A DNA stretch of 64,000 nucleotides from Paenibacillus spongiae (GTDB lineage: Bacteria > Bacillota > Bacilli > Paenibacillales > Paenibacillaceae), in contig NZ_CP091430.1 of NCBI RefSeq assembly GCF_024734895.1, forward strand, positions 3,676,501 to 3,740,500, in the 5' to 3' direction. Position numbers and translations under genes: made by a program. Shown here one piece after another: positions 1 through 64,000 of this stretch; the first letter of the stretch is position 1, and each line of letters opens with the position of its first letter. The notes beneath the pieces are model-generated. The model was given only the letters and a program-made list of their open reading frames with translations. It was not told the DNA's origin and did not search any database.

Positions 1-414
1 GAAGCAACAAAAGGCAATGTGGAGGCGGTAGCCAAAGGAGGCTATATCCTTACGGAAACCAACAGCCAACCGGATGTCATCCTGATCGGAACCGGCTCTG
101 AAGTTTCCCTGGCCGTGAGCGCCAAGTCTGAGCTCGAGAAGGATAATATCTCGGTACGCGTCGTTGCCATGCCGAGCCGAGAGCTCTTCGACCGTCAATC
201 CGAAGCTTATAAGCAGTCGGTACTGCCCGCTTCCGTCACGAAGCGTTTAGCGATTGAAGCCGGCATTTCGCTTGGTTGGGAGCGTTACACGGGACCTGGC
301 GGCAGCGTATTGTCCATCGATACGTTCGGAGCTTCTGGACCAGGCACGGAGGTCATGGAATACTTTGGCTTCTCCGTGGATAATGTCGTTCGTTTAACGA
401 AACAATTACGATAG
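1..414 (+). CDS. tkt: Transketolase, C-terminal part (5' end outside window)
   Basis: The frame is open from base 1 and encodes the last 137 residues of a transketolase. This is the C-terminal domain that follows the thiamine-diphosphate binding parts, with family segments such as LIGTGSEVSLA, VVAMPS and IDTFGASGPG. The enzyme moves two-carbon units between ketose donors and aldose acceptors in the non-oxidative pentose phosphate pathway, in the cytoplasm. The GTG at 19 is an internal codon, not the start. It is followed by transaldolase, glucose-6-phosphate isomerase and 6-phosphogluconate dehydrogenase on the same strand, so a pentose-phosphate operon is likely. Identity is confident; the start is not visible. 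Confidence 0.93.
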   Translation, partial: EATKGNVEAVAKGGYILTETNSQPDVILIGTGSEVSLAVSAKSELEKDNISVRVVAMPSRELFDRQSEAYKQSVLPASVTKRLAIEAGISLGWERYTGPGGSVLSIDTFGASGPGTEVMEYFGFSVDNVVRLTKQLR

Positions 415-510
415 CCAAACGCGTGAAATAAGAATAAGAGCCCCTGTGTGAGCCCCTGTGTAATTGGAATGTTGTTAAATTAATAACCTAACCAAACGGA
501 GGTAATAACA

Positions 511-1179
511 ATGAAATTATTTATCGACACGGCGAATCTGGCAGATATCAAAAAGGCTTATAAAATCGGCGTCTTGTCCGGTGTTACGACAAACCCTTCC
601 TTGGTCGCCAAAGAAGGCGTGAAATTCGAAGATCGCATCGCTGAGATTTTACGCGAAGTGCCTGAGGTTGAATCCGTATCGGCCGAAGTAACGCCTGATG
701 CACTAACGGCAGAAGAGATGATAGCACAAGCGAATGAGCTGATCAAAATCAACGACTATGACAAAAACATCACCATTAAGCTTCCGATGACGCTGGCCGG
801 TTTGGAAGCATGCCGTTACCTGACGAAGAAAGGCGTAAAAACGAACGTAACCCTGATCTTCACCGTGAATCAGGCACTCTTGGCTGCTCGCGCCGGCGCG
901 ACTTATGTTTCCCCGTTCCTCGGCCGGTTGGATGATATTTCGGAAGACGGCGTTCTGCTCGTAACGAAAATCGCTGAATTGTTCCGTACTCATAACCTGG
1001 ATGCGCAAATCATCGCGGCATCTGTCCGTCACCCGGATCATGTGACACGCGTAGCCATGGCCGGCGCTCATATCGCAACGATTCCTTTCTCCGTCATCGA
1101 ACAGATTTCCAAGCATCCTCTAACGGATCAAGGCATGGAAAAATTCGCTGCCGATTGGAAAAAAACAGCACAGATTTAA
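511..1179 (+). CDS. tal: Transaldolase (TalC/MipB, fructose-6-phosphate aldolase-like subfamily)
   Basis: A 222-residue protein of the short transaldolase family, which moves a dihydroxyacetone unit between sugar phosphates in the pentose phosphate pathway. It opens with MKLFIDTAN, followed by GVTTNPSL. The Schiff-base lysine is probably K90 in the strand TIKLPMT. The SPFLGRLDD segment is also typical. Length matches the decameric short class (about 215-220 residues). ATG at 511 follows an ACGGAGGT ribosome site about 9 nt upstream. It lies 96 bp after transketolase and 41 bp before pgi. The short class includes both transaldolases and fructose-6-phosphate aldolases, and sequence alone does not fully settle which activity applies. 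Confidence 0.92.
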
Positions 1180-1220
1180 GCTGCATGGTACCTACAAGAT
1201 TGTAAAGGAGAAGCGTTCCA

Positions 1221-2567
1221 ATGACAATTTCATTCGATTATTCCAATGCGCTATCGTTCATTCAGCAGTATGAAGTGGATTATTTCAGCGAGTTCGTGAA
1301 TGCGGCTCACCGGATGCTCCATGAGAAGCAAGGCCCCGGATCCGATTATTTGGGCTGGGTGAATCTGCCGCTTGAGTATGACCGAGAAGAGTTTGCGCGA
1401 ATTAAGGATGCCGCGAAACGCATTCGCGGCAATTCCCAAGCTCTGGTCGTGATTGGCATCGGCGGTTCTTATCTGGGCGCAAGATCGGCGATTGAAGCGC
1501 TGTCCCATACATTCCATAACCAAATGAAGGGCAATACCGAAGTGTATTTTGCCGGTCAAAATATCAGTTCAACCTACATCGCCCATTTATTGGAGCTGCT
1601 GGAGGGCAAAGATATATCCCTGAATGTGATTTCCAAATCGGGCACGACGACGGAACCGGCTATTGCATTCCGTATTCTGCGCGATTATATGGAGAAGAAA
1701 TACGGTAAAGAAGAAGCACGCAAACGGATCTTCGCAACGACCGATCAGTCGAAGGGCGCGCTCAAGAAACTCGCCGACGAAGAAGGCTACGAAACCTTCG
1801 TCATTCCGGACGATGTAGGCGGACGTTATTCCGTTCTTACAGCGGTAGGGCTTCTGCCGATTGCGACTGCCGGACTCGACATCGACCGAATGATGGAAGG
1901 CGCGGCTGCAGCCGCGCAGAAATACAATAATCCCGATCTGGCTTCCAATGAGAGCTATCAGTACGCAGCTGTTCGCAACGCTCTTTATCGCAAAGGGAAA
2001 ACCATTGAACTGCTGGCGAATTTTGAGCCGTCGCTGCATTTTGTCTCCGAATGGTGGAAACAGCTGTTCGGCGAGAGCGAAGGGAAAGACCAGAAGGGGC
2101 TTTATCCGGCATCCGTCGATTTCACGACCGATCTGCATTCCATGGGACAATATGTTCAAGAAGGTCGACGCGATCTCTTCGAGACGGTGCTTGCGGTGAA
2201 GAAGGCGAAGGTCGAGTTCACCATTCAAGAGGACGCCGGCAATCTGGACGGATTGAATTTTGTTGCGGGGATGACGATGGATGAAGTGAACAAGAAGGCA
2301 GCCGAAGGAACGCGTCTTGCCCATGTCGATGGGGGCGTTCCGAATCTAATCGTTGAACTAGACGAGCTCAATGAATATACGTACGGCGAAATGGTCTATT
2401 TCTTCGAGAAAGCTTGCGGGATCAGCGGCTTGCTGCTTGGAGTTAACCCGTTCGATCAACCCGGCGTGGAAGCGTACAAGATCAATATGTTTGCCCTGCT
2501 TGGCAAGCCTGGTTTTGAAGCGCAAAAAGCAGAGCTCTTGAAGCGTTTATCCGTTACTGGAAAGTAA
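1221..2567 (+). CDS. pgi: Glucose-6-phosphate isomerase
   Basis: A 448-residue cytoplasmic enzyme that interconverts glucose 6-phosphate and fructose 6-phosphate. Family signatures are clear: the sugar-phosphate loop [11 protein letters not shown], then SKSGTTTE, the PGI signature around [10 protein letters not shown], and GLNFVAG near the C-terminus. The length is that of the short bacillar type. ATG at 1221 follows AAAGGAG. The stop codon shares a base with an upstream ATG of the next gene, but the better-spaced start of gndA lies 20 bp downstream. Genes on both sides belong to the same hexose/pentose phosphate pathways, so co-transcription is likely. Confidence 0.96.
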
Positions 2568-2587
2568 TGACTGGGAGGCAGCACGTA

Positions 2588-4009
2588 ATGAAGAAACAAC
2601 AAATTGGCGTGGTCGGATTGGCCGTGATGGGTAAAAACCTGGCTTTGAATATCGAAAGCAAAGGGTTCTCGGTTGCAGTGTATAACCGTTCGGCTGCGAA
2701 AACAGATGAATTGTTGGCAGAAGCGCAAGGGAAAGATTTCGTTGGCACGTACAGCGTCGAAGAATTCGTCCAATCGCTTGAGACGCCGCGTAAAATCCTC
2801 ATCATGGTCAAAGCGGGCCAACCTACGGACGATACCATTAATCAACTTATTCCGTACCTGGATCAAGGAGATATTCTGATCGACGGCGGCAACGCCTATT
2901 TCCCTGATACGCAGCGCAGAAACAAAGATCTTCAGGCTCAGGGCTTCCGCTTCATCGGCGCAGGCGTTTCCGGAGGCGAAGAGGGGGCATTGAACGGCCC
3001 TGCAATTATGCCAGGCGGGCAGAAAGACGCATACGAGCTGGTAGAACCGATCCTGACCGCCATCTCGGCCAAAGTGAACGGCGATCCATGCTCGACTTAT
3101 ATTGGAGCAGATGGCGCCGGCCATTATGTCAAAATGGTACACAACGGCATCGAATACGGGGATATGCAGCTCATTGGCGAAGCGTATCATCTGCTCAAGG
3201 ATGTACTGAATTTGAGCACCAGTCAGCTGCATGACATTTTCACCGAATGGAACAATGGCGAACTGGATAGCTATTTAATCGAGATCACAGCCGATATTTT
3301 CAAGAAAACGGATCCAGATACGGGCAAACCGATGGTGGATGTCATTCTCGATTCGGCAGGGCAAAAAGGAACGGGCAAATGGACGAGCCAAAGTGCATTG
3401 GACTTAGGCGTTCCCTTGTCCATCATTACGGAATCGGTGTTTGCTCGGTTTATCTCCGCGATGAAAGAAGAACGCGTTACCGCCAGCAAGCAGCTGAAAG
3501 GTCCTGCGGCATCCAGCTATGACGGCGATCCGCAACAATTCATCGAGGCTGTTCGCAAGGCTTTGTATACGAGCAAAATCGCATCCTATGCGCAAGGCTT
3601 TGCGCAAATGAGAGCTGCTTCTGACGCGTATAACTGGGATTTGAACTATGGCAGCATTGCGATGATTTTCCGCGGAGGTTGTATTATCCGTGCAAGATTT
3701 CTGCAAAATATTAAGGATGCCTATGACCGCAATCCGGCTCTAAGCAACCTGTTCTTAGACGAATACTTCAGCCAGATCGTGGATAATTACCAGGAAGCAT
3801 GGAGAAAGGTCATCGCGATTGCCGTATCCAGAGGAATTCCAGTCCCTGCATTTGCATCTGCTTTGGCTTATTACGACAGCTATCGAACAGAGAGGCTGCC
3901 AGCTAATTTACTGCAAGCGCAAAGGGATTATTTCGGAGCGCATACGTTCCAACGTCTTGATAAAGAGGGAAGCTTTCATTTCCAATGGATGGACAATAAC
4001 GAAAAATAG
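2588..4009 (+). CDS. gndA: 6-phosphogluconate dehydrogenase, NADP-dependent, decarboxylating
   Basis: A 473-residue enzyme that oxidatively decarboxylates 6-phosphogluconate to ribulose 5-phosphate and yields NADPH. The N-terminal Rossmann fold carries [12 protein letters not shown]. Later come LIDGGNA, the substrate motif [13 protein letters not shown] and the catalytic-lysine segment [15 protein letters not shown]. The all-helical C-terminus ends in the usual DYFGAHTF region. I chose ATG 2588 because GGGAGG (2573-2578) sits 9 nt before it; the earlier in-frame ATG at 2567 overlaps the pgi stop and lacks a site. It closes the pentose-phosphate block and is followed by a terminator hairpin. 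Confidence 0.96.
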
Positions 4010-4061
4010 GAATGTGCTGTCTTTATAAAACGATCCCTAATTCATTTTCCGCCACATATAG

Positions 4062-4098
4062 AAGAGGTTGCCGTGATGATAGCGGCAGCCTCTTTTGT
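4062..4098 (+). terminator. Rho-independent terminator after gndA
   Basis: A stem AAGAGGTTGCCG / CGGCAGCCTCTT (one G-T pair) with a short loop is followed by TTTTG. It separates the carbon-metabolism operon from the convergent AraC gene. Confidence 0.75.
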
Positions 4099-4137
4099 GC
4101 TTTCCAATTTTTGTTGCATACAGTCTTATTCCTGATA

Positions 4138-4971
4138 TTACCTCACGCTTTTAACATAATCTTTCGGTAGCAGCCCCACCTTTTTCTTGAACATCCGCAG
4201 AAAACTCGTGTAGTCGTTGAAGCCCGATTTCAAGCAGGCTTCCATCACATCGCATCCCTCGACAAGCAGCTTTTTGGCCATGCCGATCCGTTTGGAAACG
4301 ATGTACTCGTGAACCGTGCTGCCCGTATGCTTTTTGAACAGCTTAAGCAAGTAATATTTATTGATATAGAACTTCTTCTCCAAACAGTCGAGCGATAGAT
4401 CCCGATCCAGATGCAGCTCGATATAATCGAGAACGGGCGATAGCTTGTGATGCGGATCGATTCCGTTGCCCGGCTGCTGTTGTTTGAACAGACGATTGAT
4501 CAATACCAGTATTTCCATGAAGCAACCCAGCTTCAAGATGGCATCGCCATCCGCCGGGTTAGCCTGATAATATTCGTATTTCTGGAACAAGCTCATCATT
4601 AACGATGAATCCTTGGCACTCATGGCCACTTTATTACGCTGGCCGTTCGGACGATTATAGAAGCAGTCCAGAGGATTGAATCCGTCCGTATGGAAGAGCT
4701 CGGCCATCGCCGGCGGGAACTCGATCGTAATCCGTTCATATAGCGCTTCGGTGGAAAAGGAAGGTTTGTGGATTTCATGCTCATTCGTGATGATGAGGTC
4801 GCCGAACCGCAGCGGATAGACCGTCTTCTCTACGAAATATTTCACGTCCCCTTGAATCAGAAAAAAAATCTCGCACCCGCGGTGCAGATGAAATTCCACA
4901 TGCGGCTTCGCCCGCTGGACATGCAAGTACTGAATATGGTGGTCAATCATGTTCAAATAGGGTGTAAGCAC
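4138..4971 (-). CDS. AraC-family transcriptional regulator with N-terminal cupin
   Basis: A 277-residue regulator. The N-terminal half is a cupin-type sensing domain (HLHRGCEIFFLIQG, then FGDLIITNEHEIHKP). The last 100 residues form the two helix-turn-helix AraC DNA-binding domain (KKFYINKYYLLKLFKKHTGSTVHE, CLKSGFNDYTSFLRMFKK, given here as separate motifs). GTG at 4971 follows AAAGGAG by about 10 nt; an internal ATG seven codons on is the alternative. It is divergent from the oxidoreductase/isomerase pair starting at 5134 and is the obvious candidate to control it, responding to a sugar or polyol. The ligand cannot be read from sequence. Confidence 0.88.
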   Translation of the reverse strand: MLTPYLNMIDHHIQYLHVQRAKPHVEFHLHRGCEIFFLIQGDVKYFVEKTVYPLRFGDLIITNEHEIHKPSFSTEALYERITIEFPPAMAELFHTDGFNPLDCFYNRPNGQRNKVAMSAKDSSLMMSLFQKYEYYQANPADGDAILKLGCFMEILVLINRLFKQQQPGNGIDPHHKLSPVLDYIELHLDRDLSLDCLEKKFYINKYYLLKLFKKHTGSTVHEYIVSKRIGMAKKLLVEGCDVMEACLKSGFNDYTSFLRMFKKKVGLLPKDYVKSVR

Positions 4972-5133
4972 CGCAGCACGGCTCCTTTTATCAAATCTAC
5001 TTCCCAGCCACTAACAGCGTTTTTTATGCCAATAAAGTCCACATTTTGACCTATAATCGCAAGGAAATGGAGTAATTTATAGTATAAGATAAGTCTATTG
5101 GGCAGTAAAGTAAATGCGTGGAGGAGAACTGAT

Positions 5134-6276
5134 GTGGCTAACAAAAAGGTGAAAGTCGGTCTGATCGGCCTGAATGGAATCGGGAGAAACACCCATCTGA
5201 AATATTTGATGGAAATGGACAACGTCGAGTTGGCAGGGGTCTGCGATATCGTCAAAGAGACAGCGGATGCCATTGCCTCTTCGTGCAGCACCGAAGCCTA
5301 TTATGATCATAAGGAAATGCTGGACCGTGCAGGACTGGATGCCATCGTCATTGCGGTACCGCATTATTTTCACCCGCAAATCGCCATCGATGCTTTCGAA
5401 CGCGGCATTCATGTTATGACAGAGAAGCCGATTGCCGTCCATGTCAATGATGCCAAACGAATGATTGAGGCCTACAACAGCGCCAAACAGCAGGCACCCG
5501 AGCTGCAGTTCGGCATTATGTTCCAGGAGAGGACCTTTCCTTATTACCGGAAAATCAAAGATATTCTCGATAGCGGAGAGCTCGGCCGTCTGACGCGGGC
5601 AACTTGGATTCATACGGAATGGTTCCGCTCCCAAGCCTATTACGACAGCGGAGACTGGAGGGCCACCTGGGCAGGGGAAGGCGGGGGCATCCTGACCAAT
5701 CAATGCCCGCATACGCTGGACATGTACCAGTGGCTGCTCGGCATTCCGGCCCGCATTACCGGACATGCGCACATCGGCAAATACCACGATATTGAAGTCG
5801 AGGATGAGGTAACGGCTTATTTCGAACATGAGAATGGTATGATCGGACATTTGATCGTGACAACCGCCGAGCTGCCCGGTACCAACCGTCTGGAAATCAT
5901 CGGCGAGAACGGCAAGCTGGTGTACGAGGACCGCAAACTGATTTGGTATAAAAATAAAATGTCTATGCTTCAGTACAGCAGAGAAACAACCGAAGGCTTC
6001 GGCAGTATTGAACATGAGCGCATTGAAGTCGCAATAGATACGGAAACGCCTACCGGCCACCATGTCGTCTCCGGGAAGTTTTTCGAACGGATCCTAACCG
6101 GGCAGGGAGAGCTGATTGCGGAAGGACCGGAAGGCATACGCGCTCTAACGATCGCGAATGGTATTATGCTATCCTCGTTCCAAAAACGTACGGTTGACGT
6201 GCCGATCGACGGAGATGCGTATGAAGCCAAGCTCCAAGAGCTCATCCAGACGTCTAAGTACACGAAAAAAAGGTAG
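5134..6276 (+). CDS. Gfo/Idh/MocA-family NAD(P)-dependent oxidoreductase
   Basis: A 380-residue dehydrogenase of the glucose-fructose oxidoreductase/inositol dehydrogenase family. The N-terminal Rossmann fold has GLIGLNGIGRNTH and the family EKP motif (MTEKPIAV). The C-terminal half is the alpha/beta substrate domain. The GTG at 5134 is 7 nt after GGAGGAG, so upstream in-frame codons were dropped. It is followed at 66 bp by a sugar phosphate isomerase/epimerase-like TIM-barrel gene and is divergent from an AraC regulator. The three probably form a small sugar or inositol-derivative catabolic locus. The substrate is unknown. Confidence 0.9.
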   Translation: MANKKVKVGLIGLNGIGRNTHLKYLMEMDNVELAGVCDIVKETADAIASSCSTEAYYDHKEMLDRAGLDAIVIAVPHYFHPQIAIDAFERGIHVMTEKPIAVHVNDAKRMIEAYNSAKQQAPELQFGIMFQERTFPYYRKIKDILDSGELGRLTRATWIHTEWFRSQAYYDSGDWRATWAGEGGGILTNQCPHTLDMYQWLLGIPARITGHAHIGKYHDIEVEDEVTAYFEHENGMIGHLIVTTAELPGTNRLEIIGENGKLVYEDRKLIWYKNKMSMLQYSRETTEGFGSIEHERIEVAIDTETPTGHHVVSGKFFERILTGQGELIAEGPEGIRALTIANGIMLSSFQKRTVDVPIDGDAYEAKLQELIQTSKYTKKR

Positions 6277-6342
6277 CAAACCTTCCGCCGATGAAGATAT
6301 GAAAAATCCTTCGGCAGTAACCCGTAGAGGAGAGGTTTATGG

Positions 6343-7170
6343 ATGGCTAAAGTAAAACTTACTTGTTTTGCGGATGAGATCTCCGCCGATCTGAGCGAGC
6401 AGTTAAATGTGTTGGAGCAGGAAGGGTTGCGACATCTGGAGCTCCGCAACGTTTGGGGCAAAAATGTGCTCAGTCTTAACGACGAAGAATTGCTGCAAAT
6501 ACGCCAAATGTTGAAGGAACGCGGGTTCCGCATATCCTCAATCGCTTCGCCAATCGGCAAATACCCGGTCAATGAGGACTTCGAGCCGCAGTTACAAGCA
6601 TTGAATACGGCTATACAAGCTGCCAATTATTTCGAGACGCCCTATATTCGAATATTCTCTTATCATCCTCCCGCTAATGAACCGATAACGGCCTATCGGG
6701 AAGAAGTACTGAACCGGTTATGCCGTCTTGCCGAGATTGCTGAACAGAACAAGGTCATTCTGATCTTGGAGAATGATACGAATATGTATGGCAGCGATGA
6801 TACAGGAACGTTGGAAATTTTCTCGAACTGCCGTTATCCTTCGCTTCGCGCGGCTTTTGATCCGGGCAATTACGTGATCTGCGGTGTTCGGCCGATGACC
6901 GATGCTTATCCGAAGGTATATGCCTCCATTGACTACGTCCATGTGAAGGATGCCTCCATCGAGCCGAGTCAGTTCGTCCCAGCTGGAGTCGGAGCGGGAG
7001 AAATTCCGCAATTATTGGCAGAGTTAAAGTCCCGAGGTTTCCAAGGATTCCTCTCGGTTGAGCCGCATCTGCAGCATTATTTGCCGAATGCCAGCAATCC
7101 CGAACGGGTCGTTGCCGCTATTCGCGCTCTTAAGTCTCAATTAGATCAGTCGGGGCAGGAGTGGGAATAG
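6343..7170 (+). CDS. Sugar phosphate isomerase/epimerase (AP endonuclease 2-like TIM barrel)
   Basis: A 275-residue xylose isomerase-like TIM-barrel protein. Visible metal-site strands include LILENDT, AAFDPGNY, YVHVKDAS and LSVEPHL, the usual acidic/His ligands of this superfamily. The ATG at 6343 is preceded by GAGGAGAGG. These enzymes isomerise or epimerise keto-sugars, or dehydrate inosose when associated with inositol genes. Its partner upstream is a Gfo/Idh/MocA oxidoreductase, a combination seen again at 23.2-25.0 kb. The exact reaction is not determinable. Confidence 0.87.
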   Translation: MAKVKLTCFADEISADLSEQLNVLEQEGLRHLELRNVWGKNVLSLNDEELLQIRQMLKERGFRISSIASPIGKYPVNEDFEPQLQALNTAIQAANYFETPYIRIFSYHPPANEPITAYREEVLNRLCRLAEIAEQNKVILILENDTNMYGSDDTGTLEIFSNCRYPSLRAAFDPGNYVICGVRPMTDAYPKVYASIDYVHVKDASIEPSQFVPAGVGAGEIPQLLAELKSRGFQGFLSVEPHLQHYLPNASNPERVVAAIRALKSQLDQSGQEWE

Positions 7171-7260
7171 CGAGCGAGAGAAAACGCCATTCGAATCGTA
7201 AGTGAATTACCAGCTTCACATTCATGTCCGAACGAACGGAAAACGATAATTCTGTATTAT

Positions 7261-7286
7261 AAGGGCTGCCGGGTGGCAGCCTTTTA
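7261..7286 (+). terminator. Rho-independent terminator
   Basis: GGCTGCC / GGCAGCC stem with flanking A-T pairs and a TTTT tail, about 90 bp after the isomerase/epimerase gene. Confidence 0.75.
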
Positions 7287-7415
7287 TTGCGTTATGTTTT
7301 GCTGTCAAAATAGATTGGACGATCGACGCTCATGCGCATTCTTCTGGAGCACGGCGAAGGTTGGCTGTTATACTTAGGTCACGAAGCTGGTCCATATGAA
7401 AGAAGGGTTCTCTGA

Positions 7416-8573
7416 ATGAATCTGGAATTAAACGCAAGTGAATATACAGTGACTGTCGAAGGCATAACGGTAAAACTGCTTCCCAAGGAGTTCGCTCTGA
7501 TGCGATTTCTTTACCGCAATAGAGGCCGTACATTTAGCCGAGAGCAGCTGTTGGATAAAGTGTGGCCGCTGGAATATCCGGTTGAGCGTACGGTAGATGA
7601 CCATATATACAGGCTGCGTAAGAAGCTAGACCCGTTTGCAGATCTGGAGATTAAGACGGTCCGGGGATATGGCTATAGCCTGGTTGTGCAGATTGCAAAG
7701 AACATAGGGGAAACGAACCCGACCACCCGGGACTTGGAGCTGCATGAGACGATGCGGGATGTAATTGGGAAATACCACCAATATGGCCAGGGCCGTTCGA
7801 TGCTGACCCTTGCACGCCAACAAGACGTGCTTGGGTATGAGTTGGACCCGTTTTATTCCGTCTATGTCCGTTTTGTACAAGGAGACCTGGAATGGCTGCT
7901 ACATACAGACGAGGTTTCGCTGGACGAGCGCTTCTATTGGCTGCTGTTGTTCTATATGTTCACAGGGAGCCCGAAGCAGAGGCTGACATACTGCGAGCAA
8001 GTGCTTAAGAAGAATTTGTTGTCTCCCGCACAGCACAAAGAAATGGAGATTCTCAATATTCTTGACTTGTATGCGCTAGCGGAAGAGCCCGATAAAGCGA
8101 TGGAACGCTTGAAGGTAAGTCACGCCTTGATTGCCGAACCGGATTATGAGAATTTCATACCGCAAACGGCCATTACGGAGATGTTTGTTCACTTGATTGC
8201 AGGAGCGGAGGAGGACGAGTTGGAGAAGATGGCGGAAACGATTGAAGCCGAGATTCTGTCCGCCAAGCCTTTTCTACGTGAGATCGGCAGTTACAAGGTG
8301 GTCAAGGGAATTTGGCGGTTGCAGCGTCAAGCATGGCTTGCAGCGGATGATCTGCTGGAGGAGGGACTCCAAGTGCTGGGCAAGTCAGGCTTTGTGCCGA
8401 TGAAGCTGCATGCCCTGTACCGTATTAATCATTATTGCGGCTTGTTTCCTCCGATAAAAGAATTGAAGCGGAAATATTCATATATTTTTGAAGAAGAACA
8501 GGAGCGGATTGGCCTCAAAAAGCTGTTAGGATCGTTAGAAGCAACGATGCTGAACAAGTTAAACCGTTTCTGA
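7416..8573 (+). CDS. Winged-helix (OmpR-type) transcriptional regulator with TPR-like C-terminus
   Basis: A 385-residue protein. Residues about 10-95 are an OmpR/PhoB-type winged helix (LLPKEFALMRFL, TFSREQLLDKVW, RTVDDHIYRLRKKL, IKTVRGYGY). No receiver domain precedes it. The remaining 290 residues are helical, in pairs resembling TPR or BTAD-like repeats, with no recognisable catalytic motif. It is followed by an MFS transporter, with an inverted repeat in the gap, so local control of that transporter is a reasonable inference. The ATG follows AGAAGGG. The architecture resembles SARP/BTAD regulators but is not clearly one of them. Confidence 0.8.
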   Translation: MNLELNASEYTVTVEGITVKLLPKEFALMRFLYRNRGRTFSREQLLDKVWPLEYPVERTVDDHIYRLRKKLDPFADLEIKTVRGYGYSLVVQIAKNIGETNPTTRDLELHETMRDVIGKYHQYGQGRSMLTLARQQDVLGYELDPFYSVYVRFVQGDLEWLLHTDEVSLDERFYWLLLFYMFTGSPKQRLTYCEQVLKKNLLSPAQHKEMEILNILDLYALAEEPDKAMERLKVSHALIAEPDYENFIPQTAITEMFVHLIAGAEEDELEKMAETIEAEILSAKPFLREIGSYKVVKGIWRLQRQAWLAADDLLEEGLQVLGKSGFVPMKLHALYRINHYCGLFPPIKELKRKYSYIFEEEQERIGLKKLLGSLEATMLNKLNRF

Positions 8574-8609
8574 TCATGCGCTCTGACATTGCTCTGACAT
8601 TGCTCCGCT

Positions 8610-8641
8610 ACAGTAGTATTGTACGATATACGATCTACTGT
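8610..8641. promoter_or_regulatory. Candidate operator: inverted repeat upstream of MFS gene
   Basis: ACAGTAG (8610-8616) and CTACTGT (8635-8641) flank an 18-bp AT-rich centre. A direct repeat of GCTCTGACATT lies just upstream. The element sits directly before the transporter ribosome site, so it could bind the winged-helix protein encoded upstream. This is inference only. Confidence 0.35.
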
Positions 8642-8659
8642 GATTTGGAGGAATGAGCA

Positions 8660-9979
8660 ATGTCAGCTGCACAACAAGCAGAAAGAGCAAGCCTGCTTCG
8701 TAACAACGTTTACATGCGCGTATATAGCGCCTTTGCCGCTGCAACCTTAGGCGACTGGTTTGACATGTTGGCCATCCAGGTGATTGTGGGTTATCGTTGG
8801 CAGGCCGGACCGCTGATGTTAGCCCTGATTCCGGTCGCGAACGCTCTTCCAAGTATCCTGCTAGGCTCGGTTGCGGGTGTCGCTGCCGACCGGCTGAACA
8901 AGTTGAAGCTAATGCGTATTTGCGATTTGCTAACAGCAGTCCTGACCTTGCTGGTGTTATTAGCTCCAACTATGTTATGGCTGCTTTCTCTGCTTATGTT
9001 ACGCGCGGCAATCTCTACGTTAAATGTGCCCGCACAGCAGTCGTTGACACGCAGCATCGTCAGGGAGGATCAACTGCTTCAGGCTGCCTCACTCAACGGA
9101 ATCGTGAACCAAGGCTCCAAAATCGCAGGTCCTTTACTAGGCGGATTCGCTTTGTCCCTCCTGTCTCCGCAGTGGTGCATTTTGTTATGTGCCTGCTTCA
9201 GGCTGGGGTCTTATTTGCTGCTGCTCACCGTCAAGAATGCAGAGGCGGGAGTCGGCATGATAGCACCTGAAGGGGAGCGCTCGTTCGCGCCTGCGCTGGA
9301 GCAGCGGGTTCCGCTGCGTACCATGTGGAAGGAAGGCTGGAGCTTCATCTTGCACAGCCGATTACTGCTGACCACCATGCTGTTCGGGTTAACCGGGGCG
9401 CTCGCAATCCAGATGATCGATTTTCAGTTCACCAGCCTCTTCCGTGCTGTTGCTCCGAATCAGGAATCTTTGCTCGGCTGGATGGTGTCGGCATCTGGTG
9501 CTGGTGCCATAATCAGCATAATAGCGCTGAACAACATGAACCGTACAGAGGGATACGGTTGGAAGTTTGGAAGCGGTTATACGTTGATCGGAATATCCGT
9601 CGGAGGACTTGGTTTGCTCCCTGCCGGGGTATCCGTGCTGCCCGTAATGGTACTTGGGTTCGTTCTTGGCATCGGAAACGGCATGTTCATGGTTACATTC
9701 AACTATTGCTTGCAGAAAGAAACGCCATCGCATATGACAGGCCGTGTGTTCGGGATTCAGAGCACGCTCCTAGGGCTTGTGATGATTGGAGCGCCGCTGC
9801 TTGGGGGGGGGCTAGTACAAGTTACCGGTCCCGCACGTACCTTCCTGAATTTGGGCTTTGTAATTACCGTGATCGGTCTGGTGGGCATGTTGTTCGGAAG
9901 GGTGCTATGGCCTGCACCCAATGAAGGGTTGAAAAGCAATAGCGCTGTGAAACAGACAACGGGGGATCATGTAATCTGA
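8660..9979 (+). CDS. MFS transporter (macrolide/enterobactin-exporter-like family)
   Basis: A 439-residue integral membrane protein with about 10-12 hydrophobic segments. The N-terminal segment FAAATLGDWFDMLAIQ and the loop GVAADRLNKLKLMR match MFS_1/MFS_3 exporters such as EntS and MefA-like efflux proteins. ATG 8660 follows TTGGAGGAATG. It lies 86 bp behind the winged-helix regulator. It could be a drug or siderophore exporter. Because the TOMM cluster 0.5 kb downstream has no transporter of its own, a role in peptide export is possible but unsupported by direct evidence. Confidence 0.85.
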   Translation: MSAAQQAERASLLRNNVYMRVYSAFAAATLGDWFDMLAIQVIVGYRWQAGPLMLALIPVANALPSILLGSVAGVAADRLNKLKLMRICDLLTAVLTLLVLLAPTMLWLLSLLMLRAAISTLNVPAQQSLTRSIVREDQLLQAASLNGIVNQGSKIAGPLLGGFALSLLSPQWCILLCACFRLGSYLLLLTVKNAEAGVGMIAPEGERSFAPALEQRVPLRTMWKEGWSFILHSRLLLTTMLFGLTGALAIQMIDFQFTSLFRAVAPNQESLLGWMVSASGAGAIISIIALNNMNRTEGYGWKFGSGYTLIGISVGGLGLLPAGVSVLPVMVLGFVLGIGNGMFMVTFNYCLQKETPSHMTGRVFGIQSTLLGLVMIGAPLLGGGLVQVTGPARTFLNLGFVITVIGLVGMLFGRVLWPAPNEGLKSNSAVKQTTGDHVI

Positions 9980-10002
9980 TAATAGGGTGAAGAACTGCTG
10001 CA

Positions 10003-10223
10003 GATTAGTGACGACAAGGACAGTTGTGCTGTTGTGTTAGGGGACATTTATAAAATCGGCGAAGCGTATGTTTAAGCGGAAACCTGGATAAGCCAGATGG
10101 GCTATGAACTAAACTCGGATGGGGTCATCGAGCGCTATGACGAGCGTTTTCATGCGATGTTACCTGCTAGGAGCTGGAGATTTATATGCCCATCAACATT
10201 GAATCGCAACGTCAGAACAAATA
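10003..10223 (+). pseudogene. Relic of a GyrI-like effector-binding domain
   Basis: The conceptual translation gives GDIYKIGEAYV, a TAA stop (about 10072), then ETWISQMGYELNS and VIERYDERFH. After a frame change near 10167 it continues ELEIYMPIN to a TAG at 10221. This order (GDLY..GEA, W..GYE, YDERF, LEIYMPI) is the C-terminal half of GyrI-like/AraC-type effector-binding domains. With one in-frame stop, one frameshift and no N-terminus, it is a decayed fragment. Confidence 0.6.
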
Positions 10224-10241
10224 GCTTCGCTCCCACCATAT

Positions 10242-10273
10242 AAATCCACAACCGCACAAGGTTGTGGATTTTT
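10242..10273 (+). terminator. Rho-independent terminator, perfect 12-bp stem
   Basis: AAATCCACAACC, loop GCACAA, then GGTTGTGGATTT continuing into TTT. It isolates the TOMM precursor transcript from upstream genes. Confidence 0.85.
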
Positions 10274-10403
10274 GCTAAGTTCTACTTTCTGTTGTACTTC
10301 ATTAGCCATCTGCTTGGTTCTTTTTATTCGGTAGGCGATTGTCATAGGAACACTAGCGGATCTAATTTCATAAATTATCTAGTCGAGAAGGGGGATGGGC
10401 AGC

Positions 10404-10475
10404 ATGCCGATCGGACCCAGAGTTAAACATTCTCGTATAACGATTGTCCCAAGCAAGGGACAGCGAAATGAATGA
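10404..10475 (+). CDS. Possible 23-residue small ORF upstream of the TOMM precursor
   Basis: ATG 10404 follows AAGAAGGGGG-like purines (10386-10394) and reads 23 basic residues beginning MPIGPRVKH, ending at TGA 10473, 15 bp before the precursor start. An ATG three codons upstream is also in frame. It could be a translated leader or chance. No family was recognised. Confidence 0.25.
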   Translation: MPIGPRVKHSRITIVPSKGQRNE

Positions 10476-10490
10476 TACGGAGGGTATACA

Positions 10491-10760
10491 ATGAACGATT
10501 TCCAGAAGGATCTGCAAAACCTGAATGTCGGCCAGTTCAATTCGACGGGGATGACGCCTACATCGGGGCAAAATCAGGCCGGTCCGGGGGATTCCCGCTT
10601 ATGTATCGGCATTTGCTTTTTTTGCTCAGGCTTTTGCGGCGGGTTTTGTTCATGCAGCAACTGTTTCCGCTGCAGCAACTGCTTCCGCTGCAGCAACTGC
10701 TTCAACTGCGGCCACTGCGGTAATTGCGCACGTTGCGGAAGCTGCGCTCGCTGCCGCTGA
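10491..10760 (+). CDS. TOMM (heterocycloanthracin/sonorensin-like) bacteriocin precursor peptide
   Basis: An 89-residue peptide with a 36-residue leader (starting MNDFQKDLQNLN) and a core that contains all 17 cysteines. After an irregular start (LCIGIC, FFC, SGFC, GGFC, SC) the core becomes eleven consecutive X-X-Cys triplets (SNC, FRC, SNC, FRC, SNC, FNC, GHC, GNC, ARC, GSC, ARC) and a final Arg. This pattern is that of heterocycloanthracin/sonorensin-family precursors, in which Cys (and some Ser/Thr) become thiazol(in)es. ATG 10491 is 6 nt after GGAGGG. The modification genes follow at 10998-16537, beyond a terminator that could keep precursor mRNA in excess. The product was not checked against a database. 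Confidence 0.9.
   Translation: MNDFQKDLQNLNVGQFNSTGMTPTSGQNQAGPGDSRLCIGICFFCSGFCGGFCSCSNCFRCSNCFRCSNCFNCGHCGNCARCGSCARCR
10653..10711 (+). repeat. In-gene tandem repeat encoding SNCFRC units
   Basis: The 18-bp unit AGCAACTGCTTCCGCTGC occurs twice (the first copy with TGT for TGC) and begins a third time before diverging to FNC. It shows the core growing by unit duplication. Confidence 0.8.
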
Positions 10761-10799
10761 GTACCGAATAGCTCGCTTGGCGATCCGCAAAACGGTATG

Positions 10800-10840
10800 C
10801 CCCTGCAGATGTCTCAACCTGCAGGGGTTGTTCCTTTTTT
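10800..10840 (+). terminator. Terminator after the precursor gene
   Basis: CCCCTGCAG / CTGCAGGGG stem (10800-10808 and 10819-10827) with a downstream T run (10835-10840). It lies between the precursor and the biosynthetic genes. Confidence 0.8.
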
Positions 10841-10915
10841 GTCGTTTCTGGCATGACGGACAAAACGCTCTACATAACTTAAAAATGGAGGACAGCGAAG
10901 GCTTGTGGGTACAAT

Positions 10916-10980
10916 GCGGTTTTGCCTTCGGCAAAACCTAAGTCCATGCTTACGAAGCGGTTTTGCCTCCGGCAAAACCT
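10916..10980 (+). repeat. Duplicated 24-bp hairpin element before the maturation operon
   Basis: Two copies (10916-10939 and 10957-10980) of GCGGTTTTGCC-TYC-GGCAAAACCT differ at one loop base. Each folds into a perfect 9-bp hairpin (GGTTTTGCC / GGCAAAACC). The second copy ends two bases before the AAGGAGG ribosome site of the next gene. They may be REP-like elements or a structured leader. Confidence 0.8.
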
Positions 10981-10997
10981 TAAGGAGGAATAAAAAC

Positions 10998-12956
10998 TTG
11001 AATCCTTCAATGCGTTTGAAAGTGAACGGGGACACGTTTTTTCTCCCCGATTCGAACGGAGGCGTCTACTTTCGCAACAATACGGGTTCGTTTCGAATGG
11101 AAGGCGACATGATCGATCGGTGGATCGAAAAATTGATGCCCGTGTGGAACGGGGATAATTCCATGGCGGATCTGACGGACGGGCTGCCGGAACCGCACAG
11201 GACAAGGGTTTATGAAATTGCGGAAGTACTGCTAAATAACGGCTTTGTCCGGGATGCCAGCCAAGACCTTCCGCACAGCCTAACGGAAGTTGTCGAACGG
11301 AAATTTGCCGCTCAGATCGAATTTCTGGATAGTTTGGGCGGTTCGGGCGCTCACCGCTTTCAAACGTATCGCCAGGCAAATCCGATTGTGGCCGGTTCCG
11401 GTCCGATCTTCGTCTCGCTCGTTGCGGCCTTGTTGGAATCCGGATTGCCCCGGTTTCGTATGCTGATCACGAACCGGGCGACCACGGATCGCCAGCGAAT
11501 CGACGAGCTGACAGCGACAGCGCGTTTATCGGACTCCGAGATCGAGGTCGAGGAGATCTTTCAGTCAAATGATGGCTTCCTCGATTGGCCGGAAGTTGTG
11601 CGTTTAGCGGATTCCGTCCTATACGTCGCTCAGGATGCCGAACCCGGTGAGCTCAGAGCGCTGCACGCGGCCTGCAGGGAAGCGAAGAAGATGCTTCTGC
11701 CTGCCATCTATTTGCAGCAGGCGGGCATAGCAGGGCCGTTGGTAACAACGGATTCCGACGTCTGCTTCGAATCCGCTTGGCGCAGGATTCATCGTTCCGC
11801 CCTTGGTGATGCAAACCGGCTGCCTGCCGTCTCAACGACTGCGGAAGCCATGCTCGCGAATGTGGTCGTGTTCGAATGGCTTAAGACCGTTACGGGGACG
11901 ACGGCTTCGGAATTGAACGGGAAGCTGTTCCTGCTGAATCCGGAAACATTAGAAGCCGAGTGGCATTCGTTGCTTCCCCATCCGCTGGTCAGGGGTCTGC
12001 GTCCCGCCGAGCCTACTAATCCGTTCGACCTGTCGATTGAACAGCGTACGGAGCGGAAGGAAACAGACCGTCTCCTCTCCTATTTCAATCGCTTGACTTC
12101 GACGGAGACCGGTATTCTCCATCGATGGGAGGAAGGGGACTCGAAGCAGCTTCCGCTCTCGCAGTGTCGCGTCCAGGCAGTCGACCCGCTAACGGAGGGT
12201 CCTGCAGAGCTGCTGCCGCAGATCGTCTGCTCGGGGATGACACATCATGAAGCAAGGAAGGAAGCGGGCTTGGCCGGCATCGAGGCGTATGTGTCGCGAC
12301 TGGCCGGGGTTCTGAAGTTAGCCGGTCCAGCACAGCCGGATTCCGCAAGCCCGATCGAGTCGCAGCTGCATGAATATGTAGGGATTGGAGCGGGAGAGAC
12401 GACAGCGGAAGCGGTCATTCGCGGACTGCGGAAATGTCTGTTCGAGGAGCTGAAAATCCGTTCCGAATCCAGCTTGCCCTTCATTTATCGAATCAAGCTA
12501 AGCAAGGTTGAGGACGATTATTGCCGCTATTGCTTGCACGCATTGGCTACGATGCGAGACACTCCCATAATCGGACTGGGGCAAGAAACGGCGGGTTTCC
12601 CAGTCGTCTGGGTCTGTACGAACGGTTACTGGTATGGTGGAGTTGGAGTCAATCGCACGATGGCGCTGCGTGATGCGCTCCGGCAGGCGCTGATGAAAAC
12701 GCAAAACGATGCAGCGGACATTCAGGGCCAAATCCTGGAGCGATCATCGGTCAAGGTGGAAGATGTCTTGCCCCAAAGTCTGACGATCCCAAGCTTCGAT
12801 GAGTCGGAATACGGCCTGACGCTGCAGTCCGTCCGGCAGATCCTGCAGAGGAGCCGGAAGCGGATTGAAGTCATTGATTTATCGATAGAACCATTTATGA
12901 AGGATGAGCTGGCAGGCGTGTTTGGCGTGTCGCTGCGAGAGGGGGAGACGCATTGA
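10998..12956 (+). CDS. Thiazole-containing bacteriocin maturation protein (Ocin-ThiF-like, 'F' protein)
   Basis: A 652-residue protein. Residues about 1-95 look like a winged-helix leader-recognition element (ending VYEIAEVLLNNGFVRD). A ThiF/E1-like nucleotide-fold segment follows (GSGPIFVSLVAALLESG). The C-terminal 250 residues contain segments resembling degenerate YcaO motifs (EARKEAGLAGIEAYV, TAEAVIRGLRKCLFEEL). In heterocycloanthracin-type clusters such a protein binds the precursor leader and delivers it to the cyclodehydratase. I chose TTG 10998 because AAGGAGG (10982-10988) is 9 nt upstream; the ATG at 11010 is too far. Its stop overlaps the TTG start of the next gene, implying coupled translation. 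Confidence 0.82.
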   Translation: MNPSMRLKVNGDTFFLPDSNGGVYFRNNTGSFRMEGDMIDRWIEKLMPVWNGDNSMADLTDGLPEPHRTRVYEIAEVLLNNGFVRDASQDLPHSLTEVVERKFAAQIEFLDSLGGSGAHRFQTYRQANPIVAGSGPIFVSLVAALLESGLPRFRMLITNRATTDRQRIDELTATARLSDSEIEVEEIFQSNDGFLDWPEVVRLADSVLYVAQDAEPGELRALHAACREAKKMLLPAIYLQQAGIAGPLVTTDSDVCFESAWRRIHRSALGDANRLPAVSTTAEAMLANVVVFEWLKTVTGTTASELNGKLFLLNPETLEAEWHSLLPHPLVRGLRPAEPTNPFDLSIEQRTERKETDRLLSYFNRLTSTETGILHRWEEGDSKQLPLSQCRVQAVDPLTEGPAELLPQIVCSGMTHHEARKEAGLAGIEAYVSRLAGVLKLAGPAQPDSASPIESQLHEYVGIGAGETTAEAVIRGLRKCLFEELKIRSESSLPFIYRIKLSKVEDDYCRYCLHALATMRDTPIIGLGQETAGFPVVWVCTNGYWYGGVGVNRTMALRDALRQALMKTQNDAADIQGQILERSSVKVEDVLPQSLTIPSFDESEYGLTLQSVRQILQRSRKRIEVIDLSIEPFMKDELAGVFGVSLREGETH

Positions 12957-14902
12957 GCGCGATCGTAACGGTCATCGGGGAAGGGCAGCTCGCGGAATTG
13001 GTAAGCAAGCAATTGTCTGCCGATAACCGCTATCGGCTGGTTCGGCAGAAGAAGATAGAATTCGGAGAGGCGGCTGCGGGAGACTTGGCGCTGGTATTGA
13101 ACGATGCATGGGCTCCATCCGTTCATCTTGCTGCGGAGGATCGGTTCCGACAATCGGGAACGCCTTGGCTGCGCGGCTTCGTTGCATTCGGAGAGGGAAT
13201 TGTCGGTCCGCTTGTTCGTCCGGAGGGGCAAGGATGCTCGCATTGCGCGGACACCCGGTTCCTGCTGGCGGGAAGCGACCGCAGGGAAACGTGGGATTTG
13301 CAGCAGAAGCTGGCGTTGCATGGGGGAATAGCCCGGGACGCTTGGGCGTCGCGCACGGGATTATTGCAGGTGGCGCGTCTTGTTGAGGCAGAAGCCGTGA
13401 AGCTGCTGGAGGGCTTGCAGCCGATGACGGAAGGTCGGATGTTCTTGATCAATCTGCGTACGATGAATAGCTCGTCGCACTTCTTTCTGCCCGATCCGCT
13501 ATGTCCGATCTGCGGCCGATTGCCGGAAGACGATGCGGAGACGGCCCGCATTGCGCTGCAGCCAAGCCCGAAAATCAGCGCCGAATCGTATCGCAGCCGT
13601 TCGATGGATGAGCTGAAGAATGTGCTGGCCCAAGATTACTTGGATGCCAGGACCGGTTTTCTGAACGGGAAGATGGTTGATCTTATTTCCCCTTTCGCCG
13701 ATGCGAGCATCAATTTGCCCTTGTTTGGCGGGGATGAGGCTTGCGCTGGTCGGACCCACTCCTATGCGGATAGCGAAATGACGGCCATTCTGGAGGGACT
13801 GGAGCGTTATTGCGGCCTGTCTCCCCACGGCAAACGAACCGCCGTTCATGACAGCTATCACAATGTGCGGAGCCAGGCGCTCGATCCTCTACGCGTAGGC
13901 ATCCATGCGAAGGAACAGTATGAGCGTTCCGACTTTCCGTTCAAACCATTCGATCCCGAGCGGCCGATCGACTGGGTATGGGGCTATTCGTTTCTGCAGC
14001 AGCGTCCGATTCTCGTGCCGGAGCTGCTTGCTTATTACAGTTCGGGCTGCGGTCACGGATTCGTCTACGAAACGTCCAATGGCTGCGCGCTTGGCGGCAG
14101 TCTGGAGGAAGCGATCTTCTACGGAATGCTGGAAGTGGTGGAGCGAGACTCCTTCCTCATGACCTGGTATGCGCGTCTGCCGCTGCCGCGCCTGGATCTC
14201 CGATCGGTGCAGGATCGGGAATTAAGATGGATGACGGATCGTTTGGAGGCCGTCGCGGGCTATGACGTGCATTTATATAAATCGACAATGGAACACGGCA
14301 TACCGAGTGTGTGGGCGCTCGCGAAAAACAGGAAAGAGCTGGGCGTGAACCTCATTTGCGCGGCGGGTGCCCATCCGGATCCGATCCGAGCAGCGAAGAG
14401 CGCGATTCACGAGGTGGCGGGCATGCTGCTTACGCTCAGCGAGAAATTCGAGGAGAACCGTCAGCAGTATGAACGGATGCTTCATGATCCGTACCAGGTC
14501 GTTCAGATGGAGGACCACTCCATGCTGTACGGGTTGAAGCAGTCGGAAGGTCGGCTCGATTTTCTGCTGAATGACGATCGCCCGATGCAAACGTTCGCCG
14601 AAGCGTTTGAACCGAGGGGCTGGAACGTCGATCTTACCGATGATCTGAAGGCCATGCTGCATGTGTTTCGCCAATTGAATCTTGAAGTGATCGTGGTCGA
14701 CCAGACGACTCCGGAGACGCGCCGCAACGGGCTGCATTGCGTGAAAGTGCTCATTCCCGGCATGCTGCCAATGACGTTCGGACAACATCTCATCCGATTG
14801 ACGGGACTGGATAGAGTGCTCAGAGTCCCTGCGGAGCTTTCTTATTCACGGGAGCCCTTGACGCCCGAGCAGCTTAATCCATATCCGCACCCGTTCCCAT
14901 AA
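12953..14902 (+). CDS. Fused C-D TOMM cyclodehydratase (leader-binding domain + YcaO)
   Basis: A 649-residue protein. The N-terminal 200 residues form a truncated E1/ThiF-like C domain with four zinc-type cysteines, C95-x2-C98 and C184-x2-C187. The YcaO domain follows with ATP-site motifs SEMTAILEGLERY (about 274-286) and SNGCALGGSLEEA...EVVERD (about 375-399). The protein ends PYPHPFP, the proline-rich PxPxP tail needed for catalysis in YcaO cyclodehydratases. It should use ATP to cyclise Cys/Ser residues of the precursor to azolines. TTG start overlaps the previous stop (TTGA). Fused C-D next to a separate F protein is notable, since the characterised Bacillus Balh system has C and D separate. 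Confidence 0.92.
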   Translation: MSAIVTVIGEGQLAELVSKQLSADNRYRLVRQKKIEFGEAAAGDLALVLNDAWAPSVHLAAEDRFRQSGTPWLRGFVAFGEGIVGPLVRPEGQGCSHCADTRFLLAGSDRRETWDLQQKLALHGGIARDAWASRTGLLQVARLVEAEAVKLLEGLQPMTEGRMFLINLRTMNSSSHFFLPDPLCPICGRLPEDDAETARIALQPSPKISAESYRSRSMDELKNVLAQDYLDARTGFLNGKMVDLISPFADASINLPLFGGDEACAGRTHSYADSEMTAILEGLERYCGLSPHGKRTAVHDSYHNVRSQALDPLRVGIHAKEQYERSDFPFKPFDPERPIDWVWGYSFLQQRPILVPELLAYYSSGCGHGFVYETSNGCALGGSLEEAIFYGMLEVVERDSFLMTWYARLPLPRLDLRSVQDRELRWMTDRLEAVAGYDVHLYKSTMEHGIPSVWALAKNRKELGVNLICAAGAHPDPIRAAKSAIHEVAGMLLTLSEKFEENRQQYERMLHDPYQVVQMEDHSMLYGLKQSEGRLDFLLNDDRPMQTFAEAFEPRGWNVDLTDDLKAMLHVFRQLNLEVIVVDQTTPETRRNGLHCVKVLIPGMLPMTFGQHLIRLTGLDRVLRVPAELSYSREPLTPEQLNPYPHPFP

Positions 14903-14944
14903 AAACGGTTAGCGCGGAGCAGTTGATGCCAAGGGGGAAAAGAG

Positions 14945-16537
14945 ATGAGTTTGATGAATCTGGACGTTTTTCTTCACCTTCTGCAATATGATCCGGATAA
15001 GGTCAAGCCGTTGGATTGGGAGACGGACTGGGATGACGCGCCTCTTCCGTATAAACTTTATCGCGGTCTGCCGCTGGTTCCGCTATCCAGAGAAGTGCCG
15101 GCAACGCTCGAAGGCAGGGATACGACCGGTGTGCCGGGCCTTCGCGATATCGGACATTTCCTCTATTACGCATTCGGGCTTGCGCAATTGACCCAAACCG
15201 TCATGGAACGGGATCCGTCGGAAGAATCGGGAGGCGTCTTGCAAATGTGCCGGCGCTTCGTTCCTTCCGGGGGCGGGTTGTATCCGAGCGAATTGTACTT
15301 CTACCTGAAGCTCAGTGAATTGCCTGCTGGCATATACCATTACGATGCGGCGCATCATCGGTTGGCGTTACTGCGCGAAGGAAATTTCGACGATTATTTG
15401 GCGAGATCGCTCGGGGATCGCTGCGACACGAACGATTGCTTCGGCGCCGCGTTCGTATCTACGGTTTACTGGAAAAATTTCTATAAGTACAATAATTTTG
15501 CCTACCGGCTGCAGGGACTCGATGCCGGCATTTTGATCGGACAGCTGCTCGAACTCGCGAAACGATTCGGATTTTCGTCTGTCGTGCATTATCAATTTCT
15601 TGATCAAGCCGTTAACCATCTGCTTGGACTATCGGAACAAGAGGAGAGCGTGTATGCGGTTATCCCGCTATCGACGGTACCAGCGAACCGGTGGATGTCA
15701 AGCGGGTATGAGGATGAGGAGACGGTTTCCGCCTCCGAGCTATGCCGTGTGTTGCCGTCAGTCAGGCATGATCATTACATCAGATCGCGTCGAATCGCAG
15801 AATATCCGATGCTGCTTCGGATGAGCGAAGCGTCCCGACTGGATTCGGCGCAATTATTTCGACAGTTCCGGAAGGATGAGCAAGCAATCCCGGATCAGGC
15901 GTCTGCACTGCCTCTGCCGCCTGTTGACCGCTTGTCGTATGATTTGGCGGCGGTTTGCCGTAACCGGTTCTCGCCCGAGACGGAATATATCTTGAAGCCG
16001 ATCGGTCTCTCCCGGCTTGCAGCTTTGCTTCGGGAAGCAACGGCTTCCTTCTCGTATCGCAACGACCTGGATGGAGCGCAGGAGCGGCCGGAACCCCGAG
16101 TATGCCTATATGGCTGCTTCTACGGGGTTGAGGACGTTCCGGATGGCGCTTATCGTTATGATGTCGATGCGCATGCGCTGCAGCCGGTCTGTCTTGGCGA
16201 TCACCGGCAGCGGATGCAGGAGGGAATGTCGCTTCCCAATGTCAATTTGTTTCAAGTACCGCTTGGTTTTCATGTGGCAGGGAGGAGGAATTTCTTGCAT
16301 TCGCAGCTTGGCAAGCGGGGATACCGCATTCTGCAAATGGAGGCCGGGATGCTCGTACACCGATTATTGCTGACGGCATCCGCCCTCGGGATGGGAGGTC
16401 GTCCGCTTCTCGGATTTGACGCCAATTCCAGCGATACGCTTTATCAGGCCGCTTCCCGGGATGAAACGGGGCTGATTTTTATACCGGTCGGTCCCTTTCG
16501 CGAGCGGTTGCGTTTGGCGGGCAGTATGAGCCGTTAA
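14945..16537 (+). CDS. SagB-family peptide azoline dehydrogenase
   Basis: A 530-residue protein with two nitroreductase-like halves, each with FMN-binding features. The N-terminal half has RRFVPSGGGLYPSELYFYL and GIYHYD; the C-terminal half has YRYDVDAHAL, then AGMLVHRLLLTASALGMGGRP. SagB enzymes oxidise azolines to thiazoles and oxazoles with FMN. ATG 14945 is 42 bp after the cyclodehydratase, behind AGGGGGAAAAGAG. It is the last gene of the TOMM operon. The double-domain layout matches SagB proteins of sonorensin-type clusters. Together with the previous two genes it provides the full core chemistry; no dedicated protease or transporter gene is adjacent. Confidence 0.92.
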   Translation: MSLMNLDVFLHLLQYDPDKVKPLDWETDWDDAPLPYKLYRGLPLVPLSREVPATLEGRDTTGVPGLRDIGHFLYYAFGLAQLTQTVMERDPSEESGGVLQMCRRFVPSGGGLYPSELYFYLKLSELPAGIYHYDAAHHRLALLREGNFDDYLARSLGDRCDTNDCFGAAFVSTVYWKNFYKYNNFAYRLQGLDAGILIGQLLELAKRFGFSSVVHYQFLDQAVNHLLGLSEQEESVYAVIPLSTVPANRWMSSGYEDEETVSASELCRVLPSVRHDHYIRSRRIAEYPMLLRMSEASRLDSAQLFRQFRKDEQAIPDQASALPLPPVDRLSYDLAAVCRNRFSPETEYILKPIGLSRLAALLREATASFSYRNDLDGAQERPEPRVCLYGCFYGVEDVPDGAYRYDVDAHALQPVCLGDHRQRMQEGMSLPNVNLFQVPLGFHVAGRRNFLHSQLGKRGYRILQMEAGMLVHRLLLTASALGMGGRPLLGFDANSSDTLYQAASRDETGLIFIPVGPFRERLRLAGSMSR

Positions 16538-16542
16538 AAAAA

Positions 16543-16585
16543 CATCGCTAACGACACTGACGCGAACGTCATGTCGTCAGCGATG
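16543..16585 (-). terminator. Terminator between sagB-like gene and the His-rich gene
   Basis: A long stem pairs CATCGCTAACGACA...CTGACG with CGTCATGTCGTCAGCGATG. On the minus strand it runs into seven T, so it best terminates the His-rich gene, and can also act on the convergent operon. Confidence 0.7.
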
Positions 16586-16622
16586 CAACCTATTCTATCA
16601 AGGTAAGGAGTCTGGACTATTC

Positions 16623-17231
16623 TTACCGGTGGCGGTTATCCCACGGATGATGGCCATGCGCGTGGGGATGGTGCCATGAATGGATCCAATCATGATGGTA
16701 ATCGACCGAGTAGTAATCCCATCCTGAAGACGGATAATGATGAAGGTGGTCATCCATATGCGGATCCCATGGATAGTGCATGAAGGGATGGATCATGTCG
16801 GGATAGTGATCATGCTCCCAAGGGTGAACCATTGCGAGATGCTGCTCATACTCCCAGGGGTGAACCATCGCGGAATGCTGCTCATATGCCCAGGGGTGAA
16901 CCATATCCGGATCCTGCTCATGTTCCCAGGGGTGAACCATATCCGGATCCTGCTCATGCTCCAGGGGCTGAACCATTGCGGGATGCTTCTCATGCCCCCA
17001 GGGATGAGCCATTGCGGCTTGCTGCTGCTCCCAAGGATGACACATCCCATGATGGTGTCCGTGATGATGTCCGTGATGATGAGGAATATGGTACCAGGTG
17101 TAGTGGGACTCGTGTAACACGTCATCGCGAGGACTTATTTGATCATTCGATTGCTGCTCGAATGCTTGCTTGGACGGATCGGAACCCTGCAAGCCGGCCG
17201 GGTTCTGGACGAAAGGCTGATGGTGTATCAT
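16623..17231 (-). CDS. Histidine-rich 12-residue-repeat protein
   Basis: A 202-residue protein with no recognised family. After a 45-residue polar N-terminus it has HHHGHHHGHHHG, then about seven copies of a 12-residue unit of the form MVHPWEHEQxxx, then more His/Trp/Asp/Tyr-rich sequence. Overall it is very rich in His, Trp, Pro, Met and Asp/Glu and has no signal peptide. The minus strand is chosen because AGGAGGT lies 8 nt before ATG 17231; plus-strand frames over the same repeats lack this. Metal binding (Ni, Zn, Cu) is plausible, and a spore-coat or surface role is possible. Its place next to the TOMM cluster may be coincidental. Confidence 0.7.
   Translation of the reverse strand: MIHHQPFVQNPAGLQGSDPSKQAFEQQSNDQISPRDDVLHESHYTWYHIPHHHGHHHGHHHGMCHPWEQQQAAMAHPWGHEKHPAMVQPLEHEQDPDMVHPWEHEQDPDMVHPWAYEQHSAMVHPWEYEQHLAMVHPWEHDHYPDMIHPFMHYPWDPHMDDHLHHYPSSGWDYYSVDYHHDWIHSWHHPHAHGHHPWDNRHR
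16760..17040 (-). repeat. 36-bp tandem repeat within the His-rich gene
   Basis: About seven direct copies encode (Q/H)xxxMVHPW(E/A)(H/Y)E. Copies around 16904-16960 are nearly identical at the DNA level, indicating recent duplication. Confidence 0.8.
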
Positions 17232-17450
17232 GATTTACCTCCTAGTCTTTTGTAAGGCATTGCATCGTGAATCCACTTCTGGCAATAACTCGCTTCGGAA
17301 GCCTTCGATTGGCATAATTCACAATATGCTGATATTAAGAAAAGGGCACTTGACCCTATAAAATGGGCGGCTGCACCGTTGCCTCATTCGCGATTGACAG
17401 TCGTACTTTCCTTGTAGAATGCCGAGTGACAAGAACATACTTCCTTAATA

Positions 17451-17474
17451 GTCGCATAGCTGCGACTTTTTTTT
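17451..17474 (+). terminator. GTCGCA-type terminator hairpin, copy 1
   Basis: GTCGCA-TAGC-TGCGAC followed by eight T. Near-identical hairpins occur at 22075 and 38517. A wider CCTTAA/TTAAGG pair flanks this copy. Confidence 0.75.
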
Positions 17475-17689
17475 GTATTTAAGGATGCTGCATCTTATTC
17501 CTGAACGAGAAGAATGCGTCAACGGTGGTACACGCGACATTGCGGAGACCATAGATTCACTAAAGGGCATGCCCAAAAGTACATCCTGCGAATGCCCGCA
17601 TGTACGATTCCAAACCGCTGCCCGAACGTTATAATGATAGATGTTCATGCAAGTATAGGAATAGGAAGGGGATTACGAAAGGCAGCTTT

Positions 17690-17857
17690 TTTGTATAAAA
17701 TCGGAATATTTGCCGCTCAGGCCATTGCGCGGGGCTATCGAAGCAAAGAATAGCAGGCGATATGGGGATATCCGAGCGTACGGTCAAAGCTCACTTGACG
17801 AACATCTATAACAAACTAGAGCATTGCAGGGAAATGAACGAATATCAAGAATGTTAA
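17690..17857 (+). pseudogene. Relic of a LuxR/NarL-type DNA-binding domain
   Basis: The translation reads QAIARGYRSKE, then a stop/frameshift near 17751, then AGDMGISERTVKAHLTNIYNKL and a short foreign tail ending at TAA. This is the LuxR helix-turn-helix of a NarL-type response regulator without its receiver domain. Confidence 0.7.
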
Positions 17858-17871
17858 TATAAGTTATTATT

Positions 17872-18010
17872 TTCCATTGAAGAGTTCGAGTCGTTGACAA
17901 GCGCGCTGCACCGCGAAGTGAAGGAAGAAATCGGTCTCGAAATCACTTGGATTGAAGGGGAAGATACGCGTATCGATACGGACGGAAGCAATATTATGGT
18001 GAAATCATGA
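17872..18010 (+). pseudogene. Fragment of a Nudix hydrolase
   Basis: An open segment encodes TSALHREVKEEIGLEI, the REVKEEIG part of a Nudix box, followed by 25 residues and TGA at 18008. It has no start codon or N-terminal half in frame, so it is a remnant. Confidence 0.6.
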
Positions 18011-18020
18011 CAGTAGGCAT

Positions 18021-18470
18021 TCATCGGCGTCCGCGGAAAGTTCGGCGAAAGTTCTCAACCCATTTGTCCGGAATTTCCCACGGGATGAAGTGTCCACCAT
18101 GTGAGTGAGCTGCGATGTTGACATGGTTATACCAAGGAGCGCGATCGCTGTCGAGAAAGTTCCGTACGCGGTTTTCGGTCGTAATGCCCGGCGGATTTTC
18201 GTTGCCCACGAAGGTTATACCGGTTGGTGCCTCAATGACAGGCCAACGATCATGAACGGAGGTCCATGGATATCGGTTGGCGTTCGCATAGACGCGCATC
18301 GAGGTTTCGATAGCGTTGTTTACCCAGAAAATTGTTGCATGTGTAAGGATGTCGTTCTTCGAAAAGACATTCTCGACGTTACCGTTGCTGTCGCTCCATC
18401 TTGCCCATCGTCTAGGATCCATGCGAGCATTCCTACAATATTCAAAATCTCCGTCCCGATATAAGAACTA
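18021..18470 (-). pseudogene. 5'-truncated epoxide hydrolase (alpha/beta-hydrolase) relic
   Basis: The 133 C-terminal residues are open (WARWSDSNGNVE, ILTHATIFWVNNAIETSMRVY, AAHSHGGHFIPWE) and match the end of microsomal-type epoxide hydrolases, including the catalytic-His region HSHGGHF. The preceding family segment VGMLAWILD lies in another frame just upstream (about 18420-18450). The gene is thus frameshifted and lacks its N-terminal two thirds, including the nucleophile. Confidence 0.7.
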
Positions 18471-18514
18471 ATGTGATTCAAGTCTGAATGTTCTAGAGTG
18501 AAAGGGGAGATACA

Positions 18515-19039
18515 TTGAGCAAAAAACAAAAGATAATAGTAAATATTTCAATAGGATTGAACATATTACTTATCTCAATTGCAGCTTGGGGATATATGAA
18601 GATGAAATTTGTAAAAGAACAAATATTCATAGTTGAGGTTCAACATAATTTAGTAGAATTGGAAGGCTTGATTGCGAAACAAAAAGAAGATAATTGGTCA
18701 GAACCCAACTTGGTAACGACTGAATTGGGAGACGTACTGAACGGAATTTGGCTTGGGATCACAACTGGGGAACAATTAGGAACGCTCTCCAAAAGTGAAA
18801 AAGAAACGCTGAATAACTTGTACAATAAATTAAAGCAATTTCCTAATGATGAGTTATATCGATTTGCTGATTTAACCGAAGAGGACAAAGTATATTTTGA
18901 AAAGTTGCAAGAAATACTTCGTGAAGTTGGGCTAGGGCTAAGAATTCCAGTTAGTGGTAGTATGAAATACTTTATAAACCAAGCAGAGGAATTAGAAGGG
19001 AAATTGAGGTTCCACTGCATTAGATTAACGATTTCTTAA
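18515..19039 (+). CDS. Hypothetical membrane-anchored protein
   Basis: A 174-residue protein with an N-terminal transmembrane or signal-anchor segment (ISIGLNILLISIAAWGYM) and a hydrophilic helical extracytoplasmic domain. TTG 18515 follows GGGGAGA. The sequence is clearly AT-richer than the surrounding genes and follows a set of gene relics, suggesting separate acquisition. No family or catalytic motif was recognised. Confidence 0.65.
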   Translation: MSKKQKIIVNISIGLNILLISIAAWGYMKMKFVKEQIFIVEVQHNLVELEGLIAKQKEDNWSEPNLVTTELGDVLNGIWLGITTGEQLGTLSKSEKETLNNLYNKLKQFPNDELYRFADLTEEDKVYFEKLQEILREVGLGLRIPVSGSMKYFINQAEELEGKLRFHCIRLTIS

Positions 19040-19233
19040 TTAGCTAGGAGTCTGTAATTTGTCTAAACTCCTAAACTAACTTACTATAGAGATAGAGCGA
19101 AGGTTTGGGGAGCACACATAACGTGTGCGGCTAAGCAAGAGCCTCTTGTCATGGGGTATCAGAAACCTTGAAGATGGCAAGGATTAGAAGCATCGGGTTT
19201 GGTATTTACATATATAAGGGAGTGGAAGTGTCT

Positions 19234-19614
19234 ATGATTAGTAAAGTCGGTCAAATTATGTTGTATGTAAACAATCAAGATGAGGCATTGAATTTTTGGA
19301 CTGAAAAAGTAGGATTTAGTGTCATTTCTGAAGAAAACAATGGTCAGGGAATGAGATGGATTGAAATTGCTCCAACAAAGGACGCAGAAACAAGCATCAT
19401 TCTGCACAATAAGGAATTTGTTGCGAAAATGTCACCTGGATTAAATCTCGGTACACCTTCCTTGATGTTTTTCTCGGAAAATTTCGATCAATTACGCAGC
19501 GACTTATTAAATAAAAATATCAAAGTCGGAGAAACCGTAGCCCTACCTTCCGGCAGAGTATTTAACTTTGCAGATCATGAAGAAAATTACTTTGCAGTAA
19601 TGGAAAAAAAATAA
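19234..19614 (+). CDS. VOC (glyoxalase/bleomycin-resistance) family protein
   Basis: A 126-residue single-domain vicinal-oxygen-chelate protein. The beta-alpha-beta-beta-beta modules are visible (QIMLYVNNQDEALNFWTEKVGF, MRWIEIA, SLMFFSENFDQLRSDL, VFNFADHEENYFAVME). ATG 19234 was preferred to the upstream in-frame start at 19168 because the family begins here and a GGGAGTGGAAG-like site precedes it. Members bind metals and act as glyoxalases, dioxygenases or drug-binding proteins. The role here is unknown. It is AT-rich like the gene before it. Confidence 0.85.
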   Translation: MISKVGQIMLYVNNQDEALNFWTEKVGFSVISEENNGQGMRWIEIAPTKDAETSIILHNKEFVAKMSPGLNLGTPSLMFFSENFDQLRSDLLNKNIKVGETVALPSGRVFNFADHEENYFAVMEKK

Positions 19615-19663
19615 AAGTAACAAGATCATACTTCCTTAAGTACGGCAGTTTCATTCAAGTAAA

Positions 19664-19687
19664 GAAGCCCTTCCTCGGAAGGGCTTC
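19664..19687. terminator. Bidirectional terminator
   Basis: GAAGCCCTTC / GAAGGGCTTC stem between the convergent VOC and dioxygenase genes. Confidence 0.65.
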
Positions 19688-19697
19688 GCTATTGTAG

Positions 19698-20531
19698 TTA
19701 CGATCTTGAGTATAAGAGCGGGAAAAATTCGTTATCGAATTTCTGTCCGTTATACGGATGGGGTCCAAGCAGCTGTACGTTAGGATGCCGTTGCGGGCCT
19801 TCCTGGTAAGCCGTATTGCCCGGCATGAGGTGAGCTACGATCGAGAGCCGCGGATCAGCCGTAAGATTCGGTCCGCTGCCGTGAAACGTAAGCGCGTGAT
19901 GGAAGCTTGCTTGACCGGCTTTCATGATGCAAGGCTCCTCGACCCACTCCCTGTTCTCCGTCGCGAATTTATCGCGCAGTAAATCCAGATTTGGCTCGAA
20001 GAACGTATTGCTGTCTTTGATTATTCCCCACTTGTGCGAACCGAGGATCGTCATCATTCCTCCATTCGTCAAATCCGTATCTTGGAGCGCAATCCACACG
20101 GTCACCATATTGGACGTGTTAGAGCTTTCCCAGTAGCCGTAATCCTGATGCCATCCCACATTTCCGATACGCGACACTTGTCCGTTAAGACCGGGCTTAT
20201 ATATGACTTGGTCATGCCAAAGCCGGATTGAATCTTCATCTAATAAGTCTGCCGCCATTTCACCTAATGCCGGGCTGGTCACAATCTCTCGAACGGTATC
20301 GTTAATCAACCAGCTGTTGTCAACTTTGCGCAGATGGGGCAAGTCGTGGGTGTAAGGCGCATAACTGTGGAATAAAGGCAATCCTTCTCGATCAAAATCA
20401 CGCATCCATACGCGCTCATGCGCTGCGCGGAGCCGGGCGATCTCTTCGTCTGTAAGCAGCTTCGGGCTGATCCAATACCCGTCTCTGTCAAATGCTTGTT
20501 TATCTTCTTGTGTAACTTTTATGCGTTCCAT
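19698..20531 (-). CDS. Phytanoyl-CoA dioxygenase (PhyH) family protein
   Basis: A 277-residue Fe(II)/2-oxoglutarate oxygenase. The iron-binding HxD is in VGWHQDYGYW and the distal His in LTFHGSGPN; the 2-oxoglutarate-binding Arg is probably in DPRLSI. ATG 20531 lies 9 nt after AAGGAGA; the longer frame upstream was not used. It is divergent from an AraC regulator 72 bp away, which likely controls it. Bacterial members hydroxylate small molecules or natural products; the substrate is unknown. Confidence 0.87.
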   Translation of the reverse strand: MERIKVTQEDKQAFDRDGYWISPKLLTDEEIARLRAAHERVWMRDFDREGLPLFHSYAPYTHDLPHLRKVDNSWLINDTVREIVTSPALGEMAADLLDEDSIRLWHDQVIYKPGLNGQVSRIGNVGWHQDYGYWESSNTSNMVTVWIALQDTDLTNGGMMTILGSHKWGIIKDSNTFFEPNLDLLRDKFATENREWVEEPCIMKAGQASFHHALTFHGSGPNLTADPRLSIVAHLMPGNTAYQEGPQRHPNVQLLGPHPYNGQKFDNEFFPLLYSRS

Positions 20532-20602
20532 GGTCTGTTGTCTCCTTGATTCGTTTGGATTCCGTTTTTGAAACACCCTAATCATAAGGGGTTGAACCCG
20601 CG

Positions 20603-21502
20603 TTGACGTTCGAAAAATTGAAGAGTAATATTTTGTACATGAAAATAAATAATGAACAAAATCATTCCGCGCGATGGGGACGAAACGGCGCAGATTTTGG
20701 AGTGCCGCAATTGGAGACGATCGGATTCGACCATGTGAAGAAAGCGTTAACCCTTACGGAGCATTATCATAAAAACTGTTATGAATTCGTAGTGATGGAG
20801 AAAGGGAGGGCCAGCTGGGTTGTAGGCGAAGAAAGATATGAGACGCGGACAGGGGATGTGTTCCATACCCTCCCGAACGAGAAGCATCGCGGATCATTCA
20901 ATGTGATTGAACCATGCCGATTGTGGTGGGTTATGCTCAATGTGCAGCAGCGCGATGAAGACGGAAGATGGCTCGGTTTAAGCAGGTCGGAGGAATTGAG
21001 CTTGCTTCATCTGCTGCAGAAGGTTCGGCGTGTAACACAACCGGGGACACAGGCTGTCCGAAGCTTACGCCGAATAAAGCAGACGATGGAGCAAGGCAGC
21101 AATCTGCCCGCTTTAAACATTCGGCTGGCGCTCTTGGATTTGCTGTTAAGCCTCACCGATATACGCGAGCGTAAACATATATCCCCGGATTTGATTCAAA
21201 GTATGGATTGCATTACATGCGAAATGGAGACAAGACCGGAATGGAACCCTCAATTGCATGAGCTTGCGGCGATCGCCAAGGTAAGTCCGTCCTATTTTCA
21301 TCATATATTTCAAGAACATAAAGGACTTACGCCTAAAGGCTACATGGAATATATTAAAATTTCGGAAGCGGCGAAGCTGCTGAAGGAAACGGAGATGTCC
21401 GTCACAGAGATCGCATTGCGCCTCGGCTACAGCTCATCACAGCATTTTGCCACAGCTTTCGGTAGAACGATGGGCCAAACGCCTACCCGGTGGAGAGGGT
21501 AA
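20603..21502 (+). CDS. AraC-family transcriptional regulator
   Basis: A 299-residue regulator. The N-terminal cupin-like sensor has LTEHYHKNCYEFVVMEKG and TGDVFHTLPNEKH. The C-terminal domain has two HTH motifs (LAAIAKVSPSYFHHIFQEH and VTEIALRLGYSSSQHFATAF). It is divergently arranged with the PhyH dioxygenase. The start is uncertain: TTG 20603 gives the full frame, and ATG 20639 is possible. Confidence 0.87.
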   Translation: MTFEKLKSNILYMKINNEQNHSARWGRNGADFGVPQLETIGFDHVKKALTLTEHYHKNCYEFVVMEKGRASWVVGEERYETRTGDVFHTLPNEKHRGSFNVIEPCRLWWVMLNVQQRDEDGRWLGLSRSEELSLLHLLQKVRRVTQPGTQAVRSLRRIKQTMEQGSNLPALNIRLALLDLLLSLTDIRERKHISPDLIQSMDCITCEMETRPEWNPQLHELAAIAKVSPSYFHHIFQEHKGLTPKGYMEYIKISEAAKLLKETEMSVTEIALRLGYSSSQHFATAFGRTMGQTPTRWRG

Positions 21503-21704
21503 AATTGATGGTCTTCGAAAAACGTCGTTGCTTTTGGTGTTCTTCACTCGTTTTTGGTATCATGAATGTGTTGGACAAGGAAGTCAGCTTTATGAAAAGC
21601 GACGATTCTGGTATTCATTTCTATACTGTGACGAACATCACAGAAATCATTCCAATACGTATCTATTATTGAATACATCGATTTGGACGAAAGGGGACGG
21701 AGAT

Positions 21705-22010
21705 ATGGGACGCTTACAGGAGCATATCGTTTACTTCAAGATCATCCGCCAGAAAGAAACTACAATGTTACGGGGACTTCTTTATCTGGAGGAGAACCGG
21801 CAGCCTACGGTGGAAGATTTCGCGCAATGTTTACGGGAAAGTGGCCACAATGTGCGGATCGAGAACGAGAAGGAGTTTATTTTCCGGGCAACCGACGAAT
21901 CGGGAAACGAATATCTGATTGATATACTAGAGAACTACCAGAAGTCGAATCGGGACCGCCAAGCTGAGAATCTGGCCGGAAGCTTTATGAAGCAGGACCC
22001 GCTGCTGTAA
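21705..22010 (+). CDS. Hypothetical small cytoplasmic protein
   Basis: A 101-residue charged protein. The ATG at 21705 is preceded by AAGGGGACGGAG. It has the pattern LRESGHNVRIENEKEFIFRATDE, suggesting a small alpha/beta fold, but no family was recognised. It is followed by a GTCGCA-type terminator at 22075. Coding character looks normal for the region. Confidence 0.55.
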   Translation: MGRLQEHIVYFKIIRQKETTMLRGLLYLEENRQPTVEDFAQCLRESGHNVRIENEKEFIFRATDESGNEYLIDILENYQKSNRDRQAENLAGSFMKQDPLL

Positions 22011-22074
22011 ATCATTACAAGAATTCAATTGCCGGCAGGCGAATCTGTTCTTTGCCTGAATATACTTCCAAAAA

Positions 22075-22098
22075 GTCGCACAGTTGCGACTTTTTTTT
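22075..22098 (+). terminator. GTCGCA-type terminator hairpin, copy 2
   Basis: GTCGCA-CAGT-TGCGAC followed by eight T, the same stem as at 17451 and 38517. A TACTTCC box stands upstream, as in copy 1. Confidence 0.8.
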
Positions 22099-22215
22099 GT
22101 TTTTACCTCCTAAGCTGCGGCAATGATAAGTAATTTTGAGTGTACGGATACATGGTCCCCTTGTAGGAAACAATTAGATAAATAACGTTCACATTCAGGA
22201 ATCGAGGCTTAGAAA

Positions 22216-22830
22216 ATGATTGATCATAACTGCGACTCTTCCTCCCTAAAGGAGCATTTAGAAAACCGTCTGCTTGAAATCTCTTCATTAGCGCGGCATA
22301 ATATCGAACTATTGAGCAATGAACAGGTATGTCTCATACAAGAGTTCGAAAGTATGCGTAAAATCATGACAGATATTGTAACAACAGCGGCGTCATTCTA
22401 TTTAAAGTGTTATTTATCCCCATATACAGCCAAATACAACGATTTGTCTACTTGCGTCCAGCATTTATCTGAGCGTAAGCATGGCGCGTTAATCGTCGTG
22501 GAACGCCAGGATTCACTAGAATCGCTCATTCGCTCCAACGTCCCAATCGGAGGTACGTTATCCCATGCCTTGATTGAATCCATATTCTTTCCGGGTAATC
22601 CATTGCATGACGGCGCAGTGTTAATTCGTTCTGATACGGTTGTATCGGCTACTAACGTTCTTCCTTTATCTAACCGTATTGTTACGGATCGAAAAATGGG
22701 AATGAGGCATCGTGCGGCGATCGGGTTAACCGAACAATGCGATGCTCTTGTCCTTGTCGTATCTGAAGAGACCGGTCAAGCTTCATTTGCCATTAGCGGG
22801 GTGCTGCATCCCATTAATGTTGTCACATGA
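22216..22830 (+). CDS. cdaS: Diadenylate cyclase CdaS (sporulation type)
   Basis: A 204-residue DisA_N-domain protein that makes the second messenger c-di-AMP from two ATP. The first 75 residues are the helical N-terminal extension typical of CdaS (YojJ). The catalytic DAC domain has HDGAVLI (DGA motif) and MRHRAAIG (RHR motif), plus ALIVVER. It has no transmembrane segment (unlike CdaA) and no DNA-binding domain (unlike DisA). In Bacillus subtilis CdaS is made in the forespore and inhibited by its N-terminal helices. A c-di-AMP riboswitch occurs in this window at about 59050. The gene stands alone between other units. Confidence 0.9.
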   Translation: MIDHNCDSSSLKEHLENRLLEISSLARHNIELLSNEQVCLIQEFESMRKIMTDIVTTAASFYLKCYLSPYTAKYNDLSTCVQHLSERKHGALIVVERQDSLESLIRSNVPIGGTLSHALIESIFFPGNPLHDGAVLIRSDTVVSATNVLPLSNRIVTDRKMGMRHRAAIGLTEQCDALVLVVSEETGQASFAISGVLHPINVVT

Positions 22831-22900
22831 CACGCCGAGACAAAGTGAGTCACTGCTGTGGGACATCTTCGTTCCTAATCCGAAATATCCGGAGTAAAAT

Positions 22901-22912
22901 CGAAACGTTTCG
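22901..22912. promoter_or_regulatory. LacI/CcpA-type operator CGAAACGTTTCG, copy 1
   Basis: A perfect 12-bp palindrome centred on CG, as bound by LacI/GalR-family proteins. It lies 290 bp upstream of the oxidoreductase start, and a second copy lies 130 bp further on, allowing looping. Confidence 0.6.
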
Positions 22913-23034
22913 TTAAATATTTATATGCGAACAAAGAATGTTCACATCTTGATTTATCAAGGGAAAATTTATTGTTGAATAAGAAAAACATGAGTTGATC
23001 GCGCTGGTTAATTCATGTATTCTTGATGTGTATT

Positions 23035-23046
23035 GAAACGTTTCGA
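23035..23046. promoter_or_regulatory. LacI/CcpA-type operator TGAAACGTTTCG, copy 2
   Basis: A second GAAACGTTTC palindrome in the leader of the Gfo/Idh gene. The rest of the 22831-23190 gap shows no other gene. Confidence 0.6.
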
Positions 23047-23190
23047 TTCATTGCAGCACAAGCCGTATTTGGAAGTAAGAATGTTCTAAATGATCGGTAA
23101 AAGTGCTTGTCAGCAAAAGAGGTAATAGGGTTGTTTTGTTACGTATCACATCTATCAAAAACGAATGAGATTGAAGGAGAGGATTTCGAA

Positions 23191-24240
23191 GTGAACACAT
23201 CATCCGTCTATCGAGTAGCTTTTATCGGCTGTGGCAAACGTGCGCATGAACACGCGATCGGCGTACAACCCGACAGCAGGTGTGAGGTTGTCGCGTTGTC
23301 CGATATCTCAACCGCATCTGCCGAAACGCTGAATGCCGAATTTGGATTTCAAGCAAACGTCTATACGGACCATAAGGAAATGCTGGCGAAGGAGAAGCCT
23401 GACGTCGTTCTAATCTGTCTATGGACTCCTCTGCATTTGCCAGTATTTCGTGATTGTGCGGAAGCCGGCGTCAAAGCCGTATTGTGCGAGAAGCCGATGT
23501 CGCCGTCCTGGGGAGATTGCCAAGAAATGAGCCGGATCGCCGAGGAGAAGGGCTGCCAGCTCACATTCTCTCTTCAACGCCGTTTTGCGCAGGGGAATCT
23601 AACCGCACGTCGCCTGATCAAGGAAGGAAAAATCGGACAAGTGCTTCGCATGGATCTATATTCTCCTGCACACCTGCTGGATTGCGGCATTCATACATTA
23701 GACCAGGCTATTAGCTATATGGATGAAACTCCGGCGAAATCGGTGCTTGGAGCGGTCGATACAACTGAAATCTATAACTGGTTCAACGTACCTTCCGAAT
23801 GCGGGGCGTCAGGCCATATTCTATTCGCTAACGGCGTCCACGCCAGCTTCTATTCCGGCGTGATCGATACTTGGGAGCCGACTTCGGATATGACGAAGAT
23901 CTGGGCTGGGGTTCGCGTAACCGGCACAGAGGGCTTTATCGAAGTCATGTGGGACGGGCAAATGATCCGGGGAGTCAACTACGCTGATCCATCCTGGAAG
24001 CCAGAAATGGAATTATCCTCGATGTCCGATCATATGAAAGGCTATGTCCGCCATGCGATCGACTGCTTGGAGACAGGCGAAGAACCCGAAGTTTCGCATC
24101 AAAAGGCATTGCGCGCCTCGGAAATCATCTTTGCTTTCTATGAGTCGGTTCGCAGCAATGCGCGCGTGGAGCTTCCGCTTACCGGCGTGACGGATAGTCC
24201 TTTTATCACGATGCTTGAGAACGGCCAATTTAATAAATAA
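23191..24240 (+). CDS. Gfo/Idh/MocA-family oxidoreductase
   Basis: A 349-residue dehydrogenase with an N-terminal Rossmann segment (VAFIGCGKRAHEHA), the family motif LCEKPMSP, and a C-terminal alpha/beta domain including HLLDCGIHTLDQA. GTG 23191 is 8 nt after AAGGAGAGG, and the longer upstream frame lacks a Rossmann-compatible N-terminus. It is followed 12 bp later by a sugar phosphate isomerase/epimerase. Two GAAACGTTTC operators lie upstream. Together they suggest a carbon-source-controlled catabolic pair; substrate unknown. Confidence 0.9.
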   Translation: MNTSSVYRVAFIGCGKRAHEHAIGVQPDSRCEVVALSDISTASAETLNAEFGFQANVYTDHKEMLAKEKPDVVLICLWTPLHLPVFRDCAEAGVKAVLCEKPMSPSWGDCQEMSRIAEEKGCQLTFSLQRRFAQGNLTARRLIKEGKIGQVLRMDLYSPAHLLDCGIHTLDQAISYMDETPAKSVLGAVDTTEIYNWFNVPSECGASGHILFANGVHASFYSGVIDTWEPTSDMTKIWAGVRVTGTEGFIEVMWDGQMIRGVNYADPSWKPEMELSSMSDHMKGYVRHAIDCLETGEEPEVSHQKALRASEIIFAFYESVRSNARVELPLTGVTDSPFITMLENGQFNK

Positions 24241-24252
24241 GGAGCGGTAGCT

Positions 24253-25020
24253 ATGTCAAGACCAAAGCTTGGTTTAATCGGAATCGTAAACGAAGAAGCG
24301 AAGCAGGACTTCTGGGGCACGATGCAGCGCGTAGCTGAAATCGGCTATGAGGGGATCGAAGGCGGCGGAGAACTGCTAAGCGGAGATGTAAAGGCCAAAG
24401 TCGCACGTTTCCACGAATTAGGACTCCAAGTAGCAACGCACAGCATCGGCAGCAAAGAGCTTCTGCGTGATGAGAAGGAGCTTGACAAATTGATCCGAGA
24501 AGCCCACGCGTTACAGACGAAGGATGTCACCTTCTGGTGGGACGTTGTAGATACACGGGAGCAGTTGCTTCGCGATGCTGAATTGTATAATGCGGCAGGC
24601 GCGCGGTTTGCAGCTGAAGGACTAAGATTTTGCTACCACAACCATGCTCATGAGTTCCAAAGAACATTCAACGGCATTTACTCGTTGGATATTTTAGCAG
24701 AGTACACGGATCCCAAGAACCTATACTTCCGTTTGGATGTCGCCTGGATTACGCTTGGCGGCGCCGATCCGGCACACATCCTTCGCAAGATGGCGGGCCG
24801 CGTACCGGCCATCCATTTGAAAGACGTCTACAGCACCGACGAAGTCGGAAAGTGGACTGCTGTCGGTACGGGTGAAGTGAAAATTAAGGAATCCATTGAA
24901 GCGGCAGAGGAAATCGGAGTTGAATGGATGACTGTCGAACAGGACCAGCTCCGCAACCTTACTGGTTTCGAGACTGCGACGGTCAGCTATCTGAACCTGA
25001 AAGAGAAGGGTCTGCTTTAA
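24253..25020 (+). CDS. Sugar phosphate isomerase/epimerase (TIM barrel)
   Basis: A 255-residue xylose isomerase-like TIM-barrel protein with metal-ligand strands (EGIEGGGE, CYHNHAHEF, FRLDVAWI, IHLKDVY, MTVEQDQ). ATG 24253 follows AAGGAGCGG and lies 12 bp after the oxidoreductase, so the pair is probably one operon. The YHNHAHEF motif is typical of epimerase/dehydratase members acting on keto-sugars or inosose. Confidence 0.9.
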   Translation: MSRPKLGLIGIVNEEAKQDFWGTMQRVAEIGYEGIEGGGELLSGDVKAKVARFHELGLQVATHSIGSKELLRDEKELDKLIREAHALQTKDVTFWWDVVDTREQLLRDAELYNAAGARFAAEGLRFCYHNHAHEFQRTFNGIYSLDILAEYTDPKNLYFRLDVAWITLGGADPAHILRKMAGRVPAIHLKDVYSTDEVGKWTAVGTGEVKIKESIEAAEEIGVEWMTVEQDQLRNLTGFETATVSYLNLKEKGLL

Positions 25021-25027
25021 ATTTTTC

Positions 25028-25062
25028 GCCACACGATCTTTTGACGATCGTGTGGCTTTTTC
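25028..25062 (+). terminator. Rho-independent terminator
   Basis: GCCACACGATC / GATCGTGTGGC stem followed by TTTTT. Confidence 0.88.
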
Positions 25063-25185
25063 ATTTTTACGGCTTTTTCTCGTATAATTGGTGAGTCAAC
25101 CTTAGGGTTCGCAGCGTTAGCCCTATCATATTTAGGGATCAATTGCGGCAATTTAAACGAAAATCAATTTATTAAAGGAGCTCAC

Positions 25186-25848
25186 ATGGAATCGAAAAGA
25201 GCAGCAGCTGAAAAAGCTGTAGAGTATATTCGGAACGGTATGATTATCGGACTAGGTACAGGGTCTACGGCTTATTGGGCTATTCAAAAATTAGGAATTA
25301 ATATCAAGGACGGTCTACGTGTGAAGGCAGTGGCAACTTCCATTCATACTGAAAATTTGGCTAAGGAGTTGAAGATCCCATTAATTTCGATTTCTGAGAT
25401 AGAAGAAATTGATATTACGGTTGATGGCGCTGACGAGGTCGACGATGAGTGGAACTTAATAAAAGGCGGGGGAGGAGCACATTTACGTGAGAAAATCGTA
25501 GCTTCTATGAGTAAGGAGCTTATCATTGTTGTTGATGAAAGCAAAAAAGTAAATCGATTAGGAAAATTTCCTCTGCCTGTTGAAATTGTGATATTCAACT
25601 ATGAGAATACGCAGAAAAAGCTTAGTACGCTTGGATGTGTTCCACAATTGAGGATTCGTGATAACAAACCATTCCTTACAGATAACGGAAATTACATTGT
25701 TGATTGTGACTTTGGAAGTATAGGCCAGCCAAGAGAACTTCATACCGCGATCAATAGCATACCAGGAGTCGTAGAGAATGGACTATTTATTAAGATGGCA
25801 ACAAAAGTGATTATTGGTTACCAAGATGGATCTGTTAAAGAACAATGA
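25186..25848 (+). CDS. rpiA: Ribose-5-phosphate isomerase A
   Basis: A 220-residue enzyme that interconverts ribose 5-phosphate and ribulose 5-phosphate in the pentose phosphate pathway. Family motifs are complete: GLGTGSTA, DGADEVD and KGGGGAHLREK (with the active-site Glu/Lys region), and the C-terminal VENGLF. ATG 25186 follows AAAGGAG. It is monocistronic, with terminators on both sides. The gene is AT-richer than the pentose-phosphate block at the window start. Confidence 0.95.
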   Translation: MESKRAAAEKAVEYIRNGMIIGLGTGSTAYWAIQKLGINIKDGLRVKAVATSIHTENLAKELKIPLISISEIEEIDITVDGADEVDDEWNLIKGGGGAHLREKIVASMSKELIIVVDESKKVNRLGKFPLPVEIVIFNYENTQKKLSTLGCVPQLRIRDNKPFLTDNGNYIVDCDFGSIGQPRELHTAINSIPGVVENGLFIKMATKVIIGYQDGSVKEQ

Positions 25849-25853
25849 TCCTA

Positions 25854-25885
25854 ACGAGCAGGCGCCGCGGCAGCCTGCTCGTTTT
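25854..25885 (+). terminator. Rho-independent terminator after rpiA
   Basis: CGAGCAGGC / GCCTGCTCG stem followed by TTTT. Confidence 0.8.
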
Positions 25886-26018
25886 AAAGTACCATTTTTT
25901 CCAAATGCAATATTGTCGCCTTACCGGTATGAAATTAGCCGAGATGGTTCACATTAAGCCAAGTTAAAAAGAACATTGGTGTTAATGGAGTTCAATAAAG
26001 TTAAAAGAGGGAGCGTCT

Positions 26019-27137
26019 ATGTACCGCTGGCAATCCAAAATTGCACTGCTGATCATTCTTTTCATCATAATCTTCAGTCTAGGCCTTACAAGAGCAGAAG
26101 CCGATTCAAAAACGGATGAAGAAGTTGCCGCTTTTTTATCTCGATTGTTCGTTTGCCGTGACCGTTCATTGGTCGAGCAAAATAAAAAGAACATGGAGGA
26201 TTTTTACCTCCCGGGGCTTCCATCAAGTGAAGCAGCATTACGGCATGAAGTGGATAGTTCAACTTATGTGAATACATGGGCCCAGAAAAGGGGAATGCAT
26301 ATCACCAAGGCGACCAGCGAGATTCGCATTGTACGCATCAAGTTCAGCACAGATATAGCAAAAGTATCTTTCGTACAATCGTTAAAACTAAGCTATGTTT
26401 ACGATGATCGTAATTTGCCGGAGCAATCCATGGGCATCGGGACTCGGCATGCGGTTGTATTAAAAAAAATGGGCGCCAGATGGTTCGTTAGCAGTGAATG
26501 GTACTTGGATCCCCTTGAAGAAAATCCGAATTTGATTCCGGAGTCTGTCGACGGCTATGCACCGGCTAAAGTGCCGCGCCCGGGGCTTTCATTAGGCCGT
26601 CATTATAACCGTCAACGCGCCGTTGCGTATGCCAACAAATATGCGGGGATCGCATGGGGGGCTGGCAATAACCACCGGTATAATCCAAGGTATTTGGATT
26701 ACACGGGTAAAGGGGGGGATTGCACCAATTTTGCTTCCCAAGTTATTGGCGATATCAAGGAGGGCGGCGGATTACGCATGTCCCAAGGGTGGAGGTACTA
26801 CTATCCCAAAGGGGGCAGCCAGTCATGGGTCCAAACCGATGCGTTCAAAAATTTCCTGATTCGTTCAGGCTATGGTACCGTGATTGCTAACGGCCACTAT
26901 TCCGATCTTCTGAAACCGTCAAAGAAATATGCCCATGGCGCGATATCGCGATTGATGCCTGGCGATCTGATCGCCTACGTCATGAAAGGCGATGTGGATC
27001 ATTTTTCAATCGTAGTGGATTTTGACGATAACGGATATCCGCTTGTAAATTCGCATACTGCGGATCGTTACCGGGTTCCGTTCGATCTGGGTTGGGACAA
27101 GCACACCAAATACATTCTGATCCATATGAAAGATTAG
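26019..27137 (+). CDS. Secreted amidase-domain (Amidase_6) protein
   Basis: A 372-residue exported protein. It starts with a signal peptide (IALLIILFIIIFSLGL, cleavage near ADS) and a 170-residue N-terminal domain of unknown role. From about residue 200 an Amidase_6 domain follows (YNRQRAVAYANKYA, catalytic Cys in GGDCTNFASQ, His in DVDHFSIVV, then SHTADRYRVPF). Such domains are cysteine hydrolases related to NlpC/P60 and probably act on peptidoglycan peptides or other amide bonds outside the cell. ATG follows AGAGGGAG. Confidence 0.85.
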   Translation: MYRWQSKIALLIILFIIIFSLGLTRAEADSKTDEEVAAFLSRLFVCRDRSLVEQNKKNMEDFYLPGLPSSEAALRHEVDSSTYVNTWAQKRGMHITKATSEIRIVRIKFSTDIAKVSFVQSLKLSYVYDDRNLPEQSMGIGTRHAVVLKKMGARWFVSSEWYLDPLEENPNLIPESVDGYAPAKVPRPGLSLGRHYNRQRAVAYANKYAGIAWGAGNNHRYNPRYLDYTGKGGDCTNFASQVIGDIKEGGGLRMSQGWRYYYPKGGSQSWVQTDAFKNFLIRSGYGTVIANGHYSDLLKPSKKYAHGAISRLMPGDLIAYVMKGDVDHFSIVVDFDDNGYPLVNSHTADRYRVPFDLGWDKHTKYILIHMKD

Positions 27138-27187
27138 ACCTCGGTTGAGTCAGTTTTATTCTGTAATCAGAGGGAACAATTTATTCC

Positions 27188-27385
27188 TTGGTTAGCAATC
27201 GAAGCTGGCTTCTTACCCTTCGGCTAGAAAATTCAAGAAAAATCCATGGTAGCGCCCATATCGGTGCTAATCTTGGCGGGGGACATGGAATAGGCTTCGA
27301 TCTAGGCGGTCAGTTATGCGGTGCCCAATTCGGATTCCATTTTGGAGGAATCATGAATGATTTCGATGACTGGAAACGGTTTTGA
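27188..27385 (+). CDS. Possible small Gly/His-rich protein
   Basis: A 65-residue frame with a TTG start behind GAGGGAA. The C-terminal half repeats Gly-rich segments (ANLGGGHGIGFDLGG, FGFHFGG). No family was recognised; it could be a degraded gene or chance. Confidence 0.25.
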   Translation: MVSNRSWLLTLRLENSRKIHGSAHIGANLGGGHGIGFDLGGQLCGAQFGFHFGGIMNDFDDWKRF

Positions 27386-27389
27386 AGTA

Positions 27390-28916
27390 TTAGTTGAAGC
27401 TCGAACGAAACAGATTAACAAAACGTATTTTCATATAAACTCCCGCGCAACCGCAAAACAAGACCATGCCGGGGAGGATCATTAATGGTTTGGACCACGT
27501 GACGTTTTCTAAAGAAGCGTTCAAAACATAGACTGCTATTGCAATCATAATCAGAACAATAACGTCTAGCAGAAGTACTTTCGTGCGAATATATCCTGAA
27601 CGGATGATCTTTAATGCCCAGAGATTCCATACAGCTGCAATGAGTTCCAATGAAAGGAAGCTAATTGCAGCTCCAATGTATCCAAATCCGGGAATGGCCA
27701 ATAGGAAATAAAGAAGCACAATGCTGATGAGAATAGCACTAATAAGACTTGAAAACGGAATTTTTTTGCGATTCTGCGCCCAAAGAATGCTCGTCGTTAA
27801 TTCACGCGTTCCTACTACGAAAGGCAGCAGCGCCAAATATCGAATCGGACTCGCTGCTTCAGTCGTCCCAAATATAAGCCACGATAAATCAGCCGCATAT
27901 TGGAAAAGAAATAATCCTGAAGTCAAACCCCATAACCAGCCTGCCTCTAAACCCGCAGATGTTTGCCGAAAAAATTCATCCTTGTGACCTGCCTGCCAAA
28001 CCGCCGTTATTTTCATCGTTAACGTGTGGGATAATGCAGCAGTAAGGATGGTCGGCATATAAGTCAGTATGATCGCCATTCCAGTCAATACGCCATAAAT
28101 CTGTGTCGCTTCCAAGACAGAATAACCAGCCGTCTGCAGCCGGTTCGGAATGAGAATAGCATCGATAAAGTCCGAAGCGGGTATGAGCAATCGAGTAAAT
28201 GCGATGGCGGCCGAGGTTCTGAGCAGGGCAGCAAGGGCTGGTCGGAGCGCTGAAGAACCCGTTGAAGGTAATCCGATCCGGTCGTGAGTAAACGACAGGA
28301 GGACAGTTAACACAAGGAAGGCAAACAAGGCACCGACGGTTGTGCCGATTACCCCGCCGCCAACCGCTTTGGCAATGCCGCCTGGCAATAAAACAAGCAC
28401 GAATAGCACCAATGACGCAACACGGACGAACTGTTCCGTTATCTCTGATATGGCGATCAGATTATATCTTTCCAGCCCTTGCAAGTATCCTCGCAGCAGA
28501 TTAAGCAGCGGAACAACGAGAAATGCTGGTGATAAGCAGCGTATCGTAAAGTCCAAATGAGGATTGCCGAGTGTTTGAGCGATCAAGGAAGAGAAGTGAA
28601 AGGTAAGTAAGCTGGCGGCCCCACCCAGCACGAAAATAACAATAGATAAGATTTTGAAAAATGCCCATCCTTGTGAGGCATTCTTTGCCGAGGATAATGC
28701 CAGCGCTGTCGGTAATCCACCCGTAATAAGAATGAGCGAAAGACCGTAGAATGAATATGCGATTTGATATAGCCCAACGCCTTCCGCGCCAACTAGCCTT
28801 GTCAACGAAATCCTTCCAATTAAACCTATGACTTTGACAAGAAATATGGCACTGGCTCGAAAAGCGGTTTGTTTCAATAGAAGCGGCCATCTCAATACAT
28901 TCACCCCGTCATCCAA
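27390..28916 (-). CDS. SpoVB-like MOP-superfamily flippase (polysaccharide biosynthesis)
   Basis: A 508-residue protein with about 14 hydrophobic helices. The N-terminus (FLVKVIGLIGRISLTRLVGAEGVGLYQIAYSFY) and GGLPTALA, LLRGYLQGLERY match stage V sporulation protein B and related lipid-linked oligosaccharide flippases of the MVF/MATE superfamily. It probably moves lipid-linked precursors across the membrane, for spore cortex or another polymer. Paenibacilli carry several paralogues, so I do not assign the spoVB symbol. It is convergent with the amidase gene. Confidence 0.85.
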   Translation of the reverse strand: MDDGVNVLRWPLLLKQTAFRASAIFLVKVIGLIGRISLTRLVGAEGVGLYQIAYSFYGLSLILITGGLPTALALSSAKNASQGWAFFKILSIVIFVLGGAASLLTFHFSSLIAQTLGNPHLDFTIRCLSPAFLVVPLLNLLRGYLQGLERYNLIAISEITEQFVRVASLVLFVLVLLPGGIAKAVGGGVIGTTVGALFAFLVLTVLLSFTHDRIGLPSTGSSALRPALAALLRTSAAIAFTRLLIPASDFIDAILIPNRLQTAGYSVLEATQIYGVLTGMAIILTYMPTILTAALSHTLTMKITAVWQAGHKDEFFRQTSAGLEAGWLWGLTSGLFLFQYAADLSWLIFGTTEAASPIRYLALLPFVVGTRELTTSILWAQNRKKIPFSSLISAILISIVLLYFLLAIPGFGYIGAAISFLSLELIAAVWNLWALKIIRSGYIRTKVLLLDVIVLIMIAIAVYVLNASLENVTWSKPLMILPGMVLFCGCAGVYMKIRFVNLFRSSFN

Positions 28917-29190
28917 ACATGCCCTTGTCCATCTTATGTCAAACCGGTCAAAGGTATGAAAGAAATAGAGGGTTCGGGACTCTTCTTCGTGTATGCTCGT
29001 CGTTTGCAGGTTTTTCTGGAGCGATGCAGCTCATTTACGATATAAACAGAAACTATCCACGGATTAATATGGTATAATATCAAAACTGACCGAAGGATAC
29101 ACTTTCATGGCAGAAGTTTTGCTGAAAGCCATCAGAGCTTGGTCGCCGAGAATATATAATTATTGATATTGGATAGAAAGAGGTTATAAC

Positions 29191-30102
29191 ATGTCAAAAG
29201 CATTGGAACGCCGACTAGTGGGGCGGATGAACAAAGAGGTTACTTTTCTAGGATTCGGGGCATTAGAAATCGGCCGGGATTGGGGAATAGGCTCGGAGAC
29301 GGAGCGTCCGAACGAGCAAACCGCCGGAATCTTGTTAAACGAAGTGTTGGATTTGGGAATTACGCTTATCGACACAGCAAGTGCCTATCATGCAAGTGAG
29401 GAGCGCATTGGTAAGTCGATCGCTTCTCGTCGATCCCAATATGTACTTGCTTCCAAAGCAGGAGAGCACAACCAATACCCAGGTACATACTACGATTTCT
29501 CATATAAGGCCATCAAAGAGTCAATCGACCGGAGTCTTATGCTGCTTAACACCGACTATATCGATATTCTGCAGATTCATTTCGGACCTGATCCTCAAAA
29601 AGTTCTCCATGACGGCGAGACCGTAGCTGCAATGAAGGATGCGAAAAAAGAAGGTAAAATCGGGCATCTCGGCGCGTCCATCGACGGAGAGCTGGCGAAG
29701 CAGTGCATTCTGAGCGATGATTTCGATATCATGCAGCTTGAATATAATTTGCTCAATGTTCATAACGATGAGAATATTCGCCTAGCTCATGAGAGGGGAA
29801 TAGGAGTGTTTATCCGCGGCGGTCTCGGCTACGGAAGGCTTACTTCGCGAGTGCTCCCTCAAGTCGCTAAAGATCCAGCTAGTAACGCCCAAGTCATGAA
29901 GCTGCTTGAACTCGTTGGTGGGGACGCCGATCGACTGACTGCACTTGCTTTGCAATTCCTGCACCGGAAGGAAGGAATTACGTCCATACTTGCGGGAACG
30001 AAGAACATTCACCACCTGCGCGCCAACTTTGAATTGCTGGAAGTGGATTTCAAGGATAGTGTTTGGCAAGCTGTCGACGAAATCGCAAACCATGCTAAAT
30101 AG
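29191..30102 (+). CDS. Aldo/keto reductase
   Basis: A 303-residue NAD(P)H-dependent oxidoreductase. The catalytic tetrad is visible: Asp and Tyr in LIDTASAYHASEERIG, Lys in VLASKAGEH and His in LQIHFGPD. The C-terminal GITSILAGTKNIHHL is the cofactor-phosphate site. ATG follows AGAAAGAGG. It is transcribed alone, convergent with the DMT exporter. Confidence 0.92.
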   Translation: MSKALERRLVGRMNKEVTFLGFGALEIGRDWGIGSETERPNEQTAGILLNEVLDLGITLIDTASAYHASEERIGKSIASRRSQYVLASKAGEHNQYPGTYYDFSYKAIKESIDRSLMLLNTDYIDILQIHFGPDPQKVLHDGETVAAMKDAKKEGKIGHLGASIDGELAKQCILSDDFDIMQLEYNLLNVHNDENIRLAHERGIGVFIRGGLGYGRLTSRVLPQVAKDPASNAQVMKLLELVGGDADRLTALALQFLHRKEGITSILAGTKNIHHLRANFELLEVDFKDSVWQAVDEIANHAK

Positions 30103-30162
30103 GATGGCAGTAATGGTTTAAAACTAGGGGGACCCGAGGCGACTGCCTTGGGCCTCTATTTA

Positions 30163-31035
30163 TTATTTTCTTGAAAATTTCTTCACGCTGCCTGATAAGA
30201 ATAACCCGATAACGACAACGACAGTTGCTGCTTTATCGAATAGGGTAATCGTTTCCTGGAGGAAAATAGCCGCCAAAATGAAGCCGAATATGGGGGTCAT
30301 GAACAACCAGTTATTGGCCTTGACGGGATCTCGTTTCAGCAGAAAGAACCAAAGCAGCATGGTCCCGATTGAGATGATGAAGACCAGCCATAGGAGCGAT
30401 CCAAGGAAATGTATATCAGGCTTGAAGAAAAATGTATCTTTCTCCAGAACATAGGCAAGTGGTAATGTAAGGATGCCGCCAATGCAAAGTTGCCATGTAT
30501 TGATGACGATACCCGGCAACTCTAAGTCGACCTTCTTGAAATAGACACTCCCGACTGCCATCGCGAGCATTCCGATCCCTAAAATAATCAATCCGCTCAT
30601 GCTAGCCTCGCCAATTGCGATAGATGGCCATGCGGCAATCCATAATCCGATTGCTGCGACTAACATCCCCAACCATTCTTTTATCGAAATGCTTCGTTTT
30701 AGCCAAATATAGGACAGGACTGCGACGAGTAATGGATTCGTCGCCACGAATAAATTAAACAAGCCTGCCGACACATCGTTCAGCGCCCAAAAGGTCGCCC
30801 CCAAATAAATGGTCGTATTAAGCAAGCCTAATCCGATTAGCGGCAGCCAATGCCGGGATCGCGGCCATGAATAATTCCGGTGGAATACATAAACATAAAG
30901 CAATAGCAGCAATCCGGCAGAAAGAAATCGGAACGCAGCCAGTGCCAAGGGCGTTGTAGATGCCAAGCCGAACTTCGTGGCTATAGCCGCAGACGACCAT
31001 AAGAGCGAAAATAGTAAACCCAATACCGTTGACAT
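30163..31035 (-). CDS. DMT-superfamily (EamA) transporter
   Basis: A 290-residue membrane protein with ten predicted helices in two EamA repeats (first MSTVLGLLFSLLWSSAAIATKFGL, stated by segments; second starting near GLIILGIGMLAMAVGSVYFK). ATG 31035 follows AAGGAGT by 6 nt, so the 18-codon upstream extension was removed. Members export amino acids or other metabolites. It is downstream of an AraC gene in the same orientation. Confidence 0.88.
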   Translation of the reverse strand: MSTVLGLLFSLLWSSAAIATKFGLASTTPLALAAFRFLSAGLLLLLYVYVFHRNYSWPRSRHWLPLIGLGLLNTTIYLGATFWALNDVSAGLFNLFVATNPLLVAVLSYIWLKRSISIKEWLGMLVAAIGLWIAAWPSIAIGEASMSGLIILGIGMLAMAVGSVYFKKVDLELPGIVINTWQLCIGGILTLPLAYVLEKDTFFFKPDIHFLGSLLWLVFIISIGTMLLWFFLLKRDPVKANNWLFMTPIFGFILAAIFLQETITLFDKAATVVVVIGLFLSGSVKKFSRK

Positions 31036-31183
31036 TCCTTGACTCCTTAAAAAGAAAATGCCCAAAAACCGCGATTTAATTTGAATCACAGTTTGAAGGG
31101 GAACTTGGCCATTTCTCTGGTCAAGTTCATATTCATTTTAAATGGCTAAGAATGAATGATTTTGTCTGTATATTGGATTATTT

Positions 31184-31912
31184 TTACCCCATGCCGCGTA
31201 TGAGATGCTGTTTTCGGTATTGACTCGGGGTTGTTTTTTCATTTTTTTGAAACAACCGTGTCAAGGAAGATTGATGCTCTAAGCCTACTTGAAGAGCAAT
31301 CTGCAGAATAGAAAAGTTAGTTTCTCGCAGTAATTGCTTCGCCTTATGCAAGCGGACTTCCTGAAGATAGGCAGATGGCGATTTTCCGGTTTCTTTTCGA
31401 AACCATTCCGTATAATAGGAACGATTGAAATGCTCAAGCTCGGCCAGTTGTTGAACCGATATATTCTCCTCGTAATGCTCATGAATATATTGAATAGACC
31501 TAGGCTGCCGCGCTTGGTGTAAATGATGCGAAATGTAAGGATACAGCTCCTTAAGAGCAGATGGTTGTGCAGCCGGTTGGTCCAATTCATTTAAGATTAA
31601 ATAACGAATTCCTCTCCACTTGCTATTCAAAGAGTAGGAAATTCCTTTATGGTTCAACCTGCTGGAGGGAATCATCACATCAGGAATATCAAGTACCAGA
31701 AATTCATTGCGCACATTGGCATAAAAGGTATGATCGCATTGAGGAGGGACGTATAGTAACTGCCGGTCGTCCAGCAGAAAATGTGCAGTTCCTGCTTCTA
31801 TAGCCAATTCGCCATGCAAAGGCAAAATCAATTGCCCATAGGAATGGGAATGTGTCACTTGAGAGGCGGTATACGTTCGTCTTTCCGCTACAAGCTCTTT
31901 ATACGTTTCCAT
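31184..31912 (-). CDS. AraC-family transcriptional regulator
   Basis: A 242-residue regulator with an N-terminal cupin (HSHSYGQLILPLHG, QLLYVPPQCDHTFYA) and a C-terminal double-HTH domain (LAELEHFNRSYYTEWFRKETG, ILQIALQVGLEHQSSLTRLFQK). The gene precedes the EamA exporter by about 150 bp in the same direction, a common regulator-exporter pairing. Confidence 0.87.
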   Translation of the reverse strand: METYKELVAERRTYTASQVTHSHSYGQLILPLHGELAIEAGTAHFLLDDRQLLYVPPQCDHTFYANVRNEFLVLDIPDVMIPSSRLNHKGISYSLNSKWRGIRYLILNELDQPAAQPSALKELYPYISHHLHQARQPRSIQYIHEHYEENISVQQLAELEHFNRSYYTEWFRKETGKSPSAYLQEVRLHKAKQLLRETNFSILQIALQVGLEHQSSLTRLFQKNEKTTPSQYRKQHLIRGMG

Positions 31913-32043
31913 TTTTTCAGTGCCCCTTCATTAAATTCTCTATAACGCGTTGACACAATTCTACGTTCTATTTATTTTCGTAGCAATATCACAAAAAGAG
32001 GCAGCATTCCATTATGTCACGAATACCAGACGCATAAAACCTT

Positions 32044-32083
32044 AATAAACCGTCAGGGTGATCTTCCCTGACGGTTTATTAAC
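32044..32083 (-). terminator. Strong terminator after the MFS efflux gene
   Basis: AATAAACCGTCAGGG / CCCTGACGGTTTATT stem, with T-rich flanks on both strands. Confidence 0.85.
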
Positions 32084-32137
32084 TTAAGGACAATAACTCC
32101 ACGCTTTTGCGCAAACAACCGGTCACCTAATATTTTT

Positions 32138-33334
32138 TTAATTACTCTCTATAAATTGTTCTTCTTTCCACATGAATGTAATACCGAGACCAATGACCAT
32201 AATGACAGCAGCGAATAGATATGGATAGTGGATGTTTACATCAAATAATATGCCGCCCATCGCTGGCCCGACGATATTGCCTAAACTCGTATAGGTTGAG
32301 TTCATGCCGGCAACGAACCCTTGCTCTTTACCGGCAGCTCTTGATAAAAATGTCGTCAATGCCGGGCGAAGCAAGTCAAATGCGAGGAAAATCAAGCACG
32401 TTACCGCCAACACAGCCCAAAAGCCAGAGACTAGGGTAGACCCGACCGCCAATACAGCTCCAATAATCAAACACAGTTGGATTACTTTCTTTTCGCCGAG
32501 TTTGTCGACCATTTTTCCAAACATAAATATTTGCACAACTACGCCGAAGATGGAGCTAATTGTAATAATGGCTGCAATTTCCTTGGGCGTATAGCCGAAC
32601 TTATGATCGGAAAACAGGCTGAAAACTGTTTCATAGGCAGATAAACCGAACGCGAGCACAAACACAATGACAAAGGCTATAAAGTAACGGGGGTTTAGCG
32701 ATCTTTTTAAATCGCTGAAAAAGCTTGATTGCTTCGTATTCGCAGAAATTTCTTCAAGCTGACTCTTTGTTAACGGCTCTTTCAAAATAAATATGGATGA
32801 AATACAGGCTACAAAGGCAATGGCTGCCGCAAAGAAGAAGGGCATGCGTATACCGTATTCTGCAATAAAGCCGCCAACGCCGGGACCGATAATAAAACCG
32901 GTGCTAATGGCGGCGGACATATAGCCCATTGCCTTCGGCCGTTCCTCAATAGATGTAATATCTGCGATATAAGCAGTGACAGCGGGCATAATAAAGGCGG
33001 CGCTAAATCCACCCAGGATCCTCGATACGTAAAGCACCGATACATGTGTGCCCAAGCCAAAGACAAGTTCCGAAATACCGAAGAGGACTAGGCCGATTAT
33101 GATCATGATCTTTCTGCCGTAACGATCGACCCAGCGCCCTGCGATCGGCGACAAAAGCAGCTGTGACACCGCAAATGCCGCGACAAGATACCCCATCGTT
33201 TTTCCTGATAAATTCATGTCATTCATAAAAGACGGCATTACGGGAATAACAAGACCAATACCTAGAAATGCAATGAAAATATTGCTTAAAAGGATAATCA
33301 ATACCATTTTTTGTTCTTTAATTGTTTTCTTCAT
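32138..33334 (-). CDS. MFS multidrug efflux transporter (DHA1, NorA/TetA-like)
   Basis: A 398-residue 12-helix transporter. The N-terminal IAFLGIGLVIPVMPSF, the loop GRWVDRYGRKIMI and antiporter motif C (GFIIGPGVGGFIAEYG) place it in the drug:H+ antiporter 1 family. ATG 33334 follows GAGGTAATG. A TetR gene follows upstream in the same operon orientation, with a perfect palindromic operator in front, so the pump is probably induced by its own drug substrates. Confidence 0.9.
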   Translation of the reverse strand: MKKTIKEQKMVLIILLSNIFIAFLGIGLVIPVMPSFMNDMNLSGKTMGYLVAAFAVSQLLLSPIAGRWVDRYGRKIMIIIGLVLFGISELVFGLGTHVSVLYVSRILGGFSAAFIMPAVTAYIADITSIEERPKAMGYMSAAISTGFIIGPGVGGFIAEYGIRMPFFFAAAIAFVACISSIFILKEPLTKSQLEEISANTKQSSFFSDLKRSLNPRYFIAFVIVFVLAFGLSAYETVFSLFSDHKFGYTPKEIAAIITISSIFGVVVQIFMFGKMVDKLGEKKVIQLCLIIGAVLAVGSTLVSGFWAVLAVTCLIFLAFDLLRPALTTFLSRAAGKEQGFVAGMNSTYTSLGNIVGPAMGGILFDVNIHYPYLFAAVIMVIGLGITFMWKEEQFIESN

Positions 33335-33360
33335 AAATCATTACCTCGTTATGCTATAAA

Positions 33361-33942
33361 TTAGCGATGTGAAATCCCTCTCCAAAATACTGTCCAGGAG
33401 GCTTCCAATTTATCCTTCAGACGTTTCTCATCATTGACATATACAAGTTCCAGCATAATGGAGTCGACGATTCCCAAGAAGGCAAGGGTCGGCGTTTTTG
33501 CTGAATCCCCGACGATTGCTTTAGCATCGATCCAATCGTGAAACTTACTTTCCAGTATCGCCTGCACCTTATCCTCGATATCGATGACTTCTTTTTCAAT
33601 TGCTTTTGCAAGGTGAGCCGGCGGAAAAAAAGACATGCGCAGCCAAAACTTTAACTGTTCATTTTCTTGGAAAAGAGAAATGACTAAATGAAGAAATCCG
33701 TATAGATCTTTCTCCGGATTTTGTGCGCCAATGTTACTGAAATACCGGAGCTTTGAAGACAGCTCCGTTTCTTTCGCGTCACGTAAAACCTGCAGGAAAA
33801 GATCATCTTTTCCTTTAAAGTGGGCGTATATCGATTGTTTCTTTATACCGACTTCATCCGCGATCTTAGAGAGGGATGCTCCTTCATAACCATGAATAGT
33901 GAAATATTTTAGAGCAGCCACCTTAATATCATTGCTTTTCAA
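33361..33942 (-). CDS. TetR/AcrR-family repressor
   Basis: A 193-residue repressor with N-terminal HTH (ASLSKIADEVGIKKQSIYAHFKGKDDLF). The rest is the helical ligand-binding domain. I chose TTG 33942, 8 nt after GGAGG; in-frame TTG codons six codons upstream would overlap that site. It lies 26 bp before the MFS pump gene and probably represses both by binding the palindrome at 33969. Confidence 0.88.
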   Translation of the reverse strand: MKSNDIKVAALKYFTIHGYEGASLSKIADEVGIKKQSIYAHFKGKDDLFLQVLRDAKETELSSKLRYFSNIGAQNPEKDLYGFLHLVISLFQENEQLKFWLRMSFFPPAHLAKAIEKEVIDIEDKVQAILESKFHDWIDAKAIVGDSAKTPTLAFLGIVDSIMLELVYVNDEKRLKDKLEASWTVFWRGISHR

Positions 33943-33968
33943 TCCAACCACCTCCAACAACCTCCAAC

Positions 33969-33986
33969 CTGACGAACGTTCGTCAG
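33969..33986. promoter_or_regulatory. TetR operator: perfect 18-bp palindrome
   Basis: CTGACGAACGTTCGTCAG, just upstream of the TetR start, in the expected autoregulatory place. Confidence 0.75.
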
Positions 33987-34057
33987 TTATGATATCAAAT
34001 TAAAAGTTTAAATGCAAACTGAACAGATAATAAGTTAGTCTTTGCCCTAAAACAGTT

Positions 34058-34089
34058 AGAAAGGCAGCCGAGCGATCGGCTGTCTTTCT
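34058..34089. terminator. Terminator-like hairpin without an upstream gene
   Basis: AGAAAGGCAGCCGA / TCGGCTGTCTTTCT with a GCGA loop. A very similar hairpin lies at 49698. Apart from this and the operators, the 33987-34385 gap shows nothing convincing. Confidence 0.55.
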
Positions 34090-34330
34090 ACATTTACGGG
34101 AAGATTTGCGTGGCGCTTGTTGGGTTTTGCGAATACCTCCGATGTTTGTATCACCCCGAAATCATCGAACCGTTTCTATGAATGATTACGATATTTCCCC
34201 AAGCATACCGAAAGATTCATTCTGTTACGGCCAAATAAGCTTCAAAATCGTTGGATTCATCTCATTTAGTCTAGATTTTATTCCAATCTTCCTCATCTTT
34301 ACGAAATTTATGTACATCGATGACATTTAT

Positions 34331-34353
34331 TTAATATAACCGGTTTAATATTA
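34331..34353. promoter_or_regulatory. Candidate LacI-family operator
   Basis: An imperfect inverted repeat centred on ACCGGT (34339-34344), flanked by TTAATATA and TTTAATATTA, some 35 bp before the LacI gene. It may be its autoregulatory site. Confidence 0.35.
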
Positions 34354-34385
34354 CACACATCGAGCGAACATAAGGAGTTGGTGAG

Positions 34386-35417
34386 TTGGCAACAATCGAT
34401 GATGTTGCAAAATCGGCCGGTGTATCCAAAAGCACCGTTTCCAATGTGTTTTCCCAAAAACGACCGATTAGCAAAGAAGTGTCGGAACGCGTATTGGAGG
34501 CGGCTCGCGAATTGAACTATAAGCCGAACTATTGGGCACGCAGTCTGGCCAATAAGGAAACGCGGATCATCGGGCTCAACATGGAGGGCGAGAAGGTCAA
34601 GTTCGGCCAATTTCGCATGGCACTACTAAATGGAGTGTTGCAAGAATGCTACGACCGGGGCAACCGGCTTCTCGTAAATATGCTGCCAAAGCATTTCACG
34701 AACCGGTTGGAAAATTGGTCCTCCGATCCCATAGACGGCGAAATATTGCTAGATCCCATGGTGCGAGACCCGCGCATCGAAGAGAGGGTGGCCAGCGGCA
34801 TCCCGATCGTCGTCATTGGAAAGCCGCCTGAGTCTCACGAGTCCACCGTATCGTACGTCAGCAGCGATAACGTTGGAGCTGGCCGTCGCGTTACCGAATA
34901 CCTTATCGGCCTCGGACACCGGAATATTTTATTCCTTAATGCACCCAAGCACCGAACCGTGTCCCATGAGCGGTTAGACGGATATCGGAGAGCGCTCGAA
35001 ACAGCCGGTCTTTCAGTCGATACACGGTTGTTGGTGTATAGAGACGAAGGCTTTGAAAGCTCTGAGGAGTACGGGTACATCACAGCCAAGCGATTGCTTT
35101 ACGCTCGCCCGTCCATCACAGCCATTATTACGGATACAGACAAGATTGCGCGCGGAGTCTACCAGGCGGCCGAAGAACTTGGCTTGATTATTCCAAGAGA
35201 TTTGTCGGTTTTTGCATTCAGTTTGGAGACTGCATATGGAACTGAGCTCCAGCCGCCGGTCAGCAGCATGAGGTTGAATGGCGAGCTGCTCGGAAGCGAA
35301 GCGGCCAAGATGCTTCTGGATCAGTGCGCTTCCAAAACACCAGTCGTGAGGCGGGTCATCATCCCGTGGGAACTTATCCTCCGCGATTCTTGCGCCCCGG
35401 TCAAGGTTTTTCTATAA
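34386..35417 (+). CDS. LacI-family transcriptional regulator
   Basis: A 343-residue regulator. The N-terminal HTH (TIDDVAKSAGVSKSTVSNVF) and hinge (NYKPNYWARSL) are followed by a periplasmic-binding-protein-like sugar domain. TTG 34386 follows AAGGAG. It precedes a sugar-binding lipoprotein and a CehA/McbA metallohydrolase in the same direction and likely regulates them in response to a sugar or sugar phosphate. Confidence 0.92.
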   Translation: MATIDDVAKSAGVSKSTVSNVFSQKRPISKEVSERVLEAARELNYKPNYWARSLANKETRIIGLNMEGEKVKFGQFRMALLNGVLQECYDRGNRLLVNMLPKHFTNRLENWSSDPIDGEILLDPMVRDPRIEERVASGIPIVVIGKPPESHESTVSYVSSDNVGAGRRVTEYLIGLGHRNILFLNAPKHRTVSHERLDGYRRALETAGLSVDTRLLVYRDEGFESSEEYGYITAKRLLYARPSITAIITDTDKIARGVYQAAEELGLIIPRDLSVFAFSLETAYGTELQPPVSSMRLNGELLGSEAAKMLLDQCASKTPVVRRVIIPWELILRDSCAPVKVFL

Positions 35418-35463
35418 GTTCATCAAGATGCACTCAAAAAAACGCATTCAAAGGAGATTTGTT

Positions 35464-36882
35464 ATGAGAAAGAAAGGTTTGAAAGTGAGTTTGGCTGTTG
35501 TACTGTCGTCCACGATGCTCTTTGCCGCTGGTTGCGGAAATACGGATAGCTCGGCTGGCTCTAATGGCAACAGTCAAAAGCCTGGTGAGGAGACGAGAAA
35601 AGAGCTTCGTATGATGGTAGGAACAATCGGCGGTAAAACCCCCGACGAACACGAGCTATTTGAGAAGGAAGCGGAGCGTCTTACGGGTATTAAGGTCACC
35701 ATGGAGAAGCCTGCTTCCGGATTTAACGATAAATTGCTGACCTCGATTTCCTCGGGCGAGAAATACGACTTAGTCCAAGTGGATTTGCCGCTTTTGGAAG
35801 TGTTGTACGATCAAGGGGTGTTGACTCCGCTTGACGATTCGATCAAAGGGTCGAAAATCATTTCCGACACATCTATTTTCCCTGAGAATGAATGGGAGCA
35901 GTTAAAGATGAGTGACGGCAAAATATACGGGATATTTACCAAGCTTCAGGGCGGTACGATGCCGACGGTTCGCAAAGACTGGCTGGACAAGCTTGGGCTT
36001 CAGGAGCCGAAGACGCTGGATGAGTATTACGAAGTGCTGAAAGCATTCAAAGAGAAAGATCCCGACGGAAACGGCAAGGCCGACACGTATGGTTTGTCCA
36101 CAGCCGGCTTGTACGACATCCAAGGATTTATGAGCGCCGCTGGCGTCAAGGCCGGTTACGTTACAAAGGACGGCAAACGCACGATCCCGTATGCGACGGA
36201 AGCCGCTATCCCGATCTATGAATGGTTCGCCAAGTTATATAAAGAGGGCATTCTCGACCCGAACTTCGCAACGAACGATTCAGGTAAGATGCGGGACCTG
36301 TTCCTGACCGACCGCGTCGGTATGGTCACTTATTGGGATACATGGGTAGGGACATTCAATAATACGCGAAAGCAACAAGATCCCAATACGACATTCGAAG
36401 CAAAAGGTTTGCTGCCTGTTGCAGGGCCGGACGGCAAAATCTTGATGCGCCGCGGAGAACCGAATGTATGGATCATTCCTGTCAATTCCCCGGATCCGAA
36501 GACGGCCATGGAATTTATCGAATTCTGGAGTACGGAGAAAGGCAATGTGTTCGCTACGCTTGGCATTGAAGGCCATGATTATACCGTAACAGACGGCAAA
36601 TACGAGCTGACGCAGGATGGAAAAGACCATAATCTTGACCACGGCGCCCCTTACGTGTACAACACGAACTGGACGAACCCGTTCGGTTCATTGCCTGGCG
36701 TGAAGGAAGCGAAGCAATTGGTTATGGAATATGGAACGGTGGAGAAAACGGGCAAGGACTGGAAAGATATTGAGAAAATTATTAACAACTACGCGCTTCA
36801 AGCGATGCAGGGTAAAATCCCGGCGGCCGACGCCGTCAGCAAAATGAATAAGGAGCTGAAGGCGGCAAAGTTCATCGACTGA
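35464..36882 (+). CDS. Extracellular solute-binding lipoprotein (ABC sugar uptake)
   Basis: A 472-residue binding protein. The signal peptide ends in the lipobox LFAAGC (Cys24). The mature part is a type-I/extracellular sugar-binding fold (EKEAERLTGIKV, MPTVRKDWLDKLGLQEPKTLDEYYEVL, DPDGNGKADTYGLS) typical of Paenibacillus carbohydrate ABC systems. ATG 35464 follows AAAGGAG. No permease genes follow; only a 15-codon stub lies before the next gene. It must therefore work with permeases encoded elsewhere or be an orphan. Confidence 0.92.
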   Translation: MRKKGLKVSLAVVLSSTMLFAAGCGNTDSSAGSNGNSQKPGEETRKELRMMVGTIGGKTPDEHELFEKEAERLTGIKVTMEKPASGFNDKLLTSISSGEKYDLVQVDLPLLEVLYDQGVLTPLDDSIKGSKIISDTSIFPENEWEQLKMSDGKIYGIFTKLQGGTMPTVRKDWLDKLGLQEPKTLDEYYEVLKAFKEKDPDGNGKADTYGLSTAGLYDIQGFMSAAGVKAGYVTKDGKRTIPYATEAAIPIYEWFAKLYKEGILDPNFATNDSGKMRDLFLTDRVGMVTYWDTWVGTFNNTRKQQDPNTTFEAKGLLPVAGPDGKILMRRGEPNVWIIPVNSPDPKTAMEFIEFWSTEKGNVFATLGIEGHDYTVTDGKYELTQDGKDHNLDHGAPYVYNTNWTNPFGSLPGVKEAKQLVMEYGTVEKTGKDWKDIEKIINNYALQAMQGKIPAADAVSKMNKELKAAKFID

Positions 36883-36906
36883 CCGCTCCTTGTGAAATCC
36901 ATACCG

Positions 36907-36943
36907 AACAAGGGAGAGGGCAGCGGTGCCCTCTCTCTGCTGT
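36907..36943 (+). terminator. Hairpin after the binding-protein gene
   Basis: GGGAGAGGGCAGC...TGCCCTCTCTC hairpin. In ABC sugar operons such a hairpin often lowers downstream expression; there is no T run, so it may act as an mRNA stabiliser. Confidence 0.5.
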
Positions 36944-37079
36944 GTAAGTCAGCCGACAAGTAGATAAGGCGGTGTTCGCAACATGAAGGTCAAAAATATT
37001 TCGTTCAAGGCGCCATGGTTGGCTCGGTAAAAGAGTAGAGTTCCTTGTCATGAGCGGTAAACAATAAGGAGTGAATGAA

Positions 37080-38345
37080 ATGGAGCTTATCATCAAGCGC
37101 GAGATTGGTCAGCACGAAGAAGAATCGTATATCGAGGTCCCGTTTGAAATGCCTGCGGGTGTGGAGCGTATCCATGTATCCTTTGTAGCGGAACCGTACG
37201 GTGTCGCCGGCAGAGTCGTCAACCTTGGGATTAGAGATGCGCAGCGGATGCGCGGTTGGAGCGGGGGAGCGCGCACCGAATTTTATATGGGAACGGAAAA
37301 AGCGACGCCGGGCTACCTCCCGGGACCGTTAACGCCGGGTACTTGGGCCGTTTTGCTGAATCCTCGAAAAATAGGAGAGAACGAATGCAGCGTCATCCTG
37401 ACCCTACGATTCGAGATGGAAAGTCCAAGATGGTTGAAAGGAGAGCTTCACGCGCACACCGTGCATAGCGATGGTGCCCATACGATGCGTGAGGTGGAGC
37501 GGATGGCGCTGGAGGCAGGACTCGACTTCTTGGCCTTGACCGATCATAACACGGTTAGCCAAAACTTCGCTTATCCGAAAGACTCGGAGCTCGTCTTCAT
37601 TCCGGGGGTGGAGCTGACTACCCGCTTCGGCCATTGTAATTTCTACGGCGTAGAGCAGCCGGGCGACTATTTCCTGACCACCTCGTTCGATCAGGCGAAG
37701 GCGTACATCCGGACTGCGAGGGAGCGCGGCGCCAAGATTTCGTTGAATCATCCTCACTGCCGGAACTGCGGCTGGTTATGGGACTTCGATGTCGACCATG
37801 ATTGGGTGGAAATATGGAACGGACCATGGCGGGGAGATAACGAGCGGACGCTCGCTTGGTGGCACGAGCAGCTGGCGGCCGGGCGGAAGCTGGTTGCTGT
37901 TGGCGGCAGTGACTTCCACCGGGCACAACCCGATGTGAAGCACGGCATGCCGACCAACTGGGTGTATGCGGAGTCCAAGACCGTACAGGGCATTTTGGAG
38001 GCGGTAGACCGGGGCCGGTTATACATGTCTTATGCGCCAGAAGGACCGCAGCTTTCGATGTGCGCTGGCGGGTGGATGATGGGAGACACCGTTTCGGCTG
38101 ACGCGGTGGAGGAAGGAATAGATCTGGTTATGTCCTGTCACGGACTGCAAGCCTGCGATTCCATAAAGCTGCTTACGGAGCGTGGAGTGGAGCGTGAATG
38201 GATCGTAGAGACGGGATGCGAAACCATGGAGCTTGTAGTGCTGATGGAAGATCGTTTATTTTACCGGGCCGAAATTCATCGTTTTTTTGCCGAGGCTGGG
38301 CAAACGCAGCTCGTATTGGCTTGCAATCCGATCTACATCCGGTAG
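37080..38345 (+). CDS. CehA/McbA-family PHP-domain metallohydrolase
   Basis: A 421-residue protein. Residues 1-120 form a beta-rich domain. From about 125 a PHP phosphoesterase domain carries the metal-binding motifs HAHTVHSDG, LTDHNT, GVELTT, NHPH and GGSDFHR. A C-terminal beta region follows. The family hydrolyses phosphoesters or carbamates in various catabolic contexts. ATG 37080 is 7 nt after AAGGAG. Its neighbours are a sugar-binding protein and LacI regulator, so the substrate may be a sugar phosphate or glycoside product. Confidence 0.88.
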   Translation: MELIIKREIGQHEEESYIEVPFEMPAGVERIHVSFVAEPYGVAGRVVNLGIRDAQRMRGWSGGARTEFYMGTEKATPGYLPGPLTPGTWAVLLNPRKIGENECSVILTLRFEMESPRWLKGELHAHTVHSDGAHTMREVERMALEAGLDFLALTDHNTVSQNFAYPKDSELVFIPGVELTTRFGHCNFYGVEQPGDYFLTTSFDQAKAYIRTARERGAKISLNHPHCRNCGWLWDFDVDHDWVEIWNGPWRGDNERTLAWWHEQLAAGRKLVAVGGSDFHRAQPDVKHGMPTNWVYAESKTVQGILEAVDRGRLYMSYAPEGPQLSMCAGGWMMGDTVSADAVEEGIDLVMSCHGLQACDSIKLLTERGVEREWIVETGCETMELVVLMEDRLFYRAEIHRFFAEAGQTQLVLACNPIYIR

Positions 38346-38514
38346 TACAGCAACGGACAACCTGGCTTGTTCAACGTTTAACGAATCAACATGATCAAAG
38401 GAATGCGGGTAATTGATGAATGCTAGTGGTAATAGCTTTCAGTACAGGTGCCAGTGCTTTATTCGGAATATTCATTAATGTGGGATATCGAGTGATAATA
38501 ACAAACAACCTTAA

Positions 38515-38539
38515 AGGTCGCATAGTTGCGACTTTTTTT
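38515..38539 (+). terminator. GTCGCA-type terminator hairpin, copy 3
   Basis: GTCGCA-TAGT-TGCGAC followed by seven T, within a CCTTAAA/TTTTAAGG frame like copy 1. The remaining 38346-38805 gap shows no gene. Confidence 0.78.
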
Positions 38540-38805
38540 ATTTTAAGGACACATGTTTTAACCAAATTAGTGACAAGATCGAGGCATCTTTTTTCTTAAC
38601 TTAATCGGTCAGCGCGTGTCCGTTGCGTTATCCTTGCTGCTTTTCACATTCTTCTGGAAACGATAGAGACTATACGAAGTATTTTGACAGAGGATTAAGA
38701 ATAATGTATTTCACACGAGTAAGTGCTTTAATATAAAATTGGTAATATAATGCGAAGGACATAGCCGGGATTTTGTAAATGACTTTTTAAGGAGATTATA
38801 ATGCG

Positions 38806-39498
38806 ATGAATCAACCAATGAGCATTTTAGTAGTTGAAGACGATAATGAAATAAATCAATTATTATGTAACATAATAAGAAAAAGCGGCTATATTCCTCA
38901 GTCTGCTTTTTCGGGAACGGAAGCCATGATCTATTTGGAAAAGCAAGAGTGGGATTTGGTGCTACTGGATTTAATGCTCCCTGGAATCACTGGTGAAGAG
39001 CTTCTTGTAAAAATTAGCGAGAAAAGTCCTGTTCCTGTCATCATTATTTCAGCAAAGCTGGAGCAGCAGGCGAAAATCGATGCTTTGCGAACAGGTGCGG
39101 ATGACTATATAACCAAACCTTTTGATATTGAGGAAGTATCCGCAAGGATTGATTCCCATTTACGAAGATTTCATCGTACGAATGATTCTATTAAAAGCAA
39201 AGAGTTAAGGTATAAAGATCTTTCTATGAATACGGATTCAAAAACAGTTAGTGTAAATGGGGCAGAGCTCACTTTAACTGCGCGGGAATACGCCATTATG
39301 GCACTTCTTATGTCTTCTCCTAGGAAAGTGTTTACGAAAGCCAATCTGTTTGAAAGCGTATGGAATGAAGATTATCGAGGCGATGACAATACGATAAATG
39401 TTCACATGAGCAATATCAGAAGCAAGCTAGCCAATGCGAATCCGAACGATGAATATATAGAAACGATCTGGGGGATGGGATATCGATTAAAAACTTAA
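38806..39498 (+). CDS. OmpR-family response regulator
   Basis: A 230-residue regulator with a receiver domain (EDDNEIN, phospho-acceptor D55 in LVLLDLMLPG, Lys in DYITKPF) and an OmpR-type winged helix (LTAREYAIMALL, NTINVHMSNIRSKL, IWGMGYRLK). It opens a four-gene module with an ABC transporter and histidine kinase. Such modules in Bacillota sense and resist cell-wall-active peptides. The whole module is AT-richer than its flanks. Confidence 0.92.
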   Translation: MNQPMSILVVEDDNEINQLLCNIIRKSGYIPQSAFSGTEAMIYLEKQEWDLVLLDLMLPGITGEELLVKISEKSPVPVIIISAKLEQQAKIDALRTGADDYITKPFDIEEVSARIDSHLRRFHRTNDSIKSKELRYKDLSMNTDSKTVSVNGAELTLTAREYAIMALLMSSPRKVFTKANLFESVWNEDYRGDDNTINVHMSNIRSKLANANPNDEYIETIWGMGYRLKT

Positions 39499-39579
39499 GG
39501 GTCTCTTAAGAATTAGCTTAAGCCTTTCTTATGGTTTCCTTTCTATACTAAAGGCATCACATGAGGGAGGTACGATTGA

Positions 39580-40503
39580 ATGAGCGATTATGTGCTTAGA
39601 ACAAACAATTTAACAAAGAAATATAAAGATCAAATGGCACTGAATAAGGTGGATCTTTCTATAAAAAAAGGATCCATGTATGGATTTATCGGGCAAAATG
39701 GCGCAGGTAAATCAACGTTAATCAGAATCGCAACAGGTCTTGCATATCCGAGTTCGGGGACGCTTGAGTTATTCGGCCACAGTAATGATCGGAAGCTCAC
39801 AGAGAGCAGGAAGCGAATCGGGACGATCATTGAGGGCCCAGCATTGTATCCACAAATGACTGCAGCTGAAAACTTAGAAGCGAATCGGCTATTAAAAGGT
39901 ATTCCAGGGAAAGAATGTGTTGAAAAGACGCTTTCACTTGTTGGACTCCAAGATACGAAGAAAAAGAAGGCAAAACATTTTTCCTTAGGGATGAAACAGC
40001 GGCTTGGCCTTGGTATCGCTCTATTAGGAGATCCTGAGTTCTTAATTCTCGATGAGCCTATCAACGGTCTTGATCCAATGGGCGTGGTAGAAATTAGGGA
40101 GCTGTTGAAAAAACTGAATCAGGTATATGGAATTACAATCTTAATTTCCAGCCATATTTTAAGTGAACTCCATTTACTTGCTACCCACTATGGAATTATT
40201 CATAAAGGGGAATTATTGGAGCAATTAACGGTGAATGAACTGAATGACAAATGCCAGCAGTATATTCATGTTAAAGTGGATAATCCGGATAAAGCTGCAA
40301 CCATTATTGAAACTAAGCTTAGGACCAATCATTATGAAGTGTTGCCTGACGGAACGATAAGACTGTTTAAATTTCTTGATGCTCCGGGTAAAGTTTCCAC
40401 AGCACTGTCGAATGAGGGATTGATTATCGAACAATTCATGCCGCTGGGGGAAGATTTGGAAACATACTTTACCAATCGCATCGGAGGCGGTAAACATGAA
40501 TAA
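39580..40503 (+). CDS. ABC transporter ATPase (bacitracin/lantibiotic-resistance BcrA type)
   Basis: A 307-residue ATPase with Walker A GQNGAGKST, signature FSLGMKQR, Walker B LILDEP and H-loop ISSHILSEL. The 80-residue C-terminal extension is typical of BcrA and lantibiotic-immunity ATPases. ATG follows GAGGGAGG. Its stop overlaps the next start, so the two are coupled. Exports or releases peptide antibiotics together with the following permease; specificity unknown. Confidence 0.9.
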   Translation: MSDYVLRTNNLTKKYKDQMALNKVDLSIKKGSMYGFIGQNGAGKSTLIRIATGLAYPSSGTLELFGHSNDRKLTESRKRIGTIIEGPALYPQMTAAENLEANRLLKGIPGKECVEKTLSLVGLQDTKKKKAKHFSLGMKQRLGLGIALLGDPEFLILDEPINGLDPMGVVEIRELLKKLNQVYGITILISSHILSELHLLATHYGIIHKGELLEQLTVNELNDKCQQYIHVKVDNPDKAATIIETKLRTNHYEVLPDGTIRLFKFLDAPGKVSTALSNEGLIIEQFMPLGEDLETYFTNRIGGGKHE

Positions 40504-41245
40504 CCTCGTGAGATCAGAGTTATTCAAGCTGAGCAAGGATCGATCCTTTTGGTCAATGTTCGTTATATTAATTGCAGCAGCTGTTTCTTACCCCATGTTG
40601 GTTTACTTTGTTTTGAATATCGAATCCGTTTCTATCAAAGAGTTATATACAGCTGTGGCCCTGGAAGGAGCAAATACTTATATTGTGAAGTTTGTACCCT
40701 GTATTCTTGCAGGTTTCTTTATCTCCAGTGAATACTCAATCGGAACAATGAAAAGTATCGCTGCTTCCGGTAATAGCAGAATGCGTATTTATCTTGCTAA
40801 ATTAATGGGGTTTGCAATAGGCGCTGTTATTATTTCATTAACGTTTCCTATTGTTATGCCGGCGGTTGGTACCCTGTTTTATGGTATCAATGATATGCCT
40901 GGACTAGACTATATCGTTCAGACGATCGGTTTGACGATCCTTTATGCATTGGCATTTGCATCGATTATGGCTTTAGCTGCAATCTCATTCACAGATAGCG
41001 GCAAGACGATTGGTTTTTTAATCCTATTTTTTTCTCTTTTTGATAGTATCCTGTACATGTTAAGTCAAAAATTCATTGTAATTGAAACCATCTATCATTA
41101 TTCTGTGTCTAGGCTATTATTAGACATTGGCAAATTTAACTTGGGCAATGGAGAACTTCTTAAATTATGGCTTGTACCTATAATAACCTTCATTGTTTTC
41201 GGACTCATTGGCAGTTTCGTGTTTCAGAGAAAGGAAATCAAGTAA
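40496..41245 (+). CDS. ABC-2 type permease (BcrB/lantibiotic immunity type)
   Basis: A 249-residue membrane protein with six hydrophobic segments and the ABC-2 pattern NNLVRSELFKLSKDRSFW at the N-terminus. It overlaps the ATPase gene by 8 bp. It forms the membrane part of the transporter. The kinase gene starts immediately after. Confidence 0.88.
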   Translation: MNNLVRSELFKLSKDRSFWSMFVILIAAAVSYPMLVYFVLNIESVSIKELYTAVALEGANTYIVKFVPCILAGFFISSEYSIGTMKSIAASGNSRMRIYLAKLMGFAIGAVIISLTFPIVMPAVGTLFYGINDMPGLDYIVQTIGLTILYALAFASIMALAAISFTDSGKTIGFLILFFSLFDSILYMLSQKFIVIETIYHYSVSRLLLDIGKFNLGNGELLKLWLVPIITFIVFGLIGSFVFQRKEIK

Positions 41246-41256
41246 TAAGAAAGCGA

Positions 41257-42162
41257 GTGAGAACCATCGTCTATATTGCGTTAATTTCTATTATGGTAGC
41301 AGTATTTGTTCTCACTCGCTTTTTTTTGTTAAAAAGAGAAATTAAAAGAGCAACCATGCAGTTGAATGAGCTAAACGGCAAACAGACCGAAAAGAAAATC
41401 GATGTGGCTTATTATGACAAGTCCTTTGAAAACCTTGCGAGTAAAATCAATGATCAAATTGATCTCACGCTGCAAGCATACGCGGAAAAACGGAGTAAAG
41501 AAAACGAATTAAAGCAATCTATTGCTAATATTTCACATGATATTCGTACACCGATGACCTCTATTCTAGGGTATGTTCAATTGTTAGAATCGGATGAGTT
41601 ATCTTCTGAAGAAAGAACAGAGTATACCGCCATAATTAAATCTGGAGCACTGCGATTAAAGGTTTTATTAGAAGATTTTTTTGAATTGTCTCTAATTGAA
41701 TCTGGAGATTATCGATTAAAAATGGAAAAGATCAAACTCAACCATTTGCTTATAGAAGTCTTGGCAGGTTTTTATGAACAATTCCATCAACAAAGCATTG
41801 AGCCAGCCCTTCATATTCCAGAAAAAGAGATAAGTATCATAGCCGACTCATCCGCCGTTAAACGAGTGATTGAAAATTTATTACTTAATGCAATCAAGCA
41901 TTCAAGCGGAGATGTAACCATTCGGCTTGAAAAATTGCCCTCCTCCATACAACTGATCATCAGTAATGCCGTTAGTCAGCTAAGTGAAAATGATATTATT
42001 TTTCTTTTTGATCGATTTTATAAAGCAGACAAAACAAGATTTGCAAAAGGTACAGGATTAGGATTATCCATTGCGAAAAGCCTCATGCTAAAAATGAATG
42101 GGAATTTATCAGCGGAATTAAAAGAAAATCAATTAATTATCAAATGTGAATGGAAGGATTGA
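41257..42162 (+). CDS. Sensor histidine kinase (short, intramembrane-sensing type)
   Basis: A 301-residue kinase with one N-terminal membrane segment (IVYIALISIMVAVFVL), no large sensor domain, H-box SIANISHDIRTPMTSILGY, N-box ENLLLNAIKHS and G-box GTGLGLSIAKS. The probable start is GTG 41257; no ideal ribosome site is visible, and coupling to the permease stop at 41243 may suffice. Lack of a sensor domain suggests that the ABC transporter supplies the signal, as in Bce-like systems. Confidence 0.88.
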   Translation: MRTIVYIALISIMVAVFVLTRFFLLKREIKRATMQLNELNGKQTEKKIDVAYYDKSFENLASKINDQIDLTLQAYAEKRSKENELKQSIANISHDIRTPMTSILGYVQLLESDELSSEERTEYTAIIKSGALRLKVLLEDFFELSLIESGDYRLKMEKIKLNHLLIEVLAGFYEQFHQQSIEPALHIPEKEISIIADSSAVKRVIENLLLNAIKHSSGDVTIRLEKLPSSIQLIISNAVSQLSENDIIFLFDRFYKADKTRFAKGTGLGLSIAKSLMLKMNGNLSAELKENQLIIKCEWKD

Positions 42163-42181
42163 GAGATGTTTGCCCATGCTC

Positions 42182-42210
42182 AAAAAGATCCGCCACGGCG
42201 GATCCTTTTA
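42182..42210 (+). terminator. Terminator after the kinase gene
   Basis: GATCCGCC / GGCGGATC stem with T-rich tail; a related GGATCCG hairpin lies at 58141. Confidence 0.65.
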
Positions 42211-42239
42211 TGCAGCCCAATATGATAACGACTAAAATG

Positions 42240-42815
42240 CTAGCGGGAGAAATGATCTTCGATCAGTCGTCTTGCTGCGCTAAGAAAATATGCCGGCTGG
42301 AATGAATCCTTATCGATATATGCGCTCATTATAGCCCCATCACATAGAATACGGATTTGAGAGGTTAACTCGACAGGATTTTGTACATTACCTGCCTTTG
42401 CAATTTCCTCTACCTTCTCCCAAGTCAGATGCCGGTTATTAACGGCAGCGCGGTGACCGGGATGCTCCAGATCGGGAAACTCCACAACTGCGTTCATAAA
42501 CGGACATCCGCGGAATTCTGGATGCTTCAATCGCTCGACCAAATCATCAAGAAGAGCGTACAGCTGGTCTTTAGGAGAGTAGGGATGGCGCCTTTTTGCT
42601 TCTTCAATCGTTTCCGTTCTCTTGCCGTGTCTAGTCTCCAAGTACGCAACAACGAGACTATCTTTTGTTGGGAAGTTGCGGTAGAAGCTTGCCTTGGCGA
42701 CGCCGGATTCTTCAATAATCCTGTCGATCCCTACAGCCCGGACGCCTTCTTTGTAAAATAAATCAGAAGCGACCCGCAAAATCCGATCTTTCGCGGTTTC
42801 TTTCTTTTCCAACAT
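42240..42815 (-). CDS. TetR/AcrR-family repressor
   Basis: A 191-residue repressor with HTH VGIDRIIEESGVAKASFYRNFPTKDSLV and a TetR_C-like helical domain (RGCPFMNAVVEFPDLEHPGHRA). ATG 42815 (GTG 42821 also possible). It is divergent from a DHA2-type MFS gene; two perfect operators lie between them. Confidence 0.88.
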   Translation of the reverse strand: MLEKKETAKDRILRVASDLFYKEGVRAVGIDRIIEESGVAKASFYRNFPTKDSLVVAYLETRHGKRTETIEEAKRRHPYSPKDQLYALLDDLVERLKHPEFRGCPFMNAVVEFPDLEHPGHRAAVNNRHLTWEKVEEIAKAGNVQNPVELTSQIRILCDGAIMSAYIDKDSFQPAYFLSAARRLIEDHFSR

Positions 42816-42857
42816 TATCACCCAATTCCAAATTTAGGGGAAAATTATATTGACGCG

Positions 42858-42871
42858 AGACAGATCTGTCT
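42858..42871. promoter_or_regulatory. TetR operator 1
   Basis: AGACAGATCTGTCT, a perfect palindrome with the same GACAG/CTGTC half-sites as operator 2. Confidence 0.75.
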
Positions 42872-42890
42872 GTATGATTCATATCAATAA

Positions 42891-42916
42891 TAAATGAGAC
42901 AGTTCTGTCTCATTTA
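42891..42916. promoter_or_regulatory. TetR operator 2
   Basis: A 12-bp inverted repeat (TAAATGAGACAG / CTGTCTCATTTA) around a TT centre, in the divergent promoter region. Confidence 0.78.
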
Positions 42917-42978
42917 TATTAATCGAGCAACCCCGCATGTGTCAATGTTCCCAGGGAGTGCCAAGGAGGAAAGAATTT

Positions 42979-44628
42979 ATGTCCCAAGCGGCAGCACACA
43001 GATCATTGAATGGTAAGGCGGTGGAGGTACATACTCTCCAGCGTCCGCATTTAATGTTGACGGTCATGCTGTTATCGGTATTTATGGCGGTAGCTAATAT
43101 TTTCATCGTCAATGTGGCGACACCCTCGATTCAGCAAGGTCTCCATTCCGATTTCTTCGGCGTACAATTCGTTATCTCCGCCTATACACTTGCCTATGCG
43201 GTCGCTCTTATTATAGGAGGCAGAATTGGCGATCGTTTTGGTCGAAAAAAATTGCTGCTTGTTGGAGTCGCCGGCTTTACGATCAGTTCCTTGCTGTGCG
43301 GCTTGTCAAGTGGCGTTGACATGCTCACTGCCATTCGGGTCGTGCAAGGTTTGAGCGCAGCAATGATCTCGCCACAAATTTTGTCGCTTATACAGGCACA
43401 ATATGCGCCGGAGCAAAGGGGCAAAATATTCGGGCTTTACGGAGCAACGCAAGGGCTAGCCGCCTCGACGGGTCAACTGATTGGAGGCTTGCTGCTTTAC
43501 TGGAACCCATGGGGACTGGAATGGAGAATGGTGTTCTTCTTCAGTGTGCCGATCGGTCTATTGCTCTTATGTATAATTCCATTCATCGCTGAATCTAAGG
43601 AAACGGTTCAATCGAAACCGGACTGGTTCGGTGCTGTTCTAATTGCAGTTGGCTTATTCCTGCTCGTTTATCCGCTAGTTCAAGGTCAGAAAGAAGGTTG
43701 GCCTCTTGCGCTAATTATTAGTTTGCTCTTGTCTGTTCCTGTATTGGCTCTATTCGTATGGGTTCAGAAAAGACTTTTGCACCGCAATGACGATCCATTG
43801 ATGAACGTGAATCTGTTTCGTCAACGAGGTTTCAGAATCGGTATGCTTGTCGTCTTTGTGCTCATGTCGTCGCAAGCGAGCTTCTTCCTGATCACTGCTT
43901 ATTTGTTCCAAATTGGGCTTGGGTTTTCTCCGCTTAAAGCGGGAGCGGTTATTCTACCCATGGGATTAGGCTATTTCATCGCCTCACTATTTTCCTCGCG
44001 GGTAACCTACAAGATCGGTCCGCATGTTCTGACCGTCGGTTCTGTGCTCACAGCAGCAGGCTATCTGTCCCTCGCTCTTACCGTACGAGGAACGGGAATA
44101 TCGCCGGATATTTATGTATGGTTTCCAGCGCTGGCCGTGGTTGGCATAGGCCAGGGCTTCATTGCCGCTCCGCTTACGAATGTCGTTCTTTCCAAGGTGA
44201 ACAAGCAAGATATCGGCTCCGCATCCGGTATTTTGACGACCGGAATGCAGGTGGCTTATGCGATCGGAATCGCCCTCATCGGAATTGTTTGGCTAAACTC
44301 GCTCAATTACAATGCGAATGAGGCGAGCATACAGACTGAACTGCAACTTCGTCAACAATGGAGTGTCTACGCGCCTTTGACAAAAGAGCAAAGTGAAGCC
44401 GCATTATCTAAATTCCGGTTATGCTACCCTGAAATGATAAACGCACATTCCTCCGTGTCTCCTGGATGTACATCGGACGATTCGACCGCAGAGAAGATGT
44501 TTATGGATGGAGTGCGTCAAGCGAACGCCAGGAGCTATACGGCATCATTCATCTTTTGTCTATACGTGCTTGCCGCGTATACGGCTTTTTTACTACCTTT
44601 ATCGCTAAAGTTAGCCAGAAGAAATTAG
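42979..44628 (+). CDS. DHA2-family MFS drug transporter (EmrB/QacA-like, 14 TM)
   Basis: A 549-residue transporter with about 14 helices. The N-terminal VFMAVANIFIVNVATPSIQ, the loop GGRIGDRFGRKKLL and motif C region mark DHA2 drug:H+ antiporters. ATG 42979 is 9 nt after AAGGAGG; the 14-codon upstream extension is rejected. It is probably repressed by the divergent TetR protein. Confidence 0.92.
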   Translation: MSQAAAHRSLNGKAVEVHTLQRPHLMLTVMLLSVFMAVANIFIVNVATPSIQQGLHSDFFGVQFVISAYTLAYAVALIIGGRIGDRFGRKKLLLVGVAGFTISSLLCGLSSGVDMLTAIRVVQGLSAAMISPQILSLIQAQYAPEQRGKIFGLYGATQGLAASTGQLIGGLLLYWNPWGLEWRMVFFFSVPIGLLLLCIIPFIAESKETVQSKPDWFGAVLIAVGLFLLVYPLVQGQKEGWPLALIISLLLSVPVLALFVWVQKRLLHRNDDPLMNVNLFRQRGFRIGMLVVFVLMSSQASFFLITAYLFQIGLGFSPLKAGAVILPMGLGYFIASLFSSRVTYKIGPHVLTVGSVLTAAGYLSLALTVRGTGISPDIYVWFPALAVVGIGQGFIAAPLTNVVLSKVNKQDIGSASGILTTGMQVAYAIGIALIGIVWLNSLNYNANEASIQTELQLRQQWSVYAPLTKEQSEAALSKFRLCYPEMINAHSSVSPGCTSDDSTAEKMFMDGVRQANARSYTASFIFCLYVLAAYTAFLLPLSLKLARRN

Positions 44629-44785
44629 GTCTGGGTAACGGGGACTTAATTTGCTATACTCAAAGCTGAATAACAATAAGACGAGGTTTCCGTTGAAACT
44701 ATCGGTAGCCCCATTAAGCTAAAGAGCAGTTATGCTTAACAAGTCAATGTGATATATAGACTATTGGTGCTCTAAAAAGGAGTTT

Positions 44786-45244
44786 ATGAGAAAACTAAGA
44801 AAACAACTATTATATCTAGCGTTAGGTGAGTTAGCAGCCGCTTTTTCTTTTTTGGTTGTATATAAAACTTATATAGATTTAGGAGTCGCGAGCTTGCTTG
44901 CGTTATCGTTCCTTGTGTTTATATTATTTCAAGGTGTTGTGTATTGGGTATTTAGATCTCAATCAATGGGTAATGAGAAATCATTATTAATGCGGAAAAC
45001 CCTAATTGTGCTTCGAGGTACGAATCTGATTTTAGCTGTGTTTATAGTTATTTTAATGATAATGCTCGCAGAGAATAAAAGAGATCTAGTTGCTGGTATG
45101 TTAATTTATGTTTTTTCCGTGATTGAATATATAAATTACTATTGGTACCGATTAAGCTATGGGAAATCAGGTTTCAATATGAAACTGCTTTTTCAAGCGG
45201 GCTTACAGCCGTCGAGTATTCAAAAATTTTTAAAAAGAAAATAA
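44786..45244 (+). CDS. Hypothetical four-helix membrane protein
   Basis: A 152-residue protein with about four hydrophobic segments and basic ends (starts MRKLRKQ, ends KRK). AAAAGGAG precedes ATG 44786. AT-rich. No family recognised. Confidence 0.65.
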   Translation: MRKLRKQLLYLALGELAAAFSFLVVYKTYIDLGVASLLALSFLVFILFQGVVYWVFRSQSMGNEKSLLMRKTLIVLRGTNLILAVFIVILMIMLAENKRDLVAGMLIYVFSVIEYINYYWYRLSYGKSGFNMKLLFQAGLQPSSIQKFLKRK

Positions 45245-45331
45245 TTCACTACACTATCGGATAACGAAAGCACATTGACAAAGAGCTGCCACATAAGTGG
45301 CAGCCTAATCAGATTAATTGGAGGTAAGTTG

Positions 45332-46759
45332 ATGATTCGAAGATCTATCTTAATATGTGTCACGTTAATCGTATTCCTTGCTGGTTGTAGTAATGAACCG
45401 GAAAAGAATACCTCAAACGTTCAGAACCCAACAGATTCAAATCAACGTGATGAACCAGAAAAGAATACCTCAAATATTCAGACCCCATCGGATTCAAATC
45501 AACGTAATGAACCAGAAAAGAATGCCTCAGACATTCAGACCCCATCGGATACAATTCGAACTAAACCTCAGCCCCCCTTAACAGATGAACAAATATTAAT
45601 GAAACCTCCAGGGCGATTTGCTGGTTCTAATTTTGATGAACAGAAAGTTCAAGAGGCTCTAGATCAATTACCAAGCGATTTGACAGCTGATCAATATGAG
45701 GAAGAGCTGCTCCTCCTATTGGCTGAAGACTATCGCCCTTACGTGTCCACTTTTATTAATTTTGAATCCGAAGTTACAGTGAATAATCCACGACCTAATG
45801 AAAAGGTTACCTTACCCACAAGCAGGAAGCTGCATATTTCAATCTTACTTGATGCCAGCGGCAGCATGAAAGCAACGATTAGCGGGAAATCAAAAATGGA
45901 TTCTGCAAAAGAAGCTATTCAAAGCTTCGGGGATAAGCTGCCAAAAAATGCAGAGGTATCTTTGCGGGTTTATGGACATAAAGGAACAGGAAGTCAGAAA
46001 GATAAAAAAGTTTCCTGCAGCAGTACAGAAGAAATCTTTCATGGTCAAGGCGAGCAGACCCAACAAATAAAAACAGTACTTCAAGATGTAGAACCAGCTG
46101 GATGGACACCAATTGCGAATGCCCTAGAATCCGTAAAACAAGATATTAATCCTGAAACTACGGATTCGATCGTCTATGTGGTAAGCGATGGAATTGAAAC
46201 CTGTGGAGGCAATCCCGTACAGATTGCAAAAGAGCTTAACCAATCGAAGGTTAAGACCGTTGTGAATATTATTGGCTTTGATGTGGATAATGAAGGGCAA
46301 AAAATGCTAAAACAGGTTGCTGCATCTGGTGGTGGAGAATTTACTTCCATTGATAATGAAGAAGCATTAAAAAAATATCTGAACAAAACGTATGATAAAT
46401 TACGAGGTGAGTGGACGCTATGGAAAGAAAAAGGAGCAGGGGAGGCAAATATAAAAAAAGAACAAAAACAGGGAATACTCAATCAAACCCGTGAAACCAT
46501 GCAAGGCCTTGCGGTCAAAGAACATTCTAATCAGCTAGCAGCCCTTGCGTATCTGGAAACAAAAAAAAGAGATGCTTTCCCAAAGAGCGAACTCTATACA
46601 ATGATAACGGAACGCAAAAGTTTCGCATGGGGTTATGCTCGCGATATAGGTAAGCGTTTGTATGATGAAGTTTCTAAAAGTGGTAATAAGGTTTATAACG
46701 ATATAACGGATGAAGGAAATAAGAAAATCGATGATTTAACGAATAAGAAAAATAATTAG
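45332..46759 (+). CDS. VWA-domain lipoprotein with N-terminal tandem repeats
   Basis: A 475-residue lipoprotein. The signal ends in the lipobox FLAGC. Three 19-residue repeats (EPEKNTSNxQxPxDSNQR) follow and form a flexible linker. A von Willebrand A domain starts near residue 165 with the MIDAS motif DASGS (about 173-177), GWTP and VSDG. The C-terminal 100 residues are charged and helical. ATG 45332 follows GGAGGTAAG. VWA lipoproteins usually mediate metal-dependent protein binding at the cell surface. It lies before the PrsW-toxin gene and could be independent. Confidence 0.85.
   Translation: MIRRSILICVTLIVFLAGCSNEPEKNTSNVQNPTDSNQRDEPEKNTSNIQTPSDSNQRNEPEKNASDIQTPSDTIRTKPQPPLTDEQILMKPPGRFAGSNFDEQKVQEALDQLPSDLTADQYEEELLLLLAEDYRPYVSTFINFESEVTVNNPRPNEKVTLPTSRKLHISILLDASGSMKATISGKSKMDSAKEAIQSFGDKLPKNAEVSLRVYGHKGTGSQKDKKVSCSSTEEIFHGQGEQTQQIKTVLQDVEPAGWTPIANALESVKQDINPETTDSIVYVVSDGIETCGGNPVQIAKELNQSKVKTVVNIIGFDVDNEGQKMLKQVAASGGGEFTSIDNEEALKKYLNKTYDKLRGEWTLWKEKGAGEANIKKEQKQGILNQTRETMQGLAVKEHSNQLAALAYLETKKRDAFPKSELYTMITERKSFAWGYARDIGKRLYDEVSKSGNKVYNDITDEGNKKIDDLTNKKNN
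45395..45565 (+). repeat. Three 57-bp tandem repeats
   Basis: Encode EPEKNTSNVQNPTDSNQRD, EPEKNTSNIQTPSDSNQRN and a diverged third copy in the VWA lipoprotein linker. Confidence 0.85.
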
Positions 46760-47005
46760 CAGCTGCGGCGTAATTCATCTAGATTTGAGACCAGCGCCTT
46801 TTGCCACATTTTACAAGAATGTCTATAATACTAGTATCCGTGAGTAATAGGTTAGGTTCAATTTGCGGGTAATACTCTAAAAGCCTCCGCTCCGATCGAT
46901 CGGTGACCATGATTTTCATGAATTCGTTTATTTACTCACGGCCGGACCGTCGTCAAGGGAGACGTCCCGCTGGCACGGGGTCGGCCTTCAAAGGAGGCGA
47001 CCATA

Positions 47006-49096
47006 GTGAATACGATCTGGTCCATTCGAACCGGAATTCGGGATTTCATTGAGACTATCCACCGATCATGCAAAGCATGGATTGAGAAATATGCGTTTAT
47101 TAAAACAATGTATGCGATTTTTTCCTGGTTGTCGCTAATCATGTTTGTGTTCAGCTTGTTTTTCGTTAAAGAATCGCGTACCATGATGGTTCAATATTTA
47201 TGGTCGTTTTATGTGCTGTTGCAATTCTGGTTTCTGTGCCGAAGCAAAACGATGCCGTGGAAGCCGATCGTTCTGTTCGTACTGGCAGGCGTTTTTCTTG
47301 TCGTACCGTTCACGACGCTTACGGTCAATACTTTCCACGTGCTTTTTGGCGGAAAAACGTCCGACACTTGGTCCATTGCCGTGCTCACGCCGATTTTCGA
47401 AGAGCTGTGGAAGCTGCTTCCGCTAGGCATCTTCCTGTTGTTCTCGCGACGAGCTTCCGCCTTGAGCTTGAGCGATTACACGCTTATCGGCGCGGCGACG
47501 GGCGTCGGCTTCCAACTGATGGAAGAATTGTCCCGAAGGTGGCTAAGTTCCGGTGTTCTTGCGGAAAAGTATGGCTATAGCTTTTCGTGGCTTGGCGGTG
47601 AAACGATACACTGGGATTTTTTCTCGCTGTTTCCGGGTCGTTTCGAAGAAAGTTTGTTTCCGACGCTAATGACCGTTGGTCATCCCGTACATACCGCCAT
47701 GATCGCGCTTGCGTGCGGAATAGCCTATCGGCTGCGGACAAGACTGACGAAATGGGTATTTCTGTTCCCGGCAATCATTGTGCTTTGGTCCATCCTGGAT
47801 CATGCGGCTTATAACGGCCAACACAAGCTGCCGGGTTGGGTGTTCCGGCTTCATGAGTGGACCGGAAGCGGTTATAAAACCCAACCAGTCTTCCTATTGA
47901 TGTTGGCCGCTTCGCTCATTGCCGATTACTGGTCGCTGAACAAAATAAGAAGCCGCCTTCCGTCGCTGCCGAATGAGCCGCTTCTTAATCCGTTTACCGA
48001 ACTGTGGAATATGATCCGCTCTCTATTACTCGACCGGGGGAAATTCATATATTGGCTTGGCTTTTACCGGGAGCGCAGGGAGCTTGGATTTCATTTGCTC
48101 TACGGGAACGAGGAAGCGGCCGATCGGAAGGAGCCTATCCAGGCTCGGGTCAGAGCTCTTTACCAGGCACTTTCCGGACTCGCGGTGATTCTGCTTGCTG
48201 CCGGTCTGTTCGCAGGCATCGGGGCTCATACAGGCGGGGGAGAAACGGCATGTTTCGCCTGCAAGTTCGATTCGCTGCAAGATTGGTGGGATCGGTTGGA
48301 ATGGTATGAACAGGGCGCGATCGTGCTCGGGGCCCTTGCCTTGTCACTGCTCTTCGTCGGATTCTGGCCGGCTTTTGGCTTCGCGATGACAACGATGGGA
48401 ATCGCCGGGAGCGGACATGAGATTGCCGGTTATATCCGCAATCCGAAGAAGCTGCTGACTCCCGAAAATGCGCTTGGCGTGGCCGTAGGCATTGTACTAA
48501 GCCGAATCCCGTTCGGCAAAGCGCTAGGATGGTTGGGAAAAAAGGGGCGCGGCTATGTACGTAAGCTTCTGGATAAGCTCGGTTCCCGGAAGCCGGATAT
48601 TCTTAGAACCGAAGAGGTTATTGCTCCACAGAGCGGTAAAGCAATTAGGGTATATACAGATGGAGATACGATAATACCCGTTGATAAAATTGAGAAATAT
48701 TTGCGAGGCAAGGTCAACGTTAATATTCAAGAAGTGACCAAAGAACTTCGAGAATTAAAGCAATTAAAGCAGACCCAAAGAAAGGTATTCGATGCTGACC
48801 GTCAAAACGCCGAACGAATGAAAAAACTTGAAAAAATGAAGCATAATTTTGAGCGTTCGGATGATATGAGACAAAAGCTCGAGTCGGTAGGACTTCATGA
48901 TACAATAGAGAATAACCAGTCCATTGCAAAACATTTATTAGAAGTGGGTAAACAGATAAAGCCTGGAAATACGTTGGATTTCCCAAGTGTACTAGAAGGT
49001 CCTAATGGAAAAAAACTCAAAGTATTAACAACCTGGAAGATGGTTGATGGACAACCCTATTTATCAACGATAAAGTTAATCCCAACAACAACTTAG
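47006..49096 (+). CDS. PrsW-type intramembrane protease fused to a C-terminal probable toxin domain
   Basis: A 696-residue protein. Residues 30-320 hold about eight membrane helices with PrsW-family protease motifs: EExxK (EELWK, E132-K136), LMEELS (E173-E174), GHPVHTA (H226, H229) and LDHAAYN (H266, N270). Two more helices surround 400-480. From about residue 530 base composition drops and the protein becomes soluble and charged, ending with GPNGKKLKVLTTW...YLSTIKLIP. GTG 47006 follows AAAGGAGG. With the small gene immediately downstream this is laid out like a polymorphic toxin with its immunity gene: the membrane part would handle release or anchoring, the tail the activity. Toxin fold not identified. 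Confidence 0.72.
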   Translation: MNTIWSIRTGIRDFIETIHRSCKAWIEKYAFIKTMYAIFSWLSLIMFVFSLFFVKESRTMMVQYLWSFYVLLQFWFLCRSKTMPWKPIVLFVLAGVFLVVPFTTLTVNTFHVLFGGKTSDTWSIAVLTPIFEELWKLLPLGIFLLFSRRASALSLSDYTLIGAATGVGFQLMEELSRRWLSSGVLAEKYGYSFSWLGGETIHWDFFSLFPGRFEESLFPTLMTVGHPVHTAMIALACGIAYRLRTRLTKWVFLFPAIIVLWSILDHAAYNGQHKLPGWVFRLHEWTGSGYKTQPVFLLMLAASLIADYWSLNKIRSRLPSLPNEPLLNPFTELWNMIRSLLLDRGKFIYWLGFYRERRELGFHLLYGNEEAADRKEPIQARVRALYQALSGLAVILLAAGLFAGIGAHTGGGETACFACKFDSLQDWWDRLEWYEQGAIVLGALALSLLFVGFWPAFGFAMTTMGIAGSGHEIAGYIRNPKKLLTPENALGVAVGIVLSRIPFGKALGWLGKKGRGYVRKLLDKLGSRKPDILRTEEVIAPQSGKAIRVYTDGDTIIPVDKIEKYLRGKVNVNIQEVTKELRELKQLKQTQRKVFDADRQNAERMKKLEKMKHNFERSDDMRQKLESVGLHDTIENNQSIAKHLLEVGKQIKPGNTLDFPSVLEGPNGKKLKVLTTWKMVDGQPYLSTIKLIPTTT

Positions 49097-49108
49097 TTAT
49101 GGAGGTGT

Positions 49109-49615
49109 ATGATGGACAACGATAAGGAAATAGCAAAAGCAACAGCCTTGGACAGAATCGTTAATTATGAGACGTATATCTCAAGTATGAACAATGACCA
49201 ATTAATTGCGGTTGTAAACCGTTTAGAGGATTTTGAAGAAGTCGCTGCCGCTTTAACAGAACTATCGTTAAGAGATACGGAAAAAGCAGCACCATTCTGC
49301 TCTAAGATACTGGAAGAAAACGTGGGGGACGAGTTTCTACAAGCGGTTGCGTTTAATTTGCTTTATGAAGGCGACCATGAACAAGCTATCGAGATCGTGA
49401 ACAAATATGTAATACGTGCTCCTGCGGCATTGTTAGGAGCAATAATGGACAACTTGTCCACGGATAGTTTACAACCGTTTGGAAAGTCGCTTTCATCAGG
49501 ATTTCTACATTCAATTGTAGACAGATATTCTGAATTGAGTGATGCTGATAAGAAACGTATTCTTGAGAATTATGAGTGGTTTCAAGAATCCTACGATGAC
49601 AAACTTTTGAAATAA
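49109..49615 (+). CDS. Probable immunity protein for the upstream toxin domain
   Basis: A 168-residue soluble, acidic, all-helical protein without signal peptide, perhaps with HEAT/TPR-like helical pairs (TALTELSLRD, EQAIEIVNKYVI). It begins 12 bp after the PrsW-toxin stop with GGAGGTG before ATG 49109, and shares the low GC of the toxin tip rather than that of the protease part. Size, position and composition fit an immunity protein. No named Imm family was recognised. Confidence 0.6.
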   Translation: MMDNDKEIAKATALDRIVNYETYISSMNNDQLIAVVNRLEDFEEVAAALTELSLRDTEKAAPFCSKILEENVGDEFLQAVAFNLLYEGDHEQAIEIVNKYVIRAPAALLGAIMDNLSTDSLQPFGKSLSSGFLHSIVDRYSELSDADKKRILENYEWFQESYDDKLLK

Positions 49616-49697
49616 TGTTCTAATCGTAACTACAATAATCGTATATTATATTCTCTATCAATTATCGGGACACGATAGCGTTATAAACATTTGGTAA

Positions 49698-49724
49698 GGC
49701 AGCCGGCGATCCGGCTGTCTTTTT
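49698..49724 (+). terminator. Rho-independent terminator after the immunity gene
   Basis: GGCAGCCGG-CGAT-CCGGCTGTC followed by TTTTT. The rest of 49616-49995 contains no recognisable gene. Confidence 0.82.
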
Positions 49725-49995
49725 CTCAACTATCGGGCATTGCCTTGAACCCAGTTGATCTCAAGACATTCCGGAATGAGATGAGCGTTCAGCGGGCAGA
49801 TTGGGACGCAAAAGCATTTCAATTCTAATAAGGAAATTACCTTAGAGCGAGTTTAAAGTGCAGTAAGACAACCGCCATTAATAGCTACAGGGTCAATGAG
49901 GGGGGTGAATAAAGTTCATCCTCCTTTTGTATTAAAATGGAGATTATAATGCGGGGGAAGGGTAATTCAATAATCATTGCGGGAGGAAGATTACA

Positions 49996-51222
49996 ATGAA
50001 GATATTGGTCAATAAGCTTCTAGTAATGATCTTGTTATCGATAGTAACAGTAGGACTCGGCTCCATTCCAGATGCTTCTGCAGAAGTATACACTTTACCT
50101 TCGAAGGGATGGGAGAAGACATTTGGGGGAAGTAGTTTTGACGGAGGTCTATCCGTTCAGATGACAAGTGACGGAGGGTATATTAGCACCGGCAGCACAG
50201 ATTCCTATGGAGCCGGTTCAGCAGACGTTTATTTAGTCAAAACAGACGGATTAGGGAATAAACAATGGGAGAAGACGTTTGGAGGACCTGGCAGGGACAT
50301 TGGCTTCTCTGTTCAGCAGACGAGTGACGGAGGGTATATTATTGCCGGCAGTACAATAATACACCACGGAAAATTCGGTTCATGGAACCATGTCTATTTA
50401 ATCAAAACGGATGGATCGGGAATAAAACAATGGGAGAGGACTTTTGCGGACGGCATTGGCCATTCTGTTCAACAGACGAGTGACGGAGGGTACATTATTG
50501 CCGGCAGCACAGGATCCTATAATAATGGTCAATCAGACGTCTATTTGATCAAGACGGACGCTTCGGGAAATAAACAATGGGAAAAGACTTATGGCGGGAT
50601 TTACGATGATTATGGCTATTCGGTTCAGCAAACGGGAGGGAAATTTGTTTTTGGCGGCACAGGATATATTATTGTCGGTCAGACCAATTCCTATGGAGCA
50701 GGTTTCGGCAGTAGATCTGATGTCTATTTAATCAAAACGGACACCGCCGGAAATGAGCTATGGTCACAAAACTTTGGAGGAAGCGAGTGGGATTCCGGTA
50801 ATTCTGTCCAGCAAACAAGCGATGGAGGTTATATTATTACCGGCCACAAGAATTACGATATTTATTTGATCAAGACGAATGGCTCCGGAACCTTGCAGTG
50901 GGAAAAAACCTATGGTGATGATCCTGCTGATTGGGGCTCATCCGTTCAGCAAACGAGTGACGGGGGTTACATTATTGCCGGGGTCACAGGCAGTATGATT
51001 GGAGGTTACTACGGTAATGGTTATCTGCTCAAAATGGACAATTCGGGAATTAAACAATGGGACGCAACATACAAGCTGGCTCACTTTTATTCTGTCAAAC
51101 AGACCAGTAACAATGATTATATTGTAGTCGGTAATAAAAATACCGGAAATAGCACCGATCTATATTTAGTGAAATATTACCGGCTGCCGGAATTGAAACC
51201 GCCATGTTTACTCTGCAGCTAA
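49996..51222 (+). CDS. Secreted beta-propeller-like repeat protein
   Basis: A 408-residue exported protein. The signal peptide ends at ASAE. The mature part has about seven repeats of roughly 45-50 residues, each with SVQQTSDGGYIIAGS, DVYLIKTDxSGNKQWEKT(F/Y)GG. This is the pattern of secreted proteins predicted to fold as beta-propellers. It ends with a CLLC motif. ATG follows GGGAGGA. A terminator separates it from the response regulator. Function unknown; an adhesion or binding role is possible. Confidence 0.82.
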   Translation: MKILVNKLLVMILLSIVTVGLGSIPDASAEVYTLPSKGWEKTFGGSSFDGGLSVQMTSDGGYISTGSTDSYGAGSADVYLVKTDGLGNKQWEKTFGGPGRDIGFSVQQTSDGGYIIAGSTIIHHGKFGSWNHVYLIKTDGSGIKQWERTFADGIGHSVQQTSDGGYIIAGSTGSYNNGQSDVYLIKTDASGNKQWEKTYGGIYDDYGYSVQQTGGKFVFGGTGYIIVGQTNSYGAGFGSRSDVYLIKTDTAGNELWSQNFGGSEWDSGNSVQQTSDGGYIITGHKNYDIYLIKTNGSGTLQWEKTYGDDPADWGSSVQQTSDGGYIIAGVTGSMIGGYYGNGYLLKMDNSGIKQWDATYKLAHFYSVKQTSNNDYIVVGNKNTGNSTDLYLVKYYRLPELKPPCLLCS

Positions 51223-51248
51223 TTTTTTCTACCTTGTGCATAGCTTAG

Positions 51249-51282
51249 CCTGTCATCTCTTTTACGAGATGATAGGTTTTTT
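51249..51282 (+). terminator. Rho-independent terminator
   Basis: CCTGTCATCTC / GAGATGATAGG stem followed by TTTTTT. Confidence 0.85.
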
Positions 51283-51305
51283 CCGTAAAGAGGAGGCGCA
51301 AAAAA

Positions 51306-51875
51306 TTGGACAAAATTAAGGTAATGTTGGTCGAAGATGATCCATTCTGGAGAGAAATATTAACAAACGACCTCAATCAAGCAGAAGATCTGGAAGTTGT
51401 CAGCACGGCATTAACGCGGGAAGAAGCGGTCGAAGCCGCAAAGAAAATAAATATCGATGTCATTTTGATGGATATCAACCTAACAGCAAGCAACCTGGAT
51501 GGTTTGGATGCAGCAAGAGAGATTTCCGCCGCTCATAAGGGTCGGATTAAGATCATCGTCTTGACCTCATTGAGCGAAAAGGATGTGATCCTAGACTCGT
51601 TTCGTAAAGGAGCCGTCAATTATATAACGAAAAGAAATTATCATGATATTGTGACCGCGATTCGCGAAGCTTGCGGCAATAGATCCACTATTCATCCTGA
51701 CGCCGCGGAAGCGGTTAGACAAGAGATTCAATTGTCCGTGTTAACGCCAATGGAAAGAGAGGTGTATGAATTAAAGCAAAGCGGCTTAAATAAAACGCAG
51801 ATATCCGATAAATTGCACAAATCGATCAATACCATAAAAAGTCAACTGAGAAGCATCAGGGATAAATTAATGTAA
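51306..51875 (+). CDS. NarL/LuxR-type response regulator
   Basis: A 189-residue regulator. The receiver domain has EDDPFW, phospho-acceptor D56 in VILMDINL and K in NYITKR. The shortened C-terminal HTH is LTPMEREVYELKQSGLNKTQISDKLHKSINTIKSQL (given as the LuxR region 150-185). TTG 51306 follows AGAGGAGG. Its 3' end overlaps by 9 bp the 3' end of the convergent histidine kinase gene, its evident partner. Confidence 0.9.
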   Translation: MDKIKVMLVEDDPFWREILTNDLNQAEDLEVVSTALTREEAVEAAKKINIDVILMDINLTASNLDGLDAAREISAAHKGRIKIIVLTSLSEKDVILDSFRKGAVNYITKRNYHDIVTAIREACGNRSTIHPDAAEAVRQEIQLSVLTPMEREVYELKQSGLNKTQISDKLHKSINTIKSQLRSIRDKLM

Positions 51876-53321
51876 AATCGATCTGCTCTTTCGGACGACC
51901 TTCGAATCGGGCAATTCGATCGTGACCTTCGTTCCTTTATTCACCCCGCTTGAGGTGATGGTTAATGATCCTTGATGCTTTTGGATAACGGAATAGCAGT
52001 AACTTAGCCCCAATCCATAGCTATATGGACTTTTCTTCGTGGTGTAGAAAGGATCCAACACTTTTGTTACGTTTTCTTGTGCTATTCCGCAGCCATTATC
52101 GTTGAATTCAATGACCATTTTATTTTTTTCTTTGAACAGGCGTATTTCCAGCTTCCCGATATTCGCTTCAACCGCCTCATAGGCATTCATGGTTATGTTA
52201 CTGATCACCTCGCTAAGATGCAATTTATCGCAATAAAGATTGACGTCGCAAGTATAGTTCGTGACCAGTTCGATTTGTTTCTCCTCAAAAACAGGCTTTA
52301 TTGTCGCCAAAGCCGACTCAATGATGAAAGCAAGCGATTCCGGACGCTCTTTTAACGTGATCTCATCTGTCTTTTCCTTTATCCGATCCACCATATTCTG
52401 CATATGCTCAATTACGGGAAACATGGAATCAATAGCCTGTAAAGCCAAGTCTTTATTATCGGCATGAACATAGTCTTTCGTCCGATTCCCCAGATAGTTC
52501 AGTTTTTGGATTTCATTTTTAATCGTATGGTTTAAAAAATTGGTGCCGATCGAGATCGTTTTCATCGTATGGTCGAACTGTTGCCGTTCAATTTTCAGCT
52601 TGATGCCGAACAATCCGTATTTGGCCGCGAAATATATATAGGAGAGGATTAAAATATAAACAATTGTATAAAAAAGATTTTTCACATTGTTTATATCCAG
52701 GAAAATCGTTTCTAGCTGGAATCCGCTTTCATCAATCCGTAGACTCTTCACATTCAAGTAGTTTGAAAAGCAGATCCAAAGCAGCATGGAAGCGTAAAAG
52801 TATGACGTTATTTTTTTGTTCTTTTGAACAGCCTCTGTATGTACTTTTTTCAGAGCGCTTGAAATTAACAATACGCACCCGGACAATACATATATACCTG
52901 TGTATATATTGATAAATTCAAAGTTGTACTCGATGATGGGATAAATTTTGACTTGGTTTGAAAGTGATAAAGGAATAATAGGCGTCAATAATACAAGCTT
53001 CAAGATATTAATGACAATAGAATGGAACATTCCGCTAAATACGATACAACTCATAAGAACCGCATAGGGGAAAAAATAGATGCAAAAATAAGTAGATCCA
53101 GCGATTAAGATATGCAGGAAAGAAAGCAGTCCGTGCCACAGCGGAACTTTTATTTTCAAAAAAGTGACTAGATATAATTGTAAACAGGTCGCGAAGGTTG
53201 TGCAGCCGGCGGTAAATATAACCAAGCTGACCCAACGTGAAAACGGGTTGTTTTTATTATTTCGGTAGACAAGAAAGGCTAATACCCAAGTAAATATAAC
53301 GATTCCGATTCTTATGGTCAA
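51867..53321 (-). CDS. Membrane sensor histidine kinase
   Basis: A 484-residue kinase. About eight membrane helices occupy residues 1-245, with no large extracellular domain. The DHp helix has the candidate phospho-His in FLNHTIKNEIQKLNYL. The ATPase domain has N-box ISNITMNAYEAVEAN, G1 FNDNGCGIA, F-box DPFYTTKK and G2 YGLGLSYCYS. It is transcribed toward the response regulator, ending inside it. A membrane-embedded sensor suggests detection of a lipophilic or envelope signal. Confidence 0.9.
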   Translation of the reverse strand: MTIRIGIVIFTWVLAFLVYRNNKNNPFSRWVSLVIFTAGCTTFATCLQLYLVTFLKIKVPLWHGLLSFLHILIAGSTYFCIYFFPYAVLMSCIVFSGMFHSIVINILKLVLLTPIIPLSLSNQVKIYPIIEYNFEFINIYTGIYVLSGCVLLISSALKKVHTEAVQKNKKITSYFYASMLLWICFSNYLNVKSLRIDESGFQLETIFLDINNVKNLFYTIVYILILSYIYFAAKYGLFGIKLKIERQQFDHTMKTISIGTNFLNHTIKNEIQKLNYLGNRTKDYVHADNKDLALQAIDSMFPVIEHMQNMVDRIKEKTDEITLKERPESLAFIIESALATIKPVFEEKQIELVTNYTCDVNLYCDKLHLSEVISNITMNAYEAVEANIGKLEIRLFKEKNKMVIEFNDNGCGIAQENVTKVLDPFYTTKKSPYSYGLGLSYCYSVIQKHQGSLTITSSGVNKGTKVTIELPDSKVVRKSRSILH

Positions 53322-53546
53322 TTTGCCGCTCCTCCTTTGCCGGTGTTACCTTACCGTCTTTTATTTTATTCACAATAATAATTCGAAATGTTTGGCTAAT
53401 TACCTAGCACAGAAAGCGACTTATTCCCAGTCGTAAAAATCCCAAACTGTATTAGTATTGAACAACTGAACGGATTGGAGAAAGGTTTCAAGTATGATTA
53501 ATTTATGCTACATTTGGAATATCATGGTTCGGGTGGAGGGGGAGGC

Positions 53547-53885
53547 ATGATCTGCCGTTCGAAGCTATATTTGCCGGAGCATCTTATGCTCATCAACCCG
53601 CCAAGGTGGCTGCTCTTACGTGAGGCATTATGGCAATTTTGTATCCTGCTCCTGTTAACGGCACTCTCGGTCAACGTGCTTATGTTTGTAACGATTCCGA
53701 CTTTCGTCGCTACAGTATTCTATCGCTATATTCCGCTCTCCCAAATATGGAGGCAGTATGGTTATTCCCGATTAGTGCTGTGGCTGCTGGCGGCACTGGC
53801 GTTCGTTCTGTCAATATGCGCGGCCCCTCTGCTCCGCGAATGGATGCTGCTTCTCTTTGAAATAGGAGGGTTCAGTTATGAATGA
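53547..53885 (+). CDS. Small membrane protein preceding MutS-like gene
   Basis: A 112-residue protein with two or three hydrophobic segments (LWQFCILLLLTALSVNVLMF; LVLWLLAALAFVLSICA). ATG 53547 follows GGAGGGGGAGG; an in-frame ATG at 53505 would add 14 residues. Its stop overlaps the next start by 8 bp, so it is translationally coupled to the MutS-related gene. Family unknown. Confidence 0.6.
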   Translation: MICRSKLYLPEHLMLINPPRWLLLREALWQFCILLLLTALSVNVLMFVTIPTFVATVFYRYIPLSQIWRQYGYSRLVLWLLAALAFVLSICAAPLLREWMLLLFEIGGFSYE

Positions 53886-55518
53886 GCTGTTTAGCCTGCT
53901 TTACCCGAACGGATCGACTGCCGAACCGACCAATTCTACAGCATCTGTTCAATCCGAGCTTGTTGGCCTCGGACTGGAAGCTTTATTTCATGAGATCGGC
54001 AATGGGCCAGGGGGATACCGGACCAAACAACCGCATCCGCTGACGTATTTTACCGCGGATGATCGTGTAATCGCTTACCGGCTTGATATCGTGGAGGACT
54101 TGTTTCGGCAAGAGGAGCTGTTTCAACTGCTGGAGGAGCTTCTTCCTGCTTTTGAAGATTTGCGGGATTTGCAGCAGCGAGATCGCTGGGCGGACGATGA
54201 TACGGCCACCTCGTTGTATGCCATTTCGGAGATTGAGCTGTATTTGTCATGCGTCGAACGATTGTATAAGGGAATGAGCAAGCTGCAGCCTGCTTCGATT
54301 GGGATTCGGAATCTGTCTCAAGAAATTGTCTCCCGATACGAAAGCCGAACTTTCCAATCGCTGCAGGAGGAGACGCGCAAGCTGTCGCTAAGCGTTCGTA
54401 ATATTAAGAGCATCACGGTCGGTATCAATCTCGATCCGCAGCTCGCTCCTTATGAAGCGGGTATTATTGCTGTGAATGATCAGCCTTATCGCTCCGGCAA
54501 CCTCATCGATCGCTGGCTGCGGCTGGATACGAAAGATGACGGATTTCGTTGCTTGGCACCGCTTATGGCAATAGGAAGAGGGAAGAGCGCCGAACAGACG
54601 CAGGCGTTGAATGGAGCGGTCAACAGTGCGTTGAACGCGATACTGAAAGGGTCCACACGAGAGTGGCGCAGCTGTATGAAAATGTACGCGGCCTCCACTT
54701 CCCGTTTTCTAGCGGTCATTGCGCCGGAAATCCGCTTCTTGCTTAGCGGCGTCTCCTGGATGAAACGGCTGGCTGCGAAAGGGCTGCCGCTATGCAAGCC
54801 GCAGGCCGCCGAAACGGACGGATCAGCGTTTGTAGCTGACGGACTTTATCATCCGGTCGTGGCGGGCCGGGTCGCGGGGGAGCAGCCTAATGGTGCCGCT
54901 GCTGTCGTGAAGAATAACGTGACATTCGATGAGAATGGGCGCATCTATATATTAACTGGGCCTAATCAGGGCGGCAAGACCGTCTTCATGCAATCGGTAG
55001 GCATTGCGCAGCTGTTGTACCAGCTGGGGCTATTTGTCCCGGCTTACGCGGCTAAGATCCATCCGGTGGATCATGTACTCGTGCATGCGCAGAGCGTTGA
55101 TGCGGATCTCCAAATGAAGGGACGCTTCGGTGAGGAATGCAGCCGATTGAGAGATTTGTTCGGTAAAATGACCCGCAGCAGCCTGCTGCTGCTGGATGAG
55201 ACCTTTTCTAGCACGAGCGCATCCGAGGCTGCCGCGATAGCCGGCGAGGTGCTGCTAGCGCTGCGTGTGGCGGGCTGCCGCGTTATTTTTGCAACGCATC
55301 TGCACGAACTTGCGGACAGCGTTGATAAGCTCAACGCTGTGCCAGTCGAAGGAGGTAGTCGTATCGATACGCTCACCGCCGAGATGGACGCGAGCTCTGG
55401 GCAGCGAAGTTATGTCATCCGGCGCGCCCGCCCGCAGGGGAACAGCTATGCACTCGACATTGCACGCAAGTATGGCGTAACATACGAACAGCTCGTGTGC
55501 GTGATGAGAGGAAGTTAA
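53878..55518 (+). CDS. MutS-related DNA mismatch repair-like ATPase
   Basis: A 546-residue protein. The first 330 residues are the helical lever/core region; the last 200 are a MutS ATPase domain with Walker A GPNQGGKT (about 361-368), Walker B LLLLDETFS (about 437) and ATHLHELAD. It lacks the mismatch-recognition domain I of MutS1 and the Smr nuclease and KOW parts of MutS2. It belongs to the smaller MutS-like ATPase subfamilies of Bacillota with unknown function. Coupled to a small membrane protein, an odd partner for a DNA-binding ATPase. Confidence 0.85.
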   Translation: MNELFSLLYPNGSTAEPTNSTASVQSELVGLGLEALFHEIGNGPGGYRTKQPHPLTYFTADDRVIAYRLDIVEDLFRQEELFQLLEELLPAFEDLRDLQQRDRWADDDTATSLYAISEIELYLSCVERLYKGMSKLQPASIGIRNLSQEIVSRYESRTFQSLQEETRKLSLSVRNIKSITVGINLDPQLAPYEAGIIAVNDQPYRSGNLIDRWLRLDTKDDGFRCLAPLMAIGRGKSAEQTQALNGAVNSALNAILKGSTREWRSCMKMYAASTSRFLAVIAPEIRFLLSGVSWMKRLAAKGLPLCKPQAAETDGSAFVADGLYHPVVAGRVAGEQPNGAAAVVKNNVTFDENGRIYILTGPNQGGKTVFMQSVGIAQLLYQLGLFVPAYAAKIHPVDHVLVHAQSVDADLQMKGRFGEECSRLRDLFGKMTRSSLLLLDETFSSTSASEAAAIAGEVLLALRVAGCRVIFATHLHELADSVDKLNAVPVEGGSRIDTLTAEMDASSGQRSYVIRRARPQGNSYALDIARKYGVTYEQLVCVMRGS

Positions 55519-55759
55519 ACACAGCGGACGGGATACAACGGATCAAAGTGTGACTATTTCATGTGTCAGGAGTTTGTTTGGTAATCTTATCTCCAAGAGG
55601 AATTATGTGGTCAGTATCGAATTTATTTTCTTGAAGCATTCCTTCAAATGTTTCTCCATATTTCCGGGAAGAAGAGGGCATCGCGAATGTGTTCACAACG
55701 ACTAAAGTGATGGATGCGTTCGAAAACCTGAATAAAAAACCAAGAGAGGGGAATATCAC

Positions 55760-57184
55760 ATGAGTTTATTTTACAAACCGCAAGTTGGCTGGACTGGAGA
55801 TTTCATTCCGTTCTATAAGGATGGACGCTTTCAACTGTTTTATTTGTTAGATTGGCGGAATCATGAGAAATATGGGGAAGGAACGCCTTGGTATCTGATC
55901 AGTACGGATGATTTTGTACAATTTGAGGAACATGGAGAAGTAATCCCGAGAGGGAGCAAGGATGAACAGGATTTATTTATCTTTACGGGATGCGTCATCG
56001 AAGCGGGAGGACAATATCATATCTTTTATACGGGTCACAATCATCATCTCCAATCACAAGGAAAGCCGATGCAAGCAGTCATGCATGCCGTGAGCGACGA
56101 CCTGCTTCATTGGAGCAAGATTGAGGAGGACACTTTCTTCGCACCTCCCGAGATGTACGAAAAAGACGATTGGAGGGACCCGTTTGTATTCTGGAACGAA
56201 GAGGCCGAAGAGTATTGGATGCTATTGGCTGCTCGATTGAAAGAGGGACCCTCCAGAAGACGGGGCTGCACGGCGCTGTGTGCATCGAAGGATCTCAAGC
56301 ATTGGGAAGTTCGCGAACCATTCTGGGCTCCTCATTTATATTTCACTCATGAGTGCCCGGATCTGTTCCGCATAGGGGACTGGTGGTACCTCGTATTTTC
56401 AACTTTCAGCGATAAATGGGTTACCCACTACAGGATGAGTAAATCGCTTAATGGACCGTGGATAGCGCCTGCCGATGATGCTTTTGACGGAAGAGCGTAC
56501 TACGCGGCCAAGACGTTCAGCGATGGCAGCAGGCGTTATGTTTTCGGATGGAATCCAACGAAGACGGAAGAGAAAGATGAAGGTCAATGGCAATGGGGAG
56601 GAAATTTGGTCGTTCATGAATTAATTCAGCATATAGACGGTACGCTGCAGGTGAAAATACCTGAACAACTCGATAAAGTCTTTAAACAGGAATTGCCTGT
56701 CCAACTTGCGCCGGGAATTGGCAAATGGGATATTGCTGGGAATACATTAAAGAGTGCTGCATTGGATTCTTTCTCATGTGCAATGACGGATGAACTTCCA
56801 TCCTGCTGTAAACTTACTGCCACCGTTACCTTCGCGGAAAACACACGGAGCTGTGGGATGATGCTAAGGTTCAGTGAGGACTTGGAGAACGGTTACTATA
56901 TTCGACTGGAACCGGATCGCAATCGAATCGTCTTCGATTGTTGGCCGAGAAGAGGGGACATGCCTCATATTGTTGAACTTGAGCGCCCCATCACGCTCAT
57001 CCCGGATACACCTTATGAACTAAAAGTCATTATTGAAGATTCGATTTGCGAAATATACCTGGATGATCAAGTTGCATTGAGTACTAGGATGTATAATCAT
57101 CAGCGTGGAAAATGGGGCGTTTTTGTTACGGATGGAGAAGCTCAATTTAGTCATGTAAAGTTATTGAGCGCACAAAGCGACTGA
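55760..57184 (+). CDS. GH32-like glycoside hydrolase
   Basis: A 474-residue protein with a five-bladed propeller and C-terminal beta-sandwich. GH32 markers: the RDP motif (WRDPFVF, D140), EC motif (HECPDLF, E198) and a D14 in WTGDF where the usual WMNDPNG nucleophile stands. This N-terminal motif is atypical, so the substrate may not be sucrose or levan. No signal peptide: intracellular. The start 55760 follows GAGAGGGG. Confidence 0.82.
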   Translation: MSLFYKPQVGWTGDFIPFYKDGRFQLFYLLDWRNHEKYGEGTPWYLISTDDFVQFEEHGEVIPRGSKDEQDLFIFTGCVIEAGGQYHIFYTGHNHHLQSQGKPMQAVMHAVSDDLLHWSKIEEDTFFAPPEMYEKDDWRDPFVFWNEEAEEYWMLLAARLKEGPSRRRGCTALCASKDLKHWEVREPFWAPHLYFTHECPDLFRIGDWWYLVFSTFSDKWVTHYRMSKSLNGPWIAPADDAFDGRAYYAAKTFSDGSRRYVFGWNPTKTEEKDEGQWQWGGNLVVHELIQHIDGTLQVKIPEQLDKVFKQELPVQLAPGIGKWDIAGNTLKSAALDSFSCAMTDELPSCCKLTATVTFAENTRSCGMMLRFSEDLENGYYIRLEPDRNRIVFDCWPRRGDMPHIVELERPITLIPDTPYELKVIIEDSICEIYLDDQVALSTRMYNHQRGKWGVFVTDGEAQFSHVKLLSAQSD

Positions 57185-57234
57185 CTCCATAAATATCAGC
57201 CAAGTTGTTTACGTTAATGGTTCAGACGGACCCA

Positions 57235-57260
57235 AGGCTGCCGATCCATGTCGGCAGCCT
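57235..57260. terminator. Hairpin between convergent genes
   Basis: AGGCTGCCGA / TCGGCAGCCT around TCCATG; probable bidirectional terminator. Confidence 0.6.
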
Positions 57261-57350
57261 AATCTTCGTTGAATAATGAACTATCTTTCTTCGATCGTGA
57301 AGATTTTACTTCTCTATATCCCTTCGTAACTTGTCACGGCACTCTCCAAC

Positions 57351-58004
57351 CTAAGGATGGGCGACTGACCATTCACGAGCAGAAGGCATCCGGTACAGGA
57401 TGGCCGCCTGTTTCATATTCAGTAACCCCATGTCAACTGATGTCTCTATATAACCAACAATCTGATCAAACGTAAAAACATTAAGCTTTTCATTAATAAC
57501 TTCCTTATCGTAATTCATATCGCCTAATACATATGGGATGAAGTTTTCAACATCTTCGGACGTAACTTCTTGCAAATTAAAGAATGTAGGTAGATAACTG
57601 AGCGTTTTTCTCAATTCATCTGTCATACAATAGTATTCTAATAATTTTCCATTCAGTAATCGGAAATCATTATGGTATAAATGATATAATTCATGATTAG
57701 CTTCCATTCTGTTTTTCAACCAAGAAAGATTAAAACCTTTCAGCCAGATATCATCAGCGATCAAATGTGTAAAGTATCCTAGTATATATTGACTTTCTAC
57801 TTGCGAACGATATTTATGTAAAAATCCTTTATAATCAATGCTTCTTGAATAATCTTGTAATGCACCTTTAAAGAAATGCGATGAGTCTTTAGTCGATACG
57901 GCATCTGGAGCAATGCTTCCAAGTAAAAATAGTGTTCTATCTTCTATCGACAGACACTCTGCAATTCGATTGGCTATAATCAAGTGCATGATTCTTGAAC
58001 CCAT
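57351..58004 (-). CDS. Zinc-dependent phospholipase C-like protein
   Basis: A 217-residue protein of the zinc-dependent phospholipase C/S1-P1-like family. Likely metal ligands: H in MHLIIANRI, D in SIAPDAV, H in SSHFF, and HxxxD in GYFTHLIADD. Cytoplasmic, no signal peptide. ATG 58004 follows GAGGGG by 4-5 nt; four codons upstream is an alternative. AT-rich. Substrate unknown. Confidence 0.8.
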   Translation of the reverse strand: MGSRIMHLIIANRIAECLSIEDRTLFLLGSIAPDAVSTKDSSHFFKGALQDYSRSIDYKGFLHKYRSQVESQYILGYFTHLIADDIWLKGFNLSWLKNRMEANHELYHLYHNDFRLLNGKLLEYYCMTDELRKTLSYLPTFFNLQEVTSEDVENFIPYVLGDMNYDKEVINEKLNVFTFDQIVGYIETSVDMGLLNMKQAAILYRMPSAREWSVAHP

Positions 58005-58140
58005 AATTCCCCTCACCCTTCAATAATTTCCTTAAAGTATCCTGACCGTTAGGTTAATCCGTTCCTTGTGTTATTCGAGATTAAGCAGATAATCCCTCCA
58101 TAGATCATGGATCTAATAGTAACGATAGCACTAATACAGC

Positions 58141-58168
58141 AGAAGGATCCGACGCGGCGGATCCTTCT
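58141..58168. terminator. Terminator hairpin
   Basis: AGAAGGATCCG / CGGATCCTTCT; probably terminates the DUF3105 gene on the minus strand. Confidence 0.7.
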
Positions 58169-58225
58169 CACGTCACACTCATCGATTGAGCAAATGGGCA
58201 GCATTCCTGAGAAATACGAGTGCTT

Positions 58226-58792
58226 TCAATGATGATTTTTTCCTCTATATGCTTGAATAAACTTGGTTATGGAGTCTTTTTCGACAGTTTCAAGCCGGTC
58301 AATGCGTCCCCATCCTGTTAATGTGATCTTATTTTTCATTTCCGGATATGGATTTACAATCACGCCTTCCTTATAATGCTCTGCAATCGATTCCAATTCG
58401 GCAATAGAGGAGGAGTCCAATTGGTTATTGTAATAGATGACAATATCGCCATCTTCAAGGTTATGCACGAGCAGCTCCTTGGGTAACGGATCTTTATGGA
58501 CTCCCCAAGGTGCAGTGGAAGCAACATGCTGGCCACTGGTAGGCGGATCGGAATTGTACGGTTTATGCGGTGAAGTCACATCGGGAATATGAGATTGATC
58601 GGACATAATGGTTACTTTCTCTCCTGGTGACGGTGGACGGAATGCAAAGGCGATAATGATAAGGGTTAAGAGCACGAATAGGCCTCCAAACAAGCCTACC
58701 CTTTTTATCATTTTTTTACGTTTCGCCTGTTCCCGGCGCATTTCAGCTCGGGCTTGTTTGGATTGCTGTTTGTTAGATTTGGTTTGGTTCAA
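58226..58792 (-). CDS. DUF3105 membrane-anchored protein
   Basis: A 188-residue protein with a basic N-terminus, one membrane helix (VGLFGGLFVLLTLIIIAFAF) and an extracytoplasmic DUF3105 domain with PYNSDPPTSGQH and LVHNLEDGDIVIYY. The function of the family is unknown. The following 58793-59183 gap holds a BlaI-type site and a riboswitch on the other strand. Confidence 0.85.
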   Translation of the reverse strand: MNQTKSNKQQSKQARAEMRREQAKRKKMIKRVGLFGGLFVLLTLIIIAFAFRPPSPGEKVTIMSDQSHIPDVTSPHKPYNSDPPTSGQHVASTAPWGVHKDPLPKELLVHNLEDGDIVIYYNNQLDSSSIAELESIAEHYKEGVIVNPYPEMKNKITLTGWGRIDRLETVEKDSITKFIQAYRGKNHH

Positions 58793-59029
58793 TAGCTTCG
58801 CATGCTCCTTTCCATTAAAATTACGATACGTAGTTCTTTTTATGAAATCGTATCATCTACGGATATAACAGCACAAGAGATTTTTCGGTTTGCTGTTCAG
58901 AACTAGCAATAAGATGAACGATATATAACCAAAGAGGGGCGGATATATGCTGTCCTTCTGGTATCCTTAATAAAATGAAAGGATTCTAATTTTTGCAAGG
59001 GAGGAGATCGACGAGAAAGAAAGAATTAT

Positions 59030-59044
59030 ACTACCTTGTGTAGT
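59030..59044. promoter_or_regulatory. BlaI-type operator, copy 1 (ACTAC-CTTGT-GTAGT)
   Basis: Inverted repeat with 5-bp half-sites and a 5-bp spacer, just before the c-di-AMP riboswitch and NlpC/P60 gene. Three more copies lie at 59927, 61310 and 62679, around the blaI gene. Confidence 0.7.
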
Positions 59045-59049
59045 TTAAA

Positions 59050-59177
59050 AACAAACTTTGCCGAATTTTCTGTGAGAAAAACGGGGGAACCACGTTGGGT
59101 GAATTAATTCCAATGGTAAGGAATTATAGGGAACCTTCTACCGAACCTTCAGCTAACCTCGTAGGCACCGAAGGGAG
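59050..59177 (+). ncRNA. c-di-AMP riboswitch (ydaO-yuaA)
   Basis: The leader contains the conserved blocks of the ydaO-yuaA class in order: CGGGGGAACCA, TTGGGTGAATT, a hairpin (AATTCC/GGAATT), TAGGGAACCTTC, CCGAACC, CAGCTAACCTCGTAGGC (59150-59166). The ribosome site AAGGGAG (59171-59177) lies in the expected 3' closing stem. No terminator hairpin follows, so control is likely at translation or by stem switching. It precedes a cell-wall hydrolase gene, the commonest context for this riboswitch. Confidence 0.9.
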
Positions 59178-59183
59178 AACATT

Positions 59184-59657
59184 TTGAAGAAAACAGTTAT
59201 ATCAATAGTAGGGGCGCTAGCCGTATTCACATCGGGCGCCGGAAGTGTATTTGCAGATCAGCCGCAGCTGACCGCATCCGTCAATGAGGTCGTGGGTACA
59301 CCATACAAATGGGGCGGTACGACTACAGATGGATTCGATTGTTCGGGTTTTATCCTGCATATATTCAAAACATTCGACGTTAAGCTTCCGAGAACGTCTA
59401 AGACACAAGCGAATGCCGGAGAATATGTGGACAAGGATAAGCTCCGTCCCGGCGATCTTGTTTTCTTTAATACGGATGGGAAAGGAATCTCGCATGCCGG
59501 TATATACGTCGGAAACGGGAAGTTCGCACATTCTTCCAGTAGTAAAGGGGTCCGAATAAGCGCCTTATCGGAATCCTATTACGAGAAAAGATATGTTACT
59601 GCCCGTCGTGTTGTGTCCGAAGAGGTCTATGATAGTATGACGACTGAAAAGCACTAG
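59184..59657 (+). CDS. Secreted NlpC/P60 (C40) peptidoglycan endopeptidase
   Basis: A 157-residue exported hydrolase: signal peptide to about VFADQ, then a single NlpC/P60 domain with catalytic Cys in DGFDCSGFI, His in SHAGIYVGNGKFAH. No LysM or SH3 domain. It cleaves muropeptide stem peptides. TTG 59184 is 6 nt after AAGGGAG. It is controlled by a c-di-AMP riboswitch and probably a BlaI-type repressor. Confidence 0.92.
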   Translation: MKKTVISIVGALAVFTSGAGSVFADQPQLTASVNEVVGTPYKWGGTTTDGFDCSGFILHIFKTFDVKLPRTSKTQANAGEYVDKDKLRPGDLVFFNTDGKGISHAGIYVGNGKFAHSSSSKGVRISALSESYYEKRYVTARRVVSEEVYDSMTTEKH

Positions 59658-59674
59658 ACGGTTCGTATTGTTAA

Positions 59675-59709
59675 AGGATAAGCCCGCGAATATCGCGGGC
59701 TTATCCTTT
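59675..59709. terminator. Bidirectional terminator, perfect 15-bp stem
   Basis: AAGGATAAGCCCGCG / CGCGGGCTTATCCTT between convergent genes. Confidence 0.88.
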
Positions 59710-59727
59710 CAACCGGCTGCGCACTAA

Positions 59728-59889
59728 TTATTCCTTCTCATTATTATTCATATCCATTTGTTCATGGTTCATGTTATTCATCTTATTCGAATTGTTATTC
59801 TTGTCATCGGATTCTGTGTTGCATCCGCTTGTCAGTAAAACAATGAGTAATAGTGTGCCACAAATAGCAAAGCGTTGAAAGATTTTCAT
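59728..59889 (-). CDS. Small Asn/Met-rich lipoprotein (53 residues)
   Basis: A short gene with GGAGGTGAG before ATG 59889 (minus strand). The signal has a lipobox LLTSGC; the mature 33 residues are Asn/Asp/Met/Lys-rich with a single His (NKMNNMNHEQMDMNNN). It is divergent from the carboxypeptidase gene, with a BlaI-type operator between them. Met/His content might bind copper, but this is speculation. Confidence 0.7.
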   Translation of the reverse strand: MKIFQRFAICGTLLLIVLLTSGCNTESDDKNNNSNKMNNMNHEQMDMNNNEKE

Positions 59890-59926
59890 ATTTTGCTCAC
59901 CTCCTATAATGGTGATTCAAAAAAAT

Positions 59927-59941
59927 ACTACGACAAGTAGT
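59927..59941. promoter_or_regulatory. BlaI-type operator, copy 2 (ACTAC-GACAA-GTAGT)
   Basis: Between the divergent lipoprotein and carboxypeptidase genes. Confidence 0.7.
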
Positions 59942-59996
59942 TGGATAAAGCAAGACAAATAAGTCTTCCTATTCAATCGATTGGAGGTCTATTACG

Positions 59997-61217
59997 ATGC
60001 TCGGATCTAATAAAAAGCTGTCTTTCATTCCATACATGGTTTTGTTGTCTTTCTTTGCCGTGCATCCCATCTCAACAAAAGCCGAAGAAGGAATCTTGCA
60101 GCCCGATATTCATGCACAAGCCGCTGTATTGATCGATGCAAAGACGGGGAGTGTTTTGTTGAAAAAAAATGAAACCGATGTTTTGTATCCAGCAAGTATT
60201 ACCAAGATTGTAACCGGTATTATCGCGTTAGAAACAGCAAAGCCATATGATCGGGTTACGGTTTCGAAGGAAGCCAGATATGAAGACGGAACAAGAGTTT
60301 ATTTAAGTGAAGGGGAGCAGCAGAGCATGATTAATTTGATCTACGCTCTAATGATGAATTCAGGTAATGATGCTGCCACAGCTATAGCCGAGCATATAGA
60401 TGGATCAAAAAAAGCCTTTGCTGAGCGAATGAATGCGTTTGTAAAAGAGAAAGCAGGCGCAACAAATACACAATTTCAAAATCCTCACGGCTTACATGAT
60501 AAAGCGCATTATACAACTGCTCTGGATATGGCGAAAATCGCACAGTATGCCATGCAAAACGAAACATTCCGGAAAATCGTTGGGACAAAAACAAAGCCAT
60601 GGGACGGAAACGAATGGGACTCCGATTTAGTCAATCATAATAAATTATTGTGGACTTATGAAGGCGCAACAGGAATCAAAAACGGATTTACGGATCAGTC
60701 ACGCTTTACGCTTGTCGCATCTGCAAGAAGGGAGGATACGGAACTAATTGGCGTTTTATTGAAATCGGATTCGAAGGAGGCAACATTCTCGGATATGACT
60801 CATCTGTTCGATTATGGGTTTGAGAAATTTGAAACAAAACAAATCATCGATGCAAATCAAACCATGGTTTCTGAAGGTAAAGAGAATCCGCTCACATTTA
60901 TTGCTAAGGAAGCGGCTTGGATTACCGTCAAAAAAACCGAACAACCAGAATTAAAAGTTGATTCAGATGGTAATCTGTGGGTGAGTAACGCAGCAGGGGG
61001 CCCTGAAAGAGCTGCTCGTTTAGTACCAGTCAAATTACCGCAAGTTGTAAACGATATCAGCGCTCCCCCTGTTAAACGACTTTTTGTCTGGCATTATTTG
61101 ATTACATTCTTTTGGGCAGCCATGATCGGATTTTTAATCGTGATTGCCGCGGCTATCCGAAGAAAGAACAAGAGTGTGCAGACCCGAAACCAAGTAGATC
61201 TATTTCATGCACCTTGA
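59997..61217 (+). CDS. D-alanyl-D-alanine carboxypeptidase (S11, DacF-like)
   Basis: A 406-residue low-molecular-weight penicillin-binding protein. Signal peptide to about KAEE; catalytic SxxK in ASITK, SGN in MNSGNDA, and KNG (GIKNGFT) where KTG is usual. A beta domain follows, then a C-terminal membrane anchor (WAAMIGFLIVIAAAI) and basic tail. It trims terminal D-Ala from peptidoglycan stems. ATG follows TTGGAGG. Probably in the BlaI regulon. Confidence 0.92.
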   Translation: MLGSNKKLSFIPYMVLLSFFAVHPISTKAEEGILQPDIHAQAAVLIDAKTGSVLLKKNETDVLYPASITKIVTGIIALETAKPYDRVTVSKEARYEDGTRVYLSEGEQQSMINLIYALMMNSGNDAATAIAEHIDGSKKAFAERMNAFVKEKAGATNTQFQNPHGLHDKAHYTTALDMAKIAQYAMQNETFRKIVGTKTKPWDGNEWDSDLVNHNKLLWTYEGATGIKNGFTDQSRFTLVASARREDTELIGVLLKSDSKEATFSDMTHLFDYGFEKFETKQIIDANQTMVSEGKENPLTFIAKEAAWITVKKTEQPELKVDSDGNLWVSNAAGGPERAARLVPVKLPQVVNDISAPPVKRLFVWHYLITFFWAAMIGFLIVIAAAIRRKNKSVQTRNQVDLFHAP

Positions 61218-61309
61218 AGATACCGGAGTAAACCATTACATCATTGATCCATTGGGTTATTGTCAATGAAATTTCATATAATTCATGTTGACGTGAGATA
61301 TATTTAACA

Positions 61310-61324
61310 ACTACAATCTGTAGT
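61310..61324. promoter_or_regulatory. BlaI-type operator, copy 3 (ACTAC-AATCT-GTAGT)
   Basis: Overlaps the likely -10 of a promoter with TTGACG at about 61289 and TACAAT 18 bp on, as expected for autorepression of blaI. Confidence 0.75.
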
Positions 61325-61386
61325 ATAAATAAAGGGCATTAGCGGAAAATATAACGTGGTATGAGAGTTGGAAGGGATGGCTGGAA

Positions 61387-61809
61387 GTGAATGTACAGCG
61401 AATGAAACTAAGTGAAGAGGGTTTGAGAAGGTTTTTCGGTCCCCTTGAAGCCCAAATCATGGAGATCGTTTGGAGCCGCGGAGAGGTCATGATTAAGGAA
61501 GTTCAATCTTTACTCGGTGAAGAGCTATCATTTAACACCGTAATGACGGTATTAAATCGCCTTTCTGAGAAAGGACATCTGAAAAAAAACACAATTGGAA
61601 AAGGAAGAAACAGAATCAGTACCTTCCATCCGGTACAAAGCAAAGAAGAGTTTATCCAAGAGCAAACACGAATCGTAACGACGGAGCTTGTGCATGAGTA
61701 TGGTGAAATCGTGTTAAATCATTTATTTGACGCCGTTCAACAGGCTGACCCTTCATTGAGGGAGTTGTTAGAGGCCCGAATAGATGAGTGGAAGCGAGAC
61801 AAGCCATGA
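61387..61809 (+). CDS. blaI: BlaI/MecI-family repressor
   Basis: A 140-residue winged-helix repressor of the BlaI/MecI/CopY family: LEAQIMEIVWSRGEVMIKEVQ, NTVMTVLNRLSEKGHLKK and a C-terminal dimerisation helix. GTG upstream codons aside, ATG/GTG 61387 gives the family length. Its stop overlaps the next start (ATGA), coupling it to a membrane peptidase that should relieve repression. Four similar palindromes nearby are its likely sites. Confidence 0.9.
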   Translation: MNVQRMKLSEEGLRRFFGPLEAQIMEIVWSRGEVMIKEVQSLLGEELSFNTVMTVLNRLSEKGHLKKNTIGKGRNRISTFHPVQSKEEFIQEQTRIVTTELVHEYGEIVLNHLFDAVQQADPSLRELLEARIDEWKRDKP

Positions 61810-62654
61810 AACCTAGAAATTATCATATCGTGTTGTCGAGCATGATATTAATTAGTCTTTTTGTTTGGGGTCAAATGGCAATTTATTTACTTCATGAGCT
61901 ATTTGGATTTGATCCTAAATGGGCCATATTGCAGTATTGTGTTGCAGCATTACAAGAACAATCCGTGTTACATCAGATAGTGCTTGTCCTTCTAAATGTA
62001 ATGATAGCATACAGCTTCGGAATGATCTTGTGGCTGATTGGCAAACAGGCCATCCATGAGAGAAGATGGAACGTCAGATTACAGATGATTCGCCATAACC
62101 GATTGTCCAAACAATTCAATCATAAGTTTAAAAAGTGGGGGCATGAAATTATTGTAATCCGCCACGATTCAATAATTGCCTTGGCATTTGGTTCCCTTCG
62201 GCCGAGAATCGTGATTTCGACTGCTCTTCTCAACGAATTTACGGAACGGGAAATTGATGCTATACTGCTGCACGAGAGCGGTCATTGTCAAAATTACGAT
62301 CCTCTTCGAATGCTAATGGTTAGGATCATGAAAGATAGCTTGCCCTTCATTCCCATCCTAAAACGATTGTCTCATTATATTGATGTTTGGGTTGAGCTGG
62401 AAGCTGACCATTATGCGGTTATGCATATGAAATCTCCGATTGATCTTGCAAGCGTACTATTAAAGTGCTCCCGATTAAGCCAGAGAACCGCGATCGGTAT
62501 CGGATTCGCCGATAAGGCGATCAACTATCGCTTGCAGAGGCTAATTGAACCAAAGAAGAAAATCCGTGTACCCTTGCTCGATTTTATTCCGGTAACGATA
62601 TCTTCGTTTATGATAGTAATTCTTAGCAGTATTGTAATTAGCGGCTGCACGTAA
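61806..62654 (+). CDS. Short BlaR1-like M56 membrane metallopeptidase
   Basis: A 282-residue membrane peptidase: three N-terminal helices, zinc motif HESGH (HExxH) in ILLHESGHCQNYD, third ligand in ELEADHYAV, and a C-terminal helix. It lacks the penicillin-binding sensor domain of BlaR1/MecR1, so the inducer is not necessarily a beta-lactam. It probably cleaves or triggers loss of the BlaI protein. Confidence 0.88.
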   Translation: MKPRNYHIVLSSMILISLFVWGQMAIYLLHELFGFDPKWAILQYCVAALQEQSVLHQIVLVLLNVMIAYSFGMILWLIGKQAIHERRWNVRLQMIRHNRLSKQFNHKFKKWGHEIIVIRHDSIIALAFGSLRPRIVISTALLNEFTEREIDAILLHESGHCQNYDPLRMLMVRIMKDSLPFIPILKRLSHYIDVWVELEADHYAVMHMKSPIDLASVLLKCSRLSQRTAIGIGFADKAINYRLQRLIEPKKKIRVPLLDFIPVTISSFMIVILSSIVISGCT

Positions 62655-62678
62655 GCCGCTATCTTCTTGGATATTAGT

Positions 62679-62693
62679 ACTACATGGTGTAGT
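62679..62693. promoter_or_regulatory. BlaI-type operator, copy 4 (ACTAC-ATGGT-GTAGT)
   Basis: Between the M56 peptidase and the thioredoxin-like gene. Confidence 0.7.
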
Positions 62694-62746
62694 GTTAATA
62701 TTGCAACGATAATTGTGGGTTGGATGAACAGAGAGGGGGATTTCGC

Positions 62747-63277
62747 TTGCGAAAACAACTGCTGTTATTGATTGTTGTTACGGTATTAGTTATTTTAGCT
62801 ATATTTCAACCGGAAGGAGGCAACAAAGAACAGACAGCAAGAATTGGCTATCAAGCACCGGGGTTCGAGCTGAAAGGACTTGATGGTTCGTTATATTCGC
62901 TTTCATCCCTCGGGGGCAAGCCCGTTCTCATCAACTTCTGGGCGTCCTGGTGCGGTCCATGTCGGGTTGAGGCGCCGGACTTAGTCCGTTTTTATAAGAA
63001 GTACAAAGATGAATTCGAAATCTACGCGGTTAATTTAACAGCTGATGATAGCCTTGAAGGAGCTATTTCATTTGCGGAAGAGTTTCAATTTAATTTTCCT
63101 GTGTTGTTGGACGAGAATGGGGCGGTTTCGAAGCTCTACAAGATCAAGTCTATTCCAACGTCTTATTTCGTTGATAGCAAAGGTGAAATTATTCATGTGA
63201 CTACCGGTGTCGTGTCTCCAAAGACGCTAGAAAATTTGATTCAGCGCATGATAGAAGCTTCGAAGGGAGAGGCCTGA
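62747..63277 (+). CDS. TlpA/ResA-like membrane-anchored thioredoxin
   Basis: A 176-residue protein with an N-terminal anchor (LLLLIVVTVLVILAIF) and a TlpA/AhpC-TSA domain; redox motif WASWCGPC and cis-Pro in SIPTSYFV. It reduces or exchanges disulphides outside the membrane, as ResA does for cytochrome c or StoA for spore cortex proteins. TTG 62747 follows AGAGGGGGA. It overlaps the next gene (TGATG). Confidence 0.88.
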   Translation: MRKQLLLLIVVTVLVILAIFQPEGGNKEQTARIGYQAPGFELKGLDGSLYSLSSLGGKPVLINFWASWCGPCRVEAPDLVRFYKKYKDEFEIYAVNLTADDSLEGAISFAEEFQFNFPVLLDENGAVSKLYKIKSIPTSYFVDSKGEIIHVTTGVVSPKTLENLIQRMIEASKGEA

Positions 63278-64000
63278 TGGTAGATGTTTTGGAGTTAGGG
63301 CCGCTGATGATCCGTTGGACTTGGCTATACCTTATCACATCTGCTGTGATTGGCTTTTGGGTTATGAAGGTCGTACTTAAGCGCAAATCACCTGACAATT
63401 TGCCGATCATCGATGCTTTGTCATCAGGATTGATATTGGCTATCATTATTTGGAAAATTAGCCCTGCTTTTACGGAGCTGTCTTTACTAAATCAGCCTCT
63501 TTCTTTGATCATGTATCCAGGGACTCCTCTAGGCATCCAAATAGCGATCGCTGCGTTACTGTTGTACACGGCATATGCAATTTGGAGAAGTAAATTGGAC
63601 TGGCAGGTAGCTATGGATACGTTGGCTGTAGGATGGTTAGCGGCTTCATTTGTATACCTGCTCTCGCATTGGCAATATGGCTCGCTGACAACCGTACCTT
63701 GGGGTATTACCCTTCCGGATCCTTCGCTGCGTTATCATCCGATCAATGTTTACATTCTTTTGTTGATGATTCCTCTTGTCTGGGTATTGCGCAGACTGGT
63801 TTTCGGGCAGGGGAGGGTGGCCTATTACGGCTTCATTGGATATGGGGTCATCGTTCTTCTGATATCATGGTTTGAATCAAAAATGATCGTTTCGATGGGA
63901 TTATCGAAAGAGCAGATCATTGCAGTTTCATGCATTGCAATAGGTTTCATGACGAGGGCCGTTAATTACTTCATTCGGCGCAATTACTATAGCGAAAAAG
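63277..64000 (+). CDS. Lgt-like polytopic membrane protein (3' end outside window)
   Basis: The frame from ATG 63277 stays open to the window end (241 residues visible), with about seven hydrophobic helices. The segment PWGITLPDPSLRYHPINVYILLL resembles the HPTQLYE region of prolipoprotein diacylglyceryl transferase, with Thr-Gln and Glu replaced, so catalysis as Lgt is doubtful. Coupled to the thioredoxin-like gene by TGATG overlap, it may be its redox or membrane partner. Confidence 0.7.
   Translation, partial: MVDVLELGPLMIRWTWLYLITSAVIGFWVMKVVLKRKSPDNLPIIDALSSGLILAIIIWKISPAFTELSLLNQPLSLIMYPGTPLGIQIAIAALLLYTAYAIWRSKLDWQVAMDTLAVGWLAASFVYLLSHWQYGSLTTVPWGITLPDPSLRYHPINVYILLLMIPLVWVLRRLVFGQGRVAYYGFIGYGVIVLLISWFESKMIVSMGLSKEQIIAVSCIAIGFMTRAVNYFIRRNYYSEK

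Follow-up and report, generated by a model that had tools for sequence, protein, structure and literature searches.

The heterocycloanthracin (HCA)-like locus of Paenibacillus spongiae raises two questions: whether its gene set is an uncommon one, and when a peptide with no protease or dedicated exporter gene beside it would be made. We analysed a stretch of 64,000 nucleotides (contig NZ_CP091430.1, positions 3,676,501 to 3,740,500), here called the window.

Gene content of the cassette

We found all four genes of the predicted cluster, A, F, C-D and B, in that order on the + strand (Table 1). The original prediction had assigned them to the HCA/sonorensin type of TOMM, and the sequence bears this out; the searches that it had named as its refuting check, with profiles for YcaO, ocin-ThiF and SagB, all matched, with TIGR03693, TIGR03604, TIGR03882 and TIGR03605 above their cut-offs.

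Table 1. Features of the cassette and its upstream region, in window coordinates.
Feature	Position	Strand	Details
GerE-type box CGGTAGGCGATT	10329-10340	+	TAGGC at 10332; family consensus AAATRGGCNTTT
sigma-K-type promoter	10348-10377	+	-35 GAACA 10348-10352, 15-nt spacer, -10 TCATAAATTA 10368-10377
A, precursor peptide	10491-10760	+	89 aa; leader ~1-37, core with 17 Cys
Terminator-like hairpin and T-run, A-F gap (probable attenuator)	10799-10841	+	-19.2 kcal/mol in window
Perfect hairpin, first copy	10917-10938	+	one of two exact pattern matches in genome, both here
Perfect hairpin directly 5′ of F ribosome-binding site	10958-10979	+	13/13 sequences, -6.3 to -13.0 kcal/mol
F, ocin-ThiF-like protein, N-terminal RRE	10998-12956	+	TTG start; TIGR03693 671.8 bits (cut-off 561.9)
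CD, fused C-D cyclodehydratase lacking an N-terminal RRE	12953-14902	+	TTG start; TIGR03604, TIGR03882, PF02624
B, SagB-type azoline dehydrogenase	14945-16537	+	TIGR03605 190.4 bits (cut-off 78.4); two nitroreductase-like stretches

The predicted count of 17 Cys in the precursor is exact. The first is residue 38, and Cys-to-Cys spacing is 3 (12 times), 4 (three times) or 2 (once). A matches TIGR03601 over nearly its full length at 23.5 bits (E 6.4e-5), short of the cut-off of 35, and a Pfam search of A gave no match; when the precursor was aligned with 59 relatives, 60/60 matched TIGR03601 at E <= 0.01. The cores of these relatives differ in composition and in their Cys-containing repeat units, variation of a kind already described (Haft 2009, PMC2674419). 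A six-frame TIGR03601 search of the genome at E <= 0.001 found nothing, the window's own precursor included, and so has no bearing on whether the genome holds a second one. The single Rfam match, inside the precursor, is sub-threshold (20.4 bits vs 100).

The best start for F is its TTG, 9 nt 3′ of AAGGAGG and invariant across 13 aligned sequences. Pfam gave no match to F; a search with its residues 11-85 hits the PbtF structure 8t19 (E 4.8e-7), a fragment that we take to be the RRE. By this match the leader-binding RRE sits in F, with binding predicted. C-D carries TIGR03604 (432 bits, cut-off 219.25) and TIGR03882 (152.9 bits, cut-off 36.9) on the same polypeptide and matches Pfam YcaO at 304.2 bits; the 7.6 Mb genome has one YcaO match at E <= 0.001. 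In the alignment with TruD, residue 37 of C-D pairs with residue 152, making the N-terminus of C-D ~115 residues shorter, and the proline-rich tail that had been pointed out is NPYPHPFP, alignable with the tail of TruD. McbC is among the weak structure matches of B (E 0.0018).

The gap between A and F contains hairpins. The terminator-like one folds in the window and in all 12 relatives (13/13); L045 shows a two-sided pair change, L038 and L039 have bulges, and L044 has a weak T-run. The hairpin before the F ribosome-binding site also folds in 13/13, and bulges or a weak T-run in some of these sequences are recorded for the two hairpins together. With two exact copies only, the hairpins at 10917-10979 are not a genome-wide repeat. 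The likely purpose of the terminator-like hairpin and of the one before the ribosome-binding site is to keep precursor mRNA above enzyme mRNA.

Downstream, convergent with B, a repetitive His-rich protein of 202 aa with no Pfam match is encoded at 16626-17231 on the - strand; its relatives occur in 7/75 loci, mostly just 3′ of the cassette. Upstream, a regulator gene (7416-8573) was considered as part of the cluster and rejected, giving scattered matches to proteins that share its type of DNA-binding domain and nothing more.

Comparison with known systems

The pairing of a fused C-D with a separate F had been called unusual. This is refuted: in the portion of Cox 2015 available (PMC4603692), the fused cyclodehydratase lacks ~100 N-terminal residues in all HCA producers and F is present in all HCA clusters, so that the combination is instead the defining one; HcaF, HcaD and HcaB are described likewise in a part of PMC10634744. 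The absence of a protease and exporter was correctly reported and is usual, cyclodehydratase, F and B alone being universal among HCA clusters in the same portion of Cox 2015, which puts their number at 254. The window thus shares with HCA clusters (Haft 2009, PMC2674419; Cox 2015, PMC4603692) the F protein, the C-D without ~100 N-terminal residues, the SagB dehydrogenase, a precursor with Cys-Xaa-Xaa core, and a protease and exporter that are not obligatory. It differs in that its precursor gene adjoins the enzyme genes, whereas that gene is remote in most B. cereus clusters, and in that its core is rich in Phe, Asn, Ser and Arg and its precursor falls below the family HMM cut-off. The HCA precursor gene of B. 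licheniformis likewise adjoins two maturation genes (Haft 2009, PMC2674419); by annotation, this precursor and sonorensin of B. sonorensis belong to the same precursor family as A, with cores that probably differ from its own.

The F-dependent cyclodehydratases of thiopeptide systems (TclI/TclJ/TclN; PbtF) likewise combine an RRE-bearing F, a fused E1-YcaO protein and a dehydrogenase, and F of the window matches PbtF. The shared block of the window, in contrast, is A, F, C-D and B alone, and no thiopeptide macrocyclisation gene was found among that part of the window ORFs that was scanned with Pfam. The cluster is an ordinary, complete HCA cassette, which adds one member to a large family; the more informative features, absent from the original prediction, are its upstream element and its horizontal mobility.

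An element upstream of the precursor gene

We noticed the element while reading the regions upstream of the precursor genes of the window and of 61 loci from the scan for relatives described below (62 regions, the first set). From its sequence it reads as a GerE box followed by a sigma-K promoter. We take the GerE consensus to be RWWTRGGYNNYY; the window box agrees with it at 9/12 positions, the first three (RWW) mismatching, and the cluster consensus AAATRGGCNTTT fits it. In the literature searched, no string like RWWTRGGYNNYY was found printed for GerE; such a string turned up in one paper, a cyanobacterial review. For sigma-K, the B. subtilis consensus is given as KCACM / GCATANNNTA in an excerpt of PMC3416734, and the optimal spacing as 15 +/- 1 in one of PMC517825; GAACA-15-TCATAAATTA of the window agrees at 4/5 and 6/7 specified positions, with one mismatch in each part.

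Twenty-seven anchored cluster representatives give the consensus AAATRGGCNTTT-N6-GTAACA-N16-CATANNTTG, with the distance from box to -35 identical in 26/27. Conserved beyond the anchoring pattern are AAAT 5′ of the box, a G and a T 5′ of the -35, and TT within the -10; between lineages the spacer sequence varies, while box, -35, -10 and spacing stay constant. CATA lies 52-166 nt from the start codon, and a second candidate start was found in none of the upstream regions. Two features speak against sigma-K: the -35 reads AACA where CACM is expected, and in 21/27 cluster copies the -10 ends in G rather than A.

A second set was drawn from TIGR03601 matches in other Bacilli (30 loci, 3 dropped, leaving 27). 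It partly overlaps the first: the upstream region of L161 equals that of L086, and L140, L159 and L161 cluster with the first set. Counts leave out L055 (contig too short), L153, L160 and L166 (no start found), and loci without an identified precursor. The pattern T[AG]GG[CT]-N8-16-A[AG]C-N16-18-CATA, fixed on the first set, occurs in 49/62 of the regions there (shuffles, 0.18/62) and in 14/27 of the second set, or 11/24 among regions unlike the first set; its controls are 0.1/27 (maximum 1) for shuffles of the second set and 2/493 for upstream regions of other ORFs. With the second set already in view, the pattern was relaxed to AC; this form occurs in 57/89 regions (39/62 and 18/27) and 30/47 sequence clusters, vs 0.73/89 in shuffles and 3/493 other upstream regions. 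Either form is present in 68/89 regions and neither in 21/89. The anchored consensus accounts for 54/89 regions and 27/47 clusters, a variant with TAGG[CT] for 38/62 and the GerE box alone for 27/62; other spellings of the -35/-10 alone gave 48/62 and 22/62, 58/62 and 16/27, and 43/89 and 54/89. Judged by these sequence matches, the element is common to many relatives in Bacilli.

Results for F and for the genome at large weigh against the sigma-K reading. A -35/-10 score >= 10 was reached upstream of A in 40/62 cases, vs 12/62 upstream of F and 33/337 for other ORFs, and the F upstream regions show little enrichment of the element. It was looked for, and is absent, upstream of the His-rich gene 3′ of the cassette. 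Genome-wide, the strict composite has 4 matches vs 12 in a reversed control; of the three outside the cassette, one stands 86 nt 5′ of a dTDP-rhamnose epimerase gene and the other two fall within long ORFs, so the composite is not a general coat-gene signature.

Both regulators have counterparts in the genome: sigma-K at 359.5 bits, and for GerE a homologue with 76% identity over 71 aa. The gene of this homologue is preceded by GCACC-15 nt-TCATACTATA, near the published sigma-K consensus, a single within-genome example that carries no chance estimate. As a candidate member of a regulon like the sigma-K/GerE one of B. subtilis, A shares with it the -35/-10 elements, the 15-nt spacing and a putative GerE-type box; unlike the products of that regulon, the product of A would be a RiPP. 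Titles and abstract beginnings in the literature gave no report of sigma-K/GerE control of the HCA family, a weak negative since subscription journals fall mostly outside that coverage. Biofilm cells of B. cereus are described, in an excerpt of PMC6962202, as up-regulating both putative HCA genes and sporulation genes, the latter dropping at 72 h. We set aside the SigB-dependent B. cereus YcaO gene BC5122, as its membership in an HCA cluster could not be told from the available part of PMC9912610.

Relatives and probable horizontal transfer

Named genomes were scanned with C-D, over contigs with one of six peptide patterns, yielding at least 77 loci; L111 and L112 (24-26% identity) were excluded as too distant, leaving 75 Bacillota loci with best-segment identity of 53-92%. 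These span Paenibacillus, Cohnella, Brevibacillus, Aneurinibacillus, Neobacillus, Mesobacillus, Sporosarcina, Thermoactinomyces and others. In the locus DNA examined, an F relative accompanies the C-D relative in 70/75 and a B relative in 60/75, an association beyond chance; in many loci F is preceded by a Cys-rich precursor, and the order A-F-CD-B is seen. Within the family of the window, 78/295 genomes have a TIGR03693 match, 42 of them above cut-off.

Several loci depart from the common arrangement. In L085, L088, L089, L090, L091, L096 and L109, C-D adjoins a shorter F relative that apparently lacks the N-terminal RRE region, in some of them divergently; these loci have no dehydrogenase match, and the non-divergent ones, which were searched, have no adjacent Cys-rich precursor. 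In the family search, many F matches begin near profile positions 120-200. For the cluster of Paenibacillus cisolokensis, the F gene (L064:2854-5121) matches in several pieces, as if frame-split, and L069, L095 and L108 have a second C-D gene 3′ of B. Elsewhere in the window's own genome (L171:37-7668, C1:1612036-1619667) is a row of sulfotransferase, weak HPr-kinase-like, nucleotidyltransferase, ABC transporter and asparagine-synthase genes, which resembles a cluster of lasso-peptide type.

The DNA shared with 12/12 near relatives has its left boundary at the promoter (10304-10332) and its right one somewhere from 16542 to ~17377; the first 40 kb of the window compared with the flanks of these relatives gave no further match but one of 104 bp (L045). 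C-D identity at fourfold sites is 70-84% in 12/12 near relatives, vs 31-48% for gyrB. Conversely, among the 15 for which GyrB proteins were compared, L046 is closest (87.6%), yet its C-D is only 69.9% identical, with 41.8% at fourfold sites. Because C-D so exceeds gyrB in all near relatives, and a relative close by GyrB has a distant C-D, these sequence comparisons are best read as horizontal movement of the cassette within Paenibacillus.

Proposed mechanism and alternatives

We consider it probable that the locus is an HCA/sonorensin-type TOMM cassette whose precursor would be transcribed late in sporulation, in the mother cell. Judged from the promoter, sigma-K RNA polymerase together with GerE would transcribe A, the transcript starting 5-10 nt 3′ of CATAAATTA, and the terminator 3′ of A would keep A mRNA more abundant than F-CD-B mRNA. 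The RRE of F would bind the precursor leader and present the core to the truncated C-D, which would cyclise Cys (perhaps Ser) residues; the SagB dehydrogenase would then oxidise the azolines to thiazoles. Such thiazole chemistry had been predicted for the cluster and finds support in its sequence; we infer it by analogy with reconstituted HCA enzymes. The polythiazole peptide may be freed by mother-cell lysis or retained with the spore, either of which would make an exporter unneeded.

The same chemistry could instead serve a conventional secreted bacteriocin: a vegetative or transition-phase promoter would drive it in growing or stationary cells, shared housekeeping transporters and proteases would export and trim it, and the element would bind another regulator. 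The family is annotated as bacteriocin, and sonorensin is reported, in the part of PMC4544038 available, as an antibacterial bacteriocin that kills bacteria. A sigma-70-like scan, however, gives no site upstream of the precursor gene, and the element agrees with sigma-K and GerE at several positions as well as in its spacing. The MFS transporter gene upstream (8660-9979) would suit a secreted product, but it has no relative (E <= 1e-5) in the DNA examined of 77 related loci and lies outside the shared block, and we rejected it as a dedicated exporter. We regard secretion of this kind as possible though rather unlikely. That the cluster is decayed or silent and retained by chance seems very improbable: the score of the precursor below the TIGR03601 cut-off would fit decay, but all four frames are open and the RNA hairpins are conserved, and amino-acid identity to 12 near relatives (C-D 87-92%, F 83-87%) exceeds fourfold-site identity (70-84% and 69-79%, respectively), as expected under purifying selection.

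Transcription by sigma-K and GerE remains our preferred reading, and the upstream element gives a testable reason for the missing exporter. We lean towards a wider view from these sequences, that HCA-type peptides across Bacilli may be developmental products of the mother cell under sigma-K and GerE, acting as a part of the spore surface or as a spore guard released by lysis, and that the cassette spreads with its own sporulation promoter; such spread would suggest selection on a spore-stage function. The element points to sporulating mother cells and spore extracts, beyond culture medium alone, as places to look for the peptide. The putative sporulation promoter is a strong lead, and would change how the HCA family is studied.
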